DNA from: Prochlorococcus sp. AG-388-E21
GTDB lineage: Bacteria > Cyanobacteriota > Cyanobacteriia > PCC-6307 > Cyanobiaceae
NCBI GenBank assembly: GCA_003279855.1
Contig: QCGO01000001.1
Span: 186,001-250,000, forward strand
Direction: 5' to 3'
Length of the DNA stretch: 64,000 bases
Below the pieces are notes generated by a model, which worked only from the letters and a program-made list of their open reading frames with translations, was not told where the DNA came from and did not search any database. Position numbers and translations under genes: made by a program. Shown here one piece after another: positions 1-64,000 of the stretch. Each line of letters begins with the position of its first letter. The stretch's first letter is position 1.

Positions 1-586
1 ATAATGATAATTCCGTTATGAGTTTCCCAAAATAAACTTGGGAGGCTTCATTAATACCATAAGCCCCTGATCCTAAGTAAATATTATTTAAATATAATTT
101 TAAAATTTGATTTTTACTGAATTTCAAGTCTAATACTAAGGAAATTATTATTTCTTTAATTTTTCTTTGAAAACTTAAATCATTATTTAAGAAAATTAAT
201 CTTGCTACTTGCTGAGTAATAGTGCTTCCACCCTCTTTAAAGTATCCGCTCTGAATATTACTAATAAAGGCTCTTGATAAACCTATTAAGTCAATTCCAT
301 TATGGTTAAAAAATCTTTTATCCTCACCGGAGATAAAAGAATACTTTAGAAAAAATGGTATCGCATTTGTATTATCAAGAACATCGAATTTTCGACTTAA
401 TTTTCTTAATTTTTTATTATCAGAAGAGAATATTTCATAAGTATAGGGTATTGATTTTGAAGTATTAATTTTAAGTGGGTCAAAATTTAAAGTAATCCTA
501 ATTAAATTAAGTATGGGAAAAAATACAACAAAGAAAATAAATATTGATGAGCTAAAAATAAAATATTTATATTTTATTCCATTCAC
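1..586 (-). CDS. Penicillin-binding protein, glycosyltransferase family 51 domain (partial, runs off the left edge)
   Basis: The N-terminal 195 residues or so of a bifunctional peptidoglycan synthase lie in the window and the rest continues beyond base 1. A GTG at 586-584 is the likely start, only one base past the chlG stop; an in-frame TAG lies a few codons upstream. Residues about 8-30 form a membrane anchor. After it come the GT51 hallmarks: GEDKRFFNHNGID with the catalytic Glu, GGSTITQQVARL, and ILKLYLNNIYLGSGAYGI. The family polymerises lipid II into glycan strands at the outer face of the inner membrane. The transpeptidase domain is expected off the window but cannot be seen. It probably forms one transcript with chlG. 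Confidence 0.9.
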   Translation of the reverse strand, partial: MNGIKYKYFIFSSSIFIFFVVFFPILNLIRITLNFDPLKINTSKSIPYTYEIFSSDNKKLRKLSRKFDVLDNTNAIPFFLKYSFISGEDKRFFNHNGIDLIGLSRAFISNIQSGYFKEGGSTITQQVARLIFLNNDLSFQRKIKEIIISLVLDLKFSKNQILKLYLNNIYLGSGAYGINEASQVYFGKLITELSL

Positions 587-587
587 T

Positions 588-1535
588 TTAAGCTACTAAA
601 AAACTATGTCCTATTGCTAAAGCGGTGACTAACATTCCAGTTATAAGAAATGGCTGAGCACTTGCCTGATATTTGACATCAAATTTTAACGGGTCTCTTA
701 GTAACCACATATCTTGAAATGTAATTTGAGGAATTACCAGTAAAACTAAAATTACTGATGCTAAATGTTGTCCAATAACAATTAATACGATAACCATTGC
801 TAATTGAAAAATATCAATGAGACCAGCACTTATTCTACTAGCCTTTTTAATTCCAAATATTACAGGTAACGAATTTAATCCTAGTTTTGAATCCCCTTCA
901 ACACTTTTGAAGTCATTTATAACTGCTATTCCGAGTCCAGAAAGACTATAAGCAAGAGTTAGTAATGCAGTAACAATAGTTAATTTCCCAAATAAGGCTT
1001 GTCCTGCCCACCATGGGAGAGCTATATATGAAGCTCCTAAAGCATAATTTCCTAGCCAGCCATTTTGCTTCAATTTTAAAGGAGGAGCAGAATAGATATA
1101 ACTTACTAAAGACCCACCTAAAGCCAGAAGAAAGACAGAGGGAAAACTATGTTTTGCATATAAATCTAATAAAAAAGAGACTATTAAACCAGAAATAAGT
1201 AATACCCAAATTTGTATTTTTACTTCCTTAATCGAAATCTTTCCAGAAGGTATTGGTCTATTAGGTTCATTAATAGCATCAATTTCTCTATCAAAAAAAT
1301 CATTAATAGTTTGGGTATAACCTGCTAGAAGTGGTCCGCTCATGAGCATGCATGCTAGTGAGGCTAAAACATTACTTATTGTCCACTGAAAGTTTCCGCT
1401 TGCGGCAGCTCCACAGATTACCCCCCATATCAAGGGGATCCATGTGATTGGCTTCATTAATTGTATGCGTAGTTTCCAAATACTTGAAGTCTCAGAAGCC
1501 CCTTTAATTCCTAATAATTGTTTTGGATCATTCAC
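588..1535 (-). CDS. chlG: Chlorophyll synthase ChlG
   Basis: A UbiA-superfamily prenyltransferase of 315 residues. The family esterifies (divinyl-)chlorophyllide with phytyl or geranylgeranyl diphosphate, the last step of chlorophyll synthesis, in the thylakoid membrane. The first Asp-rich motif NDFFDREID is at residues 78-86 and is followed by the PNRPIPSG stretch typical of ChlG. The second, NDFKSVEGD, is at 207-215. About nine hydrophobic segments follow the roughly 20-residue soluble N-terminus. The PNRPIPSG sequence separates it from the second UbiA protein of this window (27440-28327), which belongs to quinone synthesis. Its stop is one base from the start of the downstream penicillin-binding protein gene. 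Confidence 0.95.
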   Translation of the reverse strand: MNDPKQLLGIKGASETSSIWKLRIQLMKPITWIPLIWGVICGAAASGNFQWTISNVLASLACMLMSGPLLAGYTQTINDFFDREIDAINEPNRPIPSGKISIKEVKIQIWVLLISGLIVSFLLDLYAKHSFPSVFLLALGGSLVSYIYSAPPLKLKQNGWLGNYALGASYIALPWWAGQALFGKLTIVTALLTLAYSLSGLGIAVINDFKSVEGDSKLGLNSLPVIFGIKKASRISAGLIDIFQLAMVIVLIVIGQHLASVILVLLVIPQITFQDMWLLRDPLKFDVKYQASAQPFLITGMLVTALAIGHSFLVA

Positions 1536-1544
1536 TTTTAATAT

Positions 1545-1769
1545 TTAACCTTTCTCAATTTCTTCAGGGAAAAACCAATTTTCCTCTCCATTTTGCAATC
1601 TAACAGTAATGCCAATACTTCTACCATCGGTCATTTTATATCCTGTTGTTACGACTCTTGGGTTTGAGGATATTTGATCAATTAGCTTTGCAGGTAATCT
1701 ATCTTTAACCTTATCTATGTTAATTTTAACTTTACTACCAATTTTGGGTAATAATTTAGTTTCAGCCAT
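1545..1769 (-). CDS. Conserved cyanobacterial hypothetical protein (DUF2862-like)
   Basis: A 74-residue soluble protein, rich in beta-prone residues, that begins MAETKLLPKIGSKVKI and ends with NWFFPEEIEKG. It resembles the small cyanobacterial DUF2862 family of unknown function, which looks like an SH3-type barrel. It lies 9 bases upstream of chlG on the same strand, so it is probably cotranscribed, and it diverges from hisF across about 60 bases. No catalytic residues can be named. The family name is from memory of its length and sequence style; that the gene is real is more certain than its assignment. Confidence 0.8.
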   Translation of the reverse strand: MAETKLLPKIGSKVKINIDKVKDRLPAKLIDQISSNPRVVTTGYKMTDGRSIGITVRLQNGEENWFFPEEIEKG

Positions 1770-1828
1770 AAGAGGTAAAATGGAAGCTATTATGCAAGAT
1801 TAACAGTCTTTGGTCAATTTTTTTTAAA

Positions 1829-2596
1829 ATGGTAGCTCTTCGTTTAATTCCTTGTTTAGATGTAGCAAATGGAAGGGTCGTTAAAGGTGTTAATTTTGTA
1901 AACCTTAGAGACTCTGGTGACCCTGTCGAATTAGCGTGTAAATACTCAGAAGCAGGAGCTGATGAATTAGTATTTTTAGATATAAGAGCTAGTGTGGAAA
2001 ATAGAAAAACATTAGTTGATCTTGTCTCTAGAACTGCGAAATCAATTAAAATCCCCTTTACTGTTGGTGGTGGAATAAATTCGATCATCTCAATTAATGA
2101 TCTTTTAAGAGCAGGAGCAGATAAAGTAAGTTTGAATTCTTCTGCAGTTAAAAATCCAGACATAATTTCCAAAAGCTCTGCAAATTTCGGAACACAATGT
2201 ATTGTTATTGCAATTGACGCAAGAAAAAAAACTAATAAATCTAATGAATGGGAAGTCTATGTTAAGGGTGGGCGTGAGAATACTGGTTTAGATGTAATAA
2301 GTTGGGCAAAAAAAGTTGAGAAATTAGGTGCTGGAGAAATTTTATTAACTTCAATGGATGGTGATGGAACACAAAATGGATACGACTTATTATTGACTAA
2401 AACGGTTGCAAATGCAGTTAATATTCCTGTTATCGCTTCTGGTGGGGCAGGCTGTGTAGAAGATATTTATGATGTTTTTACTGAAGGCAAAGCCTCGGCA
2501 GCACTTTTGGCATCTTTACTTCATGACAAAAAACTTACTATAGATGAAATAAAATCTTTTCTTATTGAAAAGAAACTACCAATTAGACCAAATTAA
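1829..2596 (+). CDS. hisF: Imidazole glycerol phosphate synthase cyclase subunit HisF
   Basis: 255 residues, the usual HisF length. The family is a TIM barrel that uses ammonia from HisH to turn PRFAR into imidazole glycerol phosphate and AICAR in histidine synthesis. The two catalytic aspartates are where expected: D11 in IPCLDVANG and D130 in IAIDARKK. The phosphate-binding loops are seen as FTVGGGI (about 77-83) and IASGGAG near 200. The glutaminase partner hisH is not adjacent, as is usual in cyanobacteria where his genes are scattered. menG/ubiE follows 35 bases downstream on the same strand. Confidence 0.97.
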
Positions 2597-2631
2597 AAAA
2601 ATAATTTATTATTTAATAAAAATATTCAAAT

Positions 2632-3333
2632 ATGCGATATAAAAAAACTAATGAGGTTAAAACTATTTTTAACAAAATTTCTTGTAGTTATGACTTTTTA
2701 AATAGTTTACTCAGTTTAGGATTACACAAATATTGGAAAAAGGAATTAGTTGATTTATTAAAACCAATTGATGGAGAGAATTGGGCTGATTTGTGTTGTG
2801 GGACTGGAGATTTATCATTTTTAATTTTTAAAAAAGTTAGGCCTAATGGAAGTGTTACTGGAATAGATAGTGCAAAGGAAATTTTAAATATTGCTATGGA
2901 AAGGTCGAAATTGATTGGAAATAAATTTATCTGTTGGGAGATGAAAGATATCTTAGAAATAGATGAAAATTCAAAAAATTATGACGGAATTTGTATGTCT
3001 TATGGTTTAAGAAATTTGGTCAATGTAGAAGAAGGACTAAAAAAAGTCTTCAATCTTTTAAGTGATACTGGCAGAGCTGGGTTTCTAGACTTTAATCATT
3101 CTAAATTTAATTCTTTATCTGATTTATTTCAAAAAATATATTTAAGATTTGTTGTGGTCCCAATTTCAAAAATTTTTAGATTAAGTAAAGAATATTCTTA
3201 TATTGAAAAAAGTATAAAAAATTTTCCAAAGGGAAACGAACTTATGCTAATTGCAAAAGGAGTAGGGTTTAAGAAAGTTGAATATAGGACTATTTTTTTA
3301 AATCAAATGGGAATATTAATATTAGAAAAATAA
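2632..3333 (+). CDS. ubiE: UbiE/MenG-type quinone C-methyltransferase
   Basis: A class I SAM-dependent methyltransferase of 233 residues. Motif I is WADLCCGTGDLSF at about 51-63 and the start resembles other UbiE proteins (VKTIFNKISCSYDFLNSLLSLGLHKYW). In cyanobacteria this group methylates demethylphylloquinone in vitamin K1 synthesis and acts in quinone rather than ubiquinone metabolism, so menG is a reasonable alternative name. The CMSYGLRNLVNVEEGL stretch near 125 is typical of the family. It ends 8 bases short of the convergent DciA-like gene. Confidence 0.9.
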   Translation: MRYKKTNEVKTIFNKISCSYDFLNSLLSLGLHKYWKKELVDLLKPIDGENWADLCCGTGDLSFLIFKKVRPNGSVTGIDSAKEILNIAMERSKLIGNKFICWEMKDILEIDENSKNYDGICMSYGLRNLVNVEEGLKKVFNLLSDTGRAGFLDFNHSKFNSLSDLFQKIYLRFVVVPISKIFRLSKEYSYIEKSIKNFPKGNELMLIAKGVGFKKVEYRTIFLNQMGILILEK

Positions 3334-3341
3334 AATTCATC

Positions 3342-3824
3342 TTAATTATTTTTTCTCCAACAAAAAGTACATTTTCCCCATCTTGATATCTCACCTTCTG
3401 GTGCAGGACTATTGCATATTTTGCAAATAACCATATTATCATTCTTTATTCTGCTCGGATGATTTTCCCAGACTGTTTTTGCATTAATCTCTTTCTTATC
3501 TAAGTTTTTGACTTCATAATTTTGTATTATCTTTATTTCATTTAAATTTATTCCAAATCTGCTAATACTCTCCTTTAATCGATGTTTGTTATAAATTAGT
3601 GCCTGCCTCCATTGTGGATGATTTACAGCAATTATAAGAGTTTTCTGTTCAACTTTTAATGGCTTACATGCTTTAGATAATTCCAGACCAATTAACTTTT
3701 CCCAATTCTCATTTAGTTTGGATAGTTTATCTAAGTCTTTCCATGATTTTTTGAAATTATCAATGCAATTTCTCATTGAAGATGGATATCTTTTATTCAA
3801 TATTGGTAAATATCTTTTATTCAA
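3342..3824 (-). CDS. DciA-like (DUF721) protein with C-terminal zinc ribbon
   Basis: 160 residues. The middle part (about 20-105) fits the DUF721/DciA family, the ancestral loader of the replicative helicase DnaB in bacteria without DnaC: NENWEKLIGLELSKACKPLKV and TLIIAVNHPQWRQAL are the typical stretches. The C-terminus adds a Cys4 zinc-ribbon-like module, C134-x2-C137 and C152-x2-C155, which classical DciA lacks. The protein is basic and probably binds DNA. A helicase-loading role is inferred from the family. A second in-frame Met-containing repeat (LPILNKRYPSS) near the N-terminus leaves the exact start uncertain. Confidence 0.75.
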   Translation of the reverse strand: MNKRYLPILNKRYPSSMRNCIDNFKKSWKDLDKLSKLNENWEKLIGLELSKACKPLKVEQKTLIIAVNHPQWRQALIYNKHRLKESISRFGINLNEIKIIQNYEVKNLDKKEINAKTVWENHPSRIKNDNMVICKICNSPAPEGEISRWGKCTFCWRKNN

Positions 3825-3899
3825 TTAATATAATTAATGTTATAAGGTTTAAGATAATTTAATCTTGTCAAGATTGCCTGTTTTTTATATTAAGGATTT

Positions 3900-4649
3900 G
3901 TGAAAGTTTTAGGATCAGTAGCTAAGACTGCATATTACTACAAAAAAATTCAGGGAATTTGTCCTTATTGGAAACTTCAATACAAATTAAAATGTAAAAA
4001 TACTGAATACGAACTAACAAATTGGCTCCAAGATTCTCCAATCAAAAGATCTAAACCAAGAGCAATAGTAGCGAAAGAGCAATTTTTAGGAATAGGTCAA
4101 AATTCAAGACGATGGATTTCTCCTAAAGGAGGAATATGGCTAAGTGCGGCTTATCCGATTTTTACCCCAAAATTCTCAAGTGAGATATTTAGTCTTTCAT
4201 TTGCAATTAAGTTATGTGAAATGTTGAATACGGAATCTATAAAAGTCGATTTAAAATGGCCAAATGATATTTTTTTTAATTCAAAAAAGTTAATTGGATT
4301 TTTACCCAGAGTGATAACAAGAGGGAAAGAAATTATTTATGTAAGGGTAGGTTTAGGCATGAATTTTTTAAATAAAACACCATTAGAGGGAATTGCTTTA
4401 TCTGAAATACTTAATACTAAAAATATATGCGAATATTATTGGACTGCAAAAATTCTTAAAACTATTCATGAGTCAGTCGAATGTAATGATAGAAAAGAAT
4501 ATATTATTAAAAACGCAAATAGATATCTTACAAAAAAACATTTACCTAGAGGTTATAACACAAGAGATTGGGCGATAAAAGACGTAGACAATAATGGGAA
4601 TTTGAGAATTTATAACGGAATCCAAGAAAAAATATTAACGAGGTTTTAA
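3900..4649 (+). CDS. birA: Biotin--[acetyl-CoA-carboxylase] ligase
   Basis: 249 residues, opening with GTG at 3900. It is a group I biotin protein ligase without the DNA-binding domain of E. coli BirA, so it should biotinylate acetyl-CoA carboxylase carrier protein but not repress transcription. Visible motifs are the biotinyl-AMP loop GIGQNSRRW (64-72), the WLSAAYP strand (80-86) and KWPNDIFFNSKKLIGFL (119-135) with the catalytic Lys and Asp. The loop is degenerate compared with the usual GRGRRGR. It ends 2 bases from the convergent ABC ATPase gene. A later Met would remove essential parts, so the GTG start is kept. Confidence 0.85.
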   Translation: MKVLGSVAKTAYYYKKIQGICPYWKLQYKLKCKNTEYELTNWLQDSPIKRSKPRAIVAKEQFLGIGQNSRRWISPKGGIWLSAAYPIFTPKFSSEIFSLSFAIKLCEMLNTESIKVDLKWPNDIFFNSKKLIGFLPRVITRGKEIIYVRVGLGMNFLNKTPLEGIALSEILNTKNICEYYWTAKILKTIHESVECNDRKEYIIKNANRYLTKKHLPRGYNTRDWAIKDVDNNGNLRIYNGIQEKILTRF

Positions 4650-4651
4650 AT

Positions 4652-5338
4652 TTATTTGATTTTTAATTCAATTATTTTTCCATCTTTAAATCTTGCTATT
4701 TTTTTTGCCCGACTTGCAACTTCATCTTCGTGAGTAACTAAAACTATAGTTATACCAGATTCATGAAGTTTATCAAAAAGGTCTAATACATCTTCTGTCG
4801 TCTTTGAATCTAAAGCGCCAGTGGGTTCATCGGCTAATAAAATTGCAGGATTATTTATAATTGCTCTTGCAATAGCTACACGTTGTTGTTGCCCTCCTGA
4901 CAATTGATTAGGACGATTATTTACTCTTTCAGAAAGTCCAACTTTGTCTAATGCATTTTTTGCTCGTTTTTCTCTTTCTATAGGATCTACCCCTGCATAA
5001 ATCATCGGTAAAAGAACATTTTCTAGTGCTGTAGCGTCTGAGAGAAGGTGGAATTGTTGGAAAACGAATCCTAATTTTTGGTTTCTTAACTCAGCTAATT
5101 CATCATCAGATAAATTTTCAACAGGAGTTCCATTTAATTTATAAACACCTTGAGATGGTCTGTCTAGACAGCCAATAATGTTCATTGCGGTACTCTTACC
5201 TGAACCACTTGCGCCCATAACAGCCAAATAGTCCCCTTTATAAATTTCTAAATTCACATTATCTAAGGCTTTTACGATAAGTTCATCTTTGCCATACATT
5301 TTTGATACTTTTTCTAAGGTCGCAACTTTTTTAGTCAT
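4652..5338 (-). CDS. ABC transporter ATP-binding protein (MacB/LolD/DevA type)
   Basis: 228 residues, a complete nucleotide-binding domain: Walker A GASGSGKST (42-50), Q-loop FVFQQFHLL (91-99), signature LSGGQ (146-150), Walker B ILLADEP (166-172) and the switch His in LVTHEDE. The sequence is of the MacB/LolD/DevA class, which powers export of lipoproteins, glycolipids or peptides through FtsX-like permeases. No permease lies beside it; the next gene is ndhB, 14 bases upstream of its start. Its substrate cannot be told from this window. Confidence 0.88.
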   Translation of the reverse strand: MTKKVATLEKVSKMYGKDELIVKALDNVNLEIYKGDYLAVMGASGSGKSTAMNIIGCLDRPSQGVYKLNGTPVENLSDDELAELRNQKLGFVFQQFHLLSDATALENVLLPMIYAGVDPIEREKRAKNALDKVGLSERVNNRPNQLSGGQQQRVAIARAIINNPAILLADEPTGALDSKTTEDVLDLFDKLHESGITIVLVTHEDEVASRAKKIARFKDGKIIELKIK

Positions 5339-5352
5339 TTATTAATACTCTT

Positions 5353-6873
5353 TTAAAGCACATTATTTGTTATCGCTAATATATCCTGTAAAAAAGGAGT
5401 TTCGGATACTGCTGAATTAGCTAATTTGAAAAGAGGGTTAGAAAGTATTCCTCCTAAAGCTGTAACAGCTATGCAAGTATATAATGCAATTCTAAGTGGA
5501 GGTAATCCAATGATATTCCAGTTGATCTCAGGATAAGATTTAACTATTTCAGAAGCTTCTTGTGGTTCTTTTACTACCATCATTTTTATAACCGAGATGT
5601 AGTAATAAATTGAAATTACTGAAGTTATTAATCCGACAACTACTAAAAGGTATTGATGGTTAGCCCAACCTGCAAAAAACAAATATATTTTCCCGAAAAA
5701 ACCCAACATAGGCGGAAGCCCACCAAGAGAAAGGAGACATAGACTCAGACCCAAAGTAATTAAAGGATCTTTTTGATAAAGGCCTGAATAATCTGTAATT
5801 CTATCTGATCCAGTTCGGAGTGAAAAAAGTATTACACATGAAAAAGCCCCTAGATTCATAAACAAATATGCAGCTAAATATAAAACCGCTGATGAAAGAC
5901 CATCTTGTGTTCCAGATACTATGCCAATCATTACGAATCCGGCTTGACCAATTGAACTGTAAGCCAACATTCTTTTCATTGAGGTTTGGGCCAATGCCAC
6001 AATATTTCCTAGGGCCATACTCAAGATGGCTAAAATTGTAAATAATAGTTTCCATTGTTCATCGAAGGAGGAAAAAGTAGTGCTTAAAATTCTTATTGCA
6101 AAAGCAAATCCCGCAGTCTTAGATCCTACAGATAAAAAAGCTACTACAGGAGTGGGGGAACCTTCATAAACATCAGGTGTCCACTGATGAAAAGGAACTG
6201 CAGCAATCTTAAAAGCAACAGTTGATAAGACAAATACTAGTGATAAGGATGTAATAAATGATGGTTTATTTATTATCTCTTCTCCAATTGTTGATAAGTT
6301 TGTGGAACCACTAAGACCATAAAGAAATGAGGATCCATATAAATAAACAGCGGCAGCAGCTGATCCAACAAGGAGATATTTTAAAGCGGCCTCCGAACTC
6401 CTAGGATCTCTCTTGAGATAACCAGAAAGACAATAACTAGCTACTGACAAAGTCTCTAAAGATATAAATACACTAACAAGGTCAGTAGATCCACACAAAA
6501 GCATGGCTCCTAAAGTCGCCGATAAGACTATTGCAGCGAATTCACCAATTGGACTCCCACTCTGTTCTGTATAACGCCAACTAATTAGTAAAGAAATCAG
6601 AGTTGATAGTGCAATGATTGATCTAAAGGCAATAGCTAAATTATCTGAATTAAAAGAGCTAAGGAATGCACTGTTTACAGGATTACTCCACTGTAAAGCG
6701 AGACTTATAAGAGAACTGCCTAATGAAATGTAACAAATTACTGGTGCCCACCTTGAGGCGGTTTTTTCGCCAGCGAGATCGACAAGAAGAGTTCCAACAA
6801 TACCAAGCAAAATGAAAGCTTCTGGAATAATTGCTTGAGCATTTAAATTAATTGTAAAGATTTCGTTGGGCAC
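5353..6873 (-). CDS. ndhB: NAD(P)H-quinone oxidoreductase subunit 2 (NdhB)
   Basis: 506 residues with about 14 membrane segments. NdhB is a proton-pumping antiporter-like subunit of the cyanobacterial NDH-1 complex, which works in respiration, cyclic electron flow around photosystem I and CO2 uptake. Characteristic stretches are [24 protein letters not shown] split around residue 140, [19 protein letters not shown] near 225 with the conserved Lys, and [19 protein letters not shown] near 385. The N-terminus starts [20 protein letters not shown], the usual cyanobacterial form. It diverges from topA over 168 bases that must hold both promoters. Confidence 0.96.
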
Positions 6874-7041
6874 TTAATTAAATTGAATGTTTGATTGTAA
6901 GGATGTAAGAGTTAAACTTACTTGATTATAATTTGTGGGTATGAGTTTTGAAAATCTCGAGCAATATTGCTTGAAGAAGTTTCAATTAATCATAATATGC
7001 CCTAATTGATTAAAAAAACACTAATTTTATCGAAATAGACC

Positions 7042-9654
7042 TTGGATCACACACTTGTTATTGTTGAAAGTCCCACAAAGGCAAAAACTATAAGAAGGTT
7101 TTTGCCCCCTAATTATGAAGTTCTTGCTTCCATGGGACATGTAAGAGATCTTCCAAAAGGAGCAGCTGAAATTCCTGCATCAGTTAAAAAAGAGAAATGG
7201 TCAAGGATAGGTGTAAACACTACAGAAGATTTTGAACCACTTTATATCGTCCCAAAGGAAAAGAAGAAGGTCGTTAAAGATTTAAAAAATGCTTTAAAAG
7301 ATGCTACTCAATTGCTATTGGCAACTGATGAAGATAGGGAAGGAGAAAGTATAAGTTGGCACTTAATGCAAATTCTTAAACCGAAAATCCCAACTAAGCG
7401 AATGGTTTTTCATGAAATCACTAAAAAGGCAATTAATAAGGCACTAGATGAGACTAGAGAAATTGATATGGAATTAGTCCAGGCTCAAGAAACTAGAAGA
7501 ATTCTTGATAGGCTTTTTGGATATGAACTTTCTCCATTACTTTGGAAAAAAGTAGCTCCCAGACTATCTGCTGGTCGTGTTCAATCTGTTTCAGTAAGAT
7601 TGCTCGTTAACAAGGAAAGAGAAAGGAGAGCGTTTAAAAAAGCCTCTTACTGGGGATTAAAAGCCTCTTTGCTTAAAGATAATATTTCTTTTGAATCTAA
7701 GTTATTTAGTCTAAATGCCCAGAAAATCTCCAATGGTTCTGATTTTGATGAAAAGACAGGTAACTTAAAAAAAGGTAATAAATCTTTAATTTTGAACGAA
7801 GACAGGGCAAAGAGTCTTCTCAAAACTTTATCTAAGGAAAAGTGGAAAGTCTTAAAAGTAGAAAAAAAACCAACAACTAGGAAGCCTGTTCCACCCTTTA
7901 CTACTAGTACTTTGCAGCAGGAAGCTAATCGAAAACTTCGACTATCCGCAAGAGAAACAATGAGATGCGCTCAAGGCTTATATGAGAAAGGTTTCATTAC
8001 ATATATGAGAACTGATTCAGTACATCTTTCTGAACAAGCGATTAGAGCGGCGAGAGAATGTGTAAATTCAAAATATGGGAAAGAGTATTTATCAAGCTCA
8101 GCTCGTCAATTTAATTCAAATGCTAGGAATGCTCAAGAAGCACATGAAGCTATCAGGCCTGCTGGAGAAGTATTTAAAACTCCAAATGATACAGACTTGT
8201 CAGGAAGAGATCTCTCCTTATATGAATTAATTTGGAAAAGAACTGTTGCCAGTCAAATGGCGGAAGCAAAATTAACAATGATTAATGCTGAAATAGAAGT
8301 TGGGGAAGGATTATTTAAGTCAAGCGGAAAAAGTATAGATTTTGCAGGTTTTTTTAGAGCTTATGTAGAAGGTAGTGATGATCCAAGTGCATCACTAGAA
8401 CAGCAAGAAGTCATTCTTCCTAATTTAACTCAAGGGTCTGTTCTAGAAGTTGATAGCAAAGAGGCTACTTATCATGAAACCAAATCGCCAGCTAGATATA
8501 CTGAGGCTGCATTAGTCAAAGTTTTAGAAAAAGAGGGAATAGGAAGACCTTCTACTTATGCAAGTATTATTGGAACAATTGTAGATAGGGGCTATGCAAA
8601 TATTTCTTCAAATTCCTTGTCGCCTACATTCACAGCTTTTGCTGTTACGGCATTACTAGAGGAACACTTTCCTGATCTAGTCGATACTACATTTACGGCA
8701 AAAATGGAATCTTCATTGGACGAAATTTCTTCAGGTAATCTTGAGTGGCTTCCATATTTAGAAACTTTTTATAAAGGTAAAAATGGTCTTGAGGTAAAAG
8801 TTCAGAAAACTGAGGGAGATATTGATGGAAAAGCATACAGACAAGTTGATTTTGATGACTTACCTTGCGTAGTCAGAATTGGTTCTAATGGCCCATGGCT
8901 TGAAGGGGTGAAAATAGATGAATCAGGAAATGAAATACAGGCAAAAGGTAATCTCCCTATGGATATTACTCCTGGAGATTTAGATAAAAAGAAAGTTGAT
9001 CAAATTCTTAGTGGACCCTCAGATCTTGGAACTGATCCAAAAACTGGAGAGCAAGTATTTTTAAGATTCGGCCCTTATGGACCTTACGTTCAATTAGGAA
9101 ATACTGAAGAAGACAAAGCGAAGCCAAGAAGGGCCTCTTTACCAAAAGAGTTAAAAACTGATGACTTAACTTTATTGGAAGCTCTAGAACTATTAAGCTT
9201 ACCAAAATTGTTAGGAGAACATCCAGAAGGTGGAATTGTTGAGGCAGATAGAGGAAGATTTGGTCCATATATTAAATGGATAAAAAATGAAGATGAGTCT
9301 GAAAATAGATCTTTAAAAAAAGAAGATGATGTTTTTAAGGTTGATCTTAAGCGCGCATTAGAAATCCTCTCGATGCCAAAATTAGGTAGAGGAGGACAAG
9401 AAGTAATAAAGGATTTTGGAAAACCTAAAGAATTAAACGATAAAATTCAGATTTTAAATGGAAGATATGGACTATATATAAAATGCGGGAAAACAAACGT
9501 TTCTTTGCCTAAAGATACTGATTTAGAAAAATTTACACTTGATAATGCTTTGGTTTTATTAGAAGAGAAAATGAAAGATAAAAAGAACTCTGGTTTCAAA
9601 AAAAATAAAGTAGCTAGTAAAAAGACCACTAAGAATAAAAAAAGTAAAAAATAA
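7042..9654 (+). CDS. topA: DNA topoisomerase I
   Basis: 870 residues, opening with TTG at 7042 (TTG GAT CAC). A type IA topoisomerase that relaxes negative supercoils. The TOPRIM domain holds TDEDREGE at 95-102, and the active-site Tyr is Y321 in FITYMRTDSVHLS. The C-terminal part lacks the Cys4 zinc fingers of E. coli TopA. Instead it has three short repeats (FGPYGPYVQLG, GRFGPYIKW, GRYGLYIKCG) and ends in a run rich in Lys, as in other cyanobacterial and actinobacterial enzymes. A lipoprotein gene starts 2 bases after the stop. Confidence 0.97.
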   Translation: MDHTLVIVESPTKAKTIRRFLPPNYEVLASMGHVRDLPKGAAEIPASVKKEKWSRIGVNTTEDFEPLYIVPKEKKKVVKDLKNALKDATQLLLATDEDREGESISWHLMQILKPKIPTKRMVFHEITKKAINKALDETREIDMELVQAQETRRILDRLFGYELSPLLWKKVAPRLSAGRVQSVSVRLLVNKERERRAFKKASYWGLKASLLKDNISFESKLFSLNAQKISNGSDFDEKTGNLKKGNKSLILNEDRAKSLLKTLSKEKWKVLKVEKKPTTRKPVPPFTTSTLQQEANRKLRLSARETMRCAQGLYEKGFITYMRTDSVHLSEQAIRAARECVNSKYGKEYLSSSARQFNSNARNAQEAHEAIRPAGEVFKTPNDTDLSGRDLSLYELIWKRTVASQMAEAKLTMINAEIEVGEGLFKSSGKSIDFAGFFRAYVEGSDDPSASLEQQEVILPNLTQGSVLEVDSKEATYHETKSPARYTEAALVKVLEKEGIGRPSTYASIIGTIVDRGYANISSNSLSPTFTAFAVTALLEEHFPDLVDTTFTAKMESSLDEISSGNLEWLPYLETFYKGKNGLEVKVQKTEGDIDGKAYRQVDFDDLPCVVRIGSNGPWLEGVKIDESGNEIQAKGNLPMDITPGDLDKKKVDQILSGPSDLGTDPKTGEQVFLRFGPYGPYVQLGNTEEDKAKPRRASLPKELKTDDLTLLEALELLSLPKLLGEHPEGGIVEADRGRFGPYIKWIKNEDESENRSLKKEDDVFKVDLKRALEILSMPKLGRGGQEVIKDFGKPKELNDKIQILNGRYGLYIKCGKTNVSLPKDTDLEKFTLDNALVLLEEKMKDKKNSGFKKNKVASKKTTKNKKSKK

Positions 9655-9656
9655 AT

Positions 9657-10148
9657 ATGGTTTTTATAAAAAATAATTTTTTTGTTTTGATTATTTTAAT
9701 TTTATTGCAATCCTGTTCGGGAGGAAGAATTGGAAATTTTCTTGATTCTAGTTTTAAAGATATTGAAGAGAGAGAAATAAAAGAAGATATTAAAAATAAT
9801 CTAAAAAATAAAGTTGTTATTAAGTCTGGGAGAATTGAAGAAAAAAATAAAAATATTGAAGAGAAAAAAATAAAAGAAGATATTAAAAATAATTTAAATA
9901 ATAAGGTTTTAAAAAAGTCTGAGAAGAAATCAAAAAACAATAAAATAACTTCTGATAAAAATATATCCTTTCAAAATAGAGAATATAAGCCTAAATCATA
10001 TAAAATTATTTTCATTTTAAAAGATGTAGATCCAAAAGATCCCACTGAAGATTTAAGGACCATTTTAAGAAATTCTGATGTAAATTTTGAAATAGAAAAG
10101 ATTGAACGTTATTTTGATCCAAAAAATAAAACTATAAAAAGTAATTAA
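9657..10148 (+). CDS. Putative lipoprotein with an internal duplication
   Basis: A 163-residue protein of no recognised family. Residues 5-19 form a hydrophobic signal segment ending in the lipobox L17-Q18-S19-C20, so it is probably lipid-anchored and would depend on Lgt (31341-32234). The mature part is very rich in Lys, Glu, Ile and Asn. It contains a duplicated module: residues 36-57 and 67-88 both read IEE..IKEDIKNNL.NKV, 31 residues (93 bases) apart. It follows topA by 2 bases and precedes the DUF2232 gene, suggesting one transcript. The low complexity makes homology calls unreliable. Confidence 0.75.
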   Translation: MVFIKNNFFVLIILILLQSCSGGRIGNFLDSSFKDIEEREIKEDIKNNLKNKVVIKSGRIEEKNKNIEEKKIKEDIKNNLNNKVLKKSEKKSKNNKITSDKNISFQNREYKPKSYKIIFILKDVDPKDPTEDLRTILRNSDVNFEIEKIERYFDPKNKTIKSN

Positions 10149-10167
10149 ATATTTACAAAAATTTCAT

Positions 10168-10806
10168 ATGAAACTTTCAAAAAAAAATGAGGCACTTAAT
10201 ATAATTGAACCAGCATATTTAGCCTCTCTCTCTTCATTACTTTGGATAGCTTTATATTATTTACCTATAGGAGGAGCTTTGTTGAGATTAATATTACCTC
10301 TCCCTATAATCTTGTTGCATTTGAGAAGAGGAACTAAAACTGCATTTGAAGGTCTCATAATACAATTTCTTTTGTTATTGATACTTATGGGTCCAATAAG
10401 AGGAACTCTATTTTTATTCCCATATGGGATATTAGCTTTTTGGCTAGGGTGGTCTTGGTTTATGGAGAAAAATTGGTGGCTTAGTTGGTGTGTAGGTTTT
10501 GTTCTTGGGACACTTGGATTTTTTATAAGGGTATTTGCATTATCAACTTTAGTTGGGGATAATCTTTGGATAATAGTTACAAGAGCGAGTTATGGCCTTA
10601 TAGATAAATTTATTGAACTATTTAATCTGCCATTCTCTCCTTCGATCCGAATTATCCAATTAGTTGCGATATTTTTAATAATTTTTCAAGAAATGGTATA
10701 TGTTTTAACTATACATATACTCGCATATTCCCTTTTTCCTAGATTAAATTCAAATATTCCTAATCCTCCAAAAATAATTAATGGATTTGTTGATTTAGGT
10801 CTCTAA
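10168..10806 (+). CDS. Membrane protein of the DUF2232 family
   Basis: 212 residues with about six hydrophobic segments. It matches the cyanobacterial DUF2232 membrane proteins: an amphipathic start, YYLPIGGALLRLILPLPIILLHLRRG near 30-55, and MGPIRGTLFLFPYGILAFWLG near 75. These proteins are often considered substrate-binding components of energy-coupled transporters or spore-type membrane proteins, but here the function is unknown. It sits between the topA-linked lipoprotein gene and the CobT-like gene on the same strand, with 14 bases to the latter, so shared transcription is likely. Confidence 0.82.
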   Translation: MKLSKKNEALNIIEPAYLASLSSLLWIALYYLPIGGALLRLILPLPIILLHLRRGTKTAFEGLIIQFLLLLILMGPIRGTLFLFPYGILAFWLGWSWFMEKNWWLSWCVGFVLGTLGFFIRVFALSTLVGDNLWIIVTRASYGLIDKFIELFNLPFSPSIRIIQLVAIFLIIFQEMVYVLTIHILAYSLFPRLNSNIPNPPKIINGFVDLGL

Positions 10807-10820
10807 AATAATTTTACATA

Positions 10821-11978
10821 ATGCAGACATCGTATTTAGGGATAAATTTATTTGGAAGTAAAGGTAATCAAAAATTGTTTTCTGAGAGGGTAGATTTTCT
10901 TAAGAAAGAAATTAATAATTTTATTTTCTATCTTGTGATTGCAGGAACAGAAACTTCTCAAATTCAAGGTATATCCGCAGCAGGAATTAATTCAAAAGCC
11001 AGAAGAAGAACCGCCTTAGCAGACGCTGAGTTTCTTCTTTTTGGGGCCTCAAAAGATCATAAGTATAAATTACCCTTTTTAAATGCAGGAGTTACTCCTG
11101 CATTAATAAGCTATGTATGTAGGAAACTTATATGCGCAAGTCCAATAGTTGTTCCTATAGGAATAAAAGAAAAACCTTACTTTAGTCATTTAATTGTGGA
11201 GAATTATTTAGTAGGCCCAGCTAAATGTTTGACTACTGGAAAATCTATGAATAAAGAGAGAGTTTTGAGTCTTTACAAAAAAGGACTAGAAATTGGAAAA
11301 TCTACGAAACAACCCATATTTATTTCAGAATCTGTACCAGGAGGAACTACAACTGCTCAGGCAGTAATGGAAGCTTTTGGCTTAAATGTAAATAATTTAA
11401 TAGGGAGCAGTTTGATTAATGCTCCAAGGAACTTAAAAACAAAAGTAATTAAAGCTGGTCTTTTAAAAGCAAATTTAAAAAATAATTTTGACTCTTTAGA
11501 TGTTATTTCTTCAGTCGGAGATCCATTTCAAGCCTTCTCTATGGGATTATTGATTGGAGCAAGATTAGCTAAGCAATCAGTTGTATTATCTGGAGGTAGC
11601 CAAATGTTAGCTGTAATTTTACTTGCATTGGAATTTATGGATTCTAAACAAAAACAGGAATTTGTTGATTTCGTTTTTATAGCTACTACTGGATGGTTGG
11701 TTAAAGATAATTCATTGGGTGATTTATTAGATTTAATAAATGAAAAACACAATGTAAATTTATTAGGATTTGCAAGCTCTCTGAATTTTAAATCATCTAC
11801 ATTTAAAGAATTGACTGATTATGAAATAGGTTATGTAAAAGAAGGGGTTGGTGCTGGTGGAATGTCAATTCTTGCTTTTCTTAAGGGTTTTAGTAATGAA
11901 GAAATAGTTTCAAGTTGTCAAATTAATATTGAAAGAATGAAGGATTTAGGTCAAATTTCCTTAAATAAGGGTTGTTAA
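10821..11978 (+). CDS. CobT-like nicotinate-nucleotide--dimethylbenzimidazole phosphoribosyltransferase family protein
   Basis: 385 residues of the cyanobacterial/archaeal CobT-like branch (TIGR00303 type). The family activates the lower nucleotide ligand of cobamides; cyanobacteria are known to make pseudocobalamin, with adenine as lower base. Visible stretches are FYLVIAGTETSQIQGISAAG (35-54), SESVPGGTTTAQAVMEAFG near 170 and YVKEGVGAGGMSILA near 335, which fit the nucleotide-binding fold. cobM at 30593-31348 is a second cobamide gene in the window. The next gene starts at the base following this stop. Confidence 0.85.
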   Translation: MQTSYLGINLFGSKGNQKLFSERVDFLKKEINNFIFYLVIAGTETSQIQGISAAGINSKARRRTALADAEFLLFGASKDHKYKLPFLNAGVTPALISYVCRKLICASPIVVPIGIKEKPYFSHLIVENYLVGPAKCLTTGKSMNKERVLSLYKKGLEIGKSTKQPIFISESVPGGTTTAQAVMEAFGLNVNNLIGSSLINAPRNLKTKVIKAGLLKANLKNNFDSLDVISSVGDPFQAFSMGLLIGARLAKQSVVLSGGSQMLAVILLALEFMDSKQKQEFVDFVFIATTGWLVKDNSLGDLLDLINEKHNVNLLGFASSLNFKSSTFKELTDYEIGYVKEGVGAGGMSILAFLKGFSNEEIVSSCQINIERMKDLGQISLNKGC

Positions 11979-12980
11979 ATGCCTAAAAATTATCCTACAA
12001 GAAGGCAATTCCTTAATTACGGAAAACTATCTCTCCTTTTCTTTTTAAATTCATGTAGTAATTCTTTAAAGAAATTTAAAATTGGTTTTCAAAGTTCGAT
12101 TTATCCAAAATCTTTAAAAGATACATTACCTTCGATTTGGCAAAAAGAAAATATTAATTTTAGTAAGCTTAAATTAGAAAAAAATAAAATAAAATTATCT
12201 AATTCAGACTTTATTTTGGTTAATGATGGATGGCTAAATAGTATTGATTTTACAAGTTTTCAAAACATAAATAATTTATTTTCAAATGATATATTAGATA
12301 ATAGATCGCGAGATTTTTTAAAAAGTTTTAAAGAATATCAACGTGATAAATTATTTCCGGTAGGTGTTGTTCCATATGCAGTAATTATAAAAAATAATAA
12401 AGATCTAATTTATGATGCTAGTAATTCTTGGGATTTTCTTCTTGATGAGAAGTTGAAAGGAAAAATTATATTCCCTCAAAGCCCGAGAATATTAATTTCA
12501 ATATCAAAAAACATTAGTGTAAAAAATTCACTTAGCAAACTGAAAGAACAAGCAATGTTATTTGAGGATAAAAATTCAATAAATTGGTTAATTAATTCTC
12601 CTGCATCTGTTGCGATTATTCCCTTTTCCCTATGCGAAAAATATCTTAGGGTTGATTCAAGACTTTCGATGGTTTTCCCAAATAAAGGTGTTCCTTTAAT
12701 GTGGAATTTCCTTCTAACTAAATCAAAAATTAACAATATTGTATTAACTGATTGGATTAAGTCCTTAGATAAAAGGTCTACTATCGATAAGTTAGCTAAT
12801 CAAGGTTGGTATTTACCTTTTAAAAATAAATACTCTCAGGAAAAATACAATATCAAAATTGAAAAAAATAATTATGGTCCATCTAAAAATTGTTGGAAAA
12901 ATAGTTGGTCTTTTTCACCTCTAAATAAAGAAGAGCAATTAAGTCTAGAAAAGTTATGGAATCAATCATTAACCCCATAA
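11979..12980 (+). CDS. Tat-type solute-binding lipoprotein (family 1 periplasmic binding protein)
   Basis: 333 residues. The N-terminus TRRQFLNYGKLSLLFFLNSC (7-26) combines a twin-arginine motif with a lipobox ending at C26, so it is probably exported folded by Tat and then lipidated. The body has the look of an extracellular solute-binding protein of the polyamine/iron class: VGVVPYAVIIKN near 128 and LMWNFLLTKS near 240. No permease or ATPase is adjacent, and the ligand is unknown. It starts directly after the CobT-like stop and overlaps the convergent aldo/keto reductase gene by 12 bases. Its AT content and Asn/Lys/Ser richness resemble its neighbours. Confidence 0.75.
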   Translation: MPKNYPTRRQFLNYGKLSLLFFLNSCSNSLKKFKIGFQSSIYPKSLKDTLPSIWQKENINFSKLKLEKNKIKLSNSDFILVNDGWLNSIDFTSFQNINNLFSNDILDNRSRDFLKSFKEYQRDKLFPVGVVPYAVIIKNNKDLIYDASNSWDFLLDEKLKGKIIFPQSPRILISISKNISVKNSLSKLKEQAMLFEDKNSINWLINSPASVAIIPFSLCEKYLRVDSRLSMVFPNKGVPLMWNFLLTKSKINNIVLTDWIKSLDKRSTIDKLANQGWYLPFKNKYSQEKYNIKIEKNNYGPSKNCWKNSWSFSPLNKEEQLSLEKLWNQSLTP

Positions 12981-14111
12981 TCTTTTTTTAGGCTTTTCAC
13001 TTAATAAGTTGTGAGTTTCTTTTAATAAAGCTGGTATATTTAATTTGCTAGGACATTTTGGAATACATTCATTGCAATCTAAGCAAAAAGAGGCATCTTT
13101 TTCTTCCCACCAGTGCCCTGCCCTCCCTATTAAATTATATCTTTCTTTAGCAAATTCTAATTGACCATACCCAATAGATATATTTCTCAAACGAAGTATT
13201 TCAGGAATAGGAATTTCACTTGGACATGGTAGGCAAGATCTACATTGCTCACATTTTGAAGACTTTAACTCTTCATTTGCAAAATGTTCGATATTTTCTA
13301 ATGCACTAATTTCAGAAGATGTAAGTTTTTGACTTGAGTTTATAAGCTTTTTTGCAATATTAAAATCTTCAAATTTTGTAGCGCCTAAAGATAGAGTTGT
13401 AATTCCTTTCGATAGTAAAAATCTATAAGCTAGTTCCAGAGGATGGTATGGTGCCGATGCTCTTAATAAAGATTCGCTTGGAGCATATAATCTTCCACCC
13501 TTATCAGCAGGGGATATTGCTAATACACCCATTTTCTTTTTTAAAGCTAGTTGGGCAAGGCTTATTTTTGATTGATCTAAAAAATGTAAATGAAGATTGC
13601 AAAAACTAAAAACTTCACAATTAATTGCATTTTCAATAAGCTTATAACTGCCATGTGAACTGAACCCAACTTGATCAACCAAGCCTTTTTTTATAACCCA
13701 TTTTAAAAACTTCCCCCCCTCTCCATTTAGAACCCAAACTAAATGCTCTTCTAAATTTATTCCATGGAACGCAAGATTATTTATTTTCTTTAGCTTTAAA
13801 TTTTTGAGTGAATTTTCGAAATTCTCTTTTAGATAATTAAAATTTCCTTTAGGTAATACTTTAGTAGTAATTATCCATTCTTTCCTAAATATATTTTCGG
13901 AAGCTTCTAATTCCTTTAATGACTCCCCGATTAGTTTTTCAGCGTTACCGTAAGCAGCAGCAGTTTCTAAATGATTAATGCCCGCATCATGAGCACTTTT
14001 TATAAGGTAATTCATTTTATCAAGACTCTCTGTCGCTCTCATTGTGCCTAAAGTAAACAAACTTACATCGCACGCTTTCCCAAATGATCTTTTCTTAGAA
14101 TGAATTATCAT
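12969..14111 (-). CDS. Aldo/keto reductase with C-terminal 4Fe-4S domain
   Basis: 380 residues. The first 260 or so form an aldo/keto reductase barrel: LFTLGTMRATES near 19, HLETAAAYGNAEKLIGESL (46-64) with the catalytic Asp position of classical enzymes replaced by the ETAAAYG form, and LSLGATKFED near 248. The tail carries two ferredoxin-like Cys clusters, C-x2-C-x2-C-x3-CP near 285-296 and C-x2-C-x2-C-x3-CP near 345-356, so two 4Fe-4S centres are likely. The physiological substrate is unknown. It diverges from ribE over 111 bases. Confidence 0.85.
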   Translation of the reverse strand: MIIHSKKRSFGKACDVSLFTLGTMRATESLDKMNYLIKSAHDAGINHLETAAAYGNAEKLIGESLKELEASENIFRKEWIITTKVLPKGNFNYLKENFENSLKNLKLKKINNLAFHGINLEEHLVWVLNGEGGKFLKWVIKKGLVDQVGFSSHGSYKLIENAINCEVFSFCNLHLHFLDQSKISLAQLALKKKMGVLAISPADKGGRLYAPSESLLRASAPYHPLELAYRFLLSKGITTLSLGATKFEDFNIAKKLINSSQKLTSSEISALENIEHFANEELKSSKCEQCRSCLPCPSEIPIPEILRLRNISIGYGQLEFAKERYNLIGRAGHWWEEKDASFCLDCNECIPKCPSKLNIPALLKETHNLLSEKPKKRLWG

Positions 14112-14222
14112 CTTTATGTGATTATTACCTGCTTAATAACTTTTTAATTTATTTATAGTAGAAAATGTTTTAAAGTAAATCAAAGTTAATAATAGTTTTT
14201 CAAATAATCTTTATTTAAAGTT

Positions 14223-14882
14223 ATGTTTACAGGAATAGTTCAGGCAATAGGAAAACTTAAAAAAGGAAACCCCCTCTTAATTATTGAAATTCTAGATCAG
14301 CCTTTTGATATGCAAATAGGTGATAGTATTGCAGTTGATGGAATTTGTTTAACAGTAAAAGAGATTTCAAATAATCAATTTAAAGTAGATGTAAGTGAAG
14401 AAACTTTAAAAAAGACTACTTTAGGAGAAAAATCTAATATTAACCAAATAGTTAATTTAGAGCCGGCTCTCCGTATCTCGGATCGTCTTGGGGGCCATAT
14501 AGTTAGTGGCCATATTGATGGTTTGGGAAAAGTTGAAAATATAGAAAAACTTGAAAAATCATGGCTTTTATCAATTAAGTGGCAAAATAAAAACTTTTCC
14601 AAATATATCGTCGATAAGGGAAGCATATGTGTCAACGGCATTAGCCTTACAATTGCAAAATCTGAAAATGAAGGGGAAATTTTTACGATTGCAATTATTC
14701 CACATACATGGGAAAACACTAATCTCAAAAATTTAGCAATTGGCGATAGTGTAAATCTTGAAGGAGATGCATTAATAAAGTACGTTGAAAAACTACTTAA
14801 ATTTAATAAGAATATAGATTCAGAAAACTTTCCGCAAGAAATCTCCTCAAATTGGCTTAAAGAGAATGGCTGGAATAAATAA
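14223..14882 (+). CDS. ribE: Riboflavin synthase alpha chain
   Basis: 219 residues, two lumazine-binding repeats. The family dismutates two 6,7-dimethyl-8-ribityllumazine molecules to riboflavin. The N-terminus MFTGIVQAIG and the first-repeat stretch DSIAVDGICLTV (about 38-49) are diagnostic, as is GGHIVSGHIDGLG (96-108) at the junction. The second repeat repeats the pattern in KGSICVNGISLTIA (about 135-148) and IGDSVNLEGD (about 173-182). It ends 5 bases from the convergent AbrB-type gene. Confidence 0.96.
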   Translation: MFTGIVQAIGKLKKGNPLLIIEILDQPFDMQIGDSIAVDGICLTVKEISNNQFKVDVSEETLKKTTLGEKSNINQIVNLEPALRISDRLGGHIVSGHIDGLGKVENIEKLEKSWLLSIKWQNKNFSKYIVDKGSICVNGISLTIAKSENEGEIFTIAIIPHTWENTNLKNLAIGDSVNLEGDALIKYVEKLLKFNKNIDSENFPQEISSNWLKENGWNK

Positions 14883-14887
14883 TATTC

Positions 14888-15241
14888 TTAATTTAGTGGA
14901 GTGAGGGAGATGATTTTAGAATCTTTTTTTAGATCAATTTTATATTCTTGGCCTGGCTCTAATCCTAATTTTTTTGTGTAGGCATGACCTATCAATAAGT
15001 TACCATTGCCATGAACTCTTGTTTTGAATTCTGCTTGCCTACCTCTTGAAGATCTGTTCCCAGCCCTACCAGCGCCAGTATTACTTAACTTGTACCCCTT
15101 AGCTTCAATAAGTGCTCTATAAAAACTTTTTCTTAAGACTCTTCCACTAGGACTTACATAGCCGCAGCCTCTTGCTATTTCATCCTCAGATTTATTGCTG
15201 AGTAATTTAGATTTTTCTAGAAGTTCTTTTCCTACAAGCAT
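14888..15241 (-). CDS. cyAbrB-type transcriptional regulator
   Basis: 117 residues. Cyanobacteria carry AbrB-like DNA-binding proteins with the AbrB-type domain near the C-terminus; here it spans about 60-117 (FKTRVHGNGNLLIGHAYTKKLG). The N-terminal half, with CGYVSPSGRVLRKSFYRALIEAKGY, is the cyanobacterial extension. In Synechocystis, relatives regulate carbon and nitrogen metabolism genes; that role here is inferred from the family. It lies upstream of ctaE on the same strand with 97 bases up to the ctaE stop region on its other side, convergent with ribE. Confidence 0.87.
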   Translation of the reverse strand: MLVGKELLEKSKLLSNKSEDEIARGCGYVSPSGRVLRKSFYRALIEAKGYKLSNTGAGRAGNRSSRGRQAEFKTRVHGNGNLLIGHAYTKKLGLEPGQEYKIDLKKDSKIISLTPLN

Positions 15242-15338
15242 TATATGAGCTTTTTCTTATTATATATTCTTACCAATAATGAGAATTGTGGCAATACAAG
15301 TTAATAAAAAATAGATTTTTTGAAGAATAAATTCTCTT

Positions 15339-15941
15339 TTATAAAAGATACAAAATTATAAATAAAATAACCCAAATTCCATCTACGAAATGCCAATATA
15401 ATTCAACAGCTTCTAATGGAAACATATTTTGATTAGTAATTCTTCCTTCCTTTGGTCTTGTTTGCCAAGAAATAATTAATATCATTAATGTCCCTAAAGT
15501 TACATGTAAACCATGAAAGCCAGTTAAGGCATAAAAAGTACTTGCAAATAAATTATCCGTTAGTCCGAACGGCAAATTAAAATATTCAAATAGTTGACAT
15601 ATTAAAAAAGTAATCCCAAGTAGAGCAGTGACTAGTAACCATTTTTGAGTATCAGAATTTTTATTTTTAAGAAGAGCTTTTCCTGCTTTATGAAAAGTCG
15701 CGCTACTCACAAGCAATAAAATTGTATTTAATGTAGGTATAGGAAGTTCTAATTCATAAATAGCCCCATCTGGTAAAGGATTTACTGCTTTATATGTGAG
15801 GTAGGCAGCAAAGAAGCCAGCAAAAGTCATCCCATCTGCTATTAAAAAAGTAATTAATCCAAACATCCTAAAGTCTTCATGATGTTCACTAGCCTCACTA
15901 TCATTTTTTTTAATTTCTTTTGAACTGTCTAGGGTTGTCAT
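15339..15941 (-). CDS. ctaE: Cytochrome c oxidase subunit III
   Basis: 200 residues with five membrane segments. A core subunit of the aa3-type terminal oxidase. Typical stretches are FGLITFLIADGMTFAGFFAAYLTYK split at residues 27-50, LVSSATFHKAGKAL, FYALTGFHGLHVTLGTLM near 136-153 and AVELYWHFVDGIWVILF near 178-194. It is the third gene of the ctaC-ctaD-ctaE transcript, starting 12 bases after ctaD. The oxidase probably receives electrons from plastocyanin or cytochrome c in thylakoid or plasma membrane. Confidence 0.96.
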   Translation of the reverse strand: MTTLDSSKEIKKNDSEASEHHEDFRMFGLITFLIADGMTFAGFFAAYLTYKAVNPLPDGAIYELELPIPTLNTILLLVSSATFHKAGKALLKNKNSDTQKWLLVTALLGITFLICQLFEYFNLPFGLTDNLFASTFYALTGFHGLHVTLGTLMILIISWQTRPKEGRITNQNMFPLEAVELYWHFVDGIWVILFIILYLL

Positions 15942-15953
15942 GGTGTTTCTTGA

Positions 15954-17579
15954 TTAATTTTCTTGAGAAATTGGTTTGCCATAACCATAAGGTTCTTCAA
16001 CTAAAGGTGCTTCGCCTTCCCAATTTTCAACAGGTGGGGGAGAGGATGTTAACCATTCAGGAGTTAAAGCATTCCAAGGATTATCCCCAGAATCCTTCCC
16101 ATTTTTAATACTTAAGAATATATTTACTAAAAATGGGATAGTACTTATAGCCATTAAGAGAGCTCCTAGGCTACTAATCTGATTAACAAATTGAAATTGT
16201 GGATCGTATTCCGCAACTCTTCTAGGCATTCCATTAAGACCAAGCCAATGTTGAGGAGCGAAGCATAAATTAAAGCCAATAAAAGTTATGGCAAAATGTA
16301 GTATCCCCAGTTTTTCGCTCATTAACTTACCGGTTACCTTTGGGAACCAATGATAAATAGATGAGAAAATAATAAAAACTGTCCCTCCATAAACTATGTA
16401 ATGGAAGTGAGCAACAACGAAATATGTATCATGCACATGAATATCAAAAGGTACCTGAGCAAGAGCAACTCCTGTAATACCGCCAAATACAAAATTTATA
16501 ATAAATCCACATGAGAATAACATTGCACTATTGATAGATATTTTCCCACCCCATAAGGTTGCAACCCAATTAAAAAATTTAATTCCAGTCGGAACTGCTA
16601 TAAATGCTGTCGCAATAGTAAAGAATAATCTCATCCAAGGAGGGGTACCACTTGTAAACATATGATGAGCCCAAACAACTAGACCAAGCACAACTATTCC
16701 CATTATTGAAAAAACCATTGTGGTATATCCAAAAAGTGGCTTTCTTGAATGCACTGGAAGAATTTCACTTACTAGGCCGAAAGCAGGAAGAACCATTATG
16801 TACACAGCTGGATGAGAATAGAACCAAAATAAGTGTTGGTAAACAACTACGTTTCCGCCTAAAACAGGGTTAAAGAAACCGGTATGAGCAACAATATCAA
16901 AGCTAAGTAATATTAATGTTCCAGCTAAAACTGGAGTTGACAAAACTACTAATAAACTTGTGCCTAGCATCGCCCAACAATACATAGGTAATTGCATCAG
17001 CTTTAACCCCGGTCGCCTTAATTTGATAATTGTTGCAATGAAATTTATCCCTCCAAAGATAGAGCTGCCTCCGAGCAACAAAACACTCATTATCCAAATG
17101 ATTTGTCCTGATTGAGGGGTGGTTATACTCAAAGGTGGATAAGCCGTCCATCCTGCCTGTGCAGCCCCTTCAACAAAATAACTCGCTACTAACATTAAAC
17201 CAGAAGGAGGTATCAGCCAAAAAGCAACAGCATTCAATCTTGGGAATGCCATATCTCTAGCTCCAACGTAAAAAGGAATTAAATAGTTCCCAAATGCACC
17301 ATTTACTACAGGAACAATCCACAAGAAAATCATTATTGTTCCATGTAATGTTAAAACTTGGTTATATACATCTCTAGGCATAAAGTCCGACATTGGACTT
17401 GCTAATTCAATTCTTATTGCACTCGCCAAAGTTCCCCCAATTAAATAAAAAAGAAACCCGCATACAAGATATTGAATACCAATTACTTTATGATCGAGAC
17501 TAAAACTAAAATATCTAATCCATCCTTTAGGTTGAAGACTTTTGGTATTAGAATCCTGTGGATCAATTGATATCGTCAT
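15954..17579 (-). CDS. ctaD: Cytochrome c oxidase subunit I
   Basis: 541 residues with twelve membrane segments. It carries low-spin heme and the heme-CuB oxygen-reduction site. Visible residues include the HGTIMIFLWIVP stretch (74-85) with a heme-ligand His, HLFWFYSHPAVYIMVLPAFG near 252-271 with the Tyr-His crosslink pair and CuB His, WAHHMFTSG near 302 with the two further CuB His, and DTYFVVAHFHYIVYGG near 388-403 with the heme a3 and heme a ligands. Its start overlaps the ctaC stop by 4 bases, which points to coupled translation. Confidence 0.97.
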   Translation of the reverse strand: MTISIDPQDSNTKSLQPKGWIRYFSFSLDHKVIGIQYLVCGFLFYLIGGTLASAIRIELASPMSDFMPRDVYNQVLTLHGTIMIFLWIVPVVNGAFGNYLIPFYVGARDMAFPRLNAVAFWLIPPSGLMLVASYFVEGAAQAGWTAYPPLSITTPQSGQIIWIMSVLLLGGSSIFGGINFIATIIKLRRPGLKLMQLPMYCWAMLGTSLLVVLSTPVLAGTLILLSFDIVAHTGFFNPVLGGNVVVYQHLFWFYSHPAVYIMVLPAFGLVSEILPVHSRKPLFGYTTMVFSIMGIVVLGLVVWAHHMFTSGTPPWMRLFFTIATAFIAVPTGIKFFNWVATLWGGKISINSAMLFSCGFIINFVFGGITGVALAQVPFDIHVHDTYFVVAHFHYIVYGGTVFIIFSSIYHWFPKVTGKLMSEKLGILHFAITFIGFNLCFAPQHWLGLNGMPRRVAEYDPQFQFVNQISSLGALLMAISTIPFLVNIFLSIKNGKDSGDNPWNALTPEWLTSSPPPVENWEGEAPLVEEPYGYGKPISQEN

Positions 17580-18379
17580 AAGCTAACCTCAGTTTTTGTG
17601 TTTTTGTTAAACCAATCTTTGTAGTCAGATTCTTCTTCAACTATTATTGAAGCTCTCATCCCCCCGTGATAAGGGCCACATAATTCAGCACATATTATTG
17701 GATATTTTCCAACTTTAGTAGGAGTGAAATTTAATATCGTAGGTTGGCCAGGAATAATATCTTGTTTTATTCTGAATTCTGGCACCCAAAAAGCATGAAT
17801 TACATCTTTTGATTCCATCTTCATAGAAACTTTGCGATCAACTGGAACATGAAGCTCCCCAGAAATAAATTCCCCTTTCGGATAATTAAATAAAAAGGCA
17901 AATTGCATAGCTGAAACTTCAACAGATAAATTATTGCTAGCAACCTCATTATTTGATGCCTGGCTGATTCCAGCCCATATCTTTTCTGTGTTGGAGGTCA
18001 TCATTTCATGACTATGGTTTAGTTCTTTCATACCTCCCATTCGATCGTAAATGTTGTAGCTATATAAACCTATTATTAAAACAATAATAGATGGGATAAT
18101 TGTCCATACAATCTCTAGGGTTAAATTACCTTCTAAAGCTATCCCATCTCCATATTGATCCTTTCTTTTTCTGAATTTAAATAAACTATATATAACGGCT
18201 ATGGTCATTCCTATGAAAATTATTAATCCAATGATAAAAAGAATTTTAAAAAGCTCATCATAAATAGGGGCATTTATACTTGCTTTGGCAGGGAGTAAGT
18301 TAACATTAAATCCGATCCAAAAAGATATACCAAAAACAGCGGAAATTATAAGTATTAAATAAAAGTTTTTATTTAACAA
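17576..18379 (-). CDS. ctaC: Cytochrome c oxidase subunit II
   Basis: 267 residues with an N-terminal membrane signal and a two-helix hairpin (about 40-65 and 88-112) in front of a cupredoxin domain. All CuA ligands are present: H195, C230, E232, C234, H238 and M241 in CAELCGPYHGGM. The loop rich in Met, His and Ser between 115 and 150 is longer than in many bacteria, as in other marine cyanobacteria. It is first in the ctaCDE transcript and diverges from ctaA over 250 AT-rich bases. Confidence 0.96.
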   Translation of the reverse strand: MLNKNFYLILIISAVFGISFWIGFNVNLLPAKASINAPIYDELFKILFIIGLIIFIGMTIAVIYSLFKFRKRKDQYGDGIALEGNLTLEIVWTIIPSIIVLIIGLYSYNIYDRMGGMKELNHSHEMMTSNTEKIWAGISQASNNEVASNNLSVEVSAMQFAFLFNYPKGEFISGELHVPVDRKVSMKMESKDVIHAFWVPEFRIKQDIIPGQPTILNFTPTKVGKYPIICAELCGPYHGGMRASIIVEEESDYKDWFNKNTKTEVSL

Positions 18380-18629
18380 TTGAGGTAAAAAATGTTATTT
18401 ATATTTTCAACATATTCAATTTTTTTAATTTTGCATTGTTTGTTAATGGAAAATTATTGAAATTCACAACTTCTTAAGATTTAAAAAAAAAAGAAGTATT
18501 ATTAACAACTTTTTATAGGTTTATGTCAGGGAAAAAAGATTAAAAAACAAATAAATTTTAAAAATTAAACATTTACTTTTAATTAATGTTTGATATTTGA
18601 ATCTAAATTAATATGCAGAAAAGAGAACT

Positions 18630-19565
18630 TTGAATAATTTGTTCAAAAACGAAATATATCAATCAAAATACAAGTCAGTTTTTCTGAAGTTGGGAACCCA
18701 TTGCGTTTTGGCCTTAATAGCTTTAATAGTTATTGGAGGAGCTACTAGGGTAATGGAGGCCGGTCTTGCTTGCCCTGATTGGCCTTTATGTTATGGGACT
18801 TTTCTACCTCTTAATCATATGAATTTAAGAGTTTTTCTAGAATGGTTCCATCGTTTGGATGCTTTCCTAGTAGGGCTGTTAATTCTTTCTGAATTCATAC
18901 TTTCAATAGTTTGGAGAAAAGATCTTCCAAATTGGTTACCAAAAACTTATTCATTATTAGTCTTCTTAGTAATTGTTCAAGGCTCTATTGGAGCATTGAC
19001 AGTAATTAATTTACTTAATTCCTACTCAGTTACTGCGCATCTTTTGACAGCTTTTTTACTCCTAATAACAACAATAACTATCAATCAGAATCTAGAAAAT
19101 AACGGGATTAATAAATTATTGACTTGGTGGAAGATATTATTATTTTTCCCTCTAATACTCACTTTAGTTCAATCTTTTATAGGAGTAAGGCTTTCATCAA
19201 CTTGGTCTGCACATCTCTGCTTATCTTTTAATAAACAATGTTTAATTTTAGATACTCATAAATTATTTGCTATCCCAATTTCTATTTCTATTTTATTTAT
19301 TTTGGCTATCTCAATATATAAACAAGATTTGTTCCAGAATAATTGGAGATATCTTTGCTCACTTTTTTTGCTTTTGATTTCCCAGGTTGTTCTAGGAGTA
19401 TTAAGCCTTAGAACTAATTTAAGTGAACCTCTTTTTGTTATTGGTCATCAACTTAATGCTTCTTTATTAATTGCGACCCTAACATCATTGATTTTTAGAA
19501 ATCCTTACCTAAATAAAAAAAACAATCAACCATTTAATTCAGTAATAGTAGGTTTAAACTCATGA
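18630..19565 (+). CDS. ctaA: Heme A synthase (CtaA/COX15)
   Basis: 311 residues with eight membrane segments. The family oxidises heme O to heme A for cytochrome oxidase. Heme-ligand histidines are seen in [12 protein letters not shown] (about 70-81) and VTAHLLTAF, and again in LDTHKLFAI and [10 protein letters not shown]. The motif [19 protein letters not shown] (40-58) is diagnostic. A TTG at 18630 is chosen because no ATG or GTG is in frame upstream. A six-codon ATG reading frame at 18613 overlaps it in another frame. It overlaps ctaB by 4 bases. Confidence 0.94.
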
Positions 19566-20560
19566 AAAGTAATTTCGAAAACTTAAATTTCCAGACTTCA
19601 ATTCGTGAACAAGTTGTACCTTCAAGAAAAAAAGTAAAACTACCTGCGTGGCTTGAAGTTGCCAAGCCTAGGCTGATTCCATTATTACTGGCTACAACTT
19701 TAGGAGGTATGGCATTAACGGAAGAATGGCCTTTATCCTCTCCTAAGCTTATATGTACCTTAGGAGGAGGTGCCTTGGCAGCCGCGGCAGCTGGAGCGCT
19801 TAATTGTTTGTGGGAAATGGACCTCGATAAGAGGATGAAAAGGACAAGTAATAGAGCTTTACCCTCAGGTAAATTATCATTTAATACTGTTTTTTTAGGT
19901 GCAGTATCTTGTACATTGGCAGCTGCAATGCTTTTGATAAGTGGGGTAAATTATTTAGCTGCTGGTTTAACATTGTTGGGATTATGTAGTTATGTGATTT
20001 TATATACGATAATTCTTAAACCAAGAACAACTCAAAATATTGTTTTTGGTGGTGTTGCAGGAGCCATACCTCCTTTAGTAGGAGCTTCGGCAGCCACCGG
20101 TCATATAGGACTTAGTGGTTGGTGGTTATTTAGTTTGGTAATGCTTTGGACCCCAGCTCATTTTTGGGCTCTTGCAATTTTATTAAAAGATGATTATGCG
20201 TCTGTAGGTATACCTATGCTCCCTTCCGTTAAGGGTTCAGCGTTTACTGTCAAGGCTATTTCTCGCTACGGATGGGCAACTGTTTTTATGAGTATTCTTG
20301 GTTTTTTTGCTTTACCTGAGGGAGGACTCCTTTATTTGATAATGCTTTTACCTTTTAATGGAAGACTTTTACAATTAATAAATAGATTGAAAAGTTCACC
20401 AGACGATTTAGAAAAAGCTAAAGGATTATTCAGATGGTCAATACTTTATATGTTTGGTATTTGTCTGTTGCTATTGATTGCAAGAACTCAACTTTCTGTG
20501 GATTTCGAACATCAGTCTATGCAAATGTTCTTATCATTAAAGGCATACTTTAATTATTAA
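19562..20560 (+). CDS. ctaB: Protoheme IX farnesyltransferase
   Basis: 332 residues of the UbiA superfamily. It adds a farnesyl group to protoheme to give heme O, the substrate of CtaA. The Asp-rich motif [15 protein letters not shown] (about 80-94) and the second site [15 protein letters not shown] (about 216-230) bind Mg-diphosphate. The N-terminal 35 residues are soluble and basic. The ATGA overlap with ctaA suggests coupled translation. ABC exporter genes follow 36 bases downstream on the same strand. Confidence 0.96.
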
Positions 20561-20596
20561 ATTGATGTAAAATATTAGAGGATAAATTCTAGTTTG

Positions 20597-21613
20597 ATGA
20601 ATTATATACAAATTAAGGATCTTTCAAAATCATATTCTGATATTAAGGCATTAAAAGATTTATCAATGGAAATTAATGCTGGTACATTATTTGGAATTTT
20701 AGGCCCAAATGGTGCGGGTAAGTCTACTCTCATAAAAATACTAGCTACTTTAGTAGAACCAGATGGTGGTGAGGTTTTTGTAGATAATATCAATTTAATT
20801 AAAAATCCAAGAAAAATTAGAGAATTAATTGGTTATGTGGCTCAAGATATTGCTCTCGATAAAATCCTTACAGGGCGAGAGTTATTAGATTTTCAGTCGG
20901 ATTTATATCATATGAACAAAAAGGAAAAATACGAAAGAATGAAATTATTAATAAATCAATTAGAGATGAAAGATTGGATTGATAGAAAATGCGGAACATA
21001 TTCAGGAGGAATGAAAAGAAGAATAGATTTGGCTGCAGGCCTTTTACATTTGCCCAAAGTTTTAATATTAGATGAACCAACGGTAGGTTTGGATATTGAA
21101 AGTAGAAATATAATTTGGCAACTTTTGAAAGATTTGAAGAATGATGGCATGACTATTATTTTGAGCAGTCATTATCTTGATGAAATAGATAAATTAGCCG
21201 ATAGTTTGGTAATAATTGATGATGGGAAAGTTATAGCTCAAGGAACACCTGCTCAACTTAAAAATAAATTAGGAGGAGATAGAATAACTTTAAAAGTAAG
21301 AGAATTTAGTAATCATGAAGAGTCTAAAAAAATAAGTAAAATTTTATCCTCAATCAATGGAATCAGTCAGATTATTATAAATAAGGCGCAAGGTTATTCA
21401 ATTAATTTTGTAGTAGATAAGGAAAAGGATTTGCTCACAAAACTAAAAGTAGAATTAGCTTTTTCAAAGTTTGAAATTTTTTCTCTCGCTCAAAGTCAAC
21501 CTAGCTTGGATGATGTATATCTTCAGGCGACTGGCAAAACATTATTAGATGCTGAAATTTCCATGACTGGTAAAAGAGATCTAAAAAAAGAATCGAAGCA
21601 ATCAATGAGATAA
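20597..21613 (+). CDS. ABC transporter ATP-binding protein (DrrA/CcmA type)
   Basis: 338 residues from ATG 20597; a TTG immediately before it would add one residue. The ATPase domain (about 1-220) has Walker A GPNGAGKS, signature SGGMKRRIDLAAG, Walker B VLILDEPTVGLD and the switch His in SSHYLDE. The remaining 110 residues form the regulatory tail typical of DrrA-type exporters. With the ABC-2 permease that follows 54 bases later it should form a two-gene exporter. The substrate is unknown; relatives export drugs or polysaccharide and lipid components. Confidence 0.9.
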   Translation: MNYIQIKDLSKSYSDIKALKDLSMEINAGTLFGILGPNGAGKSTLIKILATLVEPDGGEVFVDNINLIKNPRKIRELIGYVAQDIALDKILTGRELLDFQSDLYHMNKKEKYERMKLLINQLEMKDWIDRKCGTYSGGMKRRIDLAAGLLHLPKVLILDEPTVGLDIESRNIIWQLLKDLKNDGMTIILSSHYLDEIDKLADSLVIIDDGKVIAQGTPAQLKNKLGGDRITLKVREFSNHEESKKISKILSSINGISQIIINKAQGYSINFVVDKEKDLLTKLKVELAFSKFEIFSLAQSQPSLDDVYLQATGKTLLDAEISMTGKRDLKKESKQSMR

Positions 21614-21667
21614 AAATAATAATTTTTTTGATAACTAATTATAATAATGATTAAAAGTTCTTAAATA

Positions 21668-22492
21668 ATGGAATTAAAACAATATAATTTATTTTTTTTA
21701 TATCAAGAAACTGTTGCTTTAACCAAAAGATTATTTATCCAATTAAAAAGAAGACCTTCTACTCTTTTAGCGGGCATATTGCAACCTATAATTTGGCTCT
21801 TTTTATTTGGAGCTCTTTTCTCAAAAGCTCCAGAAGGTTTTCTACCAGGAGTTGATTCTTATGGAAATTTTTTGGGAGCAGGACTGATTGTTTTTACTGC
21901 TTTTAGTGGAGCGTTGAATTCAGGCTTGCCTTTAATGTTTGATAGAGAGTTTGGCTTTTTAAATAGGTTACTTGTCGCACCTCTAGCGAGTAGATTGTCT
22001 ATTGTTTTATCCTCATTCTTTTACATAACTATTCTGAGTTTTGTTCAAAGTATTGTGATAATGATTGTTTCATTTGTTTTGGGTTATGGATGGCCTGACT
22101 TTTATGGGTTAGGAATTGTTTTTACAACATTAATACTATTAGTACTCTTTGTGACATCAATAAGCCTATGTTTGGCTTTTGTTTTACCTGGTCATATTGA
22201 ATTAATTGCTCTTATCTTTGTTATAAATTTGCCTCTTCTTTTTGCAAGTACTGCGTTAGCACCCATTTCTTTTATGCCAAATTGGCTAGGGTGGTTAGCC
22301 TCCTTAAATCCATTAACTTTTGCGATTGAACCTATCAGGATTGCTTATACTCAAACTATGAATTTAGATGTGGTGGCTTTACACGCACCATATGGTGACT
22401 TAACTTGTAAGAGTTGTATCTCAATTTTATTTTCTTTAACAGTTTTTTCTTTAATTATTATAAGACCACTGTTAAATAGAAAATTAAATTAA
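21668..22492 (+). CDS. ABC-2 type transporter permease
   Basis: 274 residues with six membrane segments, the usual size for an ABC-2 permease. Characteristic parts are the N-terminal amphipathic stretch TKRLFIQLKRRPSTLLAGILQPIIWLFLFG split at 18-48, the conserved TAFSGALNSGLPLMFDREFGFLNRLLVAPL region near 77-107, and PISFMPNWLGWLASLNPLTFAIEPIR near 200. It pairs with the upstream DrrA-type ATPase. The next gene begins 8 bases after the stop. Confidence 0.9.
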   Translation: MELKQYNLFFLYQETVALTKRLFIQLKRRPSTLLAGILQPIIWLFLFGALFSKAPEGFLPGVDSYGNFLGAGLIVFTAFSGALNSGLPLMFDREFGFLNRLLVAPLASRLSIVLSSFFYITILSFVQSIVIMIVSFVLGYGWPDFYGLGIVFTTLILLVLFVTSISLCLAFVLPGHIELIALIFVINLPLLFASTALAPISFMPNWLGWLASLNPLTFAIEPIRIAYTQTMNLDVVALHAPYGDLTCKSCISILFSLTVFSLIIIRPLLNRKLN

Positions 22493-22499
22493 TAAATTT

Positions 22500-22955
22500 A
22501 TGTTTTTAAAAGATCATCTAAAAGATACTTACCAAAAAGCATCTTTTGATAATAATCATTTGATGTTAGAAAATATAATTAATGTATGGGCACATAGGTT
22601 TGGACCTGAATCTTTAAATGAACTATTTGTTAAAAATCAAGATCAATTTAAATTAACAGAAGAGGATCAGGCAGAGGCAAGTCAGAATCAAATCAATTTG
22701 GAATTAATAGAAGAGGATCAGACAGAGGCAAATCAGAATCAAATCAATTTGGAATTATTAAAAAATGTTCAATACGAAGAAGAGATAGAATTTAAACCTA
22801 AAGAAACAAAAACACCAAATAATACTGAAACTATTGATAAAGATATTTATGGGTCTTATAAAAATGAAAGTGAATATAAAGATACAGAAGAATTGCCATT
22901 ACCCAATATAAAAAACTTGAGAAAATGGATTAATAACGAGAAAAAAGCCAGCTAA
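22500..22955 (+). CDS. Hypothetical acidic protein with tandem 17-residue repeats
   Basis: 151 residues, no recognised family. The N-terminal 50 residues (MFLKDHLKDTYQK, then NIINVWAHRFGPESLNELF) look like a small helical domain and may be conserved. Residues 54-87 are two near-identical 17-residue copies (EEDQ.EA.QNQINLEL). The remainder is acidic and Asn/Glu/Lys-rich, probably disordered. It follows the ABC-2 permease by 8 bases and ends 4 bases from the convergent groEL. Nothing points to a function. Confidence 0.7.
   Translation: MFLKDHLKDTYQKASFDNNHLMLENIINVWAHRFGPESLNELFVKNQDQFKLTEEDQAEASQNQINLELIEEDQTEANQNQINLELLKNVQYEEEIEFKPKETKTPNNTETIDKDIYGSYKNESEYKDTEELPLPNIKNLRKWINNEKKAS
22659..22760 (+). 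repeat. Two-copy 51-base tandem repeat inside a coding region
   Basis: Two adjacent 51-base units encode residues 54-70 and 71-87 of the hypothetical protein. They differ at only a few positions (GCA/ACA, AGT/AAT), so the duplication is recent or is kept similar by slippage. The unit length is a multiple of three, which keeps the frame. Confidence 0.9.
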
Positions 22956-22959
22956 GTTT

Positions 22960-24729
22960 TTACATCATTCCTGGCATACCCATGCCGCCCATTCCAGGCA
23001 TACCCATACCACCCATTCCAGGCATACCCATGCCACCCATTCCAGGCATACCCATACCACCCATACCAGGCATACCCATACCACCCATACCACCCATACC
23101 ACCCATACCACCCATTCCACCCATTGGATCTGCCCCTGGTCCTCCAGGTGCTGCCTCTGGTTCTGGGATATCAGCAACTGCAACTTCTGTAGTAATTATC
23201 ATTGCTGCGATTGATACTGAATCTTGAAGAGCTAATCGAATAACTTTAGTAGGATCTAATATTCCTGACTCGTTTAAGTTCTCATATTCCCCATTATTAG
23301 CATTAAAACCCTTACCAAGTCTTTTTATATCAGCGATAACAACATCTCCATTAAAACCAGCATTTTTTGCAATTTGTTTTGTAGGTTCTAAAAGTGCATT
23401 TGTAATAATATCAATACCTGTAGTCAAATCATCTGATATTTCTTTACGTGAATTAGAAAGTTCATTTGATATTTCAATTAAGGTTTGTCCTCCCCCTGAA
23501 ACTACTCCTTCCTCGATAGCAGCTTTTGTAGCATTGAGTGAATCTTCAATTCTTAATTTTTTATACTTCATCTCTGTTTCCGTCGGAGCCCCAACTTTAA
23601 TAAGAGCTACTCCTCCAGCAAGCTTTGCTATTCTTTCGTTAATCTTATCTTTATCGTATTCCGATTCAGTTATTTCTAATTCCCTTTTTAATTTCTCAAC
23701 TCTTGCTTGGACAAGGTCTTTGGTATCGTCGAAAGCTACGATTGTTGTTTTATCCTTTGAAATTGTTATTTTTTTAGCTTTTCCAAGATCATTAAGAGTA
23801 ACTTCTTCTAATTTCATTGATTGATCTTCGCTAATTAATTTAGCTCCTGTAAGAATTGCAATATCTTCCAGAGCAGCTTTTCTCCTTTCTCCAAATGATG
23901 GAGCTCGAACAGCAGAAACATTTAATACCCCACTATTTTTATTTAATACAAGAGTTGTTAGAGCTTCCCCTTCAATATCTTCAGCTAGAATTAAAAATGG
24001 GGAAGCAGATTTTTGAACCTCTTCTAGGATAGGGACCAAGTTGGTTAATGTTGATATCTTTTGGTCAGTGATTAGGATCTTAGGATTTTCAAGTTCACAA
24101 ATCTGTCTTTCTTGATCAGTTACAAAATATGGTGAGCTATAACCTCTATCAAAAGACATTCCTTCTGTGATGTCTAGCTCTGTCTCTAGGGATTGTGACT
24201 CTTCTACTGTTATAACTCCATCTGAAGTTACAATATCCATTGCTTTTGAAATTATTGAACCAATTTCTTCATCTCCTCCTGCACTTACTGTCGCAACTTT
24301 TTTAATATCGGAGCCATTTATTTTGATACTTTTTGATTTTAATTTCTCTAAAACAAAATCTAATCCTTTTCCCATTCCTTTTTTTAGCTCAATAGGACTA
24401 GCTCCCGCAGCTATATTTTTTAAACCTTCTTGAACCATTATTTGAGTCAAGATTGTTGCTGTTGTTGTTCCATCACCAGCACTCTCTTTAGTTTTTGATG
24501 CTACTTGTTCTATTAATTTTGCCCCTAAATTAGAGATGGGATTCTCAAGGTTGATTTCTTTAGCAACCGTAGATCCATCTCTTACTATGTCTGGAGAACC
24601 GAATTTTCTTTCTATTACAACATTCTTTGCCTTTGGACCAATAGTTACTTTAACAGCATTTGCGACAGAATTTATTCCTTTTTCAAGCGCTTCTCTAGAT
24701 TCGTTCGAAAAGCTTAATTGTTTTGGCAT
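22960..24729 (-). CDS. groEL: 60 kDa chaperonin GroEL (stand-alone copy) with extended Gly-Met tail
   Basis: 589 residues against about 545 for most GroELs. The ATP site is intact: IGPKAKNVV near 31, DGTTTATIL near 86 and SGGGQTLIE near 413. The body ends around residue 535. Residues 536-589 are Gly/Met/Pro only: five MGG units, four MGMPGMGG octads and an MGMPGMM end. The canonical tail is about 13 residues of GGM repeats that point into the folding chamber. No groES is beside the gene, so this is the monocistronic second copy typical of cyanobacteria or a copy whose groES lies elsewhere. A consensus -10 box lies upstream. Confidence 0.96.
22963..23124 (-). repeat. Tandem repeats encoding the GroEL Gly-Met-Pro tail
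   Basis: On the plus strand a unit of about 24 bases (CATACCCATRCCACCCATWCCAGG-like, split into 8 codons) is repeated four times, followed by five 9-base CCACCCATA-like units. The pattern encodes residues 536-589 of GroEL. High identity between units suggests copy number changes by slippage. Confidence 0.9.
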
Positions 24730-24771
24730 GTTTATTGAAATCTTTATATCTTTATTCTAATGTCCCATGGA

Positions 24772-24777
24772 ATTATA
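24772..24777 (-). promoter_or_regulatory. Candidate -10 box for groEL
   Basis: A perfect TATAAT lies on the minus strand about 43 bases upstream of the groEL ATG at 24729. The region 17 bases further upstream (about 24795-24800) gives only a weak CACTTA for -35. No CIRCE inverted repeat (TTAGCACTC-N9-GAGTGCTAA) is visible in this leader, so HrcA control is not supported here. Confidence 0.4.
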
Positions 24778-24863
24778 TTTAAGGGATACTTAATTAAGTG
24801 GGGAAAGCCGAATTTCTCTTAAATAGCTATCCAAATTAATTAAATTATGAGTATCTTAAAGTT

Positions 24864-25043
24864 ATGGACAAAACAGGGAATCTTATTTTTACTTTAACTG
24901 CCACACTTGCAGTTGCAATGACTCTTATATATTTTCCTCTTAGATTTTTTTTGACTTTAACTGCTAGAAGTCGAAGATTAAAACTTCTACAAAAGATTAG
25001 AAGATTAAGGGATGAGTTGGTTCAACCATATGAAAGTACATAA
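24864..25043 (+). CDS. Small single-pass membrane protein (59 residues)
   Basis: ATG at 24864 and TAA at 25041-25043 enclose 59 residues. Residues about 7-30 are hydrophobic (LIFTLTATLAVAMTLIYFPL then FFLTLTA), followed by a basic helix (ARSRRLKLLQKIRRLRDEL). Such short conserved membrane proteins are common in Prochlorococcus and Synechococcus. Its stop directly abuts the convergent fabG stop with no bases between. The gene-like codon use and exact fit between groEL and fabG support it. Function unknown. Confidence 0.7.
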   Translation: MDKTGNLIFTLTATLAVAMTLIYFPLRFFLTLTARSRRLKLLQKIRRLRDELVQPYEST

Positions 25044-25793
25044 TTAAATACTCATGCCCCCATCAATACTTATTGTTTGTCCTGTTATATAGTTGCCAGC
25101 ATTACTCGAGACTAAGAATGAAACTAAGTTTGCTATTTGTGAACAACTACCTAGCTTGCCTAATGGTATGGCTTTGATAATCTCTTCGTTATTTAGTTTC
25201 TCAGTCATTTCTGTTTCTATAAAACCTGGAGCTATAGCATTAACATTTATCCCTCTTGAAGCAAATTCTTTTGCACAGGTTTTTGTAAAGCCAATAACAC
25301 CTGCTTTAGCGGCAGAATAATTTGCTTGTCCAGGATTTCCAATTATTCCGACAATAGATGAGATATTAATTATCTTTCCGCTTCTTTTTTTTATCATAAA
25401 TTTTGAAGCATATTTTGTACAAAGAAAAACCCCTTTTAAGTTTGTATTTAGAACGTCATCCCATTGTTCTGATTTCATTCGCATTAAGAGCCCATCTCTT
25501 GTTATGCCAGCATTATTTACAAGAATATCTATAGCACCATTTATCTTTATGATTTCTTCAAAAGCTCTACTAACAGATTCTTCTTTTGAAACATCAAATT
25601 TTAATTTATGAACTTTGCCTCCAGATTCTTTAATTAGATTTACAACTTCTTCAGCTTTTTCATCAGACGAAGAATAATTTATTATGACTTCTGCTCCTAA
25701 ATTACTAAGTTCTAAGGCAATTTCCTTACCAATGCCCCTGCTAGCACCTGTAATTAAAGCAACTTTACCTGTTAAAGATTCTGTATTTGACAT
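25044..25793 (-). CDS. fabG: 3-oxoacyl-[acyl-carrier-protein] reductase FabG
   Basis: 249 residues of the SDR superfamily. It reduces 3-ketoacyl-ACP with NADPH in each round of type II fatty-acid elongation. The cofactor loop is GASRGIG (16-22), NNAG is at 93-96, and the catalytic triad is S146, Y159 and K163 (ANYSAAK). The ending ITGQTISIDGGMSI is typical of FabG. It diverges from ispD over 93 bases. Confidence 0.95.
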   Translation of the reverse strand: MSNTESLTGKVALITGASRGIGKEIALELSNLGAEVIINYSSSDEKAEEVVNLIKESGGKVHKLKFDVSKEESVSRAFEEIIKINGAIDILVNNAGITRDGLLMRMKSEQWDDVLNTNLKGVFLCTKYASKFMIKKRSGKIINISSIVGIIGNPGQANYSAAKAGVIGFTKTCAKEFASRGINVNAIAPGFIETEMTEKLNNEEIIKAIPLGKLGSCSQIANLVSFLVSSNAGNYITGQTISIDGGMSI

Positions 25794-25886
25794 TTTGAAA
25801 TTTTTATAATTTAAAATCGTAGTACTATTTGTGCAAACATATTACTTTTATTTATAATTATCTAGAAAATATAAACTCAAATTATT

Positions 25887-26558
25887 GTGCATGTATTAAT
25901 ACCCGCGGCAGGCAGTGGTAGCAGAATGAAAGCTGGAAGAAATAAATTACTCATTGAATTAGAAGGGGAATCTCTTATTTTTTGGACTATAAAATCTGTA
26001 TTATCTGCAAGTTTAGTCAGCTGGGTAGGAATAATTGGGCAGCCGAATGATAAACAAGAATTATTAAAATCAGTAAAAAATTTTTCTAATAAAATTAAAT
26101 GGATAAATGGTGGAGATACGAGGCAAAAGTCTGTCTTTAATGGTTTAAATTCTCTTCCGTCTACTGCTGAGAAAGTTTTAATTCATGATGGTGCTAGATG
26201 CTTAATTGGCCCCGACTTAATAAATAAATGTGCTTCAGAATTAGAACAAAATGATGCAGTTATTTTAGCTACCAAGGTTACCGACACTATAAAGATTGTT
26301 GATAATAGAGGTTATATAAAGGAAACACCAAATAGACGAAATTTATGGGCAGCTCAAACGCCTCAGGGTTTTTTAGTAAAAAGATTAAGAAAAGCTCATG
26401 AAATGGCAATTGAGAAAAATTGGACAGTTACAGATGATGCCTCACTATTTGAAATGTTAAATTGGCAAGTAAAAATAATTGAGGGAAATTCTGCAAATAT
26501 AAAAATTACATCACCGCTAGATCTGAAAATAGCAAAACTATTTTTAAAAGATTTTTAA
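25887..26558 (+). CDS. ispD: 2-C-methyl-D-erythritol 4-phosphate cytidylyltransferase IspD
   Basis: 223 residues, GTG start at 25887. It makes CDP-methylerythritol in the non-mevalonate isoprenoid pathway that feeds chlorophyll phytol, carotenoids and quinones. The CTP-binding loop is PAAGSGSRMK near residues 6-15; VLIHDGARCL near 100 and TDDASLFE near 185 are the other conserved blocks. Its TAA and the stop of the convergent S66 peptidase gene share the same TTAA tetranucleotide. Confidence 0.95.
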   Translation: MHVLIPAAGSGSRMKAGRNKLLIELEGESLIFWTIKSVLSASLVSWVGIIGQPNDKQELLKSVKNFSNKIKWINGGDTRQKSVFNGLNSLPSTAEKVLIHDGARCLIGPDLINKCASELEQNDAVILATKVTDTIKIVDNRGYIKETPNRRNLWAAQTPQGFLVKRLRKAHEMAIEKNWTVTDDASLFEMLNWQVKIIEGNSANIKITSPLDLKIAKLFLKDF

Positions 26559-27427
26559 TAAGAAGGGATATGAATAATAAGTTTTCCATCGTTCCCATTT
26601 AATGTTGCTTCACAACCTAAAGGGATGCATGCATTACCAGATAAATGTCCAATAGGGAGGTCAAAGAGAATAGGAATATCAAATTCTTGAAGCCTCTCAA
26701 TTATTAATTTTTTGAGTAAGCCGTCCCATTCAGGCATACACACTTCATCTGAAAAACTTCCGAATCCAATACCTGAAATCCCATTCAATTTGTTTGTCAT
26801 TCTCAAATAAGTTAACATTCGATCAATTTTATAAATATCTTCGTTTATGTCCTCAAATATTATTATTTTCCCTTTTAATTCAGGGAAATGATCAGTACCA
26901 ATTAGAAAAGATGCAATAGTTAGATTAGAAACAACAATTTCTCCTTTTGCGATGCCTTTTTTTAAAGGTAAACCCTTAATATCATCAACATATCCCTCAA
27001 AAAGTAAATTTCTTAGTCTTCTTAAACTCCATTCAGGTTCTTTGAAAAGAGTAGTAATCATAGGTCCATGAATCGAGCCAAAAGATCCTTTTGAATATTT
27101 TGATAACAACAGTGAACAGGTATCAGAGAATCCCATCATCAACCCATTACCCCAATTTGGATTTTTTTCTAAAAGTCTTGCGGCTCCCCAACCACCTTTA
27201 GCGAAAATGATGATTTTCTTATTTTGAGCTTTTTCAAGTTCTTCAAATCTTGTTTGATCATCTCCAGCAAAATACCCAAACTTTCTTGAGAGGATATTAT
27301 TGTGAACAATCTTCAATCCCCATGTTTTTAAAATATCTATGCCCTTTATAAAATCCTCTTCATTATCAATAAAAGAGCTTGGAGCTAAAATGTGAATCTC
27401 ATCTCCTTTTTTTAATTTAACTAGCAT
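26555..27427 (-). CDS. LD-carboxypeptidase (peptidase family S66)
   Basis: 290 residues. Family S66 removes the terminal D-Ala from murein tetrapeptides during cell-wall recycling, in the cytoplasm. The nucleophile is in LMMGFSDTCSLLL near 98-110, with IHGPM close after it; the C-terminal LPIGHLSGNACIPLG block (about 260-274) carries the catalytic His. It lies 12 bases downstream of the ubiA stop-start boundary, on the same strand. Confidence 0.87.
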   Translation of the reverse strand: MLVKLKKGDEIHILAPSSFIDNEEDFIKGIDILKTWGLKIVHNNILSRKFGYFAGDDQTRFEELEKAQNKKIIIFAKGGWGAARLLEKNPNWGNGLMMGFSDTCSLLLSKYSKGSFGSIHGPMITTLFKEPEWSLRRLRNLLFEGYVDDIKGLPLKKGIAKGEIVVSNLTIASFLIGTDHFPELKGKIIIFEDINEDIYKIDRMLTYLRMTNKLNGISGIGFGSFSDEVCMPEWDGLLKKLIIERLQEFDIPILFDLPIGHLSGNACIPLGCEATLNGNDGKLIIHIPSY

Positions 27428-27439
27428 TCTTTTTATAAG

Positions 27440-28327
27440 TTATGAGGCGATTATGAATCCCAACAATATTAAGCCTCCATATATAGATTGGTTTTTAAAA
27501 TGATCACCAATTTTTTTAATGGATTGTTTACTTTCAGGAAATATTTTCAAAATATCTTTTTGCATTAAAAATCCTGTTATTAACCAAATTGGCCAAAAAA
27601 TAAAAGTTAGTTGATTGATGAAAGCACATATTGCAAGAAAACTGGAAGTTAAAAAATAACAAATTTGAATAGTTTTTTTTGTATTGGAAGCAAGGTTAAC
27701 TGCGGAACTGTTTACTCCAATTTGAATATCATATTTTTTATCAGCCAGAGCATATACGGTATCAAAACCAAAAGTCCAAAAAATCGTAGCGAGCCAGCAA
27801 AATAATAAAACAATACTATTGATATTACCTTCGTTCGCAGCCCAAGGTATTACAACTGAGAATCCCCAGCATATTGATAAGATAAATTGCGGATATTTAA
27901 ACCACCTCTTTGCAGAAGGGTAAATTAAAATTAAAGGTAAAGCAAAAAAAGCAAGTGAAAGAGAAAGTATTCTTCCATTCTCTGGAAGCGACAAAGTTAA
28001 AAAGAAACTACATATAATCAAAAATATGAGTATTAAGTATGCTGTTTTAGTACTGATTTTATTTGCAGCAAGAGGTCTGTTTTTGGTCCTTAAGACTTTT
28101 TGATCTATTCTTTTATCCCAAATATCATTAGCAACGCAACCTAAGCCACTAACTAATAATCCACCTATTACAATTTTCAACAACATGTAAATGCTTGGAT
28201 TTGATTCGGGCGTAAGATATAAACTCCATCCAGCAGGAATAAGTAAAATTAGTCTCCCCGTAGGCTTATTCCACCTTAATAATTCAAAAAGGGTATTTAT
28301 TTTAGAATTTAGGTCTTTCTTTATCAC
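27440..28327 (-). CDS. ubiA: UbiA-type 4-hydroxybenzoate polyprenyltransferase
   Basis: 295 residues with about eight membrane segments. In cyanobacteria this enzyme prenylates 4-hydroxybenzoate in plastoquinone synthesis. The first Mg-diphosphate motif is NDIWDKRID near 67-75, followed by TKNRPLAA; the second is DTVYALADKKYDIQIG near 188-203. The absence of the PNRPIPSG motif distinguishes it from ChlG. It diverges from ppx over 121 bases. Confidence 0.92.
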   Translation of the reverse strand: MIKKDLNSKINTLFELLRWNKPTGRLILLIPAGWSLYLTPESNPSIYMLLKIVIGGLLVSGLGCVANDIWDKRIDQKVLRTKNRPLAANKISTKTAYLILIFLIICSFFLTLSLPENGRILSLSLAFFALPLILIYPSAKRWFKYPQFILSICWGFSVVIPWAANEGNINSIVLLFCWLATIFWTFGFDTVYALADKKYDIQIGVNSSAVNLASNTKKTIQICYFLTSSFLAICAFINQLTFIFWPIWLITGFLMQKDILKIFPESKQSIKKIGDHFKNQSIYGGLILLGFIIAS

Positions 28328-28448
28328 AGGATCTTTATTTCATAACTTTAAATAATCTAACTAGAAATAAGGTAAATATATAATTAAATAATCAATCTTA
28401 AGTATATTAATTACGGTATTTAGAATCTCTACTTTTTAGAGAATAAAA

Positions 28449-30047
28449 ATGATACAGAAAAAAAAATTAAGCAATCTGCAAGAACAAGATATTTCTGTAG
28501 CCTCAATTGATATTGGAACCAACTCCACTCATCTCTTAATCGCTGAAATTAATTCAGATCTCAAATCCTTTTCAATAAAATTTACTGATAAATCTACAAC
28601 ACGTCTCGGGGAGAGAGATGAAGAGGGAAATCTTACTGAGGAATCAATTCAAAGAGTTTTAAAGACCCTAAAGCGTTTTAAAGAGTACTGCAAAAGTAAT
28701 GGTGTTAATCAAATAGTTACTGCCGCAACAAGTGCTGTTAGGGAGGCTCCAAATGGTCGAGCCTTTTTAGATAGGGTTCAAAGTGATTTAGATATTCAAA
28801 TAGAACTTATAAGCGGATCTGAAGAGGCTAGATTAATTTATCTTGGCGTTTTGTCTGGGATGGTTTTGGAAGATAAGTCTTACGTAATTATTGATATAGG
28901 TGGAGGTTCTACAGAATTAATACTTGCAGATCAAAAAGACGCGATAGCTCTTACAAGTTCTAGAATTGGAGCTGTTAGGCTCAAAAATGATTTTTTTCTT
29001 GATAGTGAACCCATCAATAGAGAAAGATCTAATTTTTTGAGAACTTTTATTCAAGGCTCCTTAGAACCATCGATTGAAAAAATTAAAAGGAGATTACAAA
29101 GAGGAAAGGAGGTCTTAATGATTGCTACAAGTGGAACTGCAACCTCACTAGGAAATTTAATTTTATCTGACCTTGGACAGCCAAAACAAAAGATGCATGG
29201 TTATAAATTTAAAAAAGAAAATTTAGAGATTGTCTTGGAAAAATTAATTAAAATGCCAACTTCTGAAATAAAGAAAATTTCTTCACTCAGTGAAAGAAGA
29301 TCAGAAATAATAGTTCCAGGTGCATTAATTCTAAAAACCTCAATGGAGATGTTGAATTTTAATCACTTGACAATAAGTGAGAGGGCCCTAAGGGAAGGAT
29401 TGGTAGTTGATTGGATGCTTCGCCAAGGAATAATAAAAAATGAATTTAATATTCAAAGTAATATTAGGAAAACTACCATAGTTCATCAGGCTAGAAAGTT
29501 TGGTGTTGATAAAGAAAGATCTGAGAAAGTTACTAATATCGCATTTCAAATCTATGATCAAACTAAAAATATTTTTCATGGCGATACTGATTCAAAAGCA
29601 AAAGATCTCCTTTGGGCAGCCTGTAACCTTTATGATTGTGGGAAATATGTAAATATAAGTTCTTATCATAAACATTCTTGGTATTTAATTAAAAACTGCG
29701 AATTATTGGGATATTCTCAATCCGAGACAAATAGTATTGCTTCAATAGTTAGATATCACAGAAAGAGTTTACCAAAAAAAAGACATGAATCTTGGCAAAG
29801 TTTAATGTCAAAAGAAGATAAAACATTGGTACTTGAAATGTCCTTAATTTTAAGATTAGCGGCCTCTCTGGATCAAAGACCTGAAAATGTATTATCTTCG
29901 ATAAAAATTCAATTACTAAATAATATTATTGCAATTGAACTGATACCTTTAAAATTAAATCAAAATCTTCTTCTCGAAAAATGGAGCTTAGATTTATGTA
30001 GTAAGGTGGTTAAAGAATTAAAAAACTTAGAGTTGAAAGTTGTTTAA
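28449..30047 (+). CDS. ppx: Exopolyphosphatase (Ppx/GppA family)
   Basis: 532 residues. It has the ASKHA-type ATPase fold: SIDIGTNSTHLLI near 19-31 (phosphate 1), DIGGGSTELIL near 151-161 (phosphate 2), and an SGTATSLG stretch near 229. The second half (about 330-500) is the HD-like regulatory domain, with the conserved LWAACNLYDCGKYVN and ILRLAASLDQR. It hydrolyses terminal phosphates of polyphosphate, relevant to the phosphate-poor ocean. Its TAA shares bases with the stop of the convergent RodZ-like gene. Confidence 0.92.
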   Translation: MIQKKKLSNLQEQDISVASIDIGTNSTHLLIAEINSDLKSFSIKFTDKSTTRLGERDEEGNLTEESIQRVLKTLKRFKEYCKSNGVNQIVTAATSAVREAPNGRAFLDRVQSDLDIQIELISGSEEARLIYLGVLSGMVLEDKSYVIIDIGGGSTELILADQKDAIALTSSRIGAVRLKNDFFLDSEPINRERSNFLRTFIQGSLEPSIEKIKRRLQRGKEVLMIATSGTATSLGNLILSDLGQPKQKMHGYKFKKENLEIVLEKLIKMPTSEIKKISSLSERRSEIIVPGALILKTSMEMLNFNHLTISERALREGLVVDWMLRQGIIKNEFNIQSNIRKTTIVHQARKFGVDKERSEKVTNIAFQIYDQTKNIFHGDTDSKAKDLLWAACNLYDCGKYVNISSYHKHSWYLIKNCELLGYSQSETNSIASIVRYHRKSLPKKRHESWQSLMSKEDKTLVLEMSLILRLAASLDQRPENVLSSIKIQLLNNIIAIELIPLKLNQNLLLEKWSLDLCSKVVKELKNLELKVV

Positions 30048-30535
30048 TTTTTATTTATAAGTTCTTCTTTAGGAACTTGATTTTGGAATGATTCTGAAAA
30101 AATATTAAAAATCAAAGATGAAGCTAATAGACCTAATATTCCTGAAATTAAAATTAAGATAATAACCTCCATAGAATTCTGATTCTTAAACTTTTGGTCA
30201 TTTTTCGCTTTTATTGAGACTTCTTTAACAATTTCTTCTATTTTTACTTCTTTTCGTTCAGTTTTGAATTCGCTCATTATAAAATCTGTATCAACTTTCA
30301 GCTTTTCAGAAATCCTACGAACCATTGCTTTTATAAAAACTTTTTCCGGTAAATGATCTTCATTGCCCTCCTCTATAGCCTGAAGTTGGTGAGATCCAAT
30401 TTTTAAATCAGAGGCTAATTCTTCAATTGATTTATTTCTGCTTACTCTTGCTTCTTTAATAAAATTGCCAATTCTTTTTAAAGATGAATTATTTTTGGTA
30501 TTGTTGTCTGAATTATTAGATTTTATTTCGTCCAA
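30044..30535 (-). CDS. RodZ-like protein (N-terminal HTH, one membrane segment)
   Basis: 163 residues. The N-terminal helix-turn-helix (about 19-85) has the features of RodZ: IGNFIKEARVSRNKSIEELASDLKI and the GNEDHLPEKVFIKAMVRRISEKL block. A highly charged linker leads to one membrane helix at about 123-145. RodZ links MreB to the membrane and maintains rod shape; no mreB is nearby and Prochlorococcus cells are round to ovoid, so the role is uncertain. The extracytoplasmic tail is only about 18 residues, far shorter than in E. coli RodZ. Confidence 0.75.
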   Translation of the reverse strand: MDEIKSNNSDNNTKNNSSLKRIGNFIKEARVSRNKSIEELASDLKIGSHQLQAIEEGNEDHLPEKVFIKAMVRRISEKLKVDTDFIMSEFKTERKEVKIEEIVKEVSIKAKNDQKFKNQNSMEVIILILISGILGLLASSLIFNIFSESFQNQVPKEELINKN

Positions 30536-30592
30536 AGCAATTAATTTTTCCCCAATTATAGTGTCATATATCTATCTATCAACTTTATTCGA

Positions 30593-31348
30593 TTATTTGC
30601 CCCTAAAGAGATGCTTATAAGATGGATTATAAAGATTAGACCTATTTGCAATAGTATTAATTGCAGGACTAACAATATAAATAGTAGTTCTAATAAGTTC
30701 TTTCTCAAGAGTAAATTTTTCCATATCCTTTAATTCAATTAAAGATGTCCAACCATCATCCCAAGATACTCTATAACCAACAATTACTTTAGTTTCTGGA
30801 GGGTAAAATTCTAATAAAATTTTTTGAGAACTTTTTATGTGTCTAGCACTCAAATAAAGGCATAAAGAAGATTTGTGCTTGGCAAGATCTTTAAGTGATT
30901 CTTTTTCAGGCATGCCAGTTCGGCCTCCTGCTCTAGTCAAAATTATAGTTTGAGTTATATCTGGAATTGTTAGCTCGGCCTGATGATAGGCGGCAGCGAC
31001 CTGAAAAGCACTAACCCCAGGTATTACTTCAGTCTCGATATCTTTTTGTTTTAATATTTCTAGTTGTTCTTTAACAGCACCATACAGGCATGGATCTCCA
31101 TCATGCAATCTAATAACAGTTTTACCTTCATTGAATCTTTCTATCATTATTGAAGTGATTTTTTCTAGAGTAAGCGTACTGGTTTTTATTTTTTCAGCAC
31201 CTTCAAGTGAAAAATTTATAATTTTTTCAGGAATTAAAGAATCAGCCCAAAATATAACGTCTGCAGTTTCTATTTTTTTTAACGCTTTGATTGTTAATAA
31301 ATCAGGATCGCCTGGACCAACCCCAATAAAAGAGATCTTTCTATCCAT
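30593..31348 (-). CDS. cobM: Precorrin-4 C11-methyltransferase
   Basis: 251 residues of the tetrapyrrole methylase family. The N-terminal SAM/tetrapyrrole loop is [16 protein letters not shown] (7-22), followed by [16 protein letters not shown] near 80-95 and [13 protein letters not shown] near 108-120. These match CobM/CbiF, which methylates C11 of precorrin-4 in cobamide synthesis. It overlaps lgt by 8 bases, so it is translated from the same transcript. Confidence 0.92.
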
Positions 31349-32234
31349 TATTTCTTGTTTTGTTTTTATATGATTTTAATCTTAAAAAAAATATTCCAAT
31401 TAATCCAGAGGAAAATAAAAAAATACTAATAAACTGGGCCATGCGTAGTCCTCCTTCACAAAAGGGCGGAATTCCCCCAATACATAAAGGATCAATTCTT
31501 AAACCTTCAATCCAGAATCTTCCGAAACTATAGCCGATTAAATAAAGACAACTAATAAAGCCTGGCCTCACTGAGCTTTTATTATTCTGTTGGTAAAAAA
31601 TATTAATCAATAATATAAAAATTAAAAAATTCCATAATGATTCATAGATAAATGTTGGATGGAAAAACTGGTAATTTATAAACTCTATTGGCCTATTTTG
31701 TATGGGTATAAATAACTTCCAAGGTAAATCAGTAGGTATTCCAAAAGCTTCGTTATTGAAGAAATTCCCCCATCTACCAATAGATTGGCCAAGAATAATA
31801 GATGGAATTAATATATCTATAAAGGTCTTTAAATGAATATTTTTAGATTTGCAAAAAAATAAAATACATAAAAATCCTCCAATTAAGCCTCCATGGATGG
31901 CTATGCCCCCTTGCCAAATTGCAAGAAAAGAGGGTATTTGAATTACATTATTAAAAAAGTTAAAAGAAGTAAAAAAGTTATTACCACTATATTGTCTCCA
32001 TTCGAAAATTACATAGTATGCTCTAGCTCCAATGATTGAATATATTATTAAGGAGGGTAAAATTTCATTTATATATTGAGGATTAATATTTCTTGATTTT
32101 GCAAGCTTTTTGGAAATAAGAAGTCCTATTAATACTGATATTGAAATTAGAAGACCATACCATCTTAGAGTTAGAAAACCTAAATTTAAAAATGTTTCTC
32201 CAGGGGATTGAATAAAAGCTTGATATGTAAGCAT
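31341..32234 (-). CDS. lgt: Prolipoprotein diacylglyceryl transferase
   Basis: 297 residues with seven membrane segments. Lgt transfers diacylglycerol from phosphatidylglycerol to the lipobox Cys. Signature features are RWYGLLIS near 24-31, IHGGLIGG near 113-120, and [13 protein letters not shown] near 151-163, which matches the Lgt signature. In this window it would serve the lipoproteins at 9657 and 11979. It is 11 bases from petA and overlaps cobM. Confidence 0.95.
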
Positions 32235-32245
32235 TTAAAGGTTAA

Positions 32246-33199
32246 TTAAACACCCTCAGCAGCTTGTACTTTTTCAACCTGCTTCTTCTTGAGTACTAAT
32301 AGTATTTGAGTTAGGCCTACACCTATAAAAAATGCAATTAATCCTATTATTCTATAAGGGCTTTGTAGCACTACTTCAGCATCTAGTTGTCCAAAACCTC
32401 CTACATTAGGATCATTAGTGAGAGGATCTCCTGCAATTATTTGTTCTTGTTCTTTCACAATAAGTTCAGGACCAACGGGAACAGCCTCTGTAAATATTTC
32501 CCCGTTCTCATCCTCAATATTAATTTGATAACTGCCATCTTCAATAGTTTCTATTGAATTGATTGTACCTGTAGAAGAAGACGTGAATATTACATTATTA
32601 CTCTTGTCACCAGTCGGATAAACTTGCCCTCTCCCTCTATTACCTCCTATATGCAACGAGTACTTTCCATAGTGATACTCTTTATTAGTAGCTGGATTAG
32701 GAGAAAGGACTGGAAAGACGATTTCTTTATTAGTATCTCCTGGTAATGGCCCGACAAGAATTATATTGTCTTTTTCTTCGCTGTAATTAGTAAAGTAAAC
32801 CCCCTCCGTTTCTTCTTTTATTTCATCAGTCCACCTTTCTTGAGGAGCTAATTTAAAGCCATCAGGAAGCATAACTACAGCCCCGACTTGTAAAGGAACC
32901 TCTGAACCGTCAGCACCTATTTCCTTTATGTCATCTTTATAAGGGATTTTGACTACAGCTTTGAAAACACTATCAGCTCCAACAGATTGAGGGACCTCTG
33001 CAATAGTTGGCATTTGTGCTAGATGGCAATTTGCGCAGACTATTTTTCCTGTGGCTTCTCTGGGGGATTCATAATTTTGCTGCGCCCAAAATGGATAAGC
33101 AAAAGAGGATCTTGGGAAAATTACAATGCTGGAAATCAAAAGCAGTGTGCAGAGAAAGAAAGTTGTTTTTTTCATGATTTGTTTTTTAAAATTAATCAT
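32246..33199 (-). CDS. petA: Cytochrome f (apocytochrome)
   Basis: 317 residues from ATG 33199. An upstream in-frame ATG at 33226 would overlap petC by 23 bases; I prefer 33199, just after the petC stop, and 33175 (MKKTTFF) is also possible. A signal peptide ends before YPFWAQQ, whose Tyr amine is the sixth heme ligand. CANCH is the heme c attachment site. The C-terminal membrane anchor is [20 protein letters not shown]. It passes electrons from the Rieske centre to plastocyanin in the b6f complex. petC-petA is the standard operon. Confidence 0.95.
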
Positions 33200-33203
33200 T
33201 CTC

Positions 33204-33740
33204 TTAGGCCCACCAAGGATTTTCATTAGTTCTAAAATCTGTCTCTGACCACTGTTTTACAAGTACAGCATCATCATCTACATCAACATGCGCCAAGGCC
33301 AAAGACAAAGGTGCAGGTCCTCTTACTACTTTTCCATTTGTGTCATATTGACTTCCATGACAAGGACATATGAATTTATTAGCGCCGCTATCCCACGGAA
33401 CAACGCATCCTAAATGGGTACAAATAGCATTTAGTCCGAATTCTCCTATATCTCCTTCACTATTGACAATTAAGTAAGTTGGATCTCCTTTGAGACCTTG
33501 CACTAAACTTCTATCTCCTGCTTGATGACTTGCTAGCCAACCGGTCTTTGTTACTGGATTACCTAATTCATCTTTTGCAGAAGTTCCGCCGCCGCCGCCG
33601 CCAGATCTTAGTGGCATAAAATAATTTGCTACAGGATATAAAGCTCCTAATGCGACACCAGTTGCTGTTCCAAATGTAAGAAGATTCATAAATTGCCTTC
33701 GACCCATGGATGGGACGTCATTGGAACTTAATTGAGTCAT
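33204..33740 (-). CDS. petC: Cytochrome b6f Rieske iron-sulfur protein
   Basis: 178 residues. The N-terminal [20 protein letters not shown] is an uncleaved Tat-type membrane anchor, consistent with tatC a short way downstream of petA's divergent partner. A Gly-rich hinge ([10 protein letters not shown], about 46-55) precedes the Rieske domain, whose 2Fe-2S ligands are in CTHLGC and CPCHGS. It oxidises plastoquinol. It is first in the petC-petA transcript and diverges from the DUF3067 gene across 123 bases. Confidence 0.97.
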
Positions 33741-33863
33741 TCGATACTTGAGACTGTTATTTATTAGTTATTATGAATCAGATTGCATGATTTCTGTTGC
33801 AAATAGATAGGACTTTTAATAATTTAAATTATATTTTTTTATGATATTGTTTATTATTAAATT

Positions 33864-34181
33864 ATGAAACCTTTGGTAGTAGATGAGATTATCCATTACT
33901 TGATTCATCGATGGGGTAAAAAATATGACTTTAGACTTTTCAAAAGAGGAAAATATTTATATTTTCAAATGATGTGGGGTTTTTTAGGTCAAGAATCTTT
34001 TCCATTAAATGAAGTGGAATATAAAAAATCAATAGCAGATAAAATTGAAATATTAAATAGATGCGGTTATTCAGATGAAGTAAGGGAATGGCTTAAAAAA
34101 GTAAATTCAAGGCCAAGATTAGGAAGAGCTGTAAGCCTTCAACTACAAATTAATGAGAGGATGAAAGAGTTTTTGATTTAA
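33864..34181 (+). CDS. Conserved cyanobacterial hypothetical protein (DUF3067-like)
   Basis: 105 residues, soluble, rich in aromatic and charged residues. The start DEIIHYLIHRWGKKYDFRLF and the block YLYFQMMWGFLGQESFPL match the DUF3067 family found in cyanobacteria and plastids, of unknown function. It diverges from petC and overlaps the convergent tatC by 32 bases. Confidence 0.8.
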   Translation: MKPLVVDEIIHYLIHRWGKKYDFRLFKRGKYLYFQMMWGFLGQESFPLNEVEYKKSIADKIEILNRCGYSDEVREWLKKVNSRPRLGRAVSLQLQINERMKEFLI

Positions 34182-34908
34182 GGCTTTCAGATATGTAAGT
34201 TAGCCCAGCTCCTACAAAAAATAGAAATATTATCGAAATTGAGAGCAATGACATAGTTAAAGGATCTGTTGAGGGTGTAATTACTGCGGATAAGATCGCA
34301 GAGGAAATTACCACTACTTTCCAATTTGATAGCATTTTTTCTGTAGTAATAATTCCAAGTGAACCAAGAATAAATTGCAAAACTGGTAACTGAAATGCTA
34401 CAGCAGTGCTTGACATTAACAATAAAACAAAATCAAAGTATCTCTCTATGGACCATGTTGGTTCAACTATATCAGCTCCAAAATTTATAAAGAAATTTAT
34501 TGCCGCGGGAACTAATATCCACCAGGAAAAAAGCAAGCCAAGAAAAAATAATAAACCTGATCCAAAAACAGCCGGTAAAATTAGGTTTTTTTCTTTTTTA
34601 GTTAAACCTGGAGAAATAAATAATATTAATTGATAAAAAATGTATGGAATAGAGACGATTATTCCGCTATATCCCGCTACTTTGATGGCAACAAATAAAA
34701 ATTCTCCAGGAGCAAGTTGTAATAAATGTATATCACTTGCAGGGACCTCTAAAAAAGAAATTAAAGGCTTTATTATTAAGAAACTAAAAAAAATGCAAAT
34801 TAATATTGAATAAATAGAATTTAGTACTCTTTGCCTCAGCTCCTCTAAATGATCAGTAAAACTCATCGAATCAAATTTATTATTCTTACTATCTTCTTTC
34901 CTCTTCAT
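34150..34908 (-). CDS. tatC: Sec-independent protein translocase TatC
   Basis: 252 residues, six membrane segments. TatC recognises twin-arginine signals. Conserved features are DHLEELRQRVL near 19-29, APGEFLFVAIKVA near 66-78, and the Pro-rich region PGLTKKEKNLI near 106-116. The charged N- and C-termini face the cytoplasm. Two likely substrates are in this window: petC and the lipoprotein at 11979. tatA/tatB are not here. It overlaps the DUF3067 gene at their 3' ends. Confidence 0.94.
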   Translation of the reverse strand: MKRKEDSKNNKFDSMSFTDHLEELRQRVLNSIYSILICIFFSFLIIKPLISFLEVPASDIHLLQLAPGEFLFVAIKVAGYSGIIVSIPYIFYQLILFISPGLTKKEKNLILPAVFGSGLLFFLGLLFSWWILVPAAINFFINFGADIVEPTWSIERYFDFVLLLMSSTAVAFQLPVLQFILGSLGIITTEKMLSNWKVVVISSAILSAVITPSTDPLTMSLLSISIIFLFFVGAGLTYISESLKSKTLSSSH

Positions 34909-34992
34909 TATTGAACTTATTTTATGATTTTGAATAGATAATCATTTATATTATTTATAAAAATCGTAATTTTGATTGTTAGTAGCTAAGAA

Positions 34993-35253
34993 CTATTTAC
35001 TTAATTTTGGATTGGTCGGATCAGGTAATAAAAATGGAGGAGCGTCATTTAAAGAAGATTCTCCATATGTTTCATATTCTCTATAACCACCCATTTTACC
35101 ATTTGTTTTCATCAAAGCACTTACGAAAGCAAGTAATAGAAAAACAGTTGGGGCTCCAATAATTAATGCTGCTCCAAATAAGTATCCAATAATAAACTCT
35201 GGGAAACTATGATTACCTAAAAATTCGTGAGTTCCAAGTAGAAAATCTAACAT
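34993..35253 (-). CDS. Small single-pass membrane protein, conserved hypothetical
   Basis: 86 residues. A hydrophobic segment spans about 19-47 (FIIGYLFGAALIIGAPTVFLLLAFV), followed by a polar tail with GGYREYETYGES and a Pro-rich end (PPFLLPDPTNP). I do not recognise the family. The gene lies between the RqcH-type gene (28 bases downstream) and tatC. The conserved look of the Gly-Tyr tail suggests a photosynthesis-type small membrane protein, but this is only an impression. Confidence 0.65.
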   Translation of the reverse strand: MLDFLLGTHEFLGNHSFPEFIIGYLFGAALIIGAPTVFLLLAFVSALMKTNGKMGGYREYETYGESSLNDAPPFLLPDPTNPKLSK

Positions 35254-35281
35254 TTAACAAAATTATTTATCTTATTATAAG

Positions 35282-37006
35282 CTAAATTACTCTTTTAAGA
35301 TTTTTTTTAATGTAATCTTTTCCTCTTGTAGGATTACCCCATAGAATTTCTACATTATTGAACGAAACGCAACCAGGACCTCCTTTTGTGATTTTTTGAA
35401 GATCTTTTATATTTACAAGACTTATAGGGACTTTAATATTCATTTTTGCTTTACTAAATAAAGCTGCTAAATCTGCTGATATTTGAATGTCTTCATCTGA
35501 TGGGTTTTGAGATGAAGACTTTAAAACAACATGACTTCCGGGTGATTCTTGTGCATGAAACCAAAGATCTCCTTTTTTTGAAAACTTGAAACTTATTAGA
35601 TCATTTTGCCTCATATTTCTCCCTATTTGTATTGTTAAGCCTTTTGGGGTATATATTTCTATTGGGGATGATTCTAATCTAGATGAGTCTCTTTTTTGTT
35701 CTCTTATATTTTTGATTCTCACATTAAACTCTCGACAAATTTCGGCTTTAATTTCTTCCAGTAAGTTGATTCTAATTTCCTGATTCTCATTTTTTAGAGA
35801 ATTTAAGTTATCCAATAGAGCACTAAATTCTTCTAATCGATCAAGTTTGTTTTTATAAATATCAATCCTTTCTTTAATTAAATTTTGTGCTCTTTTAAGT
35901 TTTTTTGACTTTTTATATAGCTTTTGGCCTTTGATAATATCTTGTTTTTGTATCTCATGAGCCATGAATATTTTGTCAGCCTTTTCTTTATATATTTGAT
36001 AATTTTCGGAGTTAATTAAAAGATTAGATTGCAAATTTAAATTCTTTTTCTCAAGAGTTGTTTGTTTAAAAATTATTCCATCAATTTTTTTTATTAAGGC
36101 TTCAATTTTCCTTTGTTTTAAATAAAAATCATAATAGTGTTCTAATCCATTAATTTGATCAATATTATTTTTATTCTTTATTTCATTTTTTAAAAACCAA
36201 ACTGAATAAAAGAAATTTTCAAAAATTGAGAAATTAAAGTTGTTACTATAAAACCTATCAATCCATATTTTCCAACTTTGGTATATTTTTTTTAAGTTCG
36301 TTTCACTTATGAAATCAATATTTTTATTCATAATTTCTACACTGCCCAGATTACTAAAAGTCTCAAGTTGCTTTGTTAAAATTGGACTTACACCTTGATA
36401 AGTATTTATTAGGCAGTATTTAAGTGATTCAGGAACTGAAGAAATAGATTCCTTCCATGTTTCATAAGATTCGTTAGGACTAGGCTCCTTTTTCATGTTT
36501 TTGGGAGGCTCTGAATAGATAGAGCCTGTAGAAACGGTTCGAAAGCTAGATTGATTAGAATTTATTTGTTTGCCAACTGCAATTATTTTTTGATTATTAT
36601 CTAAGTAAAAAATATTACTGTGTTTTCCCATTAATTCAAAAATTAAGAATTTATTTATTTCATCTCCAGGCTTTTTTGCAAATCCAAATTTAATAACTCT
36701 CTCAAATTTATCTTGCTCAAGTGTAACTAAAGCCATATATTTCAATCCATATCTTAATTGTTTGGAGAGGGTGCTTTCTGCTCCTATTTTTTTAGGCCTA
36801 TTTATTTTAAGTATCCGTGCAGAATCACTATCCCAAGAAACTTCTATCCAAGTTTGGCTATTTATTCCTCTTAAACAAAATTGAATTATATTAGGTTCGG
36901 GTTGTTGAGCAGTCTCAAACCGTGATGGTAAAACTTCTTCAGATAAATCATGCAATACAGATTTAATAGATGTAATATCCATTATCTGAGGTACACCCTT
37001 GTGCAT
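35282..37006 (-). CDS. RqcH/NFACT-family ribosome quality control protein
   Basis: 574 residues with NFACT-N (about 9-200), a coiled-coil region (about 270-410) and NFACT-R (about 440-555; SFKFSKKGDLWFHAQESPGSHVVLK is the typical stretch). These were long annotated as fibronectin-binding. RqcH binds stalled 50S-peptidyl-tRNA and recruits tRNA-Ala to add alanine tails. The stretch ELMGKHSN is conserved. The Asp-Arg pair known in B. subtilis RqcH aligns by eye with E102-R103 here. Met at residue 9 is an alternative start. It diverges from gmk over 50 bases. Confidence 0.85.
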   Translation of the reverse strand: MHKGVPQIMDITSIKSVLHDLSEEVLPSRFETAQQPEPNIIQFCLRGINSQTWIEVSWDSDSARILKINRPKKIGAESTLSKQLRYGLKYMALVTLEQDKFERVIKFGFAKKPGDEINKFLIFELMGKHSNIFYLDNNQKIIAVGKQINSNQSSFRTVSTGSIYSEPPKNMKKEPSPNESYETWKESISSVPESLKYCLINTYQGVSPILTKQLETFSNLGSVEIMNKNIDFISETNLKKIYQSWKIWIDRFYSNNFNFSIFENFFYSVWFLKNEIKNKNNIDQINGLEHYYDFYLKQRKIEALIKKIDGIIFKQTTLEKKNLNLQSNLLINSENYQIYKEKADKIFMAHEIQKQDIIKGQKLYKKSKKLKRAQNLIKERIDIYKNKLDRLEEFSALLDNLNSLKNENQEIRINLLEEIKAEICREFNVRIKNIREQKRDSSRLESSPIEIYTPKGLTIQIGRNMRQNDLISFKFSKKGDLWFHAQESPGSHVVLKSSSQNPSDEDIQISADLAALFSKAKMNIKVPISLVNIKDLQKITKGGPGCVSFNNVEILWGNPTRGKDYIKKNLKRVI

Positions 37007-37056
37007 TATTTCTTGTAATTATTCACCATCATTTATTTTACTGTAAAAATTTTAAT

Positions 37057-37611
37057 ATGAAAAATTTAAAAAAACTAATAATTATTACTGGCCCTAGTGG
37101 AGTTGGAAAAGGTACTGTTGTTAAAGAACTTTTAGATAGAAATAAAGATATTTGGCTTTCTATCTCTGCAACAACAAGAAATCCCAGAATTGGAGAGAAA
37201 GATGGTGAGAATTATTACTTTATAAGTGATGAAAAGTTTAAAGATATGATCGATAAAAAAGAATTTCTTGAATGGGCCCAATTCGCTGAAAACTACTATG
37301 GAACCCCCTTGAAGACTGTTAATGAAAAGATTGAAAAAGGATTTATTGTATTACTTGAAATTGAGGTTGAAGGTGCAAAACAAATTAAAGAAAAGTTCCC
37401 AGAAGCCTTATCAATATTTCTTCTCCCTCCTAGCAAAGCAGAATTAGAAAAAAGAATAAGAAATAGAGGTACTGAAAAAGAGGAGTCAATAGATAGACGA
37501 CTTAGCAGAGCCGACTACGAAATTGCATCCTCAGATGAATTTGATTTTGTATTAACAAATCATGATGTCGATGAGACAGTAAAAAACATTTTCAAAATAA
37601 TTAAGTCTTGA
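37057..37611 (+). CDS. gmk: Guanylate kinase
   Basis: 184 residues. It phosphorylates GMP to GDP. The P-loop GPSGVGKGT is at about 11-19, with the GMP-binding block SISATTRNPRIGEKDGENYYF near 35-55 and LLEIEVEGAKQIKEKFP near 95-111. It ends 17 bases from the convergent psaJ, the widest convergent gap in this window. Confidence 0.96.
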   Translation: MKNLKKLIIITGPSGVGKGTVVKELLDRNKDIWLSISATTRNPRIGEKDGENYYFISDEKFKDMIDKKEFLEWAQFAENYYGTPLKTVNEKIEKGFIVLLEIEVEGAKQIKEKFPEALSIFLLPPSKAELEKRIRNRGTEKEESIDRRLSRADYEIASSDEFDFVLTNHDVDETVKNIFKIIKS

Positions 37612-37628
37612 AAGTTCTCTTTGAAATC

Positions 37629-37763
37629 TCAGCTCATTGGATGAAATAATAAATCAGGAAAAAATCTATTAAATTCAATAATTATTCCTGCGGTTAGGCT
37701 TAGCCAAACTGCAGCAACTACTGGTGCTGACCTAATAAATTTTGTGTTAAAGATTTTAAGCAT
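37629..37763 (-). CDS. psaJ: Photosystem I reaction center subunit IX (PsaJ)
   Basis: 44 residues, ATG at 37763 and TGA at 37631-37629. The sequence [18 protein letters not shown], then [21 protein letters not shown], is a clear PsaJ: one membrane helix with a conserved FNRFFPDLL tail. PsaJ is a small peripheral subunit next to PsaF in photosystem I. It lies 30 bases downstream of psaF in the standard psaF-psaJ pair and is easily missed because of its size. Confidence 0.95.
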
Positions 37764-37793
37764 TTGATTTTTAGAATTGTGTGGGATGATGTT

Positions 37794-38357
37794 TTATCTA
37801 GGGCCGTTAAGTGTAATATTATTATCTTTCTCTCTTAAATCACCGTTCCTTCCTTGCTTATTAGCTAATAAGGGCCATTGAGCACCTTTGATAAGACATT
37901 TTCTCGCTAAGTCTAAATCAATAATAATTTCAAGGTCTGCTGGGTTCTTAGTCTTTTTGGATTCAATCAAATACTCTCTTCCAGACCAACCTATAATTCC
38001 TGCAATATAGATAAATAATACGCCAGGAATAAGTAAGTCACCTTCATGACCTCTATTTAAGAGTGCTCCCCATGGTTCAAGTGGTGGACCTATTATTAAA
38101 TGAGGCAATCCATCATCACCACAAGCTGCTTTGCCATATCTTTCAAATCTTGTGATATCTTTTTGAGTTTTAGCAGTACTTGCTCGTTCAATAAATTTAG
38201 GATTTTCTGAGCATGTTGTTAGAGCTGAGGCTGTATATTCTGTGCTAGCTCTATCTGCATTTAATGCTGGTCCATTAGCTGCTAAAGCAATTGGGGTTAT
38301 TCCAAGAAAGAGAAAAACCGAAGTTATGATTGAAAAAAAGAATTTCATAAGTTGCAA
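37794..38357 (-). CDS. psaF: Photosystem I reaction center subunit III (PsaF)
   Basis: 187 residues. A signal peptide (about 1-26, ending ALAANGP) directs the N-terminus to the lumen. The mature domain has the ALTTCSENPKF and ERYGKAACGDDGLPHLI blocks with two Cys expected to form a disulphide, then a membrane helix (LFIYIAGIIGWSGREYL). It contributes to donor docking and to core stability. A possible Shine-Dalgarno AAAGGA precedes the start. It diverges from tsaD over 65 bases. Confidence 0.96.
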   Translation of the reverse strand: MQLMKFFFSIITSVFLFLGITPIALAANGPALNADRASTEYTASALTTCSENPKFIERASTAKTQKDITRFERYGKAACGDDGLPHLIIGPPLEPWGALLNRGHEGDLLIPGVLFIYIAGIIGWSGREYLIESKKTKNPADLEIIIDLDLARKCLIKGAQWPLLANKQGRNGDLREKDNNITLNGPR

Positions 38358-38422
38358 TCTTTAATTCCTTTGATGTTTTAATTAAGAAATTATTATTAAA
38401 ATAAAACAGTATCGTATCAAAT

Positions 38423-39493
38423 ATGCATAAAGCTCTAGCTATTGAAACAAGTTGTGATGAGACGTCTGTCTCAATTGTTTCTAATAGTGGTGATCTTTAT
38501 AAAATACACTCAAATATTGTTGCGTCACAAATTGAAGATCATTCTAAATGGGGAGGCGTGGTGCCAGAACTCGCGGCTAGAAAACATTTAGAATTACTTC
38601 CTTTTGTCCTCGAACAAGCTTTAGAAGAATCAAAAATTCGTATTGAAGAAATAGATGTCATAGCTTCAACTGTCACACCAGGATTAGTTGGCTGTTTAAG
38701 AGTTGGTTCTATAACTGCAAGATCATTATGTACTTTATACTCAAAACCTTTTTTGGGGATACATCACTTAGAGGGACATCTTTCGTCAATATTATTTTCA
38801 AAAAATTATCCCAAGCCTCCTTTCTTAACCTTACTTGTTAGTGGTGGACATACTGAATTAATAAAAGTTGGTGAGAGAAGAAAGATGCAAAGACTTGGAA
38901 GAAGTTATGATGACGCTGCTGGTGAAGCGTTCGATAAAGTTGGAAGATTATTAGGACTTAGTTATCCTGGAGGTCCTGCAATTGCGAAAATCGCCAAAAA
39001 GGGTAATTCCTCAAAATTTAATTTACCTAAATGCAAGATCTCTGATAAGGAAGGGGGTTTTTTGAAATATGATTTCTCTTTTAGTGGTTTAAAAACAGCT
39101 GTATTAAGATTGGTTGAGAAAATAAATTTAAATGGGGATGAAATACCAATTCCAGATATTGCTGCAAGTTTTGAAAGGGTTGTAGCAGAGGTATTGGTAG
39201 AGAGAACAATAAAATGTGCAAATGATTATGGTTTAGATAATATCGTCGTTGTAGGTGGAGTCGCGGCTAACGATACGTTAAGAAAAATGATGATTAGTGA
39301 AGCTTGTAAAAAATCTATTAAAGTTCATTTAGCTCCAATAAATCTTTGCACAGATAATGCGGCGATGATTGGAGCCGCTGCCTTATTTAGACTCAAATTT
39401 AAGGCATATGAAAGTTCTCTTAAATTGGGCATTTCAGGAAGACTTCCTATTGACCAAGCAAATACTCTTTATGAAAAAAAACCTCCTTTCTAG
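38423..39493 (+). CDS. tsaD: tRNA N6-adenosine threonylcarbamoyltransferase TsaD
   Basis: 356 residues of the Kae1/Qri7/YgjD family. It transfers threonylcarbamoyl to A37 of tRNAs that read ANN codons. It has the AIETSCDETSVSIV start, the metal-binding HHLEGHLSS (about 114-122), LVSGGHTEL near 136 and the nucleotide-binding VVGGVAANDTLR near 275. tsaB, tsaC and tsaE are not nearby. An HLIP gene starts 5 bases after its stop. Confidence 0.95.
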   Translation: MHKALAIETSCDETSVSIVSNSGDLYKIHSNIVASQIEDHSKWGGVVPELAARKHLELLPFVLEQALEESKIRIEEIDVIASTVTPGLVGCLRVGSITARSLCTLYSKPFLGIHHLEGHLSSILFSKNYPKPPFLTLLVSGGHTELIKVGERRKMQRLGRSYDDAAGEAFDKVGRLLGLSYPGGPAIAKIAKKGNSSKFNLPKCKISDKEGGFLKYDFSFSGLKTAVLRLVEKINLNGDEIPIPDIAASFERVVAEVLVERTIKCANDYGLDNIVVVGGVAANDTLRKMMISEACKKSIKVHLAPINLCTDNAAMIGAAALFRLKFKAYESSLKLGISGRLPIDQANTLYEKKPPF

Positions 39494-39498
39494 TACTA

Positions 39499-39681
39499 AT
39501 GAAAAAAGAATCAAAAATAGATCTTAAAGAAACAAAAAAGGTTGTTGATAAACAAGAGCTTAATTTATGGAAAAGAGGCTTTACTCCTCAAGCAGAAATT
39601 TGGAACGGAAGAATGGCGACGATAGGGATAGGAATAATATTGATTGTTATTGCTTTGATTAGTAAATTTTCATCTACTTAA
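39499..39681 (+). CDS. hli: High-light-inducible protein (HLIP)
   Basis: 60 residues. One membrane helix at about 42-57 is preceded by AEIWNGRMATIGIG, which carries the chlorophyll-binding ExxNGR signature of the LHC/HLIP/ELIP superfamily. HLIPs bind chlorophyll and carotenoids and protect photosystems and chlorophyll enzymes under light stress. It is 5 bases behind tsaD, so it may be expressed from that transcript as well as from a promoter within tsaD. The usual family Met-Ile is Thr-Ile here (ATIG for AMIG). Confidence 0.9.
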   Translation: MKKESKIDLKETKKVVDKQELNLWKRGFTPQAEIWNGRMATIGIGIILIVIALISKFSST

Positions 39682-39839
39682 ACAATAAATTAAAAAATTA
39701 TGTTCTTATTTTTCATAAGGGGTTTTAATTAATTAAATCTTTAATTAGATTTAATTAATAAATATTGTTTATAGTGGACTTAAAATAGGATTATTGATTT
39801 AATCAAATTAATTAATATTTTTATTATAAAGAAAAATTT

Positions 39840-41039
39840 ATGACGCCTGAAAGGCTTGGCTTACTTTGGGGTATAACTGTTTTTGCAGGGGCATGCGCAC
39901 GTTTAATTTCTTCTGTCTCTGGATTTCCAAGTGTAGTAATTTTATTAATTTCTGGATTATTCATTGGACGCTCAGGGTTCGGGCTTGTTGAGCCACTTGA
40001 TCTTGGACAGGGACTTGAGACTATAGTTGGACTTTTAGTTTGTTTAGTTTTATTTGAAGGGGGGTTAAATTTAAAATTACCTGAAGGAAATATTAGAAAT
40101 ACTGTCTTAAGAATTTCGTTAATAAGATTATTTATTTCATTATCAGCAGGAATATTTATAGCTCATTGGCTAGCAGGACTATCATGGCCAGTAGCTGGAG
40201 TTTATAGTGCGATAGTTCTTGCAACTGGACCGACAGTAGTTTCACCCTTAGTTGACCAAATAAAATTAGTATCTCCACTATCAGAGGTCCTAAAAGCTGA
40301 AGGATTAGTTCTTGAACCTATCGGAGCCGTTCTCGCTTTATTGTTATTAGAACTAATATTGGGAGATTTACATGGAATTAATGAGGTATTTATTGCCTTA
40401 ATGCAGAGATTAGGTGGAGGGGTTTTGATAGGTATTAGTTCTGGATGGTTGCTGTCTGAAATTTTAAAGAAAATAAAAAACGATGCATCATTTGGAATTG
40501 AGCTTCAGGTTACATTAGGATTTATTTTTCTTGTATATGGAATTTGTGAATATATTTTGCCTGAATCAGGGTTACCCGCTTCTGTTGCTGCAGGATTTAT
40601 TGTAGGCAAAAGAGAAATTATTGATAAAGAAAGATTAGATAATTTGATTGGAGAATTAGCTCAACTATCCATAACAGTTCTTTTCCCTCTTCTGGCATCT
40701 GATGTCTCTTGGGGAGAATTAAGTCCATTAGGTTGGGGGGGGGTTATCTGCGTATTAATGTTGATGATAATTGTACGTCCGATTTCCATATCACTGGCAA
40801 CTATGGGAGGAGAATTAGATGTAAAACAAAGAGTGTTTTTATCGTGGCTAGCGCCAAGGGGGATAGTTACTGCCGCTGTCGCCTCTCTTTTTTCAATAAG
40901 ACTTGAGCAGGCAGGAGTCCTTGGTGCGGGTCGTCTCCAAGGCTTGGTATTTCTAACGATATTGATGACAGTCGGTATTCAAGGTCTGACGGCAAGACCT
41001 CTAGCAAATTTTCTAAATTTAATTGACAAGGAAATATAG
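39840..41039 (+). CDS. Cation/proton antiporter (CPA1/NhaP type)
   Basis: 399 residues, about 12 membrane segments. Conserved parts are LLVCLVLFEGGLNLKL near 66-81, IVLATGPTVVSPLVDQI near 127-143, and LPASVAAGFIVGKRE near 246-260. The typical ATDP motif of Na+/H+ exchangers is ATGP here, so ion specificity and mechanism may differ. The WLAPRGIVTAAVASLFSI block near 335 is typical of the NhaP group. It probably exports Na+ or K+ in exchange for H+. Its TAG abuts the convergent gltX stop. Confidence 0.87.
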   Translation: MTPERLGLLWGITVFAGACARLISSVSGFPSVVILLISGLFIGRSGFGLVEPLDLGQGLETIVGLLVCLVLFEGGLNLKLPEGNIRNTVLRISLIRLFISLSAGIFIAHWLAGLSWPVAGVYSAIVLATGPTVVSPLVDQIKLVSPLSEVLKAEGLVLEPIGAVLALLLLELILGDLHGINEVFIALMQRLGGGVLIGISSGWLLSEILKKIKNDASFGIELQVTLGFIFLVYGICEYILPESGLPASVAAGFIVGKREIIDKERLDNLIGELAQLSITVLFPLLASDVSWGELSPLGWGGVICVLMLMIIVRPISISLATMGGELDVKQRVFLSWLAPRGIVTAAVASLFSIRLEQAGVLGAGRLQGLVFLTILMTVGIQGLTARPLANFLNLIDKEI

Positions 41040-42476
41040 TTAATTAAAACATCTTTCAATTAGATGGATATCAATTTTGTTCTCAGAGAATAACTCCCAA
41101 CTTTGAATTAAATCTGGTCCACTTAGGCATCCAAAAAAAGCTATTCTCAATGATTTCATTAAAATCCCTTTTTTGATGGAGTGGTTAATTGCAATTTTGT
41201 TGATTATTTCTCGAGCTTTATCCTTATTAATTTTAGTTATTTTTTCTTCTTTTAAATAAAAAAGGATGTACTTTAAAGATTCTTTTGCCTCTTTCTTATT
41301 TTTGAGAAATTCTTCCCCCTCTTTTTTCATTTGGGACAAGATAAAAAAGGGTTTTGATTGATCAATTGCATCTTTTAATAGAATCAATGAGTCTTGAATT
41401 AAATTTGTCAATTTCAAATCCCATTCTGTAGAGGGAGATTCCCAACCCATTTCATTCCAGTAATTCTTAACAAATTTACTTAATTGTGTCAGTTCCATTT
41501 TCTTGATGTATTGGGAATTAATCCAATTAAGTTTCTCCCAATTAAATTTGGCACCAGCTTTATTTACATCTGACAAATTAAAAACTTTAGATATCTCTGA
41601 TAAGGAAAGAATTTCACTCTCAGGCGACTTTATAGACCATCCTAAAAATGCCATGTAATTGGCTAAAGCCTCAGGCAAGTATCCCATCTCTTTAAATTCA
41701 TCGATGGAAGTTACGGAATCACGTTTAGAAAGCTTTTTACCTTTGCTATTCAAAATGAGAGGAGTATGAGAAAAAATTGGTAATTTAAAATCTAAAGCTT
41801 TATATATCAATATTTGTTTTGCAGTATTTGAGATATGATCTTCACCTCTTACAACATGAGTAATATTCATAAAATTGTCATCTACTACAACAGCAAGATT
41901 ATATAGAGGATCTCCTATTTCATTACCTAAAGCTCTTCTTGACAAAACTAAATCTCCACCGAGATCCTTGCCTTGCCATTTTATTTCGCCTCTAATCTGG
42001 TCTTCCCATTTGATCTCCGTTTTCTCATCAATTTTAAACCTTATTACAGATGATCTTCCTTGGGATATAAATTCTTTGATCTCTTTACTAGTAAGATTTC
42101 TATGTCTATTGTCGTGCTTGGGTGGTAAACCACTTGCTTTTTGTTTTTCTCTAAGGTCAAGGATCTCACTTTCTGAAGTAAAACATCTATATGCTGCTCC
42201 ACTTTCTAAAAGTTTTTTAATATAATTTTTGTGAACAGAAACACGTTTACTTTGCTTAATAGGCTCTTCATCCCAATTAAGTCCTAGCCAATTTAATCCA
42301 TTTAATATATTTGTTGTATATTCAGATTTAGATCGTAAAATATCTGTATCTTCGATTCTAATCAGAAATTTACCATTTGTTTTTTTAGCATATAACCAAT
42401 TAAATAAAGCTGTTCTTGCTGTACCTATGTGTAACAAACCAGTTGGACTTGGTGCTAACCTTAAACGTTTTTCCAA
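41040..42476 (-). CDS. gltX: Glutamyl-tRNA synthetase
   Basis: 478 residues, a class I synthetase. HIGTARTALFNW (17-28) is the HIGH-type motif and KKLSKRD near 243 is the KMSKS-type motif. In cyanobacteria it is usually non-discriminating, charging tRNA-Gln with Glu for later amidation, and its Glu-tRNA feeds tetrapyrrole synthesis through HemA and hemL (49065-50366). tRNA-Asp is just upstream on the same strand. Its stop abuts the antiporter stop. Confidence 0.97.
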   Translation of the reverse strand: MEKRLRLAPSPTGLLHIGTARTALFNWLYAKKTNGKFLIRIEDTDILRSKSEYTTNILNGLNWLGLNWDEEPIKQSKRVSVHKNYIKKLLESGAAYRCFTSESEILDLREKQKASGLPPKHDNRHRNLTSKEIKEFISQGRSSVIRFKIDEKTEIKWEDQIRGEIKWQGKDLGGDLVLSRRALGNEIGDPLYNLAVVVDDNFMNITHVVRGEDHISNTAKQILIYKALDFKLPIFSHTPLILNSKGKKLSKRDSVTSIDEFKEMGYLPEALANYMAFLGWSIKSPESEILSLSEISKVFNLSDVNKAGAKFNWEKLNWINSQYIKKMELTQLSKFVKNYWNEMGWESPSTEWDLKLTNLIQDSLILLKDAIDQSKPFFILSQMKKEGEEFLKNKKEAKESLKYILFYLKEEKITKINKDKAREIINKIAINHSIKKGILMKSLRIAFFGCLSGPDLIQSWELFSENKIDIHLIERCFN

Positions 42477-42493
42477 TTTACTTTAGAAAAGAA

Positions 42494-42567
42494 CGGGACC
42501 GACGGGATTCGAACCCGCAACTTCCGCCGTGACAGGGCGGTGCTCTAACCAGTTGAACTACGGTCCC
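42494..42567 (-). tRNA. tRNA-Asp (GTC)
   Basis: A 74-base cloverleaf on the minus strand. The acceptor pairs GGGACCG with CGGTCCC, the anticodon loop reads CTGTCAC with anticodon GTC, and the T loop is TTCGAATC. The discriminator is G; the CCA is not encoded. It lies 17 bases upstream of gltX. Confidence 0.97.
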
Positions 42568-42728
42568 AGAATTTTTGTTCTAATTAAATTAGATAACTGA
42601 GTTTAAAATTATCAGATCATAATACTTTATTAATGTTGTTGTAATAAAAAAAAATTCATAAATTTGAGGATATAAAGAAATAATTTAGCTTCTTTTTTTT
42701 TTTTTGAAGGAAACTTATTAAATTTTCT

Positions 42729-42917
42729 TCAAGGCCTAAAGCCTGCTGGTTCAATTAATCGAACTTGATTGCCTCGAGCTGTAAATTCTCTGCCTTGATC
42801 GCTTTGAACAACAACTCTTCCACCAGATTTTACTCTGATAACTCTTGCGCGAACCCATCCTAGAGCAGCTGATTCTAGGACTTTAACCACGTCCCCAGGT
42901 TGAAGATCTAACTCCAT
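42729..42917 (-). CDS. Small SH3/KOW-like conserved hypothetical protein
   Basis: 62 residues. The sequence MELDLQPGDVVKVLESA, GWVRARVIRVKSGGRVVVQSD and GREFTARGNQVRLIEP has the strong beta pattern of a KOW/SH3-type RNA- or nucleic-acid-binding domain. It lies between tRNA-Trp and tRNA-Asp on the same strand, close to rplS. It is conserved in look with marine picocyanobacterial proteins. Its GC content is higher than that of most neighbours. Function unknown. Confidence 0.75.
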   Translation of the reverse strand: MELDLQPGDVVKVLESAALGWVRARVIRVKSGGRVVVQSDQGREFTARGNQVRLIEPAGFRP

Positions 42918-42956
42918 CTAAATGAAAAAAAATAATTTACAGAATGTTGATCCAAA

Positions 42957-43029
42957 CGCGCCGTGGAGGACTTGAACCCCCGACATCAGGTTTTGGAGAC
43001 CTGCGTTCTACCAACTGAACTAACGGCGC
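42957..43029 (-). tRNA. tRNA-Trp (CCA)
   Basis: A 73-base cloverleaf on the minus strand. The acceptor pairs GCGCCGT with ACGGCGC, the anticodon loop reads CTCCAAA with anticodon CCA, and the T loop is TTCAAGTC. The discriminator is G and no CCA is encoded. It lies just downstream of rplS. Confidence 0.97.
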
Positions 43030-43084
43030 AATAAAAAGATTATAAGCACCTTTATGACCATTAGGTTGAAACAACTTTACAACC

Positions 43085-43549
43085 TTATCGATCAAAGCGT
43101 TGTTTCACGCGAGTAGCTTTTCCTATTCTATCTCTCAGATAGAATAACTTAGCTCTTCTTACTTTACCTCTACGTTCTACTTTTAGAGAGGCTACTTGAG
43201 GACTATGTAGCATAAATACTCTTTCAACTCCGATACCTTGAAAAATCCTTCTTACTGTAATGGTTTGATTGAGGCCACCATGTCTCTTCGCAATCACAAC
43301 TCCTTCGTAAGGTTGAACCCTTTCTTTGTTACCTTCTGTAATTTTTACTCCAACTTTAACCGTATCTCCAACATATATTTCAGGCAATTGTTTTTTTAAT
43401 TGTTCTCTTTCAAATTCTTTTATTAAATTTGATGAACTTAAATTTGTTTGGGCAACTAGCTCTTTGCCTTGCTTCTCAACAGTTAATTCTGTGGTAGTGT
43501 CAGTTTCAATAATGATTTCTGACTCAGTTTCTTGTTTCTCTTTTGCCAT
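43085..43549 (-). CDS. rplS: 50S ribosomal protein L19
   Basis: 154 residues. The L19 domain spans about 45-154, with the conserved [33 protein letters not shown] and [16 protein letters not shown] blocks. The first 45 residues are an acidic and Thr/Glu-rich extension absent from E. coli L19 but usual in marine cyanobacteria. It binds at the 30S-50S interface. tRNA-Trp follows on the same strand. Confidence 0.96.
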
Positions 43550-43581
43550 TTTATGCTCAATAATTCATCAAGAATACTACT

Positions 43582-43890
43582 TTAACCTTTCGACTCGCCT
43601 TTAGTAACCTTTTTAGGAAATGAAATTTTTTTTGAAAACATTTGAAACCCAGTTATTAACATCCAAATAAGCCCTAAAGAATTCAAAATTACGTATATTA
43701 GTTCTCCATTTTCTCCGAGCCACTCCCCTTCGTGTAGAGACATTAACCAGTGAACTTCATCTCTTGAGTATCCTAATAAATCTTTTGAGATCCTATAGAA
43801 TGTGCCTGTTAAAGCTGAAATGAATAATGGGAGGAAAACCCAAGGTGCCAATGATTTATGAAATTGCCTAGAATTAGTAATAAATTTCAT
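43582..43890 (-). CDS. Two-segment membrane protein (PepSY-associated-like)
   Basis: 102 residues with hydrophobic segments at about 15-35 and 66-86. The first reads APWVFLPLFISALTGTFYRI and the second YVILNSLGLIWMLITGFQMF, with VHWLMSLHEGEWLG between them. This resembles the PepSY-associated membrane proteins of cyanobacteria. Function is unknown. It is 32 bases upstream of rplS on the same strand and diverges from map across 88 bases. Confidence 0.72.
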   Translation of the reverse strand: MKFITNSRQFHKSLAPWVFLPLFISALTGTFYRISKDLLGYSRDEVHWLMSLHEGEWLGENGELIYVILNSLGLIWMLITGFQMFSKKISFPKKVTKGESKG

Positions 43891-43978
43891 TTTCTGTTTT
43901 TCTTACTGTTAGATTTGAGGTGGCCATGATGACTATGGCTATTTCGATGATATTTACCTAGTACTATTATTTATTCCA

Positions 43979-44818
43979 ATGAAACATTTTGCAGATCTTT
44001 TATTAAATAAAAATAATTCTAAATCCAACGATCAAGTTCCTTTTATCCAAAGAAGAAGAGGAATCGAAATAAAGTCTTCAAGGGAAATAAAATTGATGAA
44101 GAAATCGAGCAGGATTGTTGGAACAGTTTTGAGAGAAATAAATGACCTCATTAAACCAGGAATGAGTACAAAAGATTTGGATGATTTTGCGGAGAAGAGG
44201 ATAAGAGAGATGGGTGCTGTGCCAAGTTTCAAGGGTTATCATGGATTTCCCTCAAGTATTTGTTCAAGCATTAATAATGAAGTTGTTCATGGTATACCAA
44301 ACAAAAATAAAATAATTAAAGATGGAGATCTTGTTAAAATTGACACTGGGGCTTATCTAGATGGCTTTCATGGAGATAGTTGTATTTCTATTTGTGTAGG
44401 TGATGTAAGTGAGCAAGCCCAAAAACTTAGCGATGTAGCCCTTAAAGCTTTGTATGCTGGACTTTCAAAAATTAAATCAGGTAATACTCTGCTTGATATC
44501 GCAGGTGCAATTGAAGATATTGTTAAATCCAATGGATTTAGTGTAGTTGAGGACTATACAGGTCATGGCGTAGGCCGAAACCTTCATGAAGAACCATCTG
44601 TTTTCAATTTCCGAACTAACGAATTACCTAATGTTGTTCTTCGTGAAGGTATGACACTAGCTGTAGAACCTATAGTTAATCAAGGCACCAAGTTTTGTAA
44701 AACTTTAAATGACAAATGGACAGTAATAACAAAAGATGGAAATTTGTCAGCACAATGGGAACACACAATCGTTGTAATGAAAGATGGTATAGAAATTTTG
44801 ACAGATAGAGATTTTTAG
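43979..44818 (+). CDS. map: Methionine aminopeptidase
   Basis: 279 residues with the pita-bread fold. It removes N-terminal Met from new proteins. The metal ligands fall in [17 protein letters not shown] near 119-135 (two Asp), GHGVG near 197-201 (His), AVEPIVN near 230 (Glu) and EHTIVV near 262 (Glu). The first 25 residues are extra compared with E. coli Map. Its TAG shares bases with the stop of the convergent SDR gene. Confidence 0.95.
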
Positions 44819-45528
44819 TTACTAATCTTAGATATTTTTAAAAATTTACAATATAAATAAAAATATAACTCTTTAATGGGAAATAGAATGTAGGAGATAG
44901 GGTTAGGGCTAATGATTATTAAAAAAATGTTTAAATTCGCAAAATTGTAAATGTTATTAGATACAAATTCTGCACTCATAATACCGATAGGGTTTAATTC
45001 TGACTTGAAAGGACCTAAGATAATTTTTTTTATTTTTAATTTTTTCTTCTCATGATTTTTTAGAAGGTTTTTTTTAAAGGAAACTAGTTGACCAATAAGC
45101 GATTTACTTATTTCGTATGAGGGATTTAAAGCTGGCAATATTTCTGCTTCTGAGGTATTTATCCAAATTTCCTTTGCAATTGGTGAGTTGTTTTTGAGGG
45201 CAATTTCTTCAAATAAATTTAGAAATTTTAATTTACTTAAAGCATTTATTTCTATTGAATTTTCATAATTTGAATTTTCTTTACTTATGTCGTAGATTCC
45301 ATGGTTCAAAATTAGGATATCGATTTTTTTTAGGTGCTCTTTTAATAAGAATTCTTTTCCGCATTGCCATTCAATCCATTCATTGGGAGAGTCATTGTTT
45401 ATTTCATAATTATTTTTACTATGAGTAAATCCTATTACTTTATATCCTTTTTCCCGAAATACTTTTGTTAATTCTTTCCCTAATGCTCCTGAAGCGCCGG
45501 TAATTCCAATAGTTTTTAATTCCCTCAT
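44815..45528 (-). CDS. Short-chain dehydrogenase/reductase family protein
   Basis: 237 residues. The NAD(P) loop [13 protein letters not shown] (8-20) and LILNHGIYD near 82-90 (the NNAG equivalent) are visible. The catalytic YxxxK is probably YEISK near 148. The C-terminal 60 residues include a membrane-like stretch ([17 protein letters not shown]) that is uncommon in SDRs. The substrate is unknown. It diverges from the BioD/DRTGG gene over 167 bases. Confidence 0.78.
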
Positions 45529-45695
45529 TTATTTAATTGAATTTTGTAAGAATCTTTTCATAAATCCAAATAATATAAATTATTTTACTTTGCACTATGT
45601 TTTTTAATTTATTTGTTTAAAGGTATTAAATAAATAATTGTATAGTTCTTAAAAAAATATTATCTTAAATCTATGAATAAATTAATTCGTTCATT

Positions 45696-46805
45696 ATGAG
45701 TCAAATATTGTTAATTGGTTCCTGTGAACCATTTAGTGGTAAGTCAGCAGTAGTACTGGGAATATCAAAAAAACTTTTAGAACAAGGAAAAAAAATACGT
45801 GTAGGAAAACCATTAGCAACTTGTATTGAACTTACTAATCTTCCTTCAATGACTTATGAAGGACTAATAGACGATGACGTTAAATTTATTGGTTCGACAT
45901 TAAATCTTGCAGAAGAAAACTTAATTCCTTCAGTAGGATTGTTAGATAATATATCTGCTGAGAAAAGAATTATAAATAAAGACTTAAGTCCAGGTAAAGG
46001 GTTTGAACAAATAGAGGCATTAGTAAATGACGATTTTGATGGTTTAAATATTCTTGAAGCTGCAGGTAGCCTAAATGAAGGAATGATTTATGGTTTGAGT
46101 CTTCCACAACTTGCAAAACAATTAAACGCAAAAGTCCTAATTGTTAATCTATGGGAGGATAGTAAAAGTGTAGATGCTTTACTAGATGCAAAAAAACAAT
46201 TAGGAGATCATTTCGCAGGAGCCATATTGAATGCTGTTGTTCCTGAGCAAGTTGAAAAAATAAAAAATGAAATAATACCCTCTCTCCAAGAGATGAACAT
46301 AAAAGTATTTGGGGTGATGCCCAAATCTCCTTTACTCAGAAGTGTCACTGTAGGGGAACTTACAACAAGGTTAGATGCAAAAGTAATTTGCTGTCCTGAA
46401 AAAGAACAATTACTCGTTGAAACATTAAGTATTGGTGCTATGGGAGTCAATTCTGCTATGGAATTTTTTAGAAGAAGGAGAAATATGGCTGTCGTAACAG
46501 GAGCCGAAAGAACTGATATTCAACTTGCAGCTTTAGAAGCGTCTACCCAATGTTTAATTCTTACTGGTTTGGGTGAACCTCTTTTACAACTGATCCATAG
46601 AGCAGAAGAGTTAGAAGTGCCAATTTTAAAAGTAGACTTAGATACTCTTGCATCAGTGGAAATTATTGAACAAGCTTTTGGACATGTCAGGATACATGAA
46701 TCAATAAAAGCATCGTATGCTGTTCAATTAGTTCGAGAGCATGTAAATCTAAAAAATATTCTTGAAACTATAGATTTTCCCTGCAATTTTTCAGATAAAT
46801 GCTAA
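45696..46805 (+). CDS. BioD-like/DRTGG domain protein
   Basis: 369 residues. The N-terminal part (about 1-215) is a P-loop amidoligase-type domain like BioD/CobQ, with SCEPFSGKSAVVLG (8-21) as P-loop. The C-terminal part (about 230-335) is a DRTGG domain: VTGAERTDIQLAALEAS. The same arrangement is found fused to phosphotransacetylase in Pta proteins, but no Pta domain is present. The function is unknown; a regulatory or ligand-sensing role is an inference. It lies 25 bases upstream of the LOG-like gene. Confidence 0.8.
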   Translation: MSQILLIGSCEPFSGKSAVVLGISKKLLEQGKKIRVGKPLATCIELTNLPSMTYEGLIDDDVKFIGSTLNLAEENLIPSVGLLDNISAEKRIINKDLSPGKGFEQIEALVNDDFDGLNILEAAGSLNEGMIYGLSLPQLAKQLNAKVLIVNLWEDSKSVDALLDAKKQLGDHFAGAILNAVVPEQVEKIKNEIIPSLQEMNIKVFGVMPKSPLLRSVTVGELTTRLDAKVICCPEKEQLLVETLSIGAMGVNSAMEFFRRRRNMAVVTGAERTDIQLAALEASTQCLILTGLGEPLLQLIHRAEELEVPILKVDLDTLASVEIIEQAFGHVRIHESIKASYAVQLVREHVNLKNILETIDFPCNFSDKC

Positions 46806-46830
46806 TTTCAAATGTAGTAACCATTTTATT

Positions 46831-47343
46831 TTGAGTCGTTCTTTAGACCTACCCTCAACAGAAGGTGTTGATACCTTAGCTCAGGAACTTGCAAAACTTC
46901 AGGATAATGGGAAAAGAAGGATTGCTTTTTTGGGTAGTAGACATGTACCTGTAGTTGACATTCACTTGATCGAACTAATCGCAAGATCATTAGCGGAAGA
47001 GGGACATACTATCCTTACCTCAGGATCTCAGGGAGTTAATGCCGCAGTAATAAGAGCTGTTTTAGGTATTAATCCGTCTTTGCTGACTGTTCTTTTACCA
47101 CAGAGCCTAGATAAGCAATTACCTGAAATTAAAAACCAATTAGAAAGCGTTATTCATTTGGTTGAGAAAAGCGAAAATGATGAGTTACCTTTACCAATGG
47201 CAAGTAGTCTTTGTAATCAAGAAATTATTAATAGGTGTGATCAATTAATTTGTTTCGCTTTTCACGATAGTGAAACTTTATTAAATAGTTGTAGATGTGC
47301 TGAAGAAATGGGCAAGGTTGTTAGTTTGTTATTTTTTGATTAA
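46831..47343 (+). CDS. Rossmann-fold protein related to LOG/DprA (SLOG-like)
   Basis: 170 residues, TTG start at 46831. The central part reads IAFLGSRHVPVV then EEGHTILTSGSQGVNAAVIRAVLG, a nucleotide-binding pattern of the SLOG/DprA type. It ends DQLICFAFHDSETLLNSC and VSLLFFD. SLOG domains bind nucleotides or cleave base-ribose bonds, but the PGGxGTxxE of LOG enzymes is absent. Cotranscription with the BioD/DRTGG gene is likely. Confidence 0.7.
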   Translation: MSRSLDLPSTEGVDTLAQELAKLQDNGKRRIAFLGSRHVPVVDIHLIELIARSLAEEGHTILTSGSQGVNAAVIRAVLGINPSLLTVLLPQSLDKQLPEIKNQLESVIHLVEKSENDELPLPMASSLCNQEIINRCDQLICFAFHDSETLLNSCRCAEEMGKVVSLLFFD

Positions 47344-47410
47344 ATAAACTCTCTTTTTATTTTTTAAAGTTTTAAAAAGGTGATAATTAAATTAATTTAA
47401 AATTAAAATA

Positions 47411-47908
47411 ATGGCAGAAAATTTTTCATTTGATGTAGTTTCTGATTTCGATAGACAAGAATTAGTAAATGCTTTAGATCAAGTTAAAAGAGAGATTTCT
47501 CAAAGATATGATCTTAAAGGGACTGAAACATCTGTGGAATTGGAAAAAGAACATATTTTCATAATTACAAATAGTGAATTAACACTAAATTCTGTGATTG
47601 ATATTCTCAGACAAAAGGCAATTAAAAGAAAACTCTCTCTAAAAATCTTTGATTACGATGATATTGAAGCTGTAAGCGGAAATAAAGTAAAGCAAACCAT
47701 TACTTTAAAGAAAGGACTTAATCAGGAAATTGCAAAAAAAATCAGTAAAAATATTAGAGATGAAATTAAAAAGATTAATGTAAGCATTAATGGAGAAACA
47801 TTAAGAGTAATGAGCAAAAGCAAGAATGATCTTCAATTGGCAATTAAGTTACTTGAAAATTTGGAGGAGACATATAAAATTCCTCTACAAGCTAATAATT
47901 ATCGATAA
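47411..47908 (+). CDS. YajQ family cyclic-di-GMP/nucleotide-binding protein
   Basis: 165 residues, the usual length of YajQ (UPF0234). It begins FSFDVVSDFDRQELVNALDQ and has REISQRYDLKGTETSVELE (about 28-46), with a second ferredoxin-like domain in the C-terminal half (LKKGLNQEIAKKISKNIRDE). Members bind tRNA, GTP or cyclic di-GMP in some bacteria. The role here is inferred from the family. A 67-residue gene follows after 24 bases. Confidence 0.92.
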   Translation: MAENFSFDVVSDFDRQELVNALDQVKREISQRYDLKGTETSVELEKEHIFIITNSELTLNSVIDILRQKAIKRKLSLKIFDYDDIEAVSGNKVKQTITLKKGLNQEIAKKISKNIRDEIKKINVSINGETLRVMSKSKNDLQLAIKLLENLEETYKIPLQANNYR

Positions 47909-47932
47909 GATATTAATAATTATGGCCTTATA

Positions 47933-48136
47933 ATGACTGGTTATTCACAATCTCTTCTGCATTCATTGTGCTTAAAAATTAAAGATTATCCACGTTTCTC
48001 ATTAACAGAAATTGAGAAATTTTGTTGGATGGCTGCCCATGAGCATAAGCATGGAGTATTACCTTCTGAATACGATATAAAAGAAATAGATGAGGATCTT
48101 TATTTACAATTATTGCAGAAATTTAAAGCAAAGTAA
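47933..48136 (+). CDS. Small conserved hypothetical protein
   Basis: 67 residues, soluble, mainly helical (SLLHSLCLKIKDYPRF, LTEIEKFCWMAAHEHKHGVLPSEYD). I do not recognise a family. It has a Cys and a His-rich patch (HEHKH) that might bind metal. It is 24 bases after yajQ on the same strand, and the SPFH gene follows after 117 bases. Confidence 0.65.
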   Translation: MTGYSQSLLHSLCLKIKDYPRFSLTEIEKFCWMAAHEHKHGVLPSEYDIKEIDEDLYLQLLQKFKAK

Positions 48137-48253
48137 TTTATAAAATTCATTTGTTAATTACGTAAACTAATTATTAAAAAAATATTTTAATTAAATACTT
48201 AATCAATGCATTAATTAATTTCTTTAAATATGATTATTAAAAAGCATATTTAA

Positions 48254-49060
48254 ATGTCAACATCTTTCAAAAATGTCACCCCGACTGGTCCAGGAGGAAC
48301 AGCTACGTTACTAATTGTTTTATCATTTACAGGATTTCTTTTGCTCACTCAATCTTTATTTGTCGTACCTTCTGGACAAGTAGCTGTAGTGACTACTTTA
48401 GGGAAAGTGAGTGGTGGTTCAAGAAGAGCAGGATTAAACTTTAAGATCCCCTTCGTTCAGTCGGTTTTCCCCTTTGATATAAAAACTCAAGTTCAACCTG
48501 AGAAATTTGAAACCTTAACAAAAGATCTTCAAGTTATTAGAGCAACAGCTACTGTCAAATATTCTGTTAAACCAGATGAAGCAGGCAGAATTTTTGCCAC
48601 AATTGCTAGTAGAAATAGTGATGTTTATCAAAAGATAGTTCAGCCTTCTTTACTTAAAGCTCTAAAATCTGTTTTCTCACAATACGAACTAGAAACTATA
48701 GCAACTGAATTTAATGTTATTTCTGAAAAAGTAGCTTCTACCGTAGCTGAGGAATTGAATTCTTTTGATTACGTAGATGTTAAAAGCTTAGATCTTACTG
48801 GATTAGAAATTGCTGAGGAATATAGAGCAGCAATTGAACAGAAACAAATTGCAGGACAGCTACTTTTAAGAGCTAAAACAGAAGTTGAAATTGCTGGACA
48901 AGAAGCTTTAAGATACGAAACTCTAAACAAAGGCTTAAATGATCAAGTCCTCTTTAAACTATTTTTAGATAAATGGGATGGAAGTACTCAAGTTGTTCCT
49001 GGCCTTCCTGGCACTAGCGGATCAATGCCCCCAGTAATCGTAGGCGGAAAAAATAGATAA
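48254..49060 (+). CDS. SPFH/prohibitin-family membrane protein
   Basis: 268 residues. An N-terminal membrane helix (about 20-40, LLIVLSFTGFLLLTQSLFVV) precedes an SPFH domain: VPSGQVAVVTTLGKVSG, LNFKIPFVQSVFPFDIKTQ, then a coiled-coil helix near 180-215 (EEYRAAIEQKQIAGQLLLRAK). Members form oligomeric scaffolds in membranes and often sit near FtsH proteases. The client is unknown. It ends 4 bases from the convergent hemL. Confidence 0.9.
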   Translation: MSTSFKNVTPTGPGGTATLLIVLSFTGFLLLTQSLFVVPSGQVAVVTTLGKVSGGSRRAGLNFKIPFVQSVFPFDIKTQVQPEKFETLTKDLQVIRATATVKYSVKPDEAGRIFATIASRNSDVYQKIVQPSLLKALKSVFSQYELETIATEFNVISEKVASTVAEELNSFDYVDVKSLDLTGLEIAEEYRAAIEQKQIAGQLLLRAKTEVEIAGQEALRYETLNKGLNDQVLFKLFLDKWDGSTQVVPGLPGTSGSMPPVIVGGKNR

Positions 49061-49064
49061 TATA

Positions 49065-50366
49065 TTAGTTTTTTATAACACTAAAAGATTGATCGAAGGC
49101 TTCTAGCGTTCGATCAATTTCTTCTTCACTATGAGCTAATGAAGTAAATCCAGCCTCAAAAGGACTTGGAGCTAAGTACACGCCTCTTTTGAGCATTTCC
49201 CTATGGAGTTTGCCAAAGAGTTCTGAGTTATTTGTTTTAGCTTCTTCGAAATTTCTTACCGGTCCCTCACATAAGAAAAATCCGAACATTGCACTTACGC
49301 TCCCACCACTTATTGTAATTCCATTATTTTCAGCAGATTGAATAATACCCTCAATTAACCTAGAGGTTGTTGACTCAAGTTTTTCGTAGGTACCTTCTTG
49401 TTTCAGTAACTCAAGAGTTTTAATACCTGCTGTCATTGCTAGAGGATTTCCACTTAAAGTCCCCGCTTGATAGACAGGTCCGGATGGTGCGACCATTGAC
49501 ATTATTTCTTTTTTCCCTCCATACGCTCCTACAGGTAAACCTCCCCCAATCACTTTACCGAGAGTTGTTAAATCAGGCGTAACTCCAAATTTTTCTTGAG
49601 CTCCTCCGTAGCTAATTCTGAAACCAGTCATTACTTCATCAAAAACTAGTAAAGATCCATTTTCAGTTGTTAACTCTCTCAATCCTTCAAGGAAACCAGG
49701 TTCAGGAGTAATAAATCCGGCATTACCCACTATAGGCTCAAGAATTACTCCTGATATCGCATCTGGATTCTCAGAAAATAATTTTTTTACAGCTTCAAGA
49801 TCGTTGTAAGGAGCAGTTAGAGTGTTTGCTGTTGTAGTTCTTGGAACTCCTGGGGAGTCTGGTAAGCCTAAAGTAGCTACTCCAGAACCAGCTTTTACCA
49901 AAAACATATCAGCATGACCGTGATAGCACCCATCAAATTTTATTACTTTATCTCTTCCTGTAAATGCCCTCATTAGCCTTAAAACTGCCATGCAGGCTTC
50001 CGTGCCACTGTTTACAAATCTAACCATCTCAACCGATGGAACCGCATCGATCACCATTTCTGCAAGTTTATTCTCCAATACACAAGGTGCTCCAAAACTA
50101 GTACCTTTTTCAATTGCTTCTTGCAATGCTGTAATCACTTCTGGATGGGCGTGTCCACAAATAGCTGGACCCCAACTACCTATGTAATCAATATACCTAT
50201 TCCCGTCAACATCCCAAGCATATGGACCTTTTACTCTATCAAAAACAATTGGCTGACCACCAACAGACTTAAATGCTCTCACGGGGGAACTAACTCCTCC
50301 TGGCATTAATTCTAAAGCTGAAGAGAAAACTTCTTCAGAATGAGTAGTTTTTAATATGTCAGTCAA
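49065..50366 (-). CDS. hemL: Glutamate-1-semialdehyde 2,1-aminomutase
   Basis: 433 residues, the normal length. It converts glutamate-1-semialdehyde to 5-aminolevulinate, the tetrapyrrole entry point, with PLP or PMP. Conserved parts are [24 protein letters not shown] split at about 115-138, DGCYHGHAD near 145 and [19 protein letters not shown] near 265, which contains the PLP-binding Lys. ORF start and length agree with the family. Confidence 0.97.
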
Positions 50367-50593
50367 AATTTAAATGAATGTAGTTTTGAGAAATTTTCAC
50401 TATGTTCTAACTTAGAAATAAGTAAAAATTTTGTCAATCAGGTAGAAATATTACATCATGATATTTTTACTGCAATACTTTGGAATGTAAATAATTAATT
50501 TTGAGGAAAATTTGGGATTAAGTTGGTTCGTTTCTCAATTACTCTTTAATATAAAGCGTTTTGCGGTTTATAAAAAATTAAGATCTTTCATAA

Positions 50594-51439
50594 TTATATT
50601 TCGAAAAGATCATCATCATCATCTAAGAAATCTTCATTTTGATTATCGATCTCTAGATTAATTAATACTGGAGCATGATCACTAGGTTGTAAATTTTCTC
50701 TTTGATTCCTTTCTATTACACAACTTTTAAGTTTTGATGAAAGGTTTTTACTAATATAAATATGATCAATTCTCCAACCTTTATTTAGCTCATACGCATT
50801 ATTACGGTAATCCCACCAACTCCAATGACCAGTATTCTTCTCAAAAATCCGAAAAGAATCAATAAATCTTCCTTTAAGAACATTATTGAGTGATTCTCTT
50901 TCAATCTTTGAAGCCATTATTCCACCTTCGTATTTTTGAGGGTTATGAATATCTATTTCGCTTGGAGCTATATTAAAATCACCTACGAAACAGACTAAAT
51001 CATCATCTTTCACTTGCTCATCTAAGAATGCTGATAAATGATTTAACCATTTAATCTTATAATCGAATTTGTCAGAATCTATTGAAGAACCGTTTGGCAC
51101 ATAAACATTTATTATTTTTAACCCATTGATATCTGCAGAAATTAACCTTTTTTGCTCATTAATGCCTATAGAAAATTTCACCTCTTTATTCTTATTAGTA
51201 AATCCTTTATTTACATTTTCAATCTTAAACTTACTTATTATTGCAACCCCATTGTAAGATTTTTGCCCATGAATAATAACTTCATAACCTAATTCTTCAA
51301 AATGCGATGAAGGGAAAGCATCGTCTATAACTTTAGTTTCTTGTAGACAAAGGATATCTGGATTTACCTCCTTAATCCAATTAGTTATTTGAGAAAGTCT
51401 TGTTCTTACAGAGTTTACATTCCAAGTTGCTATTAACAA
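50594..51439 (-). CDS. xth: Exodeoxyribonuclease III
   Basis: 281 residues of the Exo III/APE1 family, which cuts at abasic sites and removes 3' blocks. Seen are IATWNVNSVRTRL (3-15), ILCLQETKV near 30 with the metal-binding Glu, VGDFNIAPSEIDIHNP near 150 and the terminal SDHAPVLINLEI with the catalytic Asp-His. A 20-residue Asp-rich tail follows (EDFLDDDDDLFEI), which is unusual. It diverges from the 51512 gene over about 70 bases. Confidence 0.93.
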   Translation of the reverse strand: MLIATWNVNSVRTRLSQITNWIKEVNPDILCLQETKVIDDAFPSSHFEELGYEVIIHGQKSYNGVAIISKFKIENVNKGFTNKNKEVKFSIGINEQKRLISADINGLKIINVYVPNGSSIDSDKFDYKIKWLNHLSAFLDEQVKDDDLVCFVGDFNIAPSEIDIHNPQKYEGGIMASKIERESLNNVLKGRFIDSFRIFEKNTGHWSWWDYRNNAYELNKGWRIDHIYISKNLSSKLKSCVIERNQRENLQPSDHAPVLINLEIDNQNEDFLDDDDDLFEI

Positions 51440-51511
51440 TTTATTACCAAATTATGTAAAATTAAAATAGCAAATAATCTTAAATCTTAAATTATTTTGA
51501 AATTAAACAAA

Positions 51512-51808
51512 ATGAAATTCAAATTAAATAAAAAGATATCAAGATTAGGGAAAATTTTCATTTTATTTGCTTCATTCATTAATATCAATTCGGCTATATT
51601 AAATGCAGAAGAGTCATACCTGAATGAAATTGAAATTGATAGCTCTACAAAAATTGATACAAATAGTTCAGATTTACCTACTAACCCGTTCGAAATAGTT
51701 GAGATGATTAGAAGGGCTAATAGTATGAATGATGCGACTAGTCCATCTGATGCTATAGATGATGCATTAAAATTATTTAATGAGATTGAAGTAAAAGAAA
51801 GCCTTTAA
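51512..51808 (+). CDS. Putative secreted small protein
   Basis: 98 residues from ATG 51512; an in-frame TTG at 51497 would give 103. The N-terminus has a basic, then hydrophobic stretch (RLGKIFILFASFININSAILNA) that looks like a signal peptide, cleaved near AILNAEE. The mature part is acidic, with FEIVEMIRRANSMNDATSPSDAIDDALK. No family is recognised. The neighbour at 51853 is on the same strand after 44 bases. Confidence 0.65.
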   Translation: MKFKLNKKISRLGKIFILFASFININSAILNAEESYLNEIEIDSSTKIDTNSSDLPTNPFEIVEMIRRANSMNDATSPSDAIDDALKLFNEIEVKESL

Positions 51809-51852
51809 TCCAGATAATATCTTATTAAAACATTTCTTAAACATAACTAAAT

Positions 51853-52452
51853 ATGATTAAAAATCCTATCCAAGAAGTTACAAATAAATTACAGTACAGG
51901 GCAATAGGCATTGTTAAAGGTATTTATAAGCCAAATAATATTGATCAATTAAATAGAGGAACATTAACTGATAAGGAAGGAAAAATACTTGAAACAGTTA
52001 TTCTTGGAAAAGCTATAGCACTGATAAAAAAATATATAAATTTAGAGAAGGATTATTTTTGGATTGTTTATCCAAGAAACAAGAACATTAAAAATCTACA
52101 TTTACAGGTAGCTGGTATATGGGACCCTTATCAGTTAAATCAATTTGATAAAAATAATTCTGAAAAGGATCCTAATAAGTTATTAGAAGAATTAAATTTA
52201 AATAATAATTATTTTTCAATAAGAGGAGAATTGGTCTATGTAAATACAAAAAAGAAAGAGATTGTTATAAAAATTTGTTCTTCTCCACCTTCAAAGAGAT
52301 CAAAATATTCAACTTTTAAAATTATTCTTGAAGGAGAGATCCCTCTTCAATTTCTGAATAACTTTGTAAGCCTCGATGTGATTAGAGATGGAAATACTCT
52401 GAGAATGGTAAATTACGAAATTATCGAAAAAATAAAATCTGAAAAAGTATAG
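51853..52452 (+). CDS. Conserved cyanobacterial hypothetical protein
   Basis: 199 residues, soluble and basic. It contains YRAIGIVKGIYKP near 15, GTLTDKEGKILETVILGKA near 35 and FWIVYPR near 73, followed by HLQVAGIWDP. The many beta strands and lack of a signal peptide suggest a cytoplasmic or RNA-binding protein, but no family is certain. It lies 65 bases upstream of larC on the same strand. Confidence 0.65.
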   Translation: MIKNPIQEVTNKLQYRAIGIVKGIYKPNNIDQLNRGTLTDKEGKILETVILGKAIALIKKYINLEKDYFWIVYPRNKNIKNLHLQVAGIWDPYQLNQFDKNNSEKDPNKLLEELNLNNNYFSIRGELVYVNTKKKEIVIKICSSPPSKRSKYSTFKIILEGEIPLQFLNNFVSLDVIRDGNTLRMVNYEIIEKIKSEKV

Positions 52453-52517
52453 AATTGATTATTATTGTCAATTTTTGATCTATTGAATTCTTATTATTCA
52501 AAAATTTATAAAGGATT

Positions 52518-53741
52518 ATGGAAGAAATCTTAATTGAGTGTTCTCCTGGTGTCTCTGGGGATATGTTATTGGGTGCTTTTTATGATTTGGGGGTACCAAA
52601 AGAAGAAATTGAGAAAAAACTCGCATGTTTTGGATTAGAAAATTTATATTATTTAAACTTTAGAGAATCTCAAAATTGTTCAATTCGAGGAATAAAGGTT
52701 GATGTTGAGAAAGTTGATCAAAGCACTAAAAGAGATTGGAAAAGTATTAAAAATTTGATTCTGAAGGCTCAATTAGAAGAAAAATTAAAAAAAAGAATTT
52801 ATGAAGTTTTCAAGTCTTTAGCTATAGCAGAAGGAAGAGTTCATGGTATTAACCCAGAAGAAGTTCATTTTCATGAGATCGGTGCAATAGATTCCTTAGT
52901 AGATATTATTGGAGTCTGTACTTCAATTGAATATTTAAAGCCAAAGAAGATTTTTTGTAATGAACCTACTTTAGGGAGAGGTTTTATTCAGGCTGATCAT
53001 GGCAAACTATCAATACCATCTCCTGCGGTAATAGAGTTATTAAGAAAAAGAAATATTAAGGTGATCTCAAGTATTAATTCTATAGAGGGCGAATTATCCA
53101 CTCCAACCGGAATAGCTTTACTTTGTAATTTAGTTGAATATTTCCAAATTCCTTATAAATATTCTATTGATTCGTATGGAGTAGGTCTTGGGAATTTAAA
53201 TCTTCCATGCCCAAATTTGGTAAGGGTTTTAAAAATTAATTCTAGTGATAAGAATTTGATAGATCAAAAAATTAGTCCAAGATATGAGGAGATTTGTGTT
53301 CAAGAGGCATGGATAGATGATCAAACGTCTGAAGAAATAGCTAATTTAATTGAGCAATTTAGAAAAGAAGGAGCTTATGATGTTTCTTCTCAGACAATTA
53401 ATATGAAAAAAAACCGAATAGGTTTTTCTATACAAGTTATTTTACCTATTAAAAAGCAAGAGTATTTTAGGAAATTATGGTTTGAATTTTCTACTACTAT
53501 AGGTTTGAGAGAAAGAAAACAAGCGAGGTGGGTTTTACTGAGAAGAAAGGGGGAGTGTCTAACAACTTTCGGAAAAATTAAATTTAAACAATCAATGAAA
53601 CCTAACGGAACTATTTATATGAAACCAGAGAATGATGAGATTTTAAGATTGCAAATTGAGAATAATAAAACAGCTGAAGAAGTAAGAAATATCATTAGAG
53701 AATCATGCAAAGAATTTAAAGCTTTTGAAGATTGGAAATAA
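52518..53741 (+). CDS. larC: LarC-family nickel insertion protein
   Basis: 407 residues. The start EEILIECSPGVSGDMLLGAFYDLGVP and the block EEVHFHEIGAIDSLVDIIGV (about 114-133) are characteristic of LarC (TIGR00299). LarC is a CTP-dependent Ni metallochaperone that completes the nickel-pincer cofactor; L. plantarum makes it by a programmed frameshift between larC1 and larC2, whereas here it is one frame. larA, larB and larE are not within the window. It overlaps the next gene by 10 bases. Confidence 0.85.
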   Translation: MEEILIECSPGVSGDMLLGAFYDLGVPKEEIEKKLACFGLENLYYLNFRESQNCSIRGIKVDVEKVDQSTKRDWKSIKNLILKAQLEEKLKKRIYEVFKSLAIAEGRVHGINPEEVHFHEIGAIDSLVDIIGVCTSIEYLKPKKIFCNEPTLGRGFIQADHGKLSIPSPAVIELLRKRNIKVISSINSIEGELSTPTGIALLCNLVEYFQIPYKYSIDSYGVGLGNLNLPCPNLVRVLKINSSDKNLIDQKISPRYEEICVQEAWIDDQTSEEIANLIEQFRKEGAYDVSSQTINMKKNRIGFSIQVILPIKKQEYFRKLWFEFSTTIGLRERKQARWVLLRRKGECLTTFGKIKFKQSMKPNGTIYMKPENDEILRLQIENNKTAEEVRNIIRESCKEFKAFEDWK

Positions 53742-54694
53742 GATTTAATATGCAAAAAATTTATTTTATAAATCTTTTAAAGAATATTAACTTAGTAATT
53801 CTGAAGAAACTTTTTTTCCTTTTGAGTATATCTTATTTCTCTTTTTATTTTTTTAAAAATCTTGATCAAATTTCATTAAATATTGATTTTGCTAGAAATG
53901 GAAATTATATATTTTTATCATTTTTATTTTGTTTATTTAGTATTTATTTTAATGCACTGGCTTGGAAAAATATAGTTGCTTGGTTTGGTAAAACCAAGAT
54001 TAAAAAAAGTTTAATTTCCTTTTATGTTCTGACGAATATTCTTAAATATGTGCCAGGAGGCATTTGGCATTTCTTTGAAAGATATAACTTAATAAAAGAT
54101 ATTAGTAATCCTCAATTAGCTTTTTATTCGACACTCATTGAGCCTTATTTTATGTTGTGTGCATCTTTCTTATTGGCTTCAGTTGGCATAATTTTTTCCC
54201 CATTTTATTTTTTATTACTAATACCCTTGATATTTCTGAATAGGAAATTAATTTTTCATATTTTGGAAAGGTTAGAAACGTTAAAAGGTAAAAGTATTAA
54301 ATATTTAAAAATTAACAATGAAAAGTATCGATTTGAGGAAAGAATAAAAATAATTTCTTTCTTCCCTGCGAGAGCTTTTTTGATAGAGATTATTTTTGTA
54401 TTATCAAAATTTATTGGATTTATTATTTGCTTTTATATAGTTAATTTAGACCATCAATATAGTATTTTTTATTTATTGGTAATTTTTTGTTTGTCCTGGG
54501 CTATTGGATTAATAGTACCTACAGCCCCAGGCGGGGTAGGGGTATTTGAGGCTTGTTTTCTCTTTTTTTGTGGAAAAAATATTCCACACAATATAGTTCT
54601 TCCAAGTTTAATTTATTTTAGATTGATATCTACCTCGGCAGATTTATTTTTAGGTCTTCCTTTCTTATTAAGAAAATTTTTAAAGAAAATTTAG
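53732..54694 (+). CDS. Membrane protein of the lysylphosphatidylglycerol synthase TM-like (UPF0104) family
   Basis: 320 residues with eight or so membrane segments. NILKYVPGGIWHFFERYNLI near 98-117 and GLIVPTAPGGVGVFEACFLFF near 250-270 are the conserved blocks of the flippase-like UPF0104 proteins. Some family members synthesise or flip lysyl-PG; here only the transmembrane part exists, so a lipid-flipping role is inferred. It overlaps larC by 10 bases, and its TAG shares bases with the stop of the convergent iron-type permease. Confidence 0.82.
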   Translation: MEIRFNMQKIYFINLLKNINLVILKKLFFLLSISYFSFYFFKNLDQISLNIDFARNGNYIFLSFLFCLFSIYFNALAWKNIVAWFGKTKIKKSLISFYVLTNILKYVPGGIWHFFERYNLIKDISNPQLAFYSTLIEPYFMLCASFLLASVGIIFSPFYFLLLIPLIFLNRKLIFHILERLETLKGKSIKYLKINNEKYRFEERIKIISFFPARAFLIEIIFVLSKFIGFIICFYIVNLDHQYSIFYLLVIFCLSWAIGLIVPTAPGGVGVFEACFLFFCGKNIPHNIVLPSLIYFRLISTSADLFLGLPFLLRKFLKKI

Positions 54695-56265
54695 TTCTTT
54701 TTTTCTAAGGTTGGAATTAATGTACTTGATGCAATTAGTCCCAAGACTGTTATAAAGAATGCAGGTAATAAGGCTTCTGCCATTCGCTCATCTCCAGCAT
54801 ATTGATATATCCTTACAGATAAGGTATCAAAGTCGAAAGGTCTAAGAATAAATGTAATTGGTAATTCCTTAATGGTGTCTACAAATACTAAAAGTGATCC
54901 AACAAAGATTGGACCTTTTAATAGTGGAATATGTATCTTCTTGATAACACCAAGCCAATTAGAGCCAAGTCCTTTTGCAGCCTCATCAAGGGTTGGAGAT
55001 ATTCTTTCAAACCCAGAATCAAGAGAACCTTTTGAAATAGTTAAAAATCGAACTACGTAACCCCAGATCAGGAGGAATATAGCAATAAAATAGAACTTTG
55101 AATTGGAAATAGTTATTAATGATATAGCTAATACAGTTCCTGGGATTGCATATCCAATACCTGCCGGGAATGTTATTAATCTCATAAGTAAATTCTTATT
55201 CTCACGATTAGATAGCGTTAATATTAAAGAGAAAATTAATGCTACTAATGCAGTAATTATTCCAAGGCTAATAGTTCTAAAAGTAAGAGATATTAATTCT
55301 GTTGTGAATCCTTTTTTTAACTGATCAATATTTAATAGAAACCAAGAAAATGGAATTCCAATTGCAAATAATGGTGGTAATGAAGTAAATAAATATGCTA
55401 AGTGAGACCTATTTCCTTTTAACTTAAATCCCAGAGAACTTAATGAAGCAGGATTTTCACTCCAACGCTTTGTCTTCCTTCTTGAAAGTTTTTCAAGCAA
55501 AATTAAAGTAAAAACTATTATTAAGGCAACTAATGATAATCCAATTGCGCTTTTAGGATTTCCTTCAATGATCCAATTTTCAGCGATACTTTTAGAAATA
55601 CTTGGAATATTTAACAACTCAACTGTCCCTAAATCATTCATAACTTCCATACACATAAGGCTGATTCCAGTTATTAATGCTGGGAAAGCCATTGGAAGAG
55701 CAATTTTAAAAAAGCTGCCCCATGGTCCAACCCCTAATCCTCTACTAGCATTAATTTGATTAACTCCAAATTTATTAAAACTTTCGTTAGCAAGTAAGAA
55801 AACATAAGGGTAAGTAGTAATTGAGAGTATAAGAACTCCCCACCATAAACCAGTTATTTGGTAACCTAAAATACTTCCTAAATCCTGTAATAATGCAGTT
55901 AATAAATATGCTGGAGTTGCTAGTGGAATTAGTTGAAAAATACGGAGAGTTTTCCTTAATCTAAATTCGCAATTGGATAGTACCCATCCATTTAAGGTCC
56001 CTAAACCACCTCCTAAAAAACTAGTAAGTATTAAAAGTTTTAATGTGCCAAATATTTCTTTTCTTCCAGAAATACCTAAAGAAAAATTGCCACCTAAAAT
56101 AAAATCTATTCCTTCAATTAAGAAACTAAAAATCGGAATTATAAGTATAAATGCAACTATTAAAGAAGCAATATTTAAAGGCTTTAAATCTGATAATAAA
56201 TTCTTTGTTTGTTTAATAAAAATTTTTCTAATAATAAATAGTACTTTATTATGCTTCTTCTCAAT
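54691..56265 (-). CDS. Iron(III)-type ABC transporter permease (FutB/ThiP class), noncanonical start
   Basis: An open frame runs from a TAG at 56313-56311 to the stop at 54691. It has no ATG, GTG or TTG before the ATG at 55692. A start at ATT 56265, just past the CobW stop, gives 524 residues, the usual size for two-domain iron permeases of this group. Two permease cores are visible: ASRGLGVGPWGSFFKIALP then MAFPALITG, and DEAAKGLGSNWLGVIKKIHIPLLKG near the end. Both are EAA loops, so the N-terminal half is genuine. Starting at 55692 would discard about 190 residues including the first core. The substrate is inferred from family to be iron(III). Confidence 0.8.
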   Translation of the reverse strand: MEKKHNKVLFIIRKIFIKQTKNLLSDLKPLNIASLIVAFILIIPIFSFLIEGIDFILGGNFSLGISGRKEIFGTLKLLILTSFLGGGLGTLNGWVLSNCEFRLRKTLRIFQLIPLATPAYLLTALLQDLGSILGYQITGLWWGVLILSITTYPYVFLLANESFNKFGVNQINASRGLGVGPWGSFFKIALPMAFPALITGISLMCMEVMNDLGTVELLNIPSISKSIAENWIIEGNPKSAIGLSLVALIIVFTLILLEKLSRRKTKRWSENPASLSSLGFKLKGNRSHLAYLFTSLPPLFAIGIPFSWFLLNIDQLKKGFTTELISLTFRTISLGIITALVALIFSLILTLSNRENKNLLMRLITFPAGIGYAIPGTVLAISLITISNSKFYFIAIFLLIWGYVVRFLTISKGSLDSGFERISPTLDEAAKGLGSNWLGVIKKIHIPLLKGPIFVGSLLVFVDTIKELPITFILRPFDFDTLSVRIYQYAGDERMAEALLPAFFITVLGLIASSTLIPTLEKKN

Positions 56266-57301
56266 AATTAAATCTACAAGAATTAAGCTGATTCTTAATA
56301 GTTTGATGATCTAAATCTTTTCCTATTAGAACAATTTTATTTGATTTTTCATTTTCCCATTCACAATCATCAAGAGAAAAACGTTTACCAGATAAATGAA
56401 AAATATGTTTTCTTTCACTTTCCATAAACCATAAAATCCCTTTAGCTCTAAATACATTTTGTGAGATTTGATTATCTAAGAAGTTTTGAAACTTCCTTAA
56501 AGAAAATGGATCATTCGTCTCAAAAGAAATAGATGTAAATCCCTCTATGTTATTTATAGAATCATGAGAATGGGAAGAGTGATCATGAGAATGGGAAGAG
56601 TGATCATGCGAATGGGAAGATTGATCATGGGAATGGGAAGAGTGATCATGCGAATCTTGATTACTAATAATGTTCTCTTTAAATTGAAAAGTATCTGTTT
56701 CGAAAAGTCCAACACTCATTATTGTTTGCAAACCAACTTCACTATTAATCGATCTCAAAATTCTTGGTTCTTTTTTTATACCATTAATGTGTTGTTCTAT
56801 CTTTTTCAAATGTGTATCAGTTACTAAATCACATTTATTTAATAGTAAAATATCACCATATAAAATTTGTGAGTAGGCAACACTAGAGTTTTTTAAATCA
56901 AAATCAAAGTTATCTGCATCAATAATAGTAATAATTGAATCTAATCTTACTTTTTCTCTAAGGTCACCCCCTGCAAAAGTCATTGCTACAGGTAGTGGAT
57001 CTGCGAGTCCAGTCGTTTCAACAATTAAATAATCTATTTTTTCAGGTCTATCTAATATCTTAGAAACAGTGCTTAATAATTCTCCATTTATTGTGCAACA
57101 AATGCATCCGTTATTTAATTCGATCATATCTTCAGCAGTTTTTATAATTAATTCATTATCAATACCTATCTCTCCAAATTCATTAACTAAAACAGCCGTT
57201 TTAATTCCAACTTGATTTTTTAAAATGTGATTTAAAAGTGTAGTTTTACCTGAACCCAAGAATCCGCTAATAATAGTAATAGGGAGTAAATTTTCTGCCA
57301 T
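56261..57301 (-). CDS. CobW-family GTPase with histidine-rich linker
   Basis: 346 residues. The G domain (about 1-190) has P-loop GFLGSGKT (13-20), the metal site C66-I-C68-C69, VETTGLADPLP near 94-104 and NKCD at 155-158. Residues 216-247 form a linker with 12 His in the pattern SSHSHDH, encoded by repeats of 24 bases. The CobW_C domain follows. The family delivers Zn2+ or other metals to client proteins. It overlaps the iron-type permease by a few bases, so metal transport and chaperoning may be linked here. Confidence 0.9.
   Translation of the reverse strand: MAENLLPITIISGFLGSGKTTLLNHILKNQVGIKTAVLVNEFGEIGIDNELIIKTAEDMIELNNGCICCTINGELLSTVSKILDRPEKIDYLIVETTGLADPLPVAMTFAGGDLREKVRLDSIITIIDADNFDFDLKNSSVAYSQILYGDILLLNKCDLVTDTHLKKIEQHINGIKKEPRILRSINSEVGLQTIMSVGLFETDTFQFKENIISNQDSHDHSSHSHDQSSHSHDHSSHSHDHSSHSHDSINNIEGFTSISFETNDPFSLRKFQNFLDNQISQNVFRAKGILWFMESERKHIFHLSGKRFSLDDCEWENEKSNKIVLIGKDLDHQTIKNQLNSCRFNY
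56561..56656 (-). repeat. Tandem 24-base repeats encoding the CobW His-rich linker
   Basis: About four 24-base units encode SHDHSSHS-like octads in the CobW protein. The units differ at single positions only (atcatgagaatgggaagagtg-like). The unit length keeps the frame, so copy number can vary without disrupting the gene. Confidence 0.9.
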
Positions 57302-57345
57302 TTTGATGGTTATTTTGAAACTAATATAGTTTTATGAATTGTAAA

Positions 57346-57636
57346 TTATTTTTCGAAAATATCATTAATTTCTGATGCGATTGTTTGATCTAAATTAGTA
57401 ATTCCGCCTAAATCATGAGTACTTAGTTTAATTATTACTTTTGAATAGACATTTTCCCAATTTGGATGATGGTTATGTTTCTCGCAAATTAAAGCAATCT
57501 TTGTCATAAAGGAGAAGGCTTCTATAAAATTACTAAAATTAAATTCTCTTTCTATATGATTTGTCATAATTCTCCATCCTCCTATTTTTGCAGAAAGTTC
57601 TTTTAATTCCTCATTTTCTAAAAGGTATGGCTTCAT
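57346..57636 (-). CDS. Pterin-4a-carbinolamine dehydratase
   Basis: 96 residues. The family dehydrates 4a-hydroxy-tetrahydropterin and dimerises transcription factors in animals. The active-site signature is CEKHNHHPNWENVYSKV (about 48-64), and FSNFIEAFSFMTKIAL precedes it. In cyanobacteria it is thought to serve pterin or molybdopterin-type metabolism or moonlight elsewhere. It lies 15 bases downstream of the YjbQ gene. Confidence 0.92.
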   Translation of the reverse strand: MKPYLLENEELKELSAKIGGWRIMTNHIEREFNFSNFIEAFSFMTKIALICEKHNHHPNWENVYSKVIIKLSTHDLGGITNLDQTIASEINDIFEK

Positions 57637-57651
57637 AACTGTTTATTGTGA

Positions 57652-58128
57652 CTATTTACTATTATAGAGATTTGATTTTTTTTTCCCAATAATATGAACA
57701 CTTATACTTCTTTTTTTTGTACTAAATCGATGTTCCCATAAATAAATTGCTTGCCAAGTGCCAAGTATGAGTCTCCCTTTTTGAAAGCTTAAAGACAAAT
57801 TAGTATTTGTTAAAGCAGTTTTAATATGAGCTGGCATATCGTCCTCTCCCTCTTGAAAATGTTCATAATATATCTCCTCTCTTTCTTTTGATAACGAGGT
57901 ATAAGAGTTGTATGGAACTATAGACTTAATGAAATTTTCTAGATCTTTGAGAACATTTGGATCCGCATTTTCATTAATAGTCAAACTACAACTTGTGTGT
58001 AGTGAGGTTAAGCAGAAAATTCCTGAATCAAAATTACTTTTTTGTATGAATAAATTTAAATCATCAGTTATATCAGTGAAACCCTCCCCGTTGGTTATAA
58101 AGTTTAATTTTGAGAAAATTTGTTCCAT
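57652..58128 (-). CDS. YjbQ/UPF0047 family protein
   Basis: 158 residues. The signature SLHTSCSLTINENADPNV (42-59) and HIKTALTNTNLSL and GTWQAIYLWEHR near the end match UPF0047. The family is a beta-barrel trimer with conserved His residues and metal bound, weakly linked to thiamine phosphate synthase activity. The physiological role is not established. It leads the YjbQ-PCD pair and diverges from the M32 gene over 110 bases. Confidence 0.9.
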   Translation of the reverse strand: MEQIFSKLNFITNGEGFTDITDDLNLFIQKSNFDSGIFCLTSLHTSCSLTINENADPNVLKDLENFIKSIVPYNSYTSLSKEREEIYYEHFQEGEDDMPAHIKTALTNTNLSLSFQKGRLILGTWQAIYLWEHRFSTKKRSISVHIIGKKKSNLYNSK

Positions 58129-58238
58129 AAATATTTAAAGTCCTAATAAGCAATATCCTATTATGAATATAGTTTGAAAATTTTATACTTAGAAAAATAT
58201 TTTTGTCTTAAAATAATAGATAATTAAGTTAAATATTT

Positions 58239-59744
58239 TTGTCTGAAAAAGAATGGAATAAGCTTGGAGCTTATTTAAAAGAAACTCAAATATTAGGCTC
58301 AATACAGAGTACTCTTTATTGGGATCAAAATACAGGTATGCCCAATAAAGGAGCGTCATGGAGATCTGAACAACTTACGTATATTGCAAAAATACTGCAT
58401 AAGAGAAATTCCTCTGAAGAGTTTTCAGATTTAATTAAAGCTGCTCAGGATGAGTTTAGAGATGGCTTAGAGAAATCATTAAATCAAGAAATTATTCGAA
58501 GTAAAAAAAGAAACCTTGAATTATTAATCAAGGAATTTAATAGGCAAAAAAATTTAGATCCTAAACTAGTTGAAGCACTTGCTAAAGCTAAATCAAAAGG
58601 TTATGAAAGTTGGCAAGAAGCCAAAAGAAAATCCGATTTTGAGATTTTCTTACCAAATTTTAAAAATTTGATCGAATTACGTATTGAAGAGACAAAACAA
58701 ATATCAGATAAATACACACCTTGGGAAACTTTAGCTCAGCCTTTTGAGCCGGATTTAACTCTGGAGTGGTTAAATAAAATTTTCCAGCCACTTAAAGAAG
58801 CTATCCCATCTCTAATAAGTGATCTCAATAAATCAGAAAAGTACCACTGGGATTTAAGTCCTAATTCTCAGCAAAATTTATGTTCTAAATTACTTGATGA
58901 GTTTGGGAGAGATGAAGATCTAGTAGTTGTTGCAAAATCTCCCCATCCTTTTTCTATTACTTTAGGCCCAGATGACTATAGGATTACTACTAGAGTTGTA
59001 GAAGGGGAACCCTTATCAAGTTTTCTAGCTACTGCGCATGAGTGGGGACATTCGATTTATGAGCAGGGTTTGCCATCTCAGAGTCATCAATGGTTTGCGT
59101 GGCCTTTGGGTCAAGCAACCTCAATGGGTGTTCATGAAAGCCAATCTTTATTTTGGGAAAATAGGATAGTTAAATCAAAATCTTTTTCTAAAAGGTTTTT
59201 TAAACATTTTGTTTCTGAGGGCTGTTCTTTAAATAACCATTTAGAACTATGGAAATCTATTAACCATTTGAAACCTGGTTTAAATAGAGTTGAGGCAGAT
59301 GAATTAAGCTATGGGTTGCATATTTTAATTAGAACTGAACTTGAAATAGATTTAATTGAAGGAGGTCTAGAAGCGAAAGATGTACCATCAGAATGGAACA
59401 AAAGATATGAGGAACTTTTAGGGATTAGACCATCAAATGATGCTGAGGGTTGTTTGCAAGATGTTCATTGGAGTGAAGGAGCATTTGGATATTTCCCTTC
59501 GTACTTATTAGGTCATCTTATAAGTGCACAAATCTCTTCGCAAATGGAAAAGGAAATAGGATTAATTGATAATTTAGTTGAAGATGGAGAATATGAAAAA
59601 ATAATTTTATGGTTAAAAAATAATATTCACAACTATGGAAGATCTGTTAACTCTATGAAACTAGTGAAAAATGTAACTGGAGAAGAACTAACATCAAAGT
59701 ACTTTGTTAATCATTTGAGATCGAAAATAAAAGATTTCTGCTAA
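58239..59744 (+). CDS. Carboxypeptidase Taq (M32) family metallopeptidase
   Basis: 501 residues, TTG start at 58239 (TTG TCT GAA AAA). The zinc-binding HEWGH is within ATAHEWGHSIYEQG near 268-281, and the third ligand lies downstream in GVHESQSLFWENR near 305-317. DXRXT-like PDDYRITTRV precedes the active site. M32 enzymes cleave C-terminal residues from peptides. It precedes ppa by about 60 bases on the same strand. Confidence 0.93.
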   Translation: MSEKEWNKLGAYLKETQILGSIQSTLYWDQNTGMPNKGASWRSEQLTYIAKILHKRNSSEEFSDLIKAAQDEFRDGLEKSLNQEIIRSKKRNLELLIKEFNRQKNLDPKLVEALAKAKSKGYESWQEAKRKSDFEIFLPNFKNLIELRIEETKQISDKYTPWETLAQPFEPDLTLEWLNKIFQPLKEAIPSLISDLNKSEKYHWDLSPNSQQNLCSKLLDEFGRDEDLVVVAKSPHPFSITLGPDDYRITTRVVEGEPLSSFLATAHEWGHSIYEQGLPSQSHQWFAWPLGQATSMGVHESQSLFWENRIVKSKSFSKRFFKHFVSEGCSLNNHLELWKSINHLKPGLNRVEADELSYGLHILIRTELEIDLIEGGLEAKDVPSEWNKRYEELLGIRPSNDAEGCLQDVHWSEGAFGYFPSYLLGHLISAQISSQMEKEIGLIDNLVEDGEYEKIILWLKNNIHNYGRSVNSMKLVKNVTGEELTSKYFVNHLRSKIKDFC

Positions 59745-59806
59745 AAATTTACGTTTTAGAATTTGATTGAGTGTGAGGATGTAGTATAAATAAAAATAAT
59801 CTTTTG

Positions 59807-60395
59807 ATGGCAAACCTTAATCAACCCCCAAGCAGAGTTACCCCAAATTTATTACATATTTTAGATGCTTTTACAGACAGTACAAAATCAATCGTTAATA
59901 CAATTGTTGAGTTAAATTCTAATACTATAAATAAGTATGAGTTAATTACTGAAACGGGACATTTGAAACTTGATAGAGTTGGTTATTCATCACTCGCATA
60001 CCCTTTTGCTTATGGATGTATCCCAAGAACTTGGGATGAGGATGGTGATCCTCTTGATATTGAAATAGTTGGTGTTACAGAACCACTAGTTCCAGGTTCA
60101 ATCGTAGAGTCAAGGATAATTGGAGTGATGAAATTTGATGATGGAGGAGAAGTTGATGACAAAGTAATTGCTGTCCTATCAGATGATAAGAGAATGGATC
60201 ATATTCATACTTTTGAGGATCTTGGGGAACATTGGCTTAATGAGACCAAGTATTATTGGGAACATTATAAAGATCTAAAAAAAACCAGGGACATGTACTG
60301 TTAATGGCTTTTATGGAATTGAAGAAGCTGTAAAAGTAATTCAAGATTGTGAATCTAGATACCAAAAAGAAATTGAACCTAAATTAGTTGATTAA
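59807..60395 (+). CDS. ppa: Inorganic pyrophosphatase, reading frame broken at an 8-A run
   Basis: From ATG 59807 the frame reads 166 codons-worth and stops at 60302-60304, ending LKKTRDMYC. Removing one A from the run at 60277-60284 continues as LKKPGTCTVNGFYGIEEAVKV to a TAA at 60393-60395, giving 195 residues, the normal cyanobacterial length. Active-site residues lie before the break: ESRIIGVMKFDDGGEVDDKVIAV holds the catalytic Asp, and HYKDL the C-terminal Tyr-Lys. The truncated form thus keeps the catalytic set but loses 36 C-terminal residues. PPi hydrolysis is normally essential. A sequencing error, a real mutation, or slippage are all possible. Confidence 0.9.
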
Positions 60396-60401
60396 CAAAA
60401 A

Positions 60402-61352
60402 TTACTTCTCTCTAAATTGTTCAAATATTTCCGAAAGAATTTTATCAGCCCCCTGAAGTTTTAGCTTCTCAGCTAATTTCTTACCAACTTCCTCTGGATA
60501 TTTAATATTTCCTCTCGATTCATCTTTAATAAGTCTTTCCCCATCAATAGATGCGACCATTCCTATTAGGGCTATTTCATCATTTTGAATACTACTATTT
60601 ACTCCTATAGGAACTTGACATCCCCCTTCAAGTTCTCTTAAAAAAGATCTTTCGGCTAAACATCTTTGGCTAGACACCTTATCTTCTAGGACACTTATAA
60701 TTTTAAGAACTTCTTTATCATCAGATTTACATTCAATTCCTAAAGCACCTTGACCAACGGCATGGAGGGAAATCTCATTAGGAATAATTTGATGAATTCT
60801 TGATTCAAATCCTAATCTTTTTAAACCCGCTGCAGCCAAAATAATACAGTCAAATTCTCCCGAATCTAGTTTTTCTATTCTTGTAATAACGTTACCCCTA
60901 ATATCTTTGAAATCAAGATGCGGAAATTTATATCTTAATTGAGCAAGTCTCCTTAAGGAACTTGTTCCAACGATTGAACCTTGAGGTAAACTTTCTAATT
61001 GATAAATTTTATTTTTTTCGTTGACTACTAAAGCATCTGAAGGGTCTTCTCTTTTTGTAATACATCCTAATGTAAGTCCATCAGGTAAATTTGTAGGCAA
61101 ATCTTTCAAGGAATGCACTGCAATATCTGCATGTCCCACAAGCATTTGAGCTTCTAGTTCTTTTGTGAAAAGTCCTTTATCTCCTATTTTTGCTAAGGCG
61201 ACATCAAGAATTTTGTCACCTTGAGTTGCCATAGCTTCTATCGATACTTCCAAGTCAGGAATATTTTTTTCTAGTTGCTCTTTAACCCATAATGTTTGAA
61301 CCATAGCTAATTTACTTCTTCTACTAGCTATCTTTAATTTAAATTTAGTCAT
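60402..61352 (-). CDS. hemC: Porphobilinogen deaminase (hydroxymethylbilane synthase)
   Basis: 316 residues. HemC joins four porphobilinogens into hydroxymethylbilane. [17 protein letters not shown] (11-27), [18 protein letters not shown] near 81-98, [12 protein letters not shown] near 128-139 and [13 protein letters not shown] near 240, which carries the dipyrromethane Cys, are all present. It converges with ppa, 6 bases apart, and its start is about 95 bases from the sigma factor stop. Confidence 0.97.
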
Positions 61353-61447
61353 TAAATATTGGTTTGATTAGTTTAAGATAAAGTCGGATTATATTTTAAA
61401 CTAATATTTGCTAACTTTTCAAAGCCGAAAAATTATATTTAACTTTT

Positions 61448-62638
61448 TTATTTAATATATTCCTTTAAAACACCATTTCTGTTTGGATGTCTTAGCTTTC
61501 TCAGAGCTTTTGCTTCTATTTGTCTAATTCTCTCTCTTGTAACATCAAAAATTTGTCCTATTTCTTCAAGAGTCTTCATCCTTCCATCATCTATTCCATA
61601 TCGCAGTCTTAGAACATCTCTTTCTCTTGGGCTTAAAGTCGCCAAAACCCCTTCTAAATCTTCTCTCAATAAAGTTTTAGATACATCTTGTTCCGGATTC
61701 TCAATATCAGCCTCTATAAAGTCTCCAAGCCTTGAATCCTCTTCTTTACCTATTGGTGTCTCTAACGAGATTGGAAGCTGAGCACTTTTAGCTATAAACC
61801 TTAATTTTTCAATTGTCATTTCCATACTCTCAGCTATTTCTTCTTCGCTAGGCTTTCTTCCAAACTCTTGACTAAGAACTTTTGTTGTTTTTTTTATTCT
61901 AGAAATTGTTTCATACAAGTGAACAGGCAATCTAATCGTTCTACTTTGATCTGCTATCGCTCGTGTTATCGCTTGACGAATCCACCAAGTAGCATAAGTA
62001 GAAAATTTATAACCTTTCTCATGGTCAAATTTTTCTGCAGCTCTGATTAAACCTAAGCTCCCTTCTTGTATTAAATCTTGAAAAGATAGACCTCTATTCA
62101 TATATTTCTTAGCAATAGAGACCACTAATCTTAAATTAGATTGAACCATCTTCTCTTTAGCTCTTCTACCTAAGAGAAGTCTTCTTCTGAATTTAGAGAG
62201 AGGCATGTCGGTTAATTCAGCCCATTCTCTAACTGAAGGGAAATGTCCCTTCTCAGACTCGTATTGTGTAGCTAACTCTTCAAGTTGGAGTAGATCAGCT
62301 ATTTTTCTAGCAAGTTCAATTTCTTCATCAGGTCTTAATAATCTAATTCTTCCAATTTCCTGAAGATAAACTCTTATAGAATCTTCTGTGTATATTCCCT
62401 TTGGTCCAAGCTTTACGTTACCAATAACTTTGTCCTCTTCATCAGAACCATTAAATTCATCATTATTTTCAATACTTCCTTCATCATTAATAGGCTTTTC
62501 TTTCGAGTTTTGAATAGGATCTTGATTCTTGATAATTTCTTCTTCTCGATCGTTTTTAAAATTTGAATCAATTTTTTTATTAATTTTTTTCTTGGAACTA
62601 GGATTAGAACTTTTTGATTCTGTTGCAGCTGGACACAT
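61448..62638 (-). CDS. sigA: Principal RNA polymerase sigma factor (RpoD/SigA type)
   Basis: 396 residues. Region 1.2 begins [16 protein letters not shown] near 84, region 2 has [26 protein letters not shown] split near 172-197 and the DNA-melting [18 protein letters not shown], region 3 [11 protein letters not shown], and region 4 [29 protein letters not shown]. The N-terminal 80 residues are charged and low in complexity. A strong AAGGAGT Shine-Dalgarno lies upstream of the ATG. The 331-base region upstream separates it from the divergent priA. Confidence 0.96.
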
Positions 62639-62969
62639 AGTGGACTCCTTTCTACGGTGAATTTAACTAGGTAAAAATTTAATTAAGACAAATTTATACA
62701 CTTAGTAGTAAAAGTTTGCCTTAAAGATTAGAAGAACTAACTCACAAAAATTGTGATTAGATAAAGTTTTTTTTAAATTGTTGAAAAATTTAAATAGTGT
62801 TATAGATTACCTAAAGTAAAAAGTCTTAGGATTTCTCAGACTGGCAGATCAATTTTTGAATTTTAATTCAATGATCAAAGCTTCATGTCTCCCTTAAAAA
62901 CAGAATACTTACAATGTGCAAAAGCACCTTGTGTAATGTTCAACAATCCAATACTAAGAAAAAGTTTTG
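62639..62969. other. Divergent intergenic region between sigA and priA (331 bases)
   Basis: The longest gene-free stretch in the window. It should contain the promoters of both genes. Visible elements are a perfect palindrome TCACAA-AAA-TTGTGA at 62742-62756, a near-perfect inverted repeat ACAATGTGC-AAAA-GCACCTTGT at 62911-62932 (one mismatch), and a minus-strand TATAAC near 62799-62804 that could be a -10 for sigA with a long leader. No ORF of useful length or known small RNA was recognised. Confidence 0.5.
62644..62650 (-). promoter_or_regulatory. Strong Shine-Dalgarno site for the sigma factor gene
   Basis: AAGGAGT lies on the minus strand 5 bases upstream of the ATG at 62638. It is close to the full anti-SD match, while most genes in this window have weak or no visible Shine-Dalgarno. 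It supports the chosen start and suggests efficient translation. Confidence 0.6.
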
Positions 62970-64000
62970 ATGCCGGCAAGTAATAATTTATCAAATACCT
63001 TTTTTAAGTTTGAGATCTTGCTTGATATAGGTAGTCATACCAAAACTTTTTCTTATTTAGATGGTGATAATCTCGGAGTAGAAATTGGAGATATTGTTTC
63101 AGTAAGACTTAAGGGAAGACTCTTGAATGGACTAACGATTTCTAAAAGTCCTTTTTTAAAGACAGATAAAAATAAAAAAGATTTTGATGAAGAATCTAAT
63201 TTTGAATATTTATCTATACAAAGTATTGTTCAAAAAAAAGTGATTCAAGATTGGTGGAGAGAATGGTTGGAGGCTCTAGCTTTATTTTATCGGGTAAGTA
63301 GTTTAAAAATGTTTAAAACAGCTTTCCCCCCTGGATGGATTGGTAAACATAAAAAATTATCTCAAAACTTTAAATATCAAATATGGATTGAATCTCAAAT
63401 AGCTTTGGAATTCAATAATAATGACTTAACGAAGAGAGAACTTTCATTAATAAATTTCCTTCGTCTTAAAGGGAAATGGCAAAGCGAATTATTAAGGTTT
63501 GGTTTTAATTCCACACTTATAAATTCAATGGTTACTAAAAAACTACTAATAAAGACTAAAAGAAAAAAAATAGTTAATACCAAATTAAGTTCTTTTAAAA
63601 ATGATTGTATTAAATTAAAAAGACCAAATCTTACTCAGGAACAAAAAAAAATATATAGGAAAATGCAAGAGATGCAACCCGGAGATGTCTGTTTGTTATG
63701 GGGAGAAACAGGTTCAGGAAAAACAGAAGTTTATATGAGAATGGCTGAAGATCAACTACTTAATAAAAAGAGCTGTTTAATACTGGCTCCAGAAATTGGC
63801 TTAATTCCTCAACTTATTGATAGATTCAGTAAAAGATTTCAAAATGAGGTTTTTGAGTATCACAGTAATTGTTCTTCGAGGCATAGAACTCTTGTTTGGA
63901 AAAAGATAATAGATGAAGATGAACCTCTTATAGTTATTGGGACAAGGTCCGCAGTATTCCTTCCTATTCAGAATTTAGGGTTAATAATTATGGATGAAGA
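62970..64000 (+). CDS. priA: Primosomal protein N' (replication restart helicase PriA), partial
   Basis: The first 343 residues lie in the window, from ATG 62970 (an in-frame TTG sits just before it), and the gene continues past the right edge. The N-terminal DNA-binding part has DIGSHTKTFSYLDGDNLGVEIGDIVSVRL split at residues 19-47. The helicase domain starts with LTQEQKKIYRKM near 222 and Walker A GETGSGKT at 245-252, then LAPEIGLIPQL and IGTRSAVFLPI, ending at the start of the DE.H box. PriA reloads the replisome at stalled forks. Confidence 0.93.
   Translation, partial: MPASNNLSNTFFKFEILLDIGSHTKTFSYLDGDNLGVEIGDIVSVRLKGRLLNGLTISKSPFLKTDKNKKDFDEESNFEYLSIQSIVQKKVIQDWWREWLEALALFYRVSSLKMFKTAFPPGWIGKHKKLSQNFKYQIWIESQIALEFNNNDLTKRELSLINFLRLKGKWQSELLRFGFNSTLINSMVTKKLLIKTKRKKIVNTKLSSFKNDCIKLKRPNLTQEQKKIYRKMQEMQPGDVCLLWGETGSGKTEVYMRMAEDQLLNKKSCLILAPEIGLIPQLIDRFSKRFQNEVFEYHSNCSSRHRTLVWKKIIDEDEPLIVIGTRSAVFLPIQNLGLIIMDE

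Follow-up and report, generated by a model that had tools for sequence, protein, structure and literature searches.

The locus described here raises the question of whether the main inorganic pyrophosphatase gene (ppa) of a Prochlorococcus genome is truly broken, or whether the break exists only in its assembled sequence. The window, by which we mean the whole stretch of 64,000 nucleotides analysed, corresponds to positions 186001–250000 of contig C1 in the assembly of the source genome (G000), which comprises 1,661,104 bases in 17 contigs. The features that bear on the question are the following, in window coordinates.

59807–60304, + strand: ppa, main family I inorganic pyrophosphatase gene, with a broken frame and 165 residues as assembled (PF00719, 141.5 bits, profile positions 2–128 of 153)
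60277–60284, + strand: eight consecutive As, against seven in most relatives (sequence, genus comparison)
60285–60395, + strand: 36 out-of-frame codons plus stop encoding the family C-terminus, residues 160–195 of intact homologues (translation, homologue comparison)
59771–59779, + strand: GTGTGAGGA, candidate pairing site for the sRNAs Yfr1/Yfr10

The broken frame and the second pyrophosphatase gene

Read directly from the sequence, the run AAAAAAAA consists of eight As. The frame opened by the ATG at 59807 passes through it and ends in TGT TAA (stop at 60302–60304), giving the terminus LKKTRDMYC. The original prediction had described this break and this stop, and both were confirmed; its size for the short product has to be corrected to 165 residues, since the 166 codons that it gave include the stop. 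Past the run, 36 codons in another frame encode PGTCTVNGFYGIEEAVKVIQDCESRYQKEIEPKLVD and close with a stop at 60393–60395. With one A fewer, this tail becomes the C-terminus of a product of 195 residues, as had been proposed. In the restored frame, the residues past the break are identical to those that G033, a close relative assembled in a single contig, has in its intact protein, with one silent change in 112 nucleotides, and one amino acid differs from G144. Compared with either genome, the eighth A is an isolated +1, and a compensating indel is absent.

The assignment to family I also held, given that the PF00719 score of the product as assembled exceeds the cut-off of 23.5 bits. This product shares the sequence family and the order of catalytic residues with other Ppa proteins, but it is 36 residues short of the family C-terminus, and its profile coverage ends at position 128, whereas the G033 homologue with the same tail covers positions 2–153. 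The part of the domain that is missing is encoded past the run, in another frame. The catalytic residues of the family, which we take to be E20, K29, E31, R43, Y51, Y55, D65, D67, D70, D97, D102, K104, Y141 and K142 (E. coli numbering), were read by eye in G000 ppa and in the 195-residue homologue of a relative aligned to chain 3i98_A. The set is complete, and all of its members lie 5' of the break, in agreement with the earlier claim, so that a partly active truncated enzyme is conceivable. Two AlphaFold models had a mean pLDDT of 37.2 and 35.3 and were unusable. The gene is flanked upstream by an M32 carboxypeptidase gene and downstream, on the other strand, by hemC and then a sigma-70 factor gene.

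The original prediction also reasoned that pyrophosphate hydrolysis is normally essential and that a real break would therefore be hard to tolerate. This reasoning has to take account of a second family I gene (PF00719), which lies outside the window, 15 kb downstream of ppa (G000:C1:261109–261657), and encodes 182 residues; a second match of this type is found in most genus genomes that hold ppa. The paralogue belongs to the same Pfam family, but it shares about 31–41% identity with Ppa in the aligned region and, in the three strains read, departs from the above catalytic list at two positions: D67 is replaced by A in G000 and G023 and by S in G033, and Y141 is replaced by S in all three. Judging from these substitutions, the paralogue is probably catalytically impaired, and for this reason the essentiality argument survives. 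Searches for a membrane H+-pyrophosphatase (PF03030) and for a family II pyrophosphatase (DHHA2, PF02833) found no match, which leaves ppa as the one pyrophosphatase found that is predicted to be competent. Since the paralogue lacks two of the listed catalytic residues, a real and unrescued break of ppa should be costly, and with ppa as the sole predicted competent enzyme found, a true break would be selected against. Publications on a second cyanobacterial pyrophosphatase were absent from the matches listed in our literature search and from the accessible part of PMC7332688, and the accessible part of PMC5009743 contains neither 'Prochlorococcus' nor 'pyrophosphatase'. The literature search on truncated pyrophosphatases and on homopolymer indels in Prochlorococcus returned nothing of use.

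Run length across the genus and accuracy of the assembly

A comparison of run length among relatives had been suggested as a check, and it placed G000 apart. The motif form with eight As is confined to G000 among the 266 genus genomes, and the in-frame form occurs in 212 others, as counted with a fixed degenerate pattern that misses intact genes with other residues at this place. Seven As at codon 157 are present in 63 of 82 distinct ppa genes and absent from 19. Runs of seven or more occur in these 82 genes at two places only, namely this one and a T7 at codon 167 (47 genes). Both the A8 and the A7 motif patterns were absent from the viral contigs searched.

At the protein level, matches were obtained in 240 of the 266 genomes; 20 of them yielded a weak, paralogue-level match only (E of roughly 1e-20 to 1e-23), and the main gene is thus present in the remaining 220. 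An open frame of 195 codons or more, measured from stop to stop, was found in 216 of the 220; for the 149 genomes that were among the matches listed for the short-form query, completeness of the tail is judged from this frame length alone, as the query was the short form; a second search, with a full-length protein, covered the other 71. The remaining four are G000 and G047, in which the gene is broken, and G048 and G122, in which it is cut by contig ends. All 109 loci examined, which represent the 82 distinct genes, reach the usual end without a stop, although this sample is biased towards intact genes since its loci were among the best-scoring. Two genomes, G120 and G160 (94 and 99% complete), contain a paralogue-level match only. 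We rejected this as a sign that ppa is dispensable: the neighbouring hemC was not found there either, so it is probable that the region is missing from these assemblies and that the gene has not been lost.

The second broken gene differs from the first in the position of its defect. In G047 (C19:59400–60700), the ppa A run is in frame, T8 replaces T7 at codon 167 and the frame ends after VNGFFWDRRSC, a form present in 1 of the 266 genomes; the G047 assembly is 65% complete and comprises about 300 contigs. The only two genomes found with a broken ppa thus each carry a +1 at one of the two long-run places of the gene. This pattern fits a slippage-type process in the sequencer, in an amplification step or in the cell alike, and it is predicted equally by replication slippage and by sequencing slippage.

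The behaviour of other homopolymers in the same assembly is informative on this point. Within the window, we took 68 of 92 ORFs as likely genes; they contain 35 A/T runs of eight or more, including that of ppa, and 64 of exactly seven. Frame-shifting indels in these ORFs numbered 20 relative to G033 and 16 relative to G144; only that at the ppa run is both isolated and seen in the two comparisons. By eye, the others form compensating clusters, sum to multiples of three or lie at ORF ends, and one further isolated indel, at 56238 in a small ORF of 113 codons, is seen relative to G144 only. A general proneness of the assembly to homopolymer errors was therefore rejected as a blanket cause, given that the other 34 runs of eight or more and the 64 runs of seven show no isolated break in both comparisons.

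The comparison was extended to 464 kb of contig C1, where 421 of 449 G033 ORFs (non-overlapping, 90 residues or more) were recovered, 408 of which matched across 93% of the ORF length; this test is insensitive to breaks within 7% of ORF length from an ORF end. Thirteen ORFs were matched in part and, among the nine listed (best identity above 60%), four match in two frames: ppa, an ORF with a likely upstream extension at a T7 versus T6 run, and two others. In one of these, at about C1:404500–404760, three small indels leave different frames near the start of a 249-codon G033 ORF. In the other, near C1:425800, G000 reads as G144 and G072 do, which makes G033 the likely exception. The reverse comparison gave 9 partial cases among 424 matched G000 ORFs, and two of the four listed match G033 in two frames. 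Overall, ppa is the only clear isolated, homopolymer-associated frame break private to G000 found in these 464 kb. These comparisons show that homopolymers are on the whole soundly assembled in G000 and that, whatever its cause, the break in ppa is singular in the part examined. Consensus errors at runs of eight As are uncommon with Illumina sequencing. This technology was used for comparable isolate genomes (PMC5764940 and the accessible part of PMC4421930).

Two other places in the window deserve mention in their own right. At 40735–40743, a run of nine Gs, in an AT-rich genome, lies inside an Na+/H+ exchanger gene; among five relatives, three show eight Gs followed by an A there, at equal length and in frame, and the other two have interrupted runs. 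At 56261–57301, on the minus strand, a gene for a CobW-family GTPase carries a His-rich repeat of the SHSHDHS type and is 21 bases shorter in G000 than in G033.

Error or young mutation

The original prediction had offered three possibilities, namely that the sequence is wrong, that the truncated product works, or that the run is corrected by slippage or by a +1 ribosomal shift. The first is now the best supported, with A7 as the usual state and A8 in G000 alone, and correction by slippage is weakly supported. With moderate confidence, we attribute the eighth A to a one-base homopolymer-length error in the draft assembly, the chromosome most likely carrying seven. The run would then be as in the relatives, the error would have fallen on the longest run of the gene and the cell would make an ordinary family I pyrophosphatase of 195 residues; we infer that the mistake lies in the sequence rather than in the cell. 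The comparisons above point in this direction, in that the eighth A is private to G000, the tail still codes for a normal protein and seven As are usual, but a real mutation would look identical in an assembly. Our main reasons for preferring an error are that selection would act against a true break and that an error is neutral, and the main reason for caution about it is how clean the assembly is elsewhere in the part examined.

An unlikely, if still plausible, alternative is that the eighth A is real but very young, having arisen by replication slippage from A7 to A8 in the sequenced strain or cell, which would then make the 165-residue enzyme with reduced or no activity and possibly some full-length protein. 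The usual state and the position of the run would suit such an event, as A7 is the longest run in the gene, and so would the location of the listed catalytic residues before the break; moreover, with no other clear homopolymer break in the 464 kb, a generic error process is not obvious. Such an allele would have to persist in a genus in which nearly all genomes with ppa keep the full frame, alongside a paralogue that looks catalytically impaired and with the two other pyrophosphatase families tested unmatched, all of which speaks against it.

Possible slippage or recoding at the run

We consider it rather improbable that the eighth A is real and is often corrected, either by a polymerase that drops one A or adds two, or by a ribosome that shifts by +1 on AAA AAA ACC, which would yield a mixture of 165- and 195-residue proteins. 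Runs were counted on the sense strands of 409 G000 ORFs with near full-length G033 counterparts (369 kb) and compared with 200 within-gene synonymous shuffles. Runs of eight As were seen 121 times, that of ppa included, against 113.2 expected (sd 8.3), and runs of nine 34 times against 37.1. Runs of ten were seen 5 times against 10.4 expected (sd 2.8), and runs of 11 or longer were not seen at all, against 7.6 expected. The avoidance of A runs is thus clear from about ten, and A8 and A9 are not depleted. For T runs, 87, 22 and 6 were seen at lengths of seven, eight and nine against 100, 29.6 and 8.9 expected (ratios of 0.87, 0.74 and 0.67), and none of ten or longer against 6.4, so that T runs are mildly low from seven on, and a weak effect at the shorter lengths is conceivable. 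Given that eight As are not avoided while runs of ten or more are, slippage at the ppa run is probably weak.

Examples of corrected indels come from other bacteria. In the poly(A) tracts of endosymbionts, frame-shifting indels are reportedly bypassed by slippage, an observation attributed to Tamas and dated 2008. In E. coli, deletion of an A or insertion of A or AA in an 8A run of M.HaeIII was bypassed to give a functional protein, albeit from a plasmid, the copy number of which may increase bypass, according to the accessible part of PMC3812077. The accessible part of PMC1088944, by Baranov and colleagues, reports, for many bacteria, selection at a run length of about nine and suggests productive slippage at eight As for IS elements of Deinococcus and Nostoc. 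The case of ppa resembles the M.HaeIII and endosymbiont cases in having one A too many in an A run of a needed gene; unlike them, ppa is known here from its sequence alone, its run length is not avoided on the sense strands of G000, and its correction would take one A lost or two gained.

In formal terms, rescue of ppa needs the loss of one A, the gain of two or a +1 shift of the ribosome. As far as the accessible part of PMC5574713 goes, homopolymer transcription errors in E. coli and Buchnera are mostly insertions, with fewer deletions, although homopolymer deletions in Buchnera also increase with run length, and a restored frame was not detected in any case. An insertion bias of this kind would run in the wrong direction for a one-step rescue of ppa. 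Downstream of the run (60285–60384), the RNA folds no better than shuffled sequences (z 0.27), so a stimulatory structure free of pseudoknots was not found there, and the inverted repeats near the run are short or imperfect. Low-level rescue by slippage is possible, but efficient rescue is without support.

We regard as very unlikely the combined reading in which the eighth A is real and fixed in the strain, which would live on the 165-residue form plus small amounts of a full-length form produced by slippage, with the sole other family I pyrophosphatase lacking catalytic residues, G047 as a second case and the location of the long runs after the last catalytic residue as the source of the gene's tolerance. 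The sequence A AAA AAA is a canonical −1 slippery form. It stands in frame in the same 63 genes, and a −1 shift in the relatives would, as read from their sequences, often end in a similar short tail; we nevertheless practically discount a conserved programmed site that makes a regulated short form across the genus, as the A8 form is unconserved, A7 is missing from the other 19 distinct genes, the synonymous conservation of codons 157–159 (0.89, 0.84 and 0.95) is unexceptional, given that 23 of the 78 sites at which at least four synonymous codons are available reach 0.84, and a stimulatory structure was not found downstream.

In its present state, the locus calls for caution, as one extra homopolymer base makes a core gene resemble a pseudogene, and one could take a paralogue whose active site is damaged for a backup. 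A real break would mean that the main pyrophosphatase gene can be frame-broken in a marine cyanobacterium that is free-living and streamlined, and the strain would offer a test of whether weak slippage, or else a shortened enzyme, is enough.

The leader of ppa carries a further element. The motif GTGTGAGGA precedes the ppa start by 36 bases and is exact in 42 of 90 loci with this start, a count in which loci overlap and repeat. It resembles what we take to be the complement of the Yfr1/Yfr10 core. For strain MED4, ppa is reported as a target of Yfr1/Yfr10 in the accessible part of PMC6778093, and pairing of these sRNAs with the G000 ppa leader is possible.
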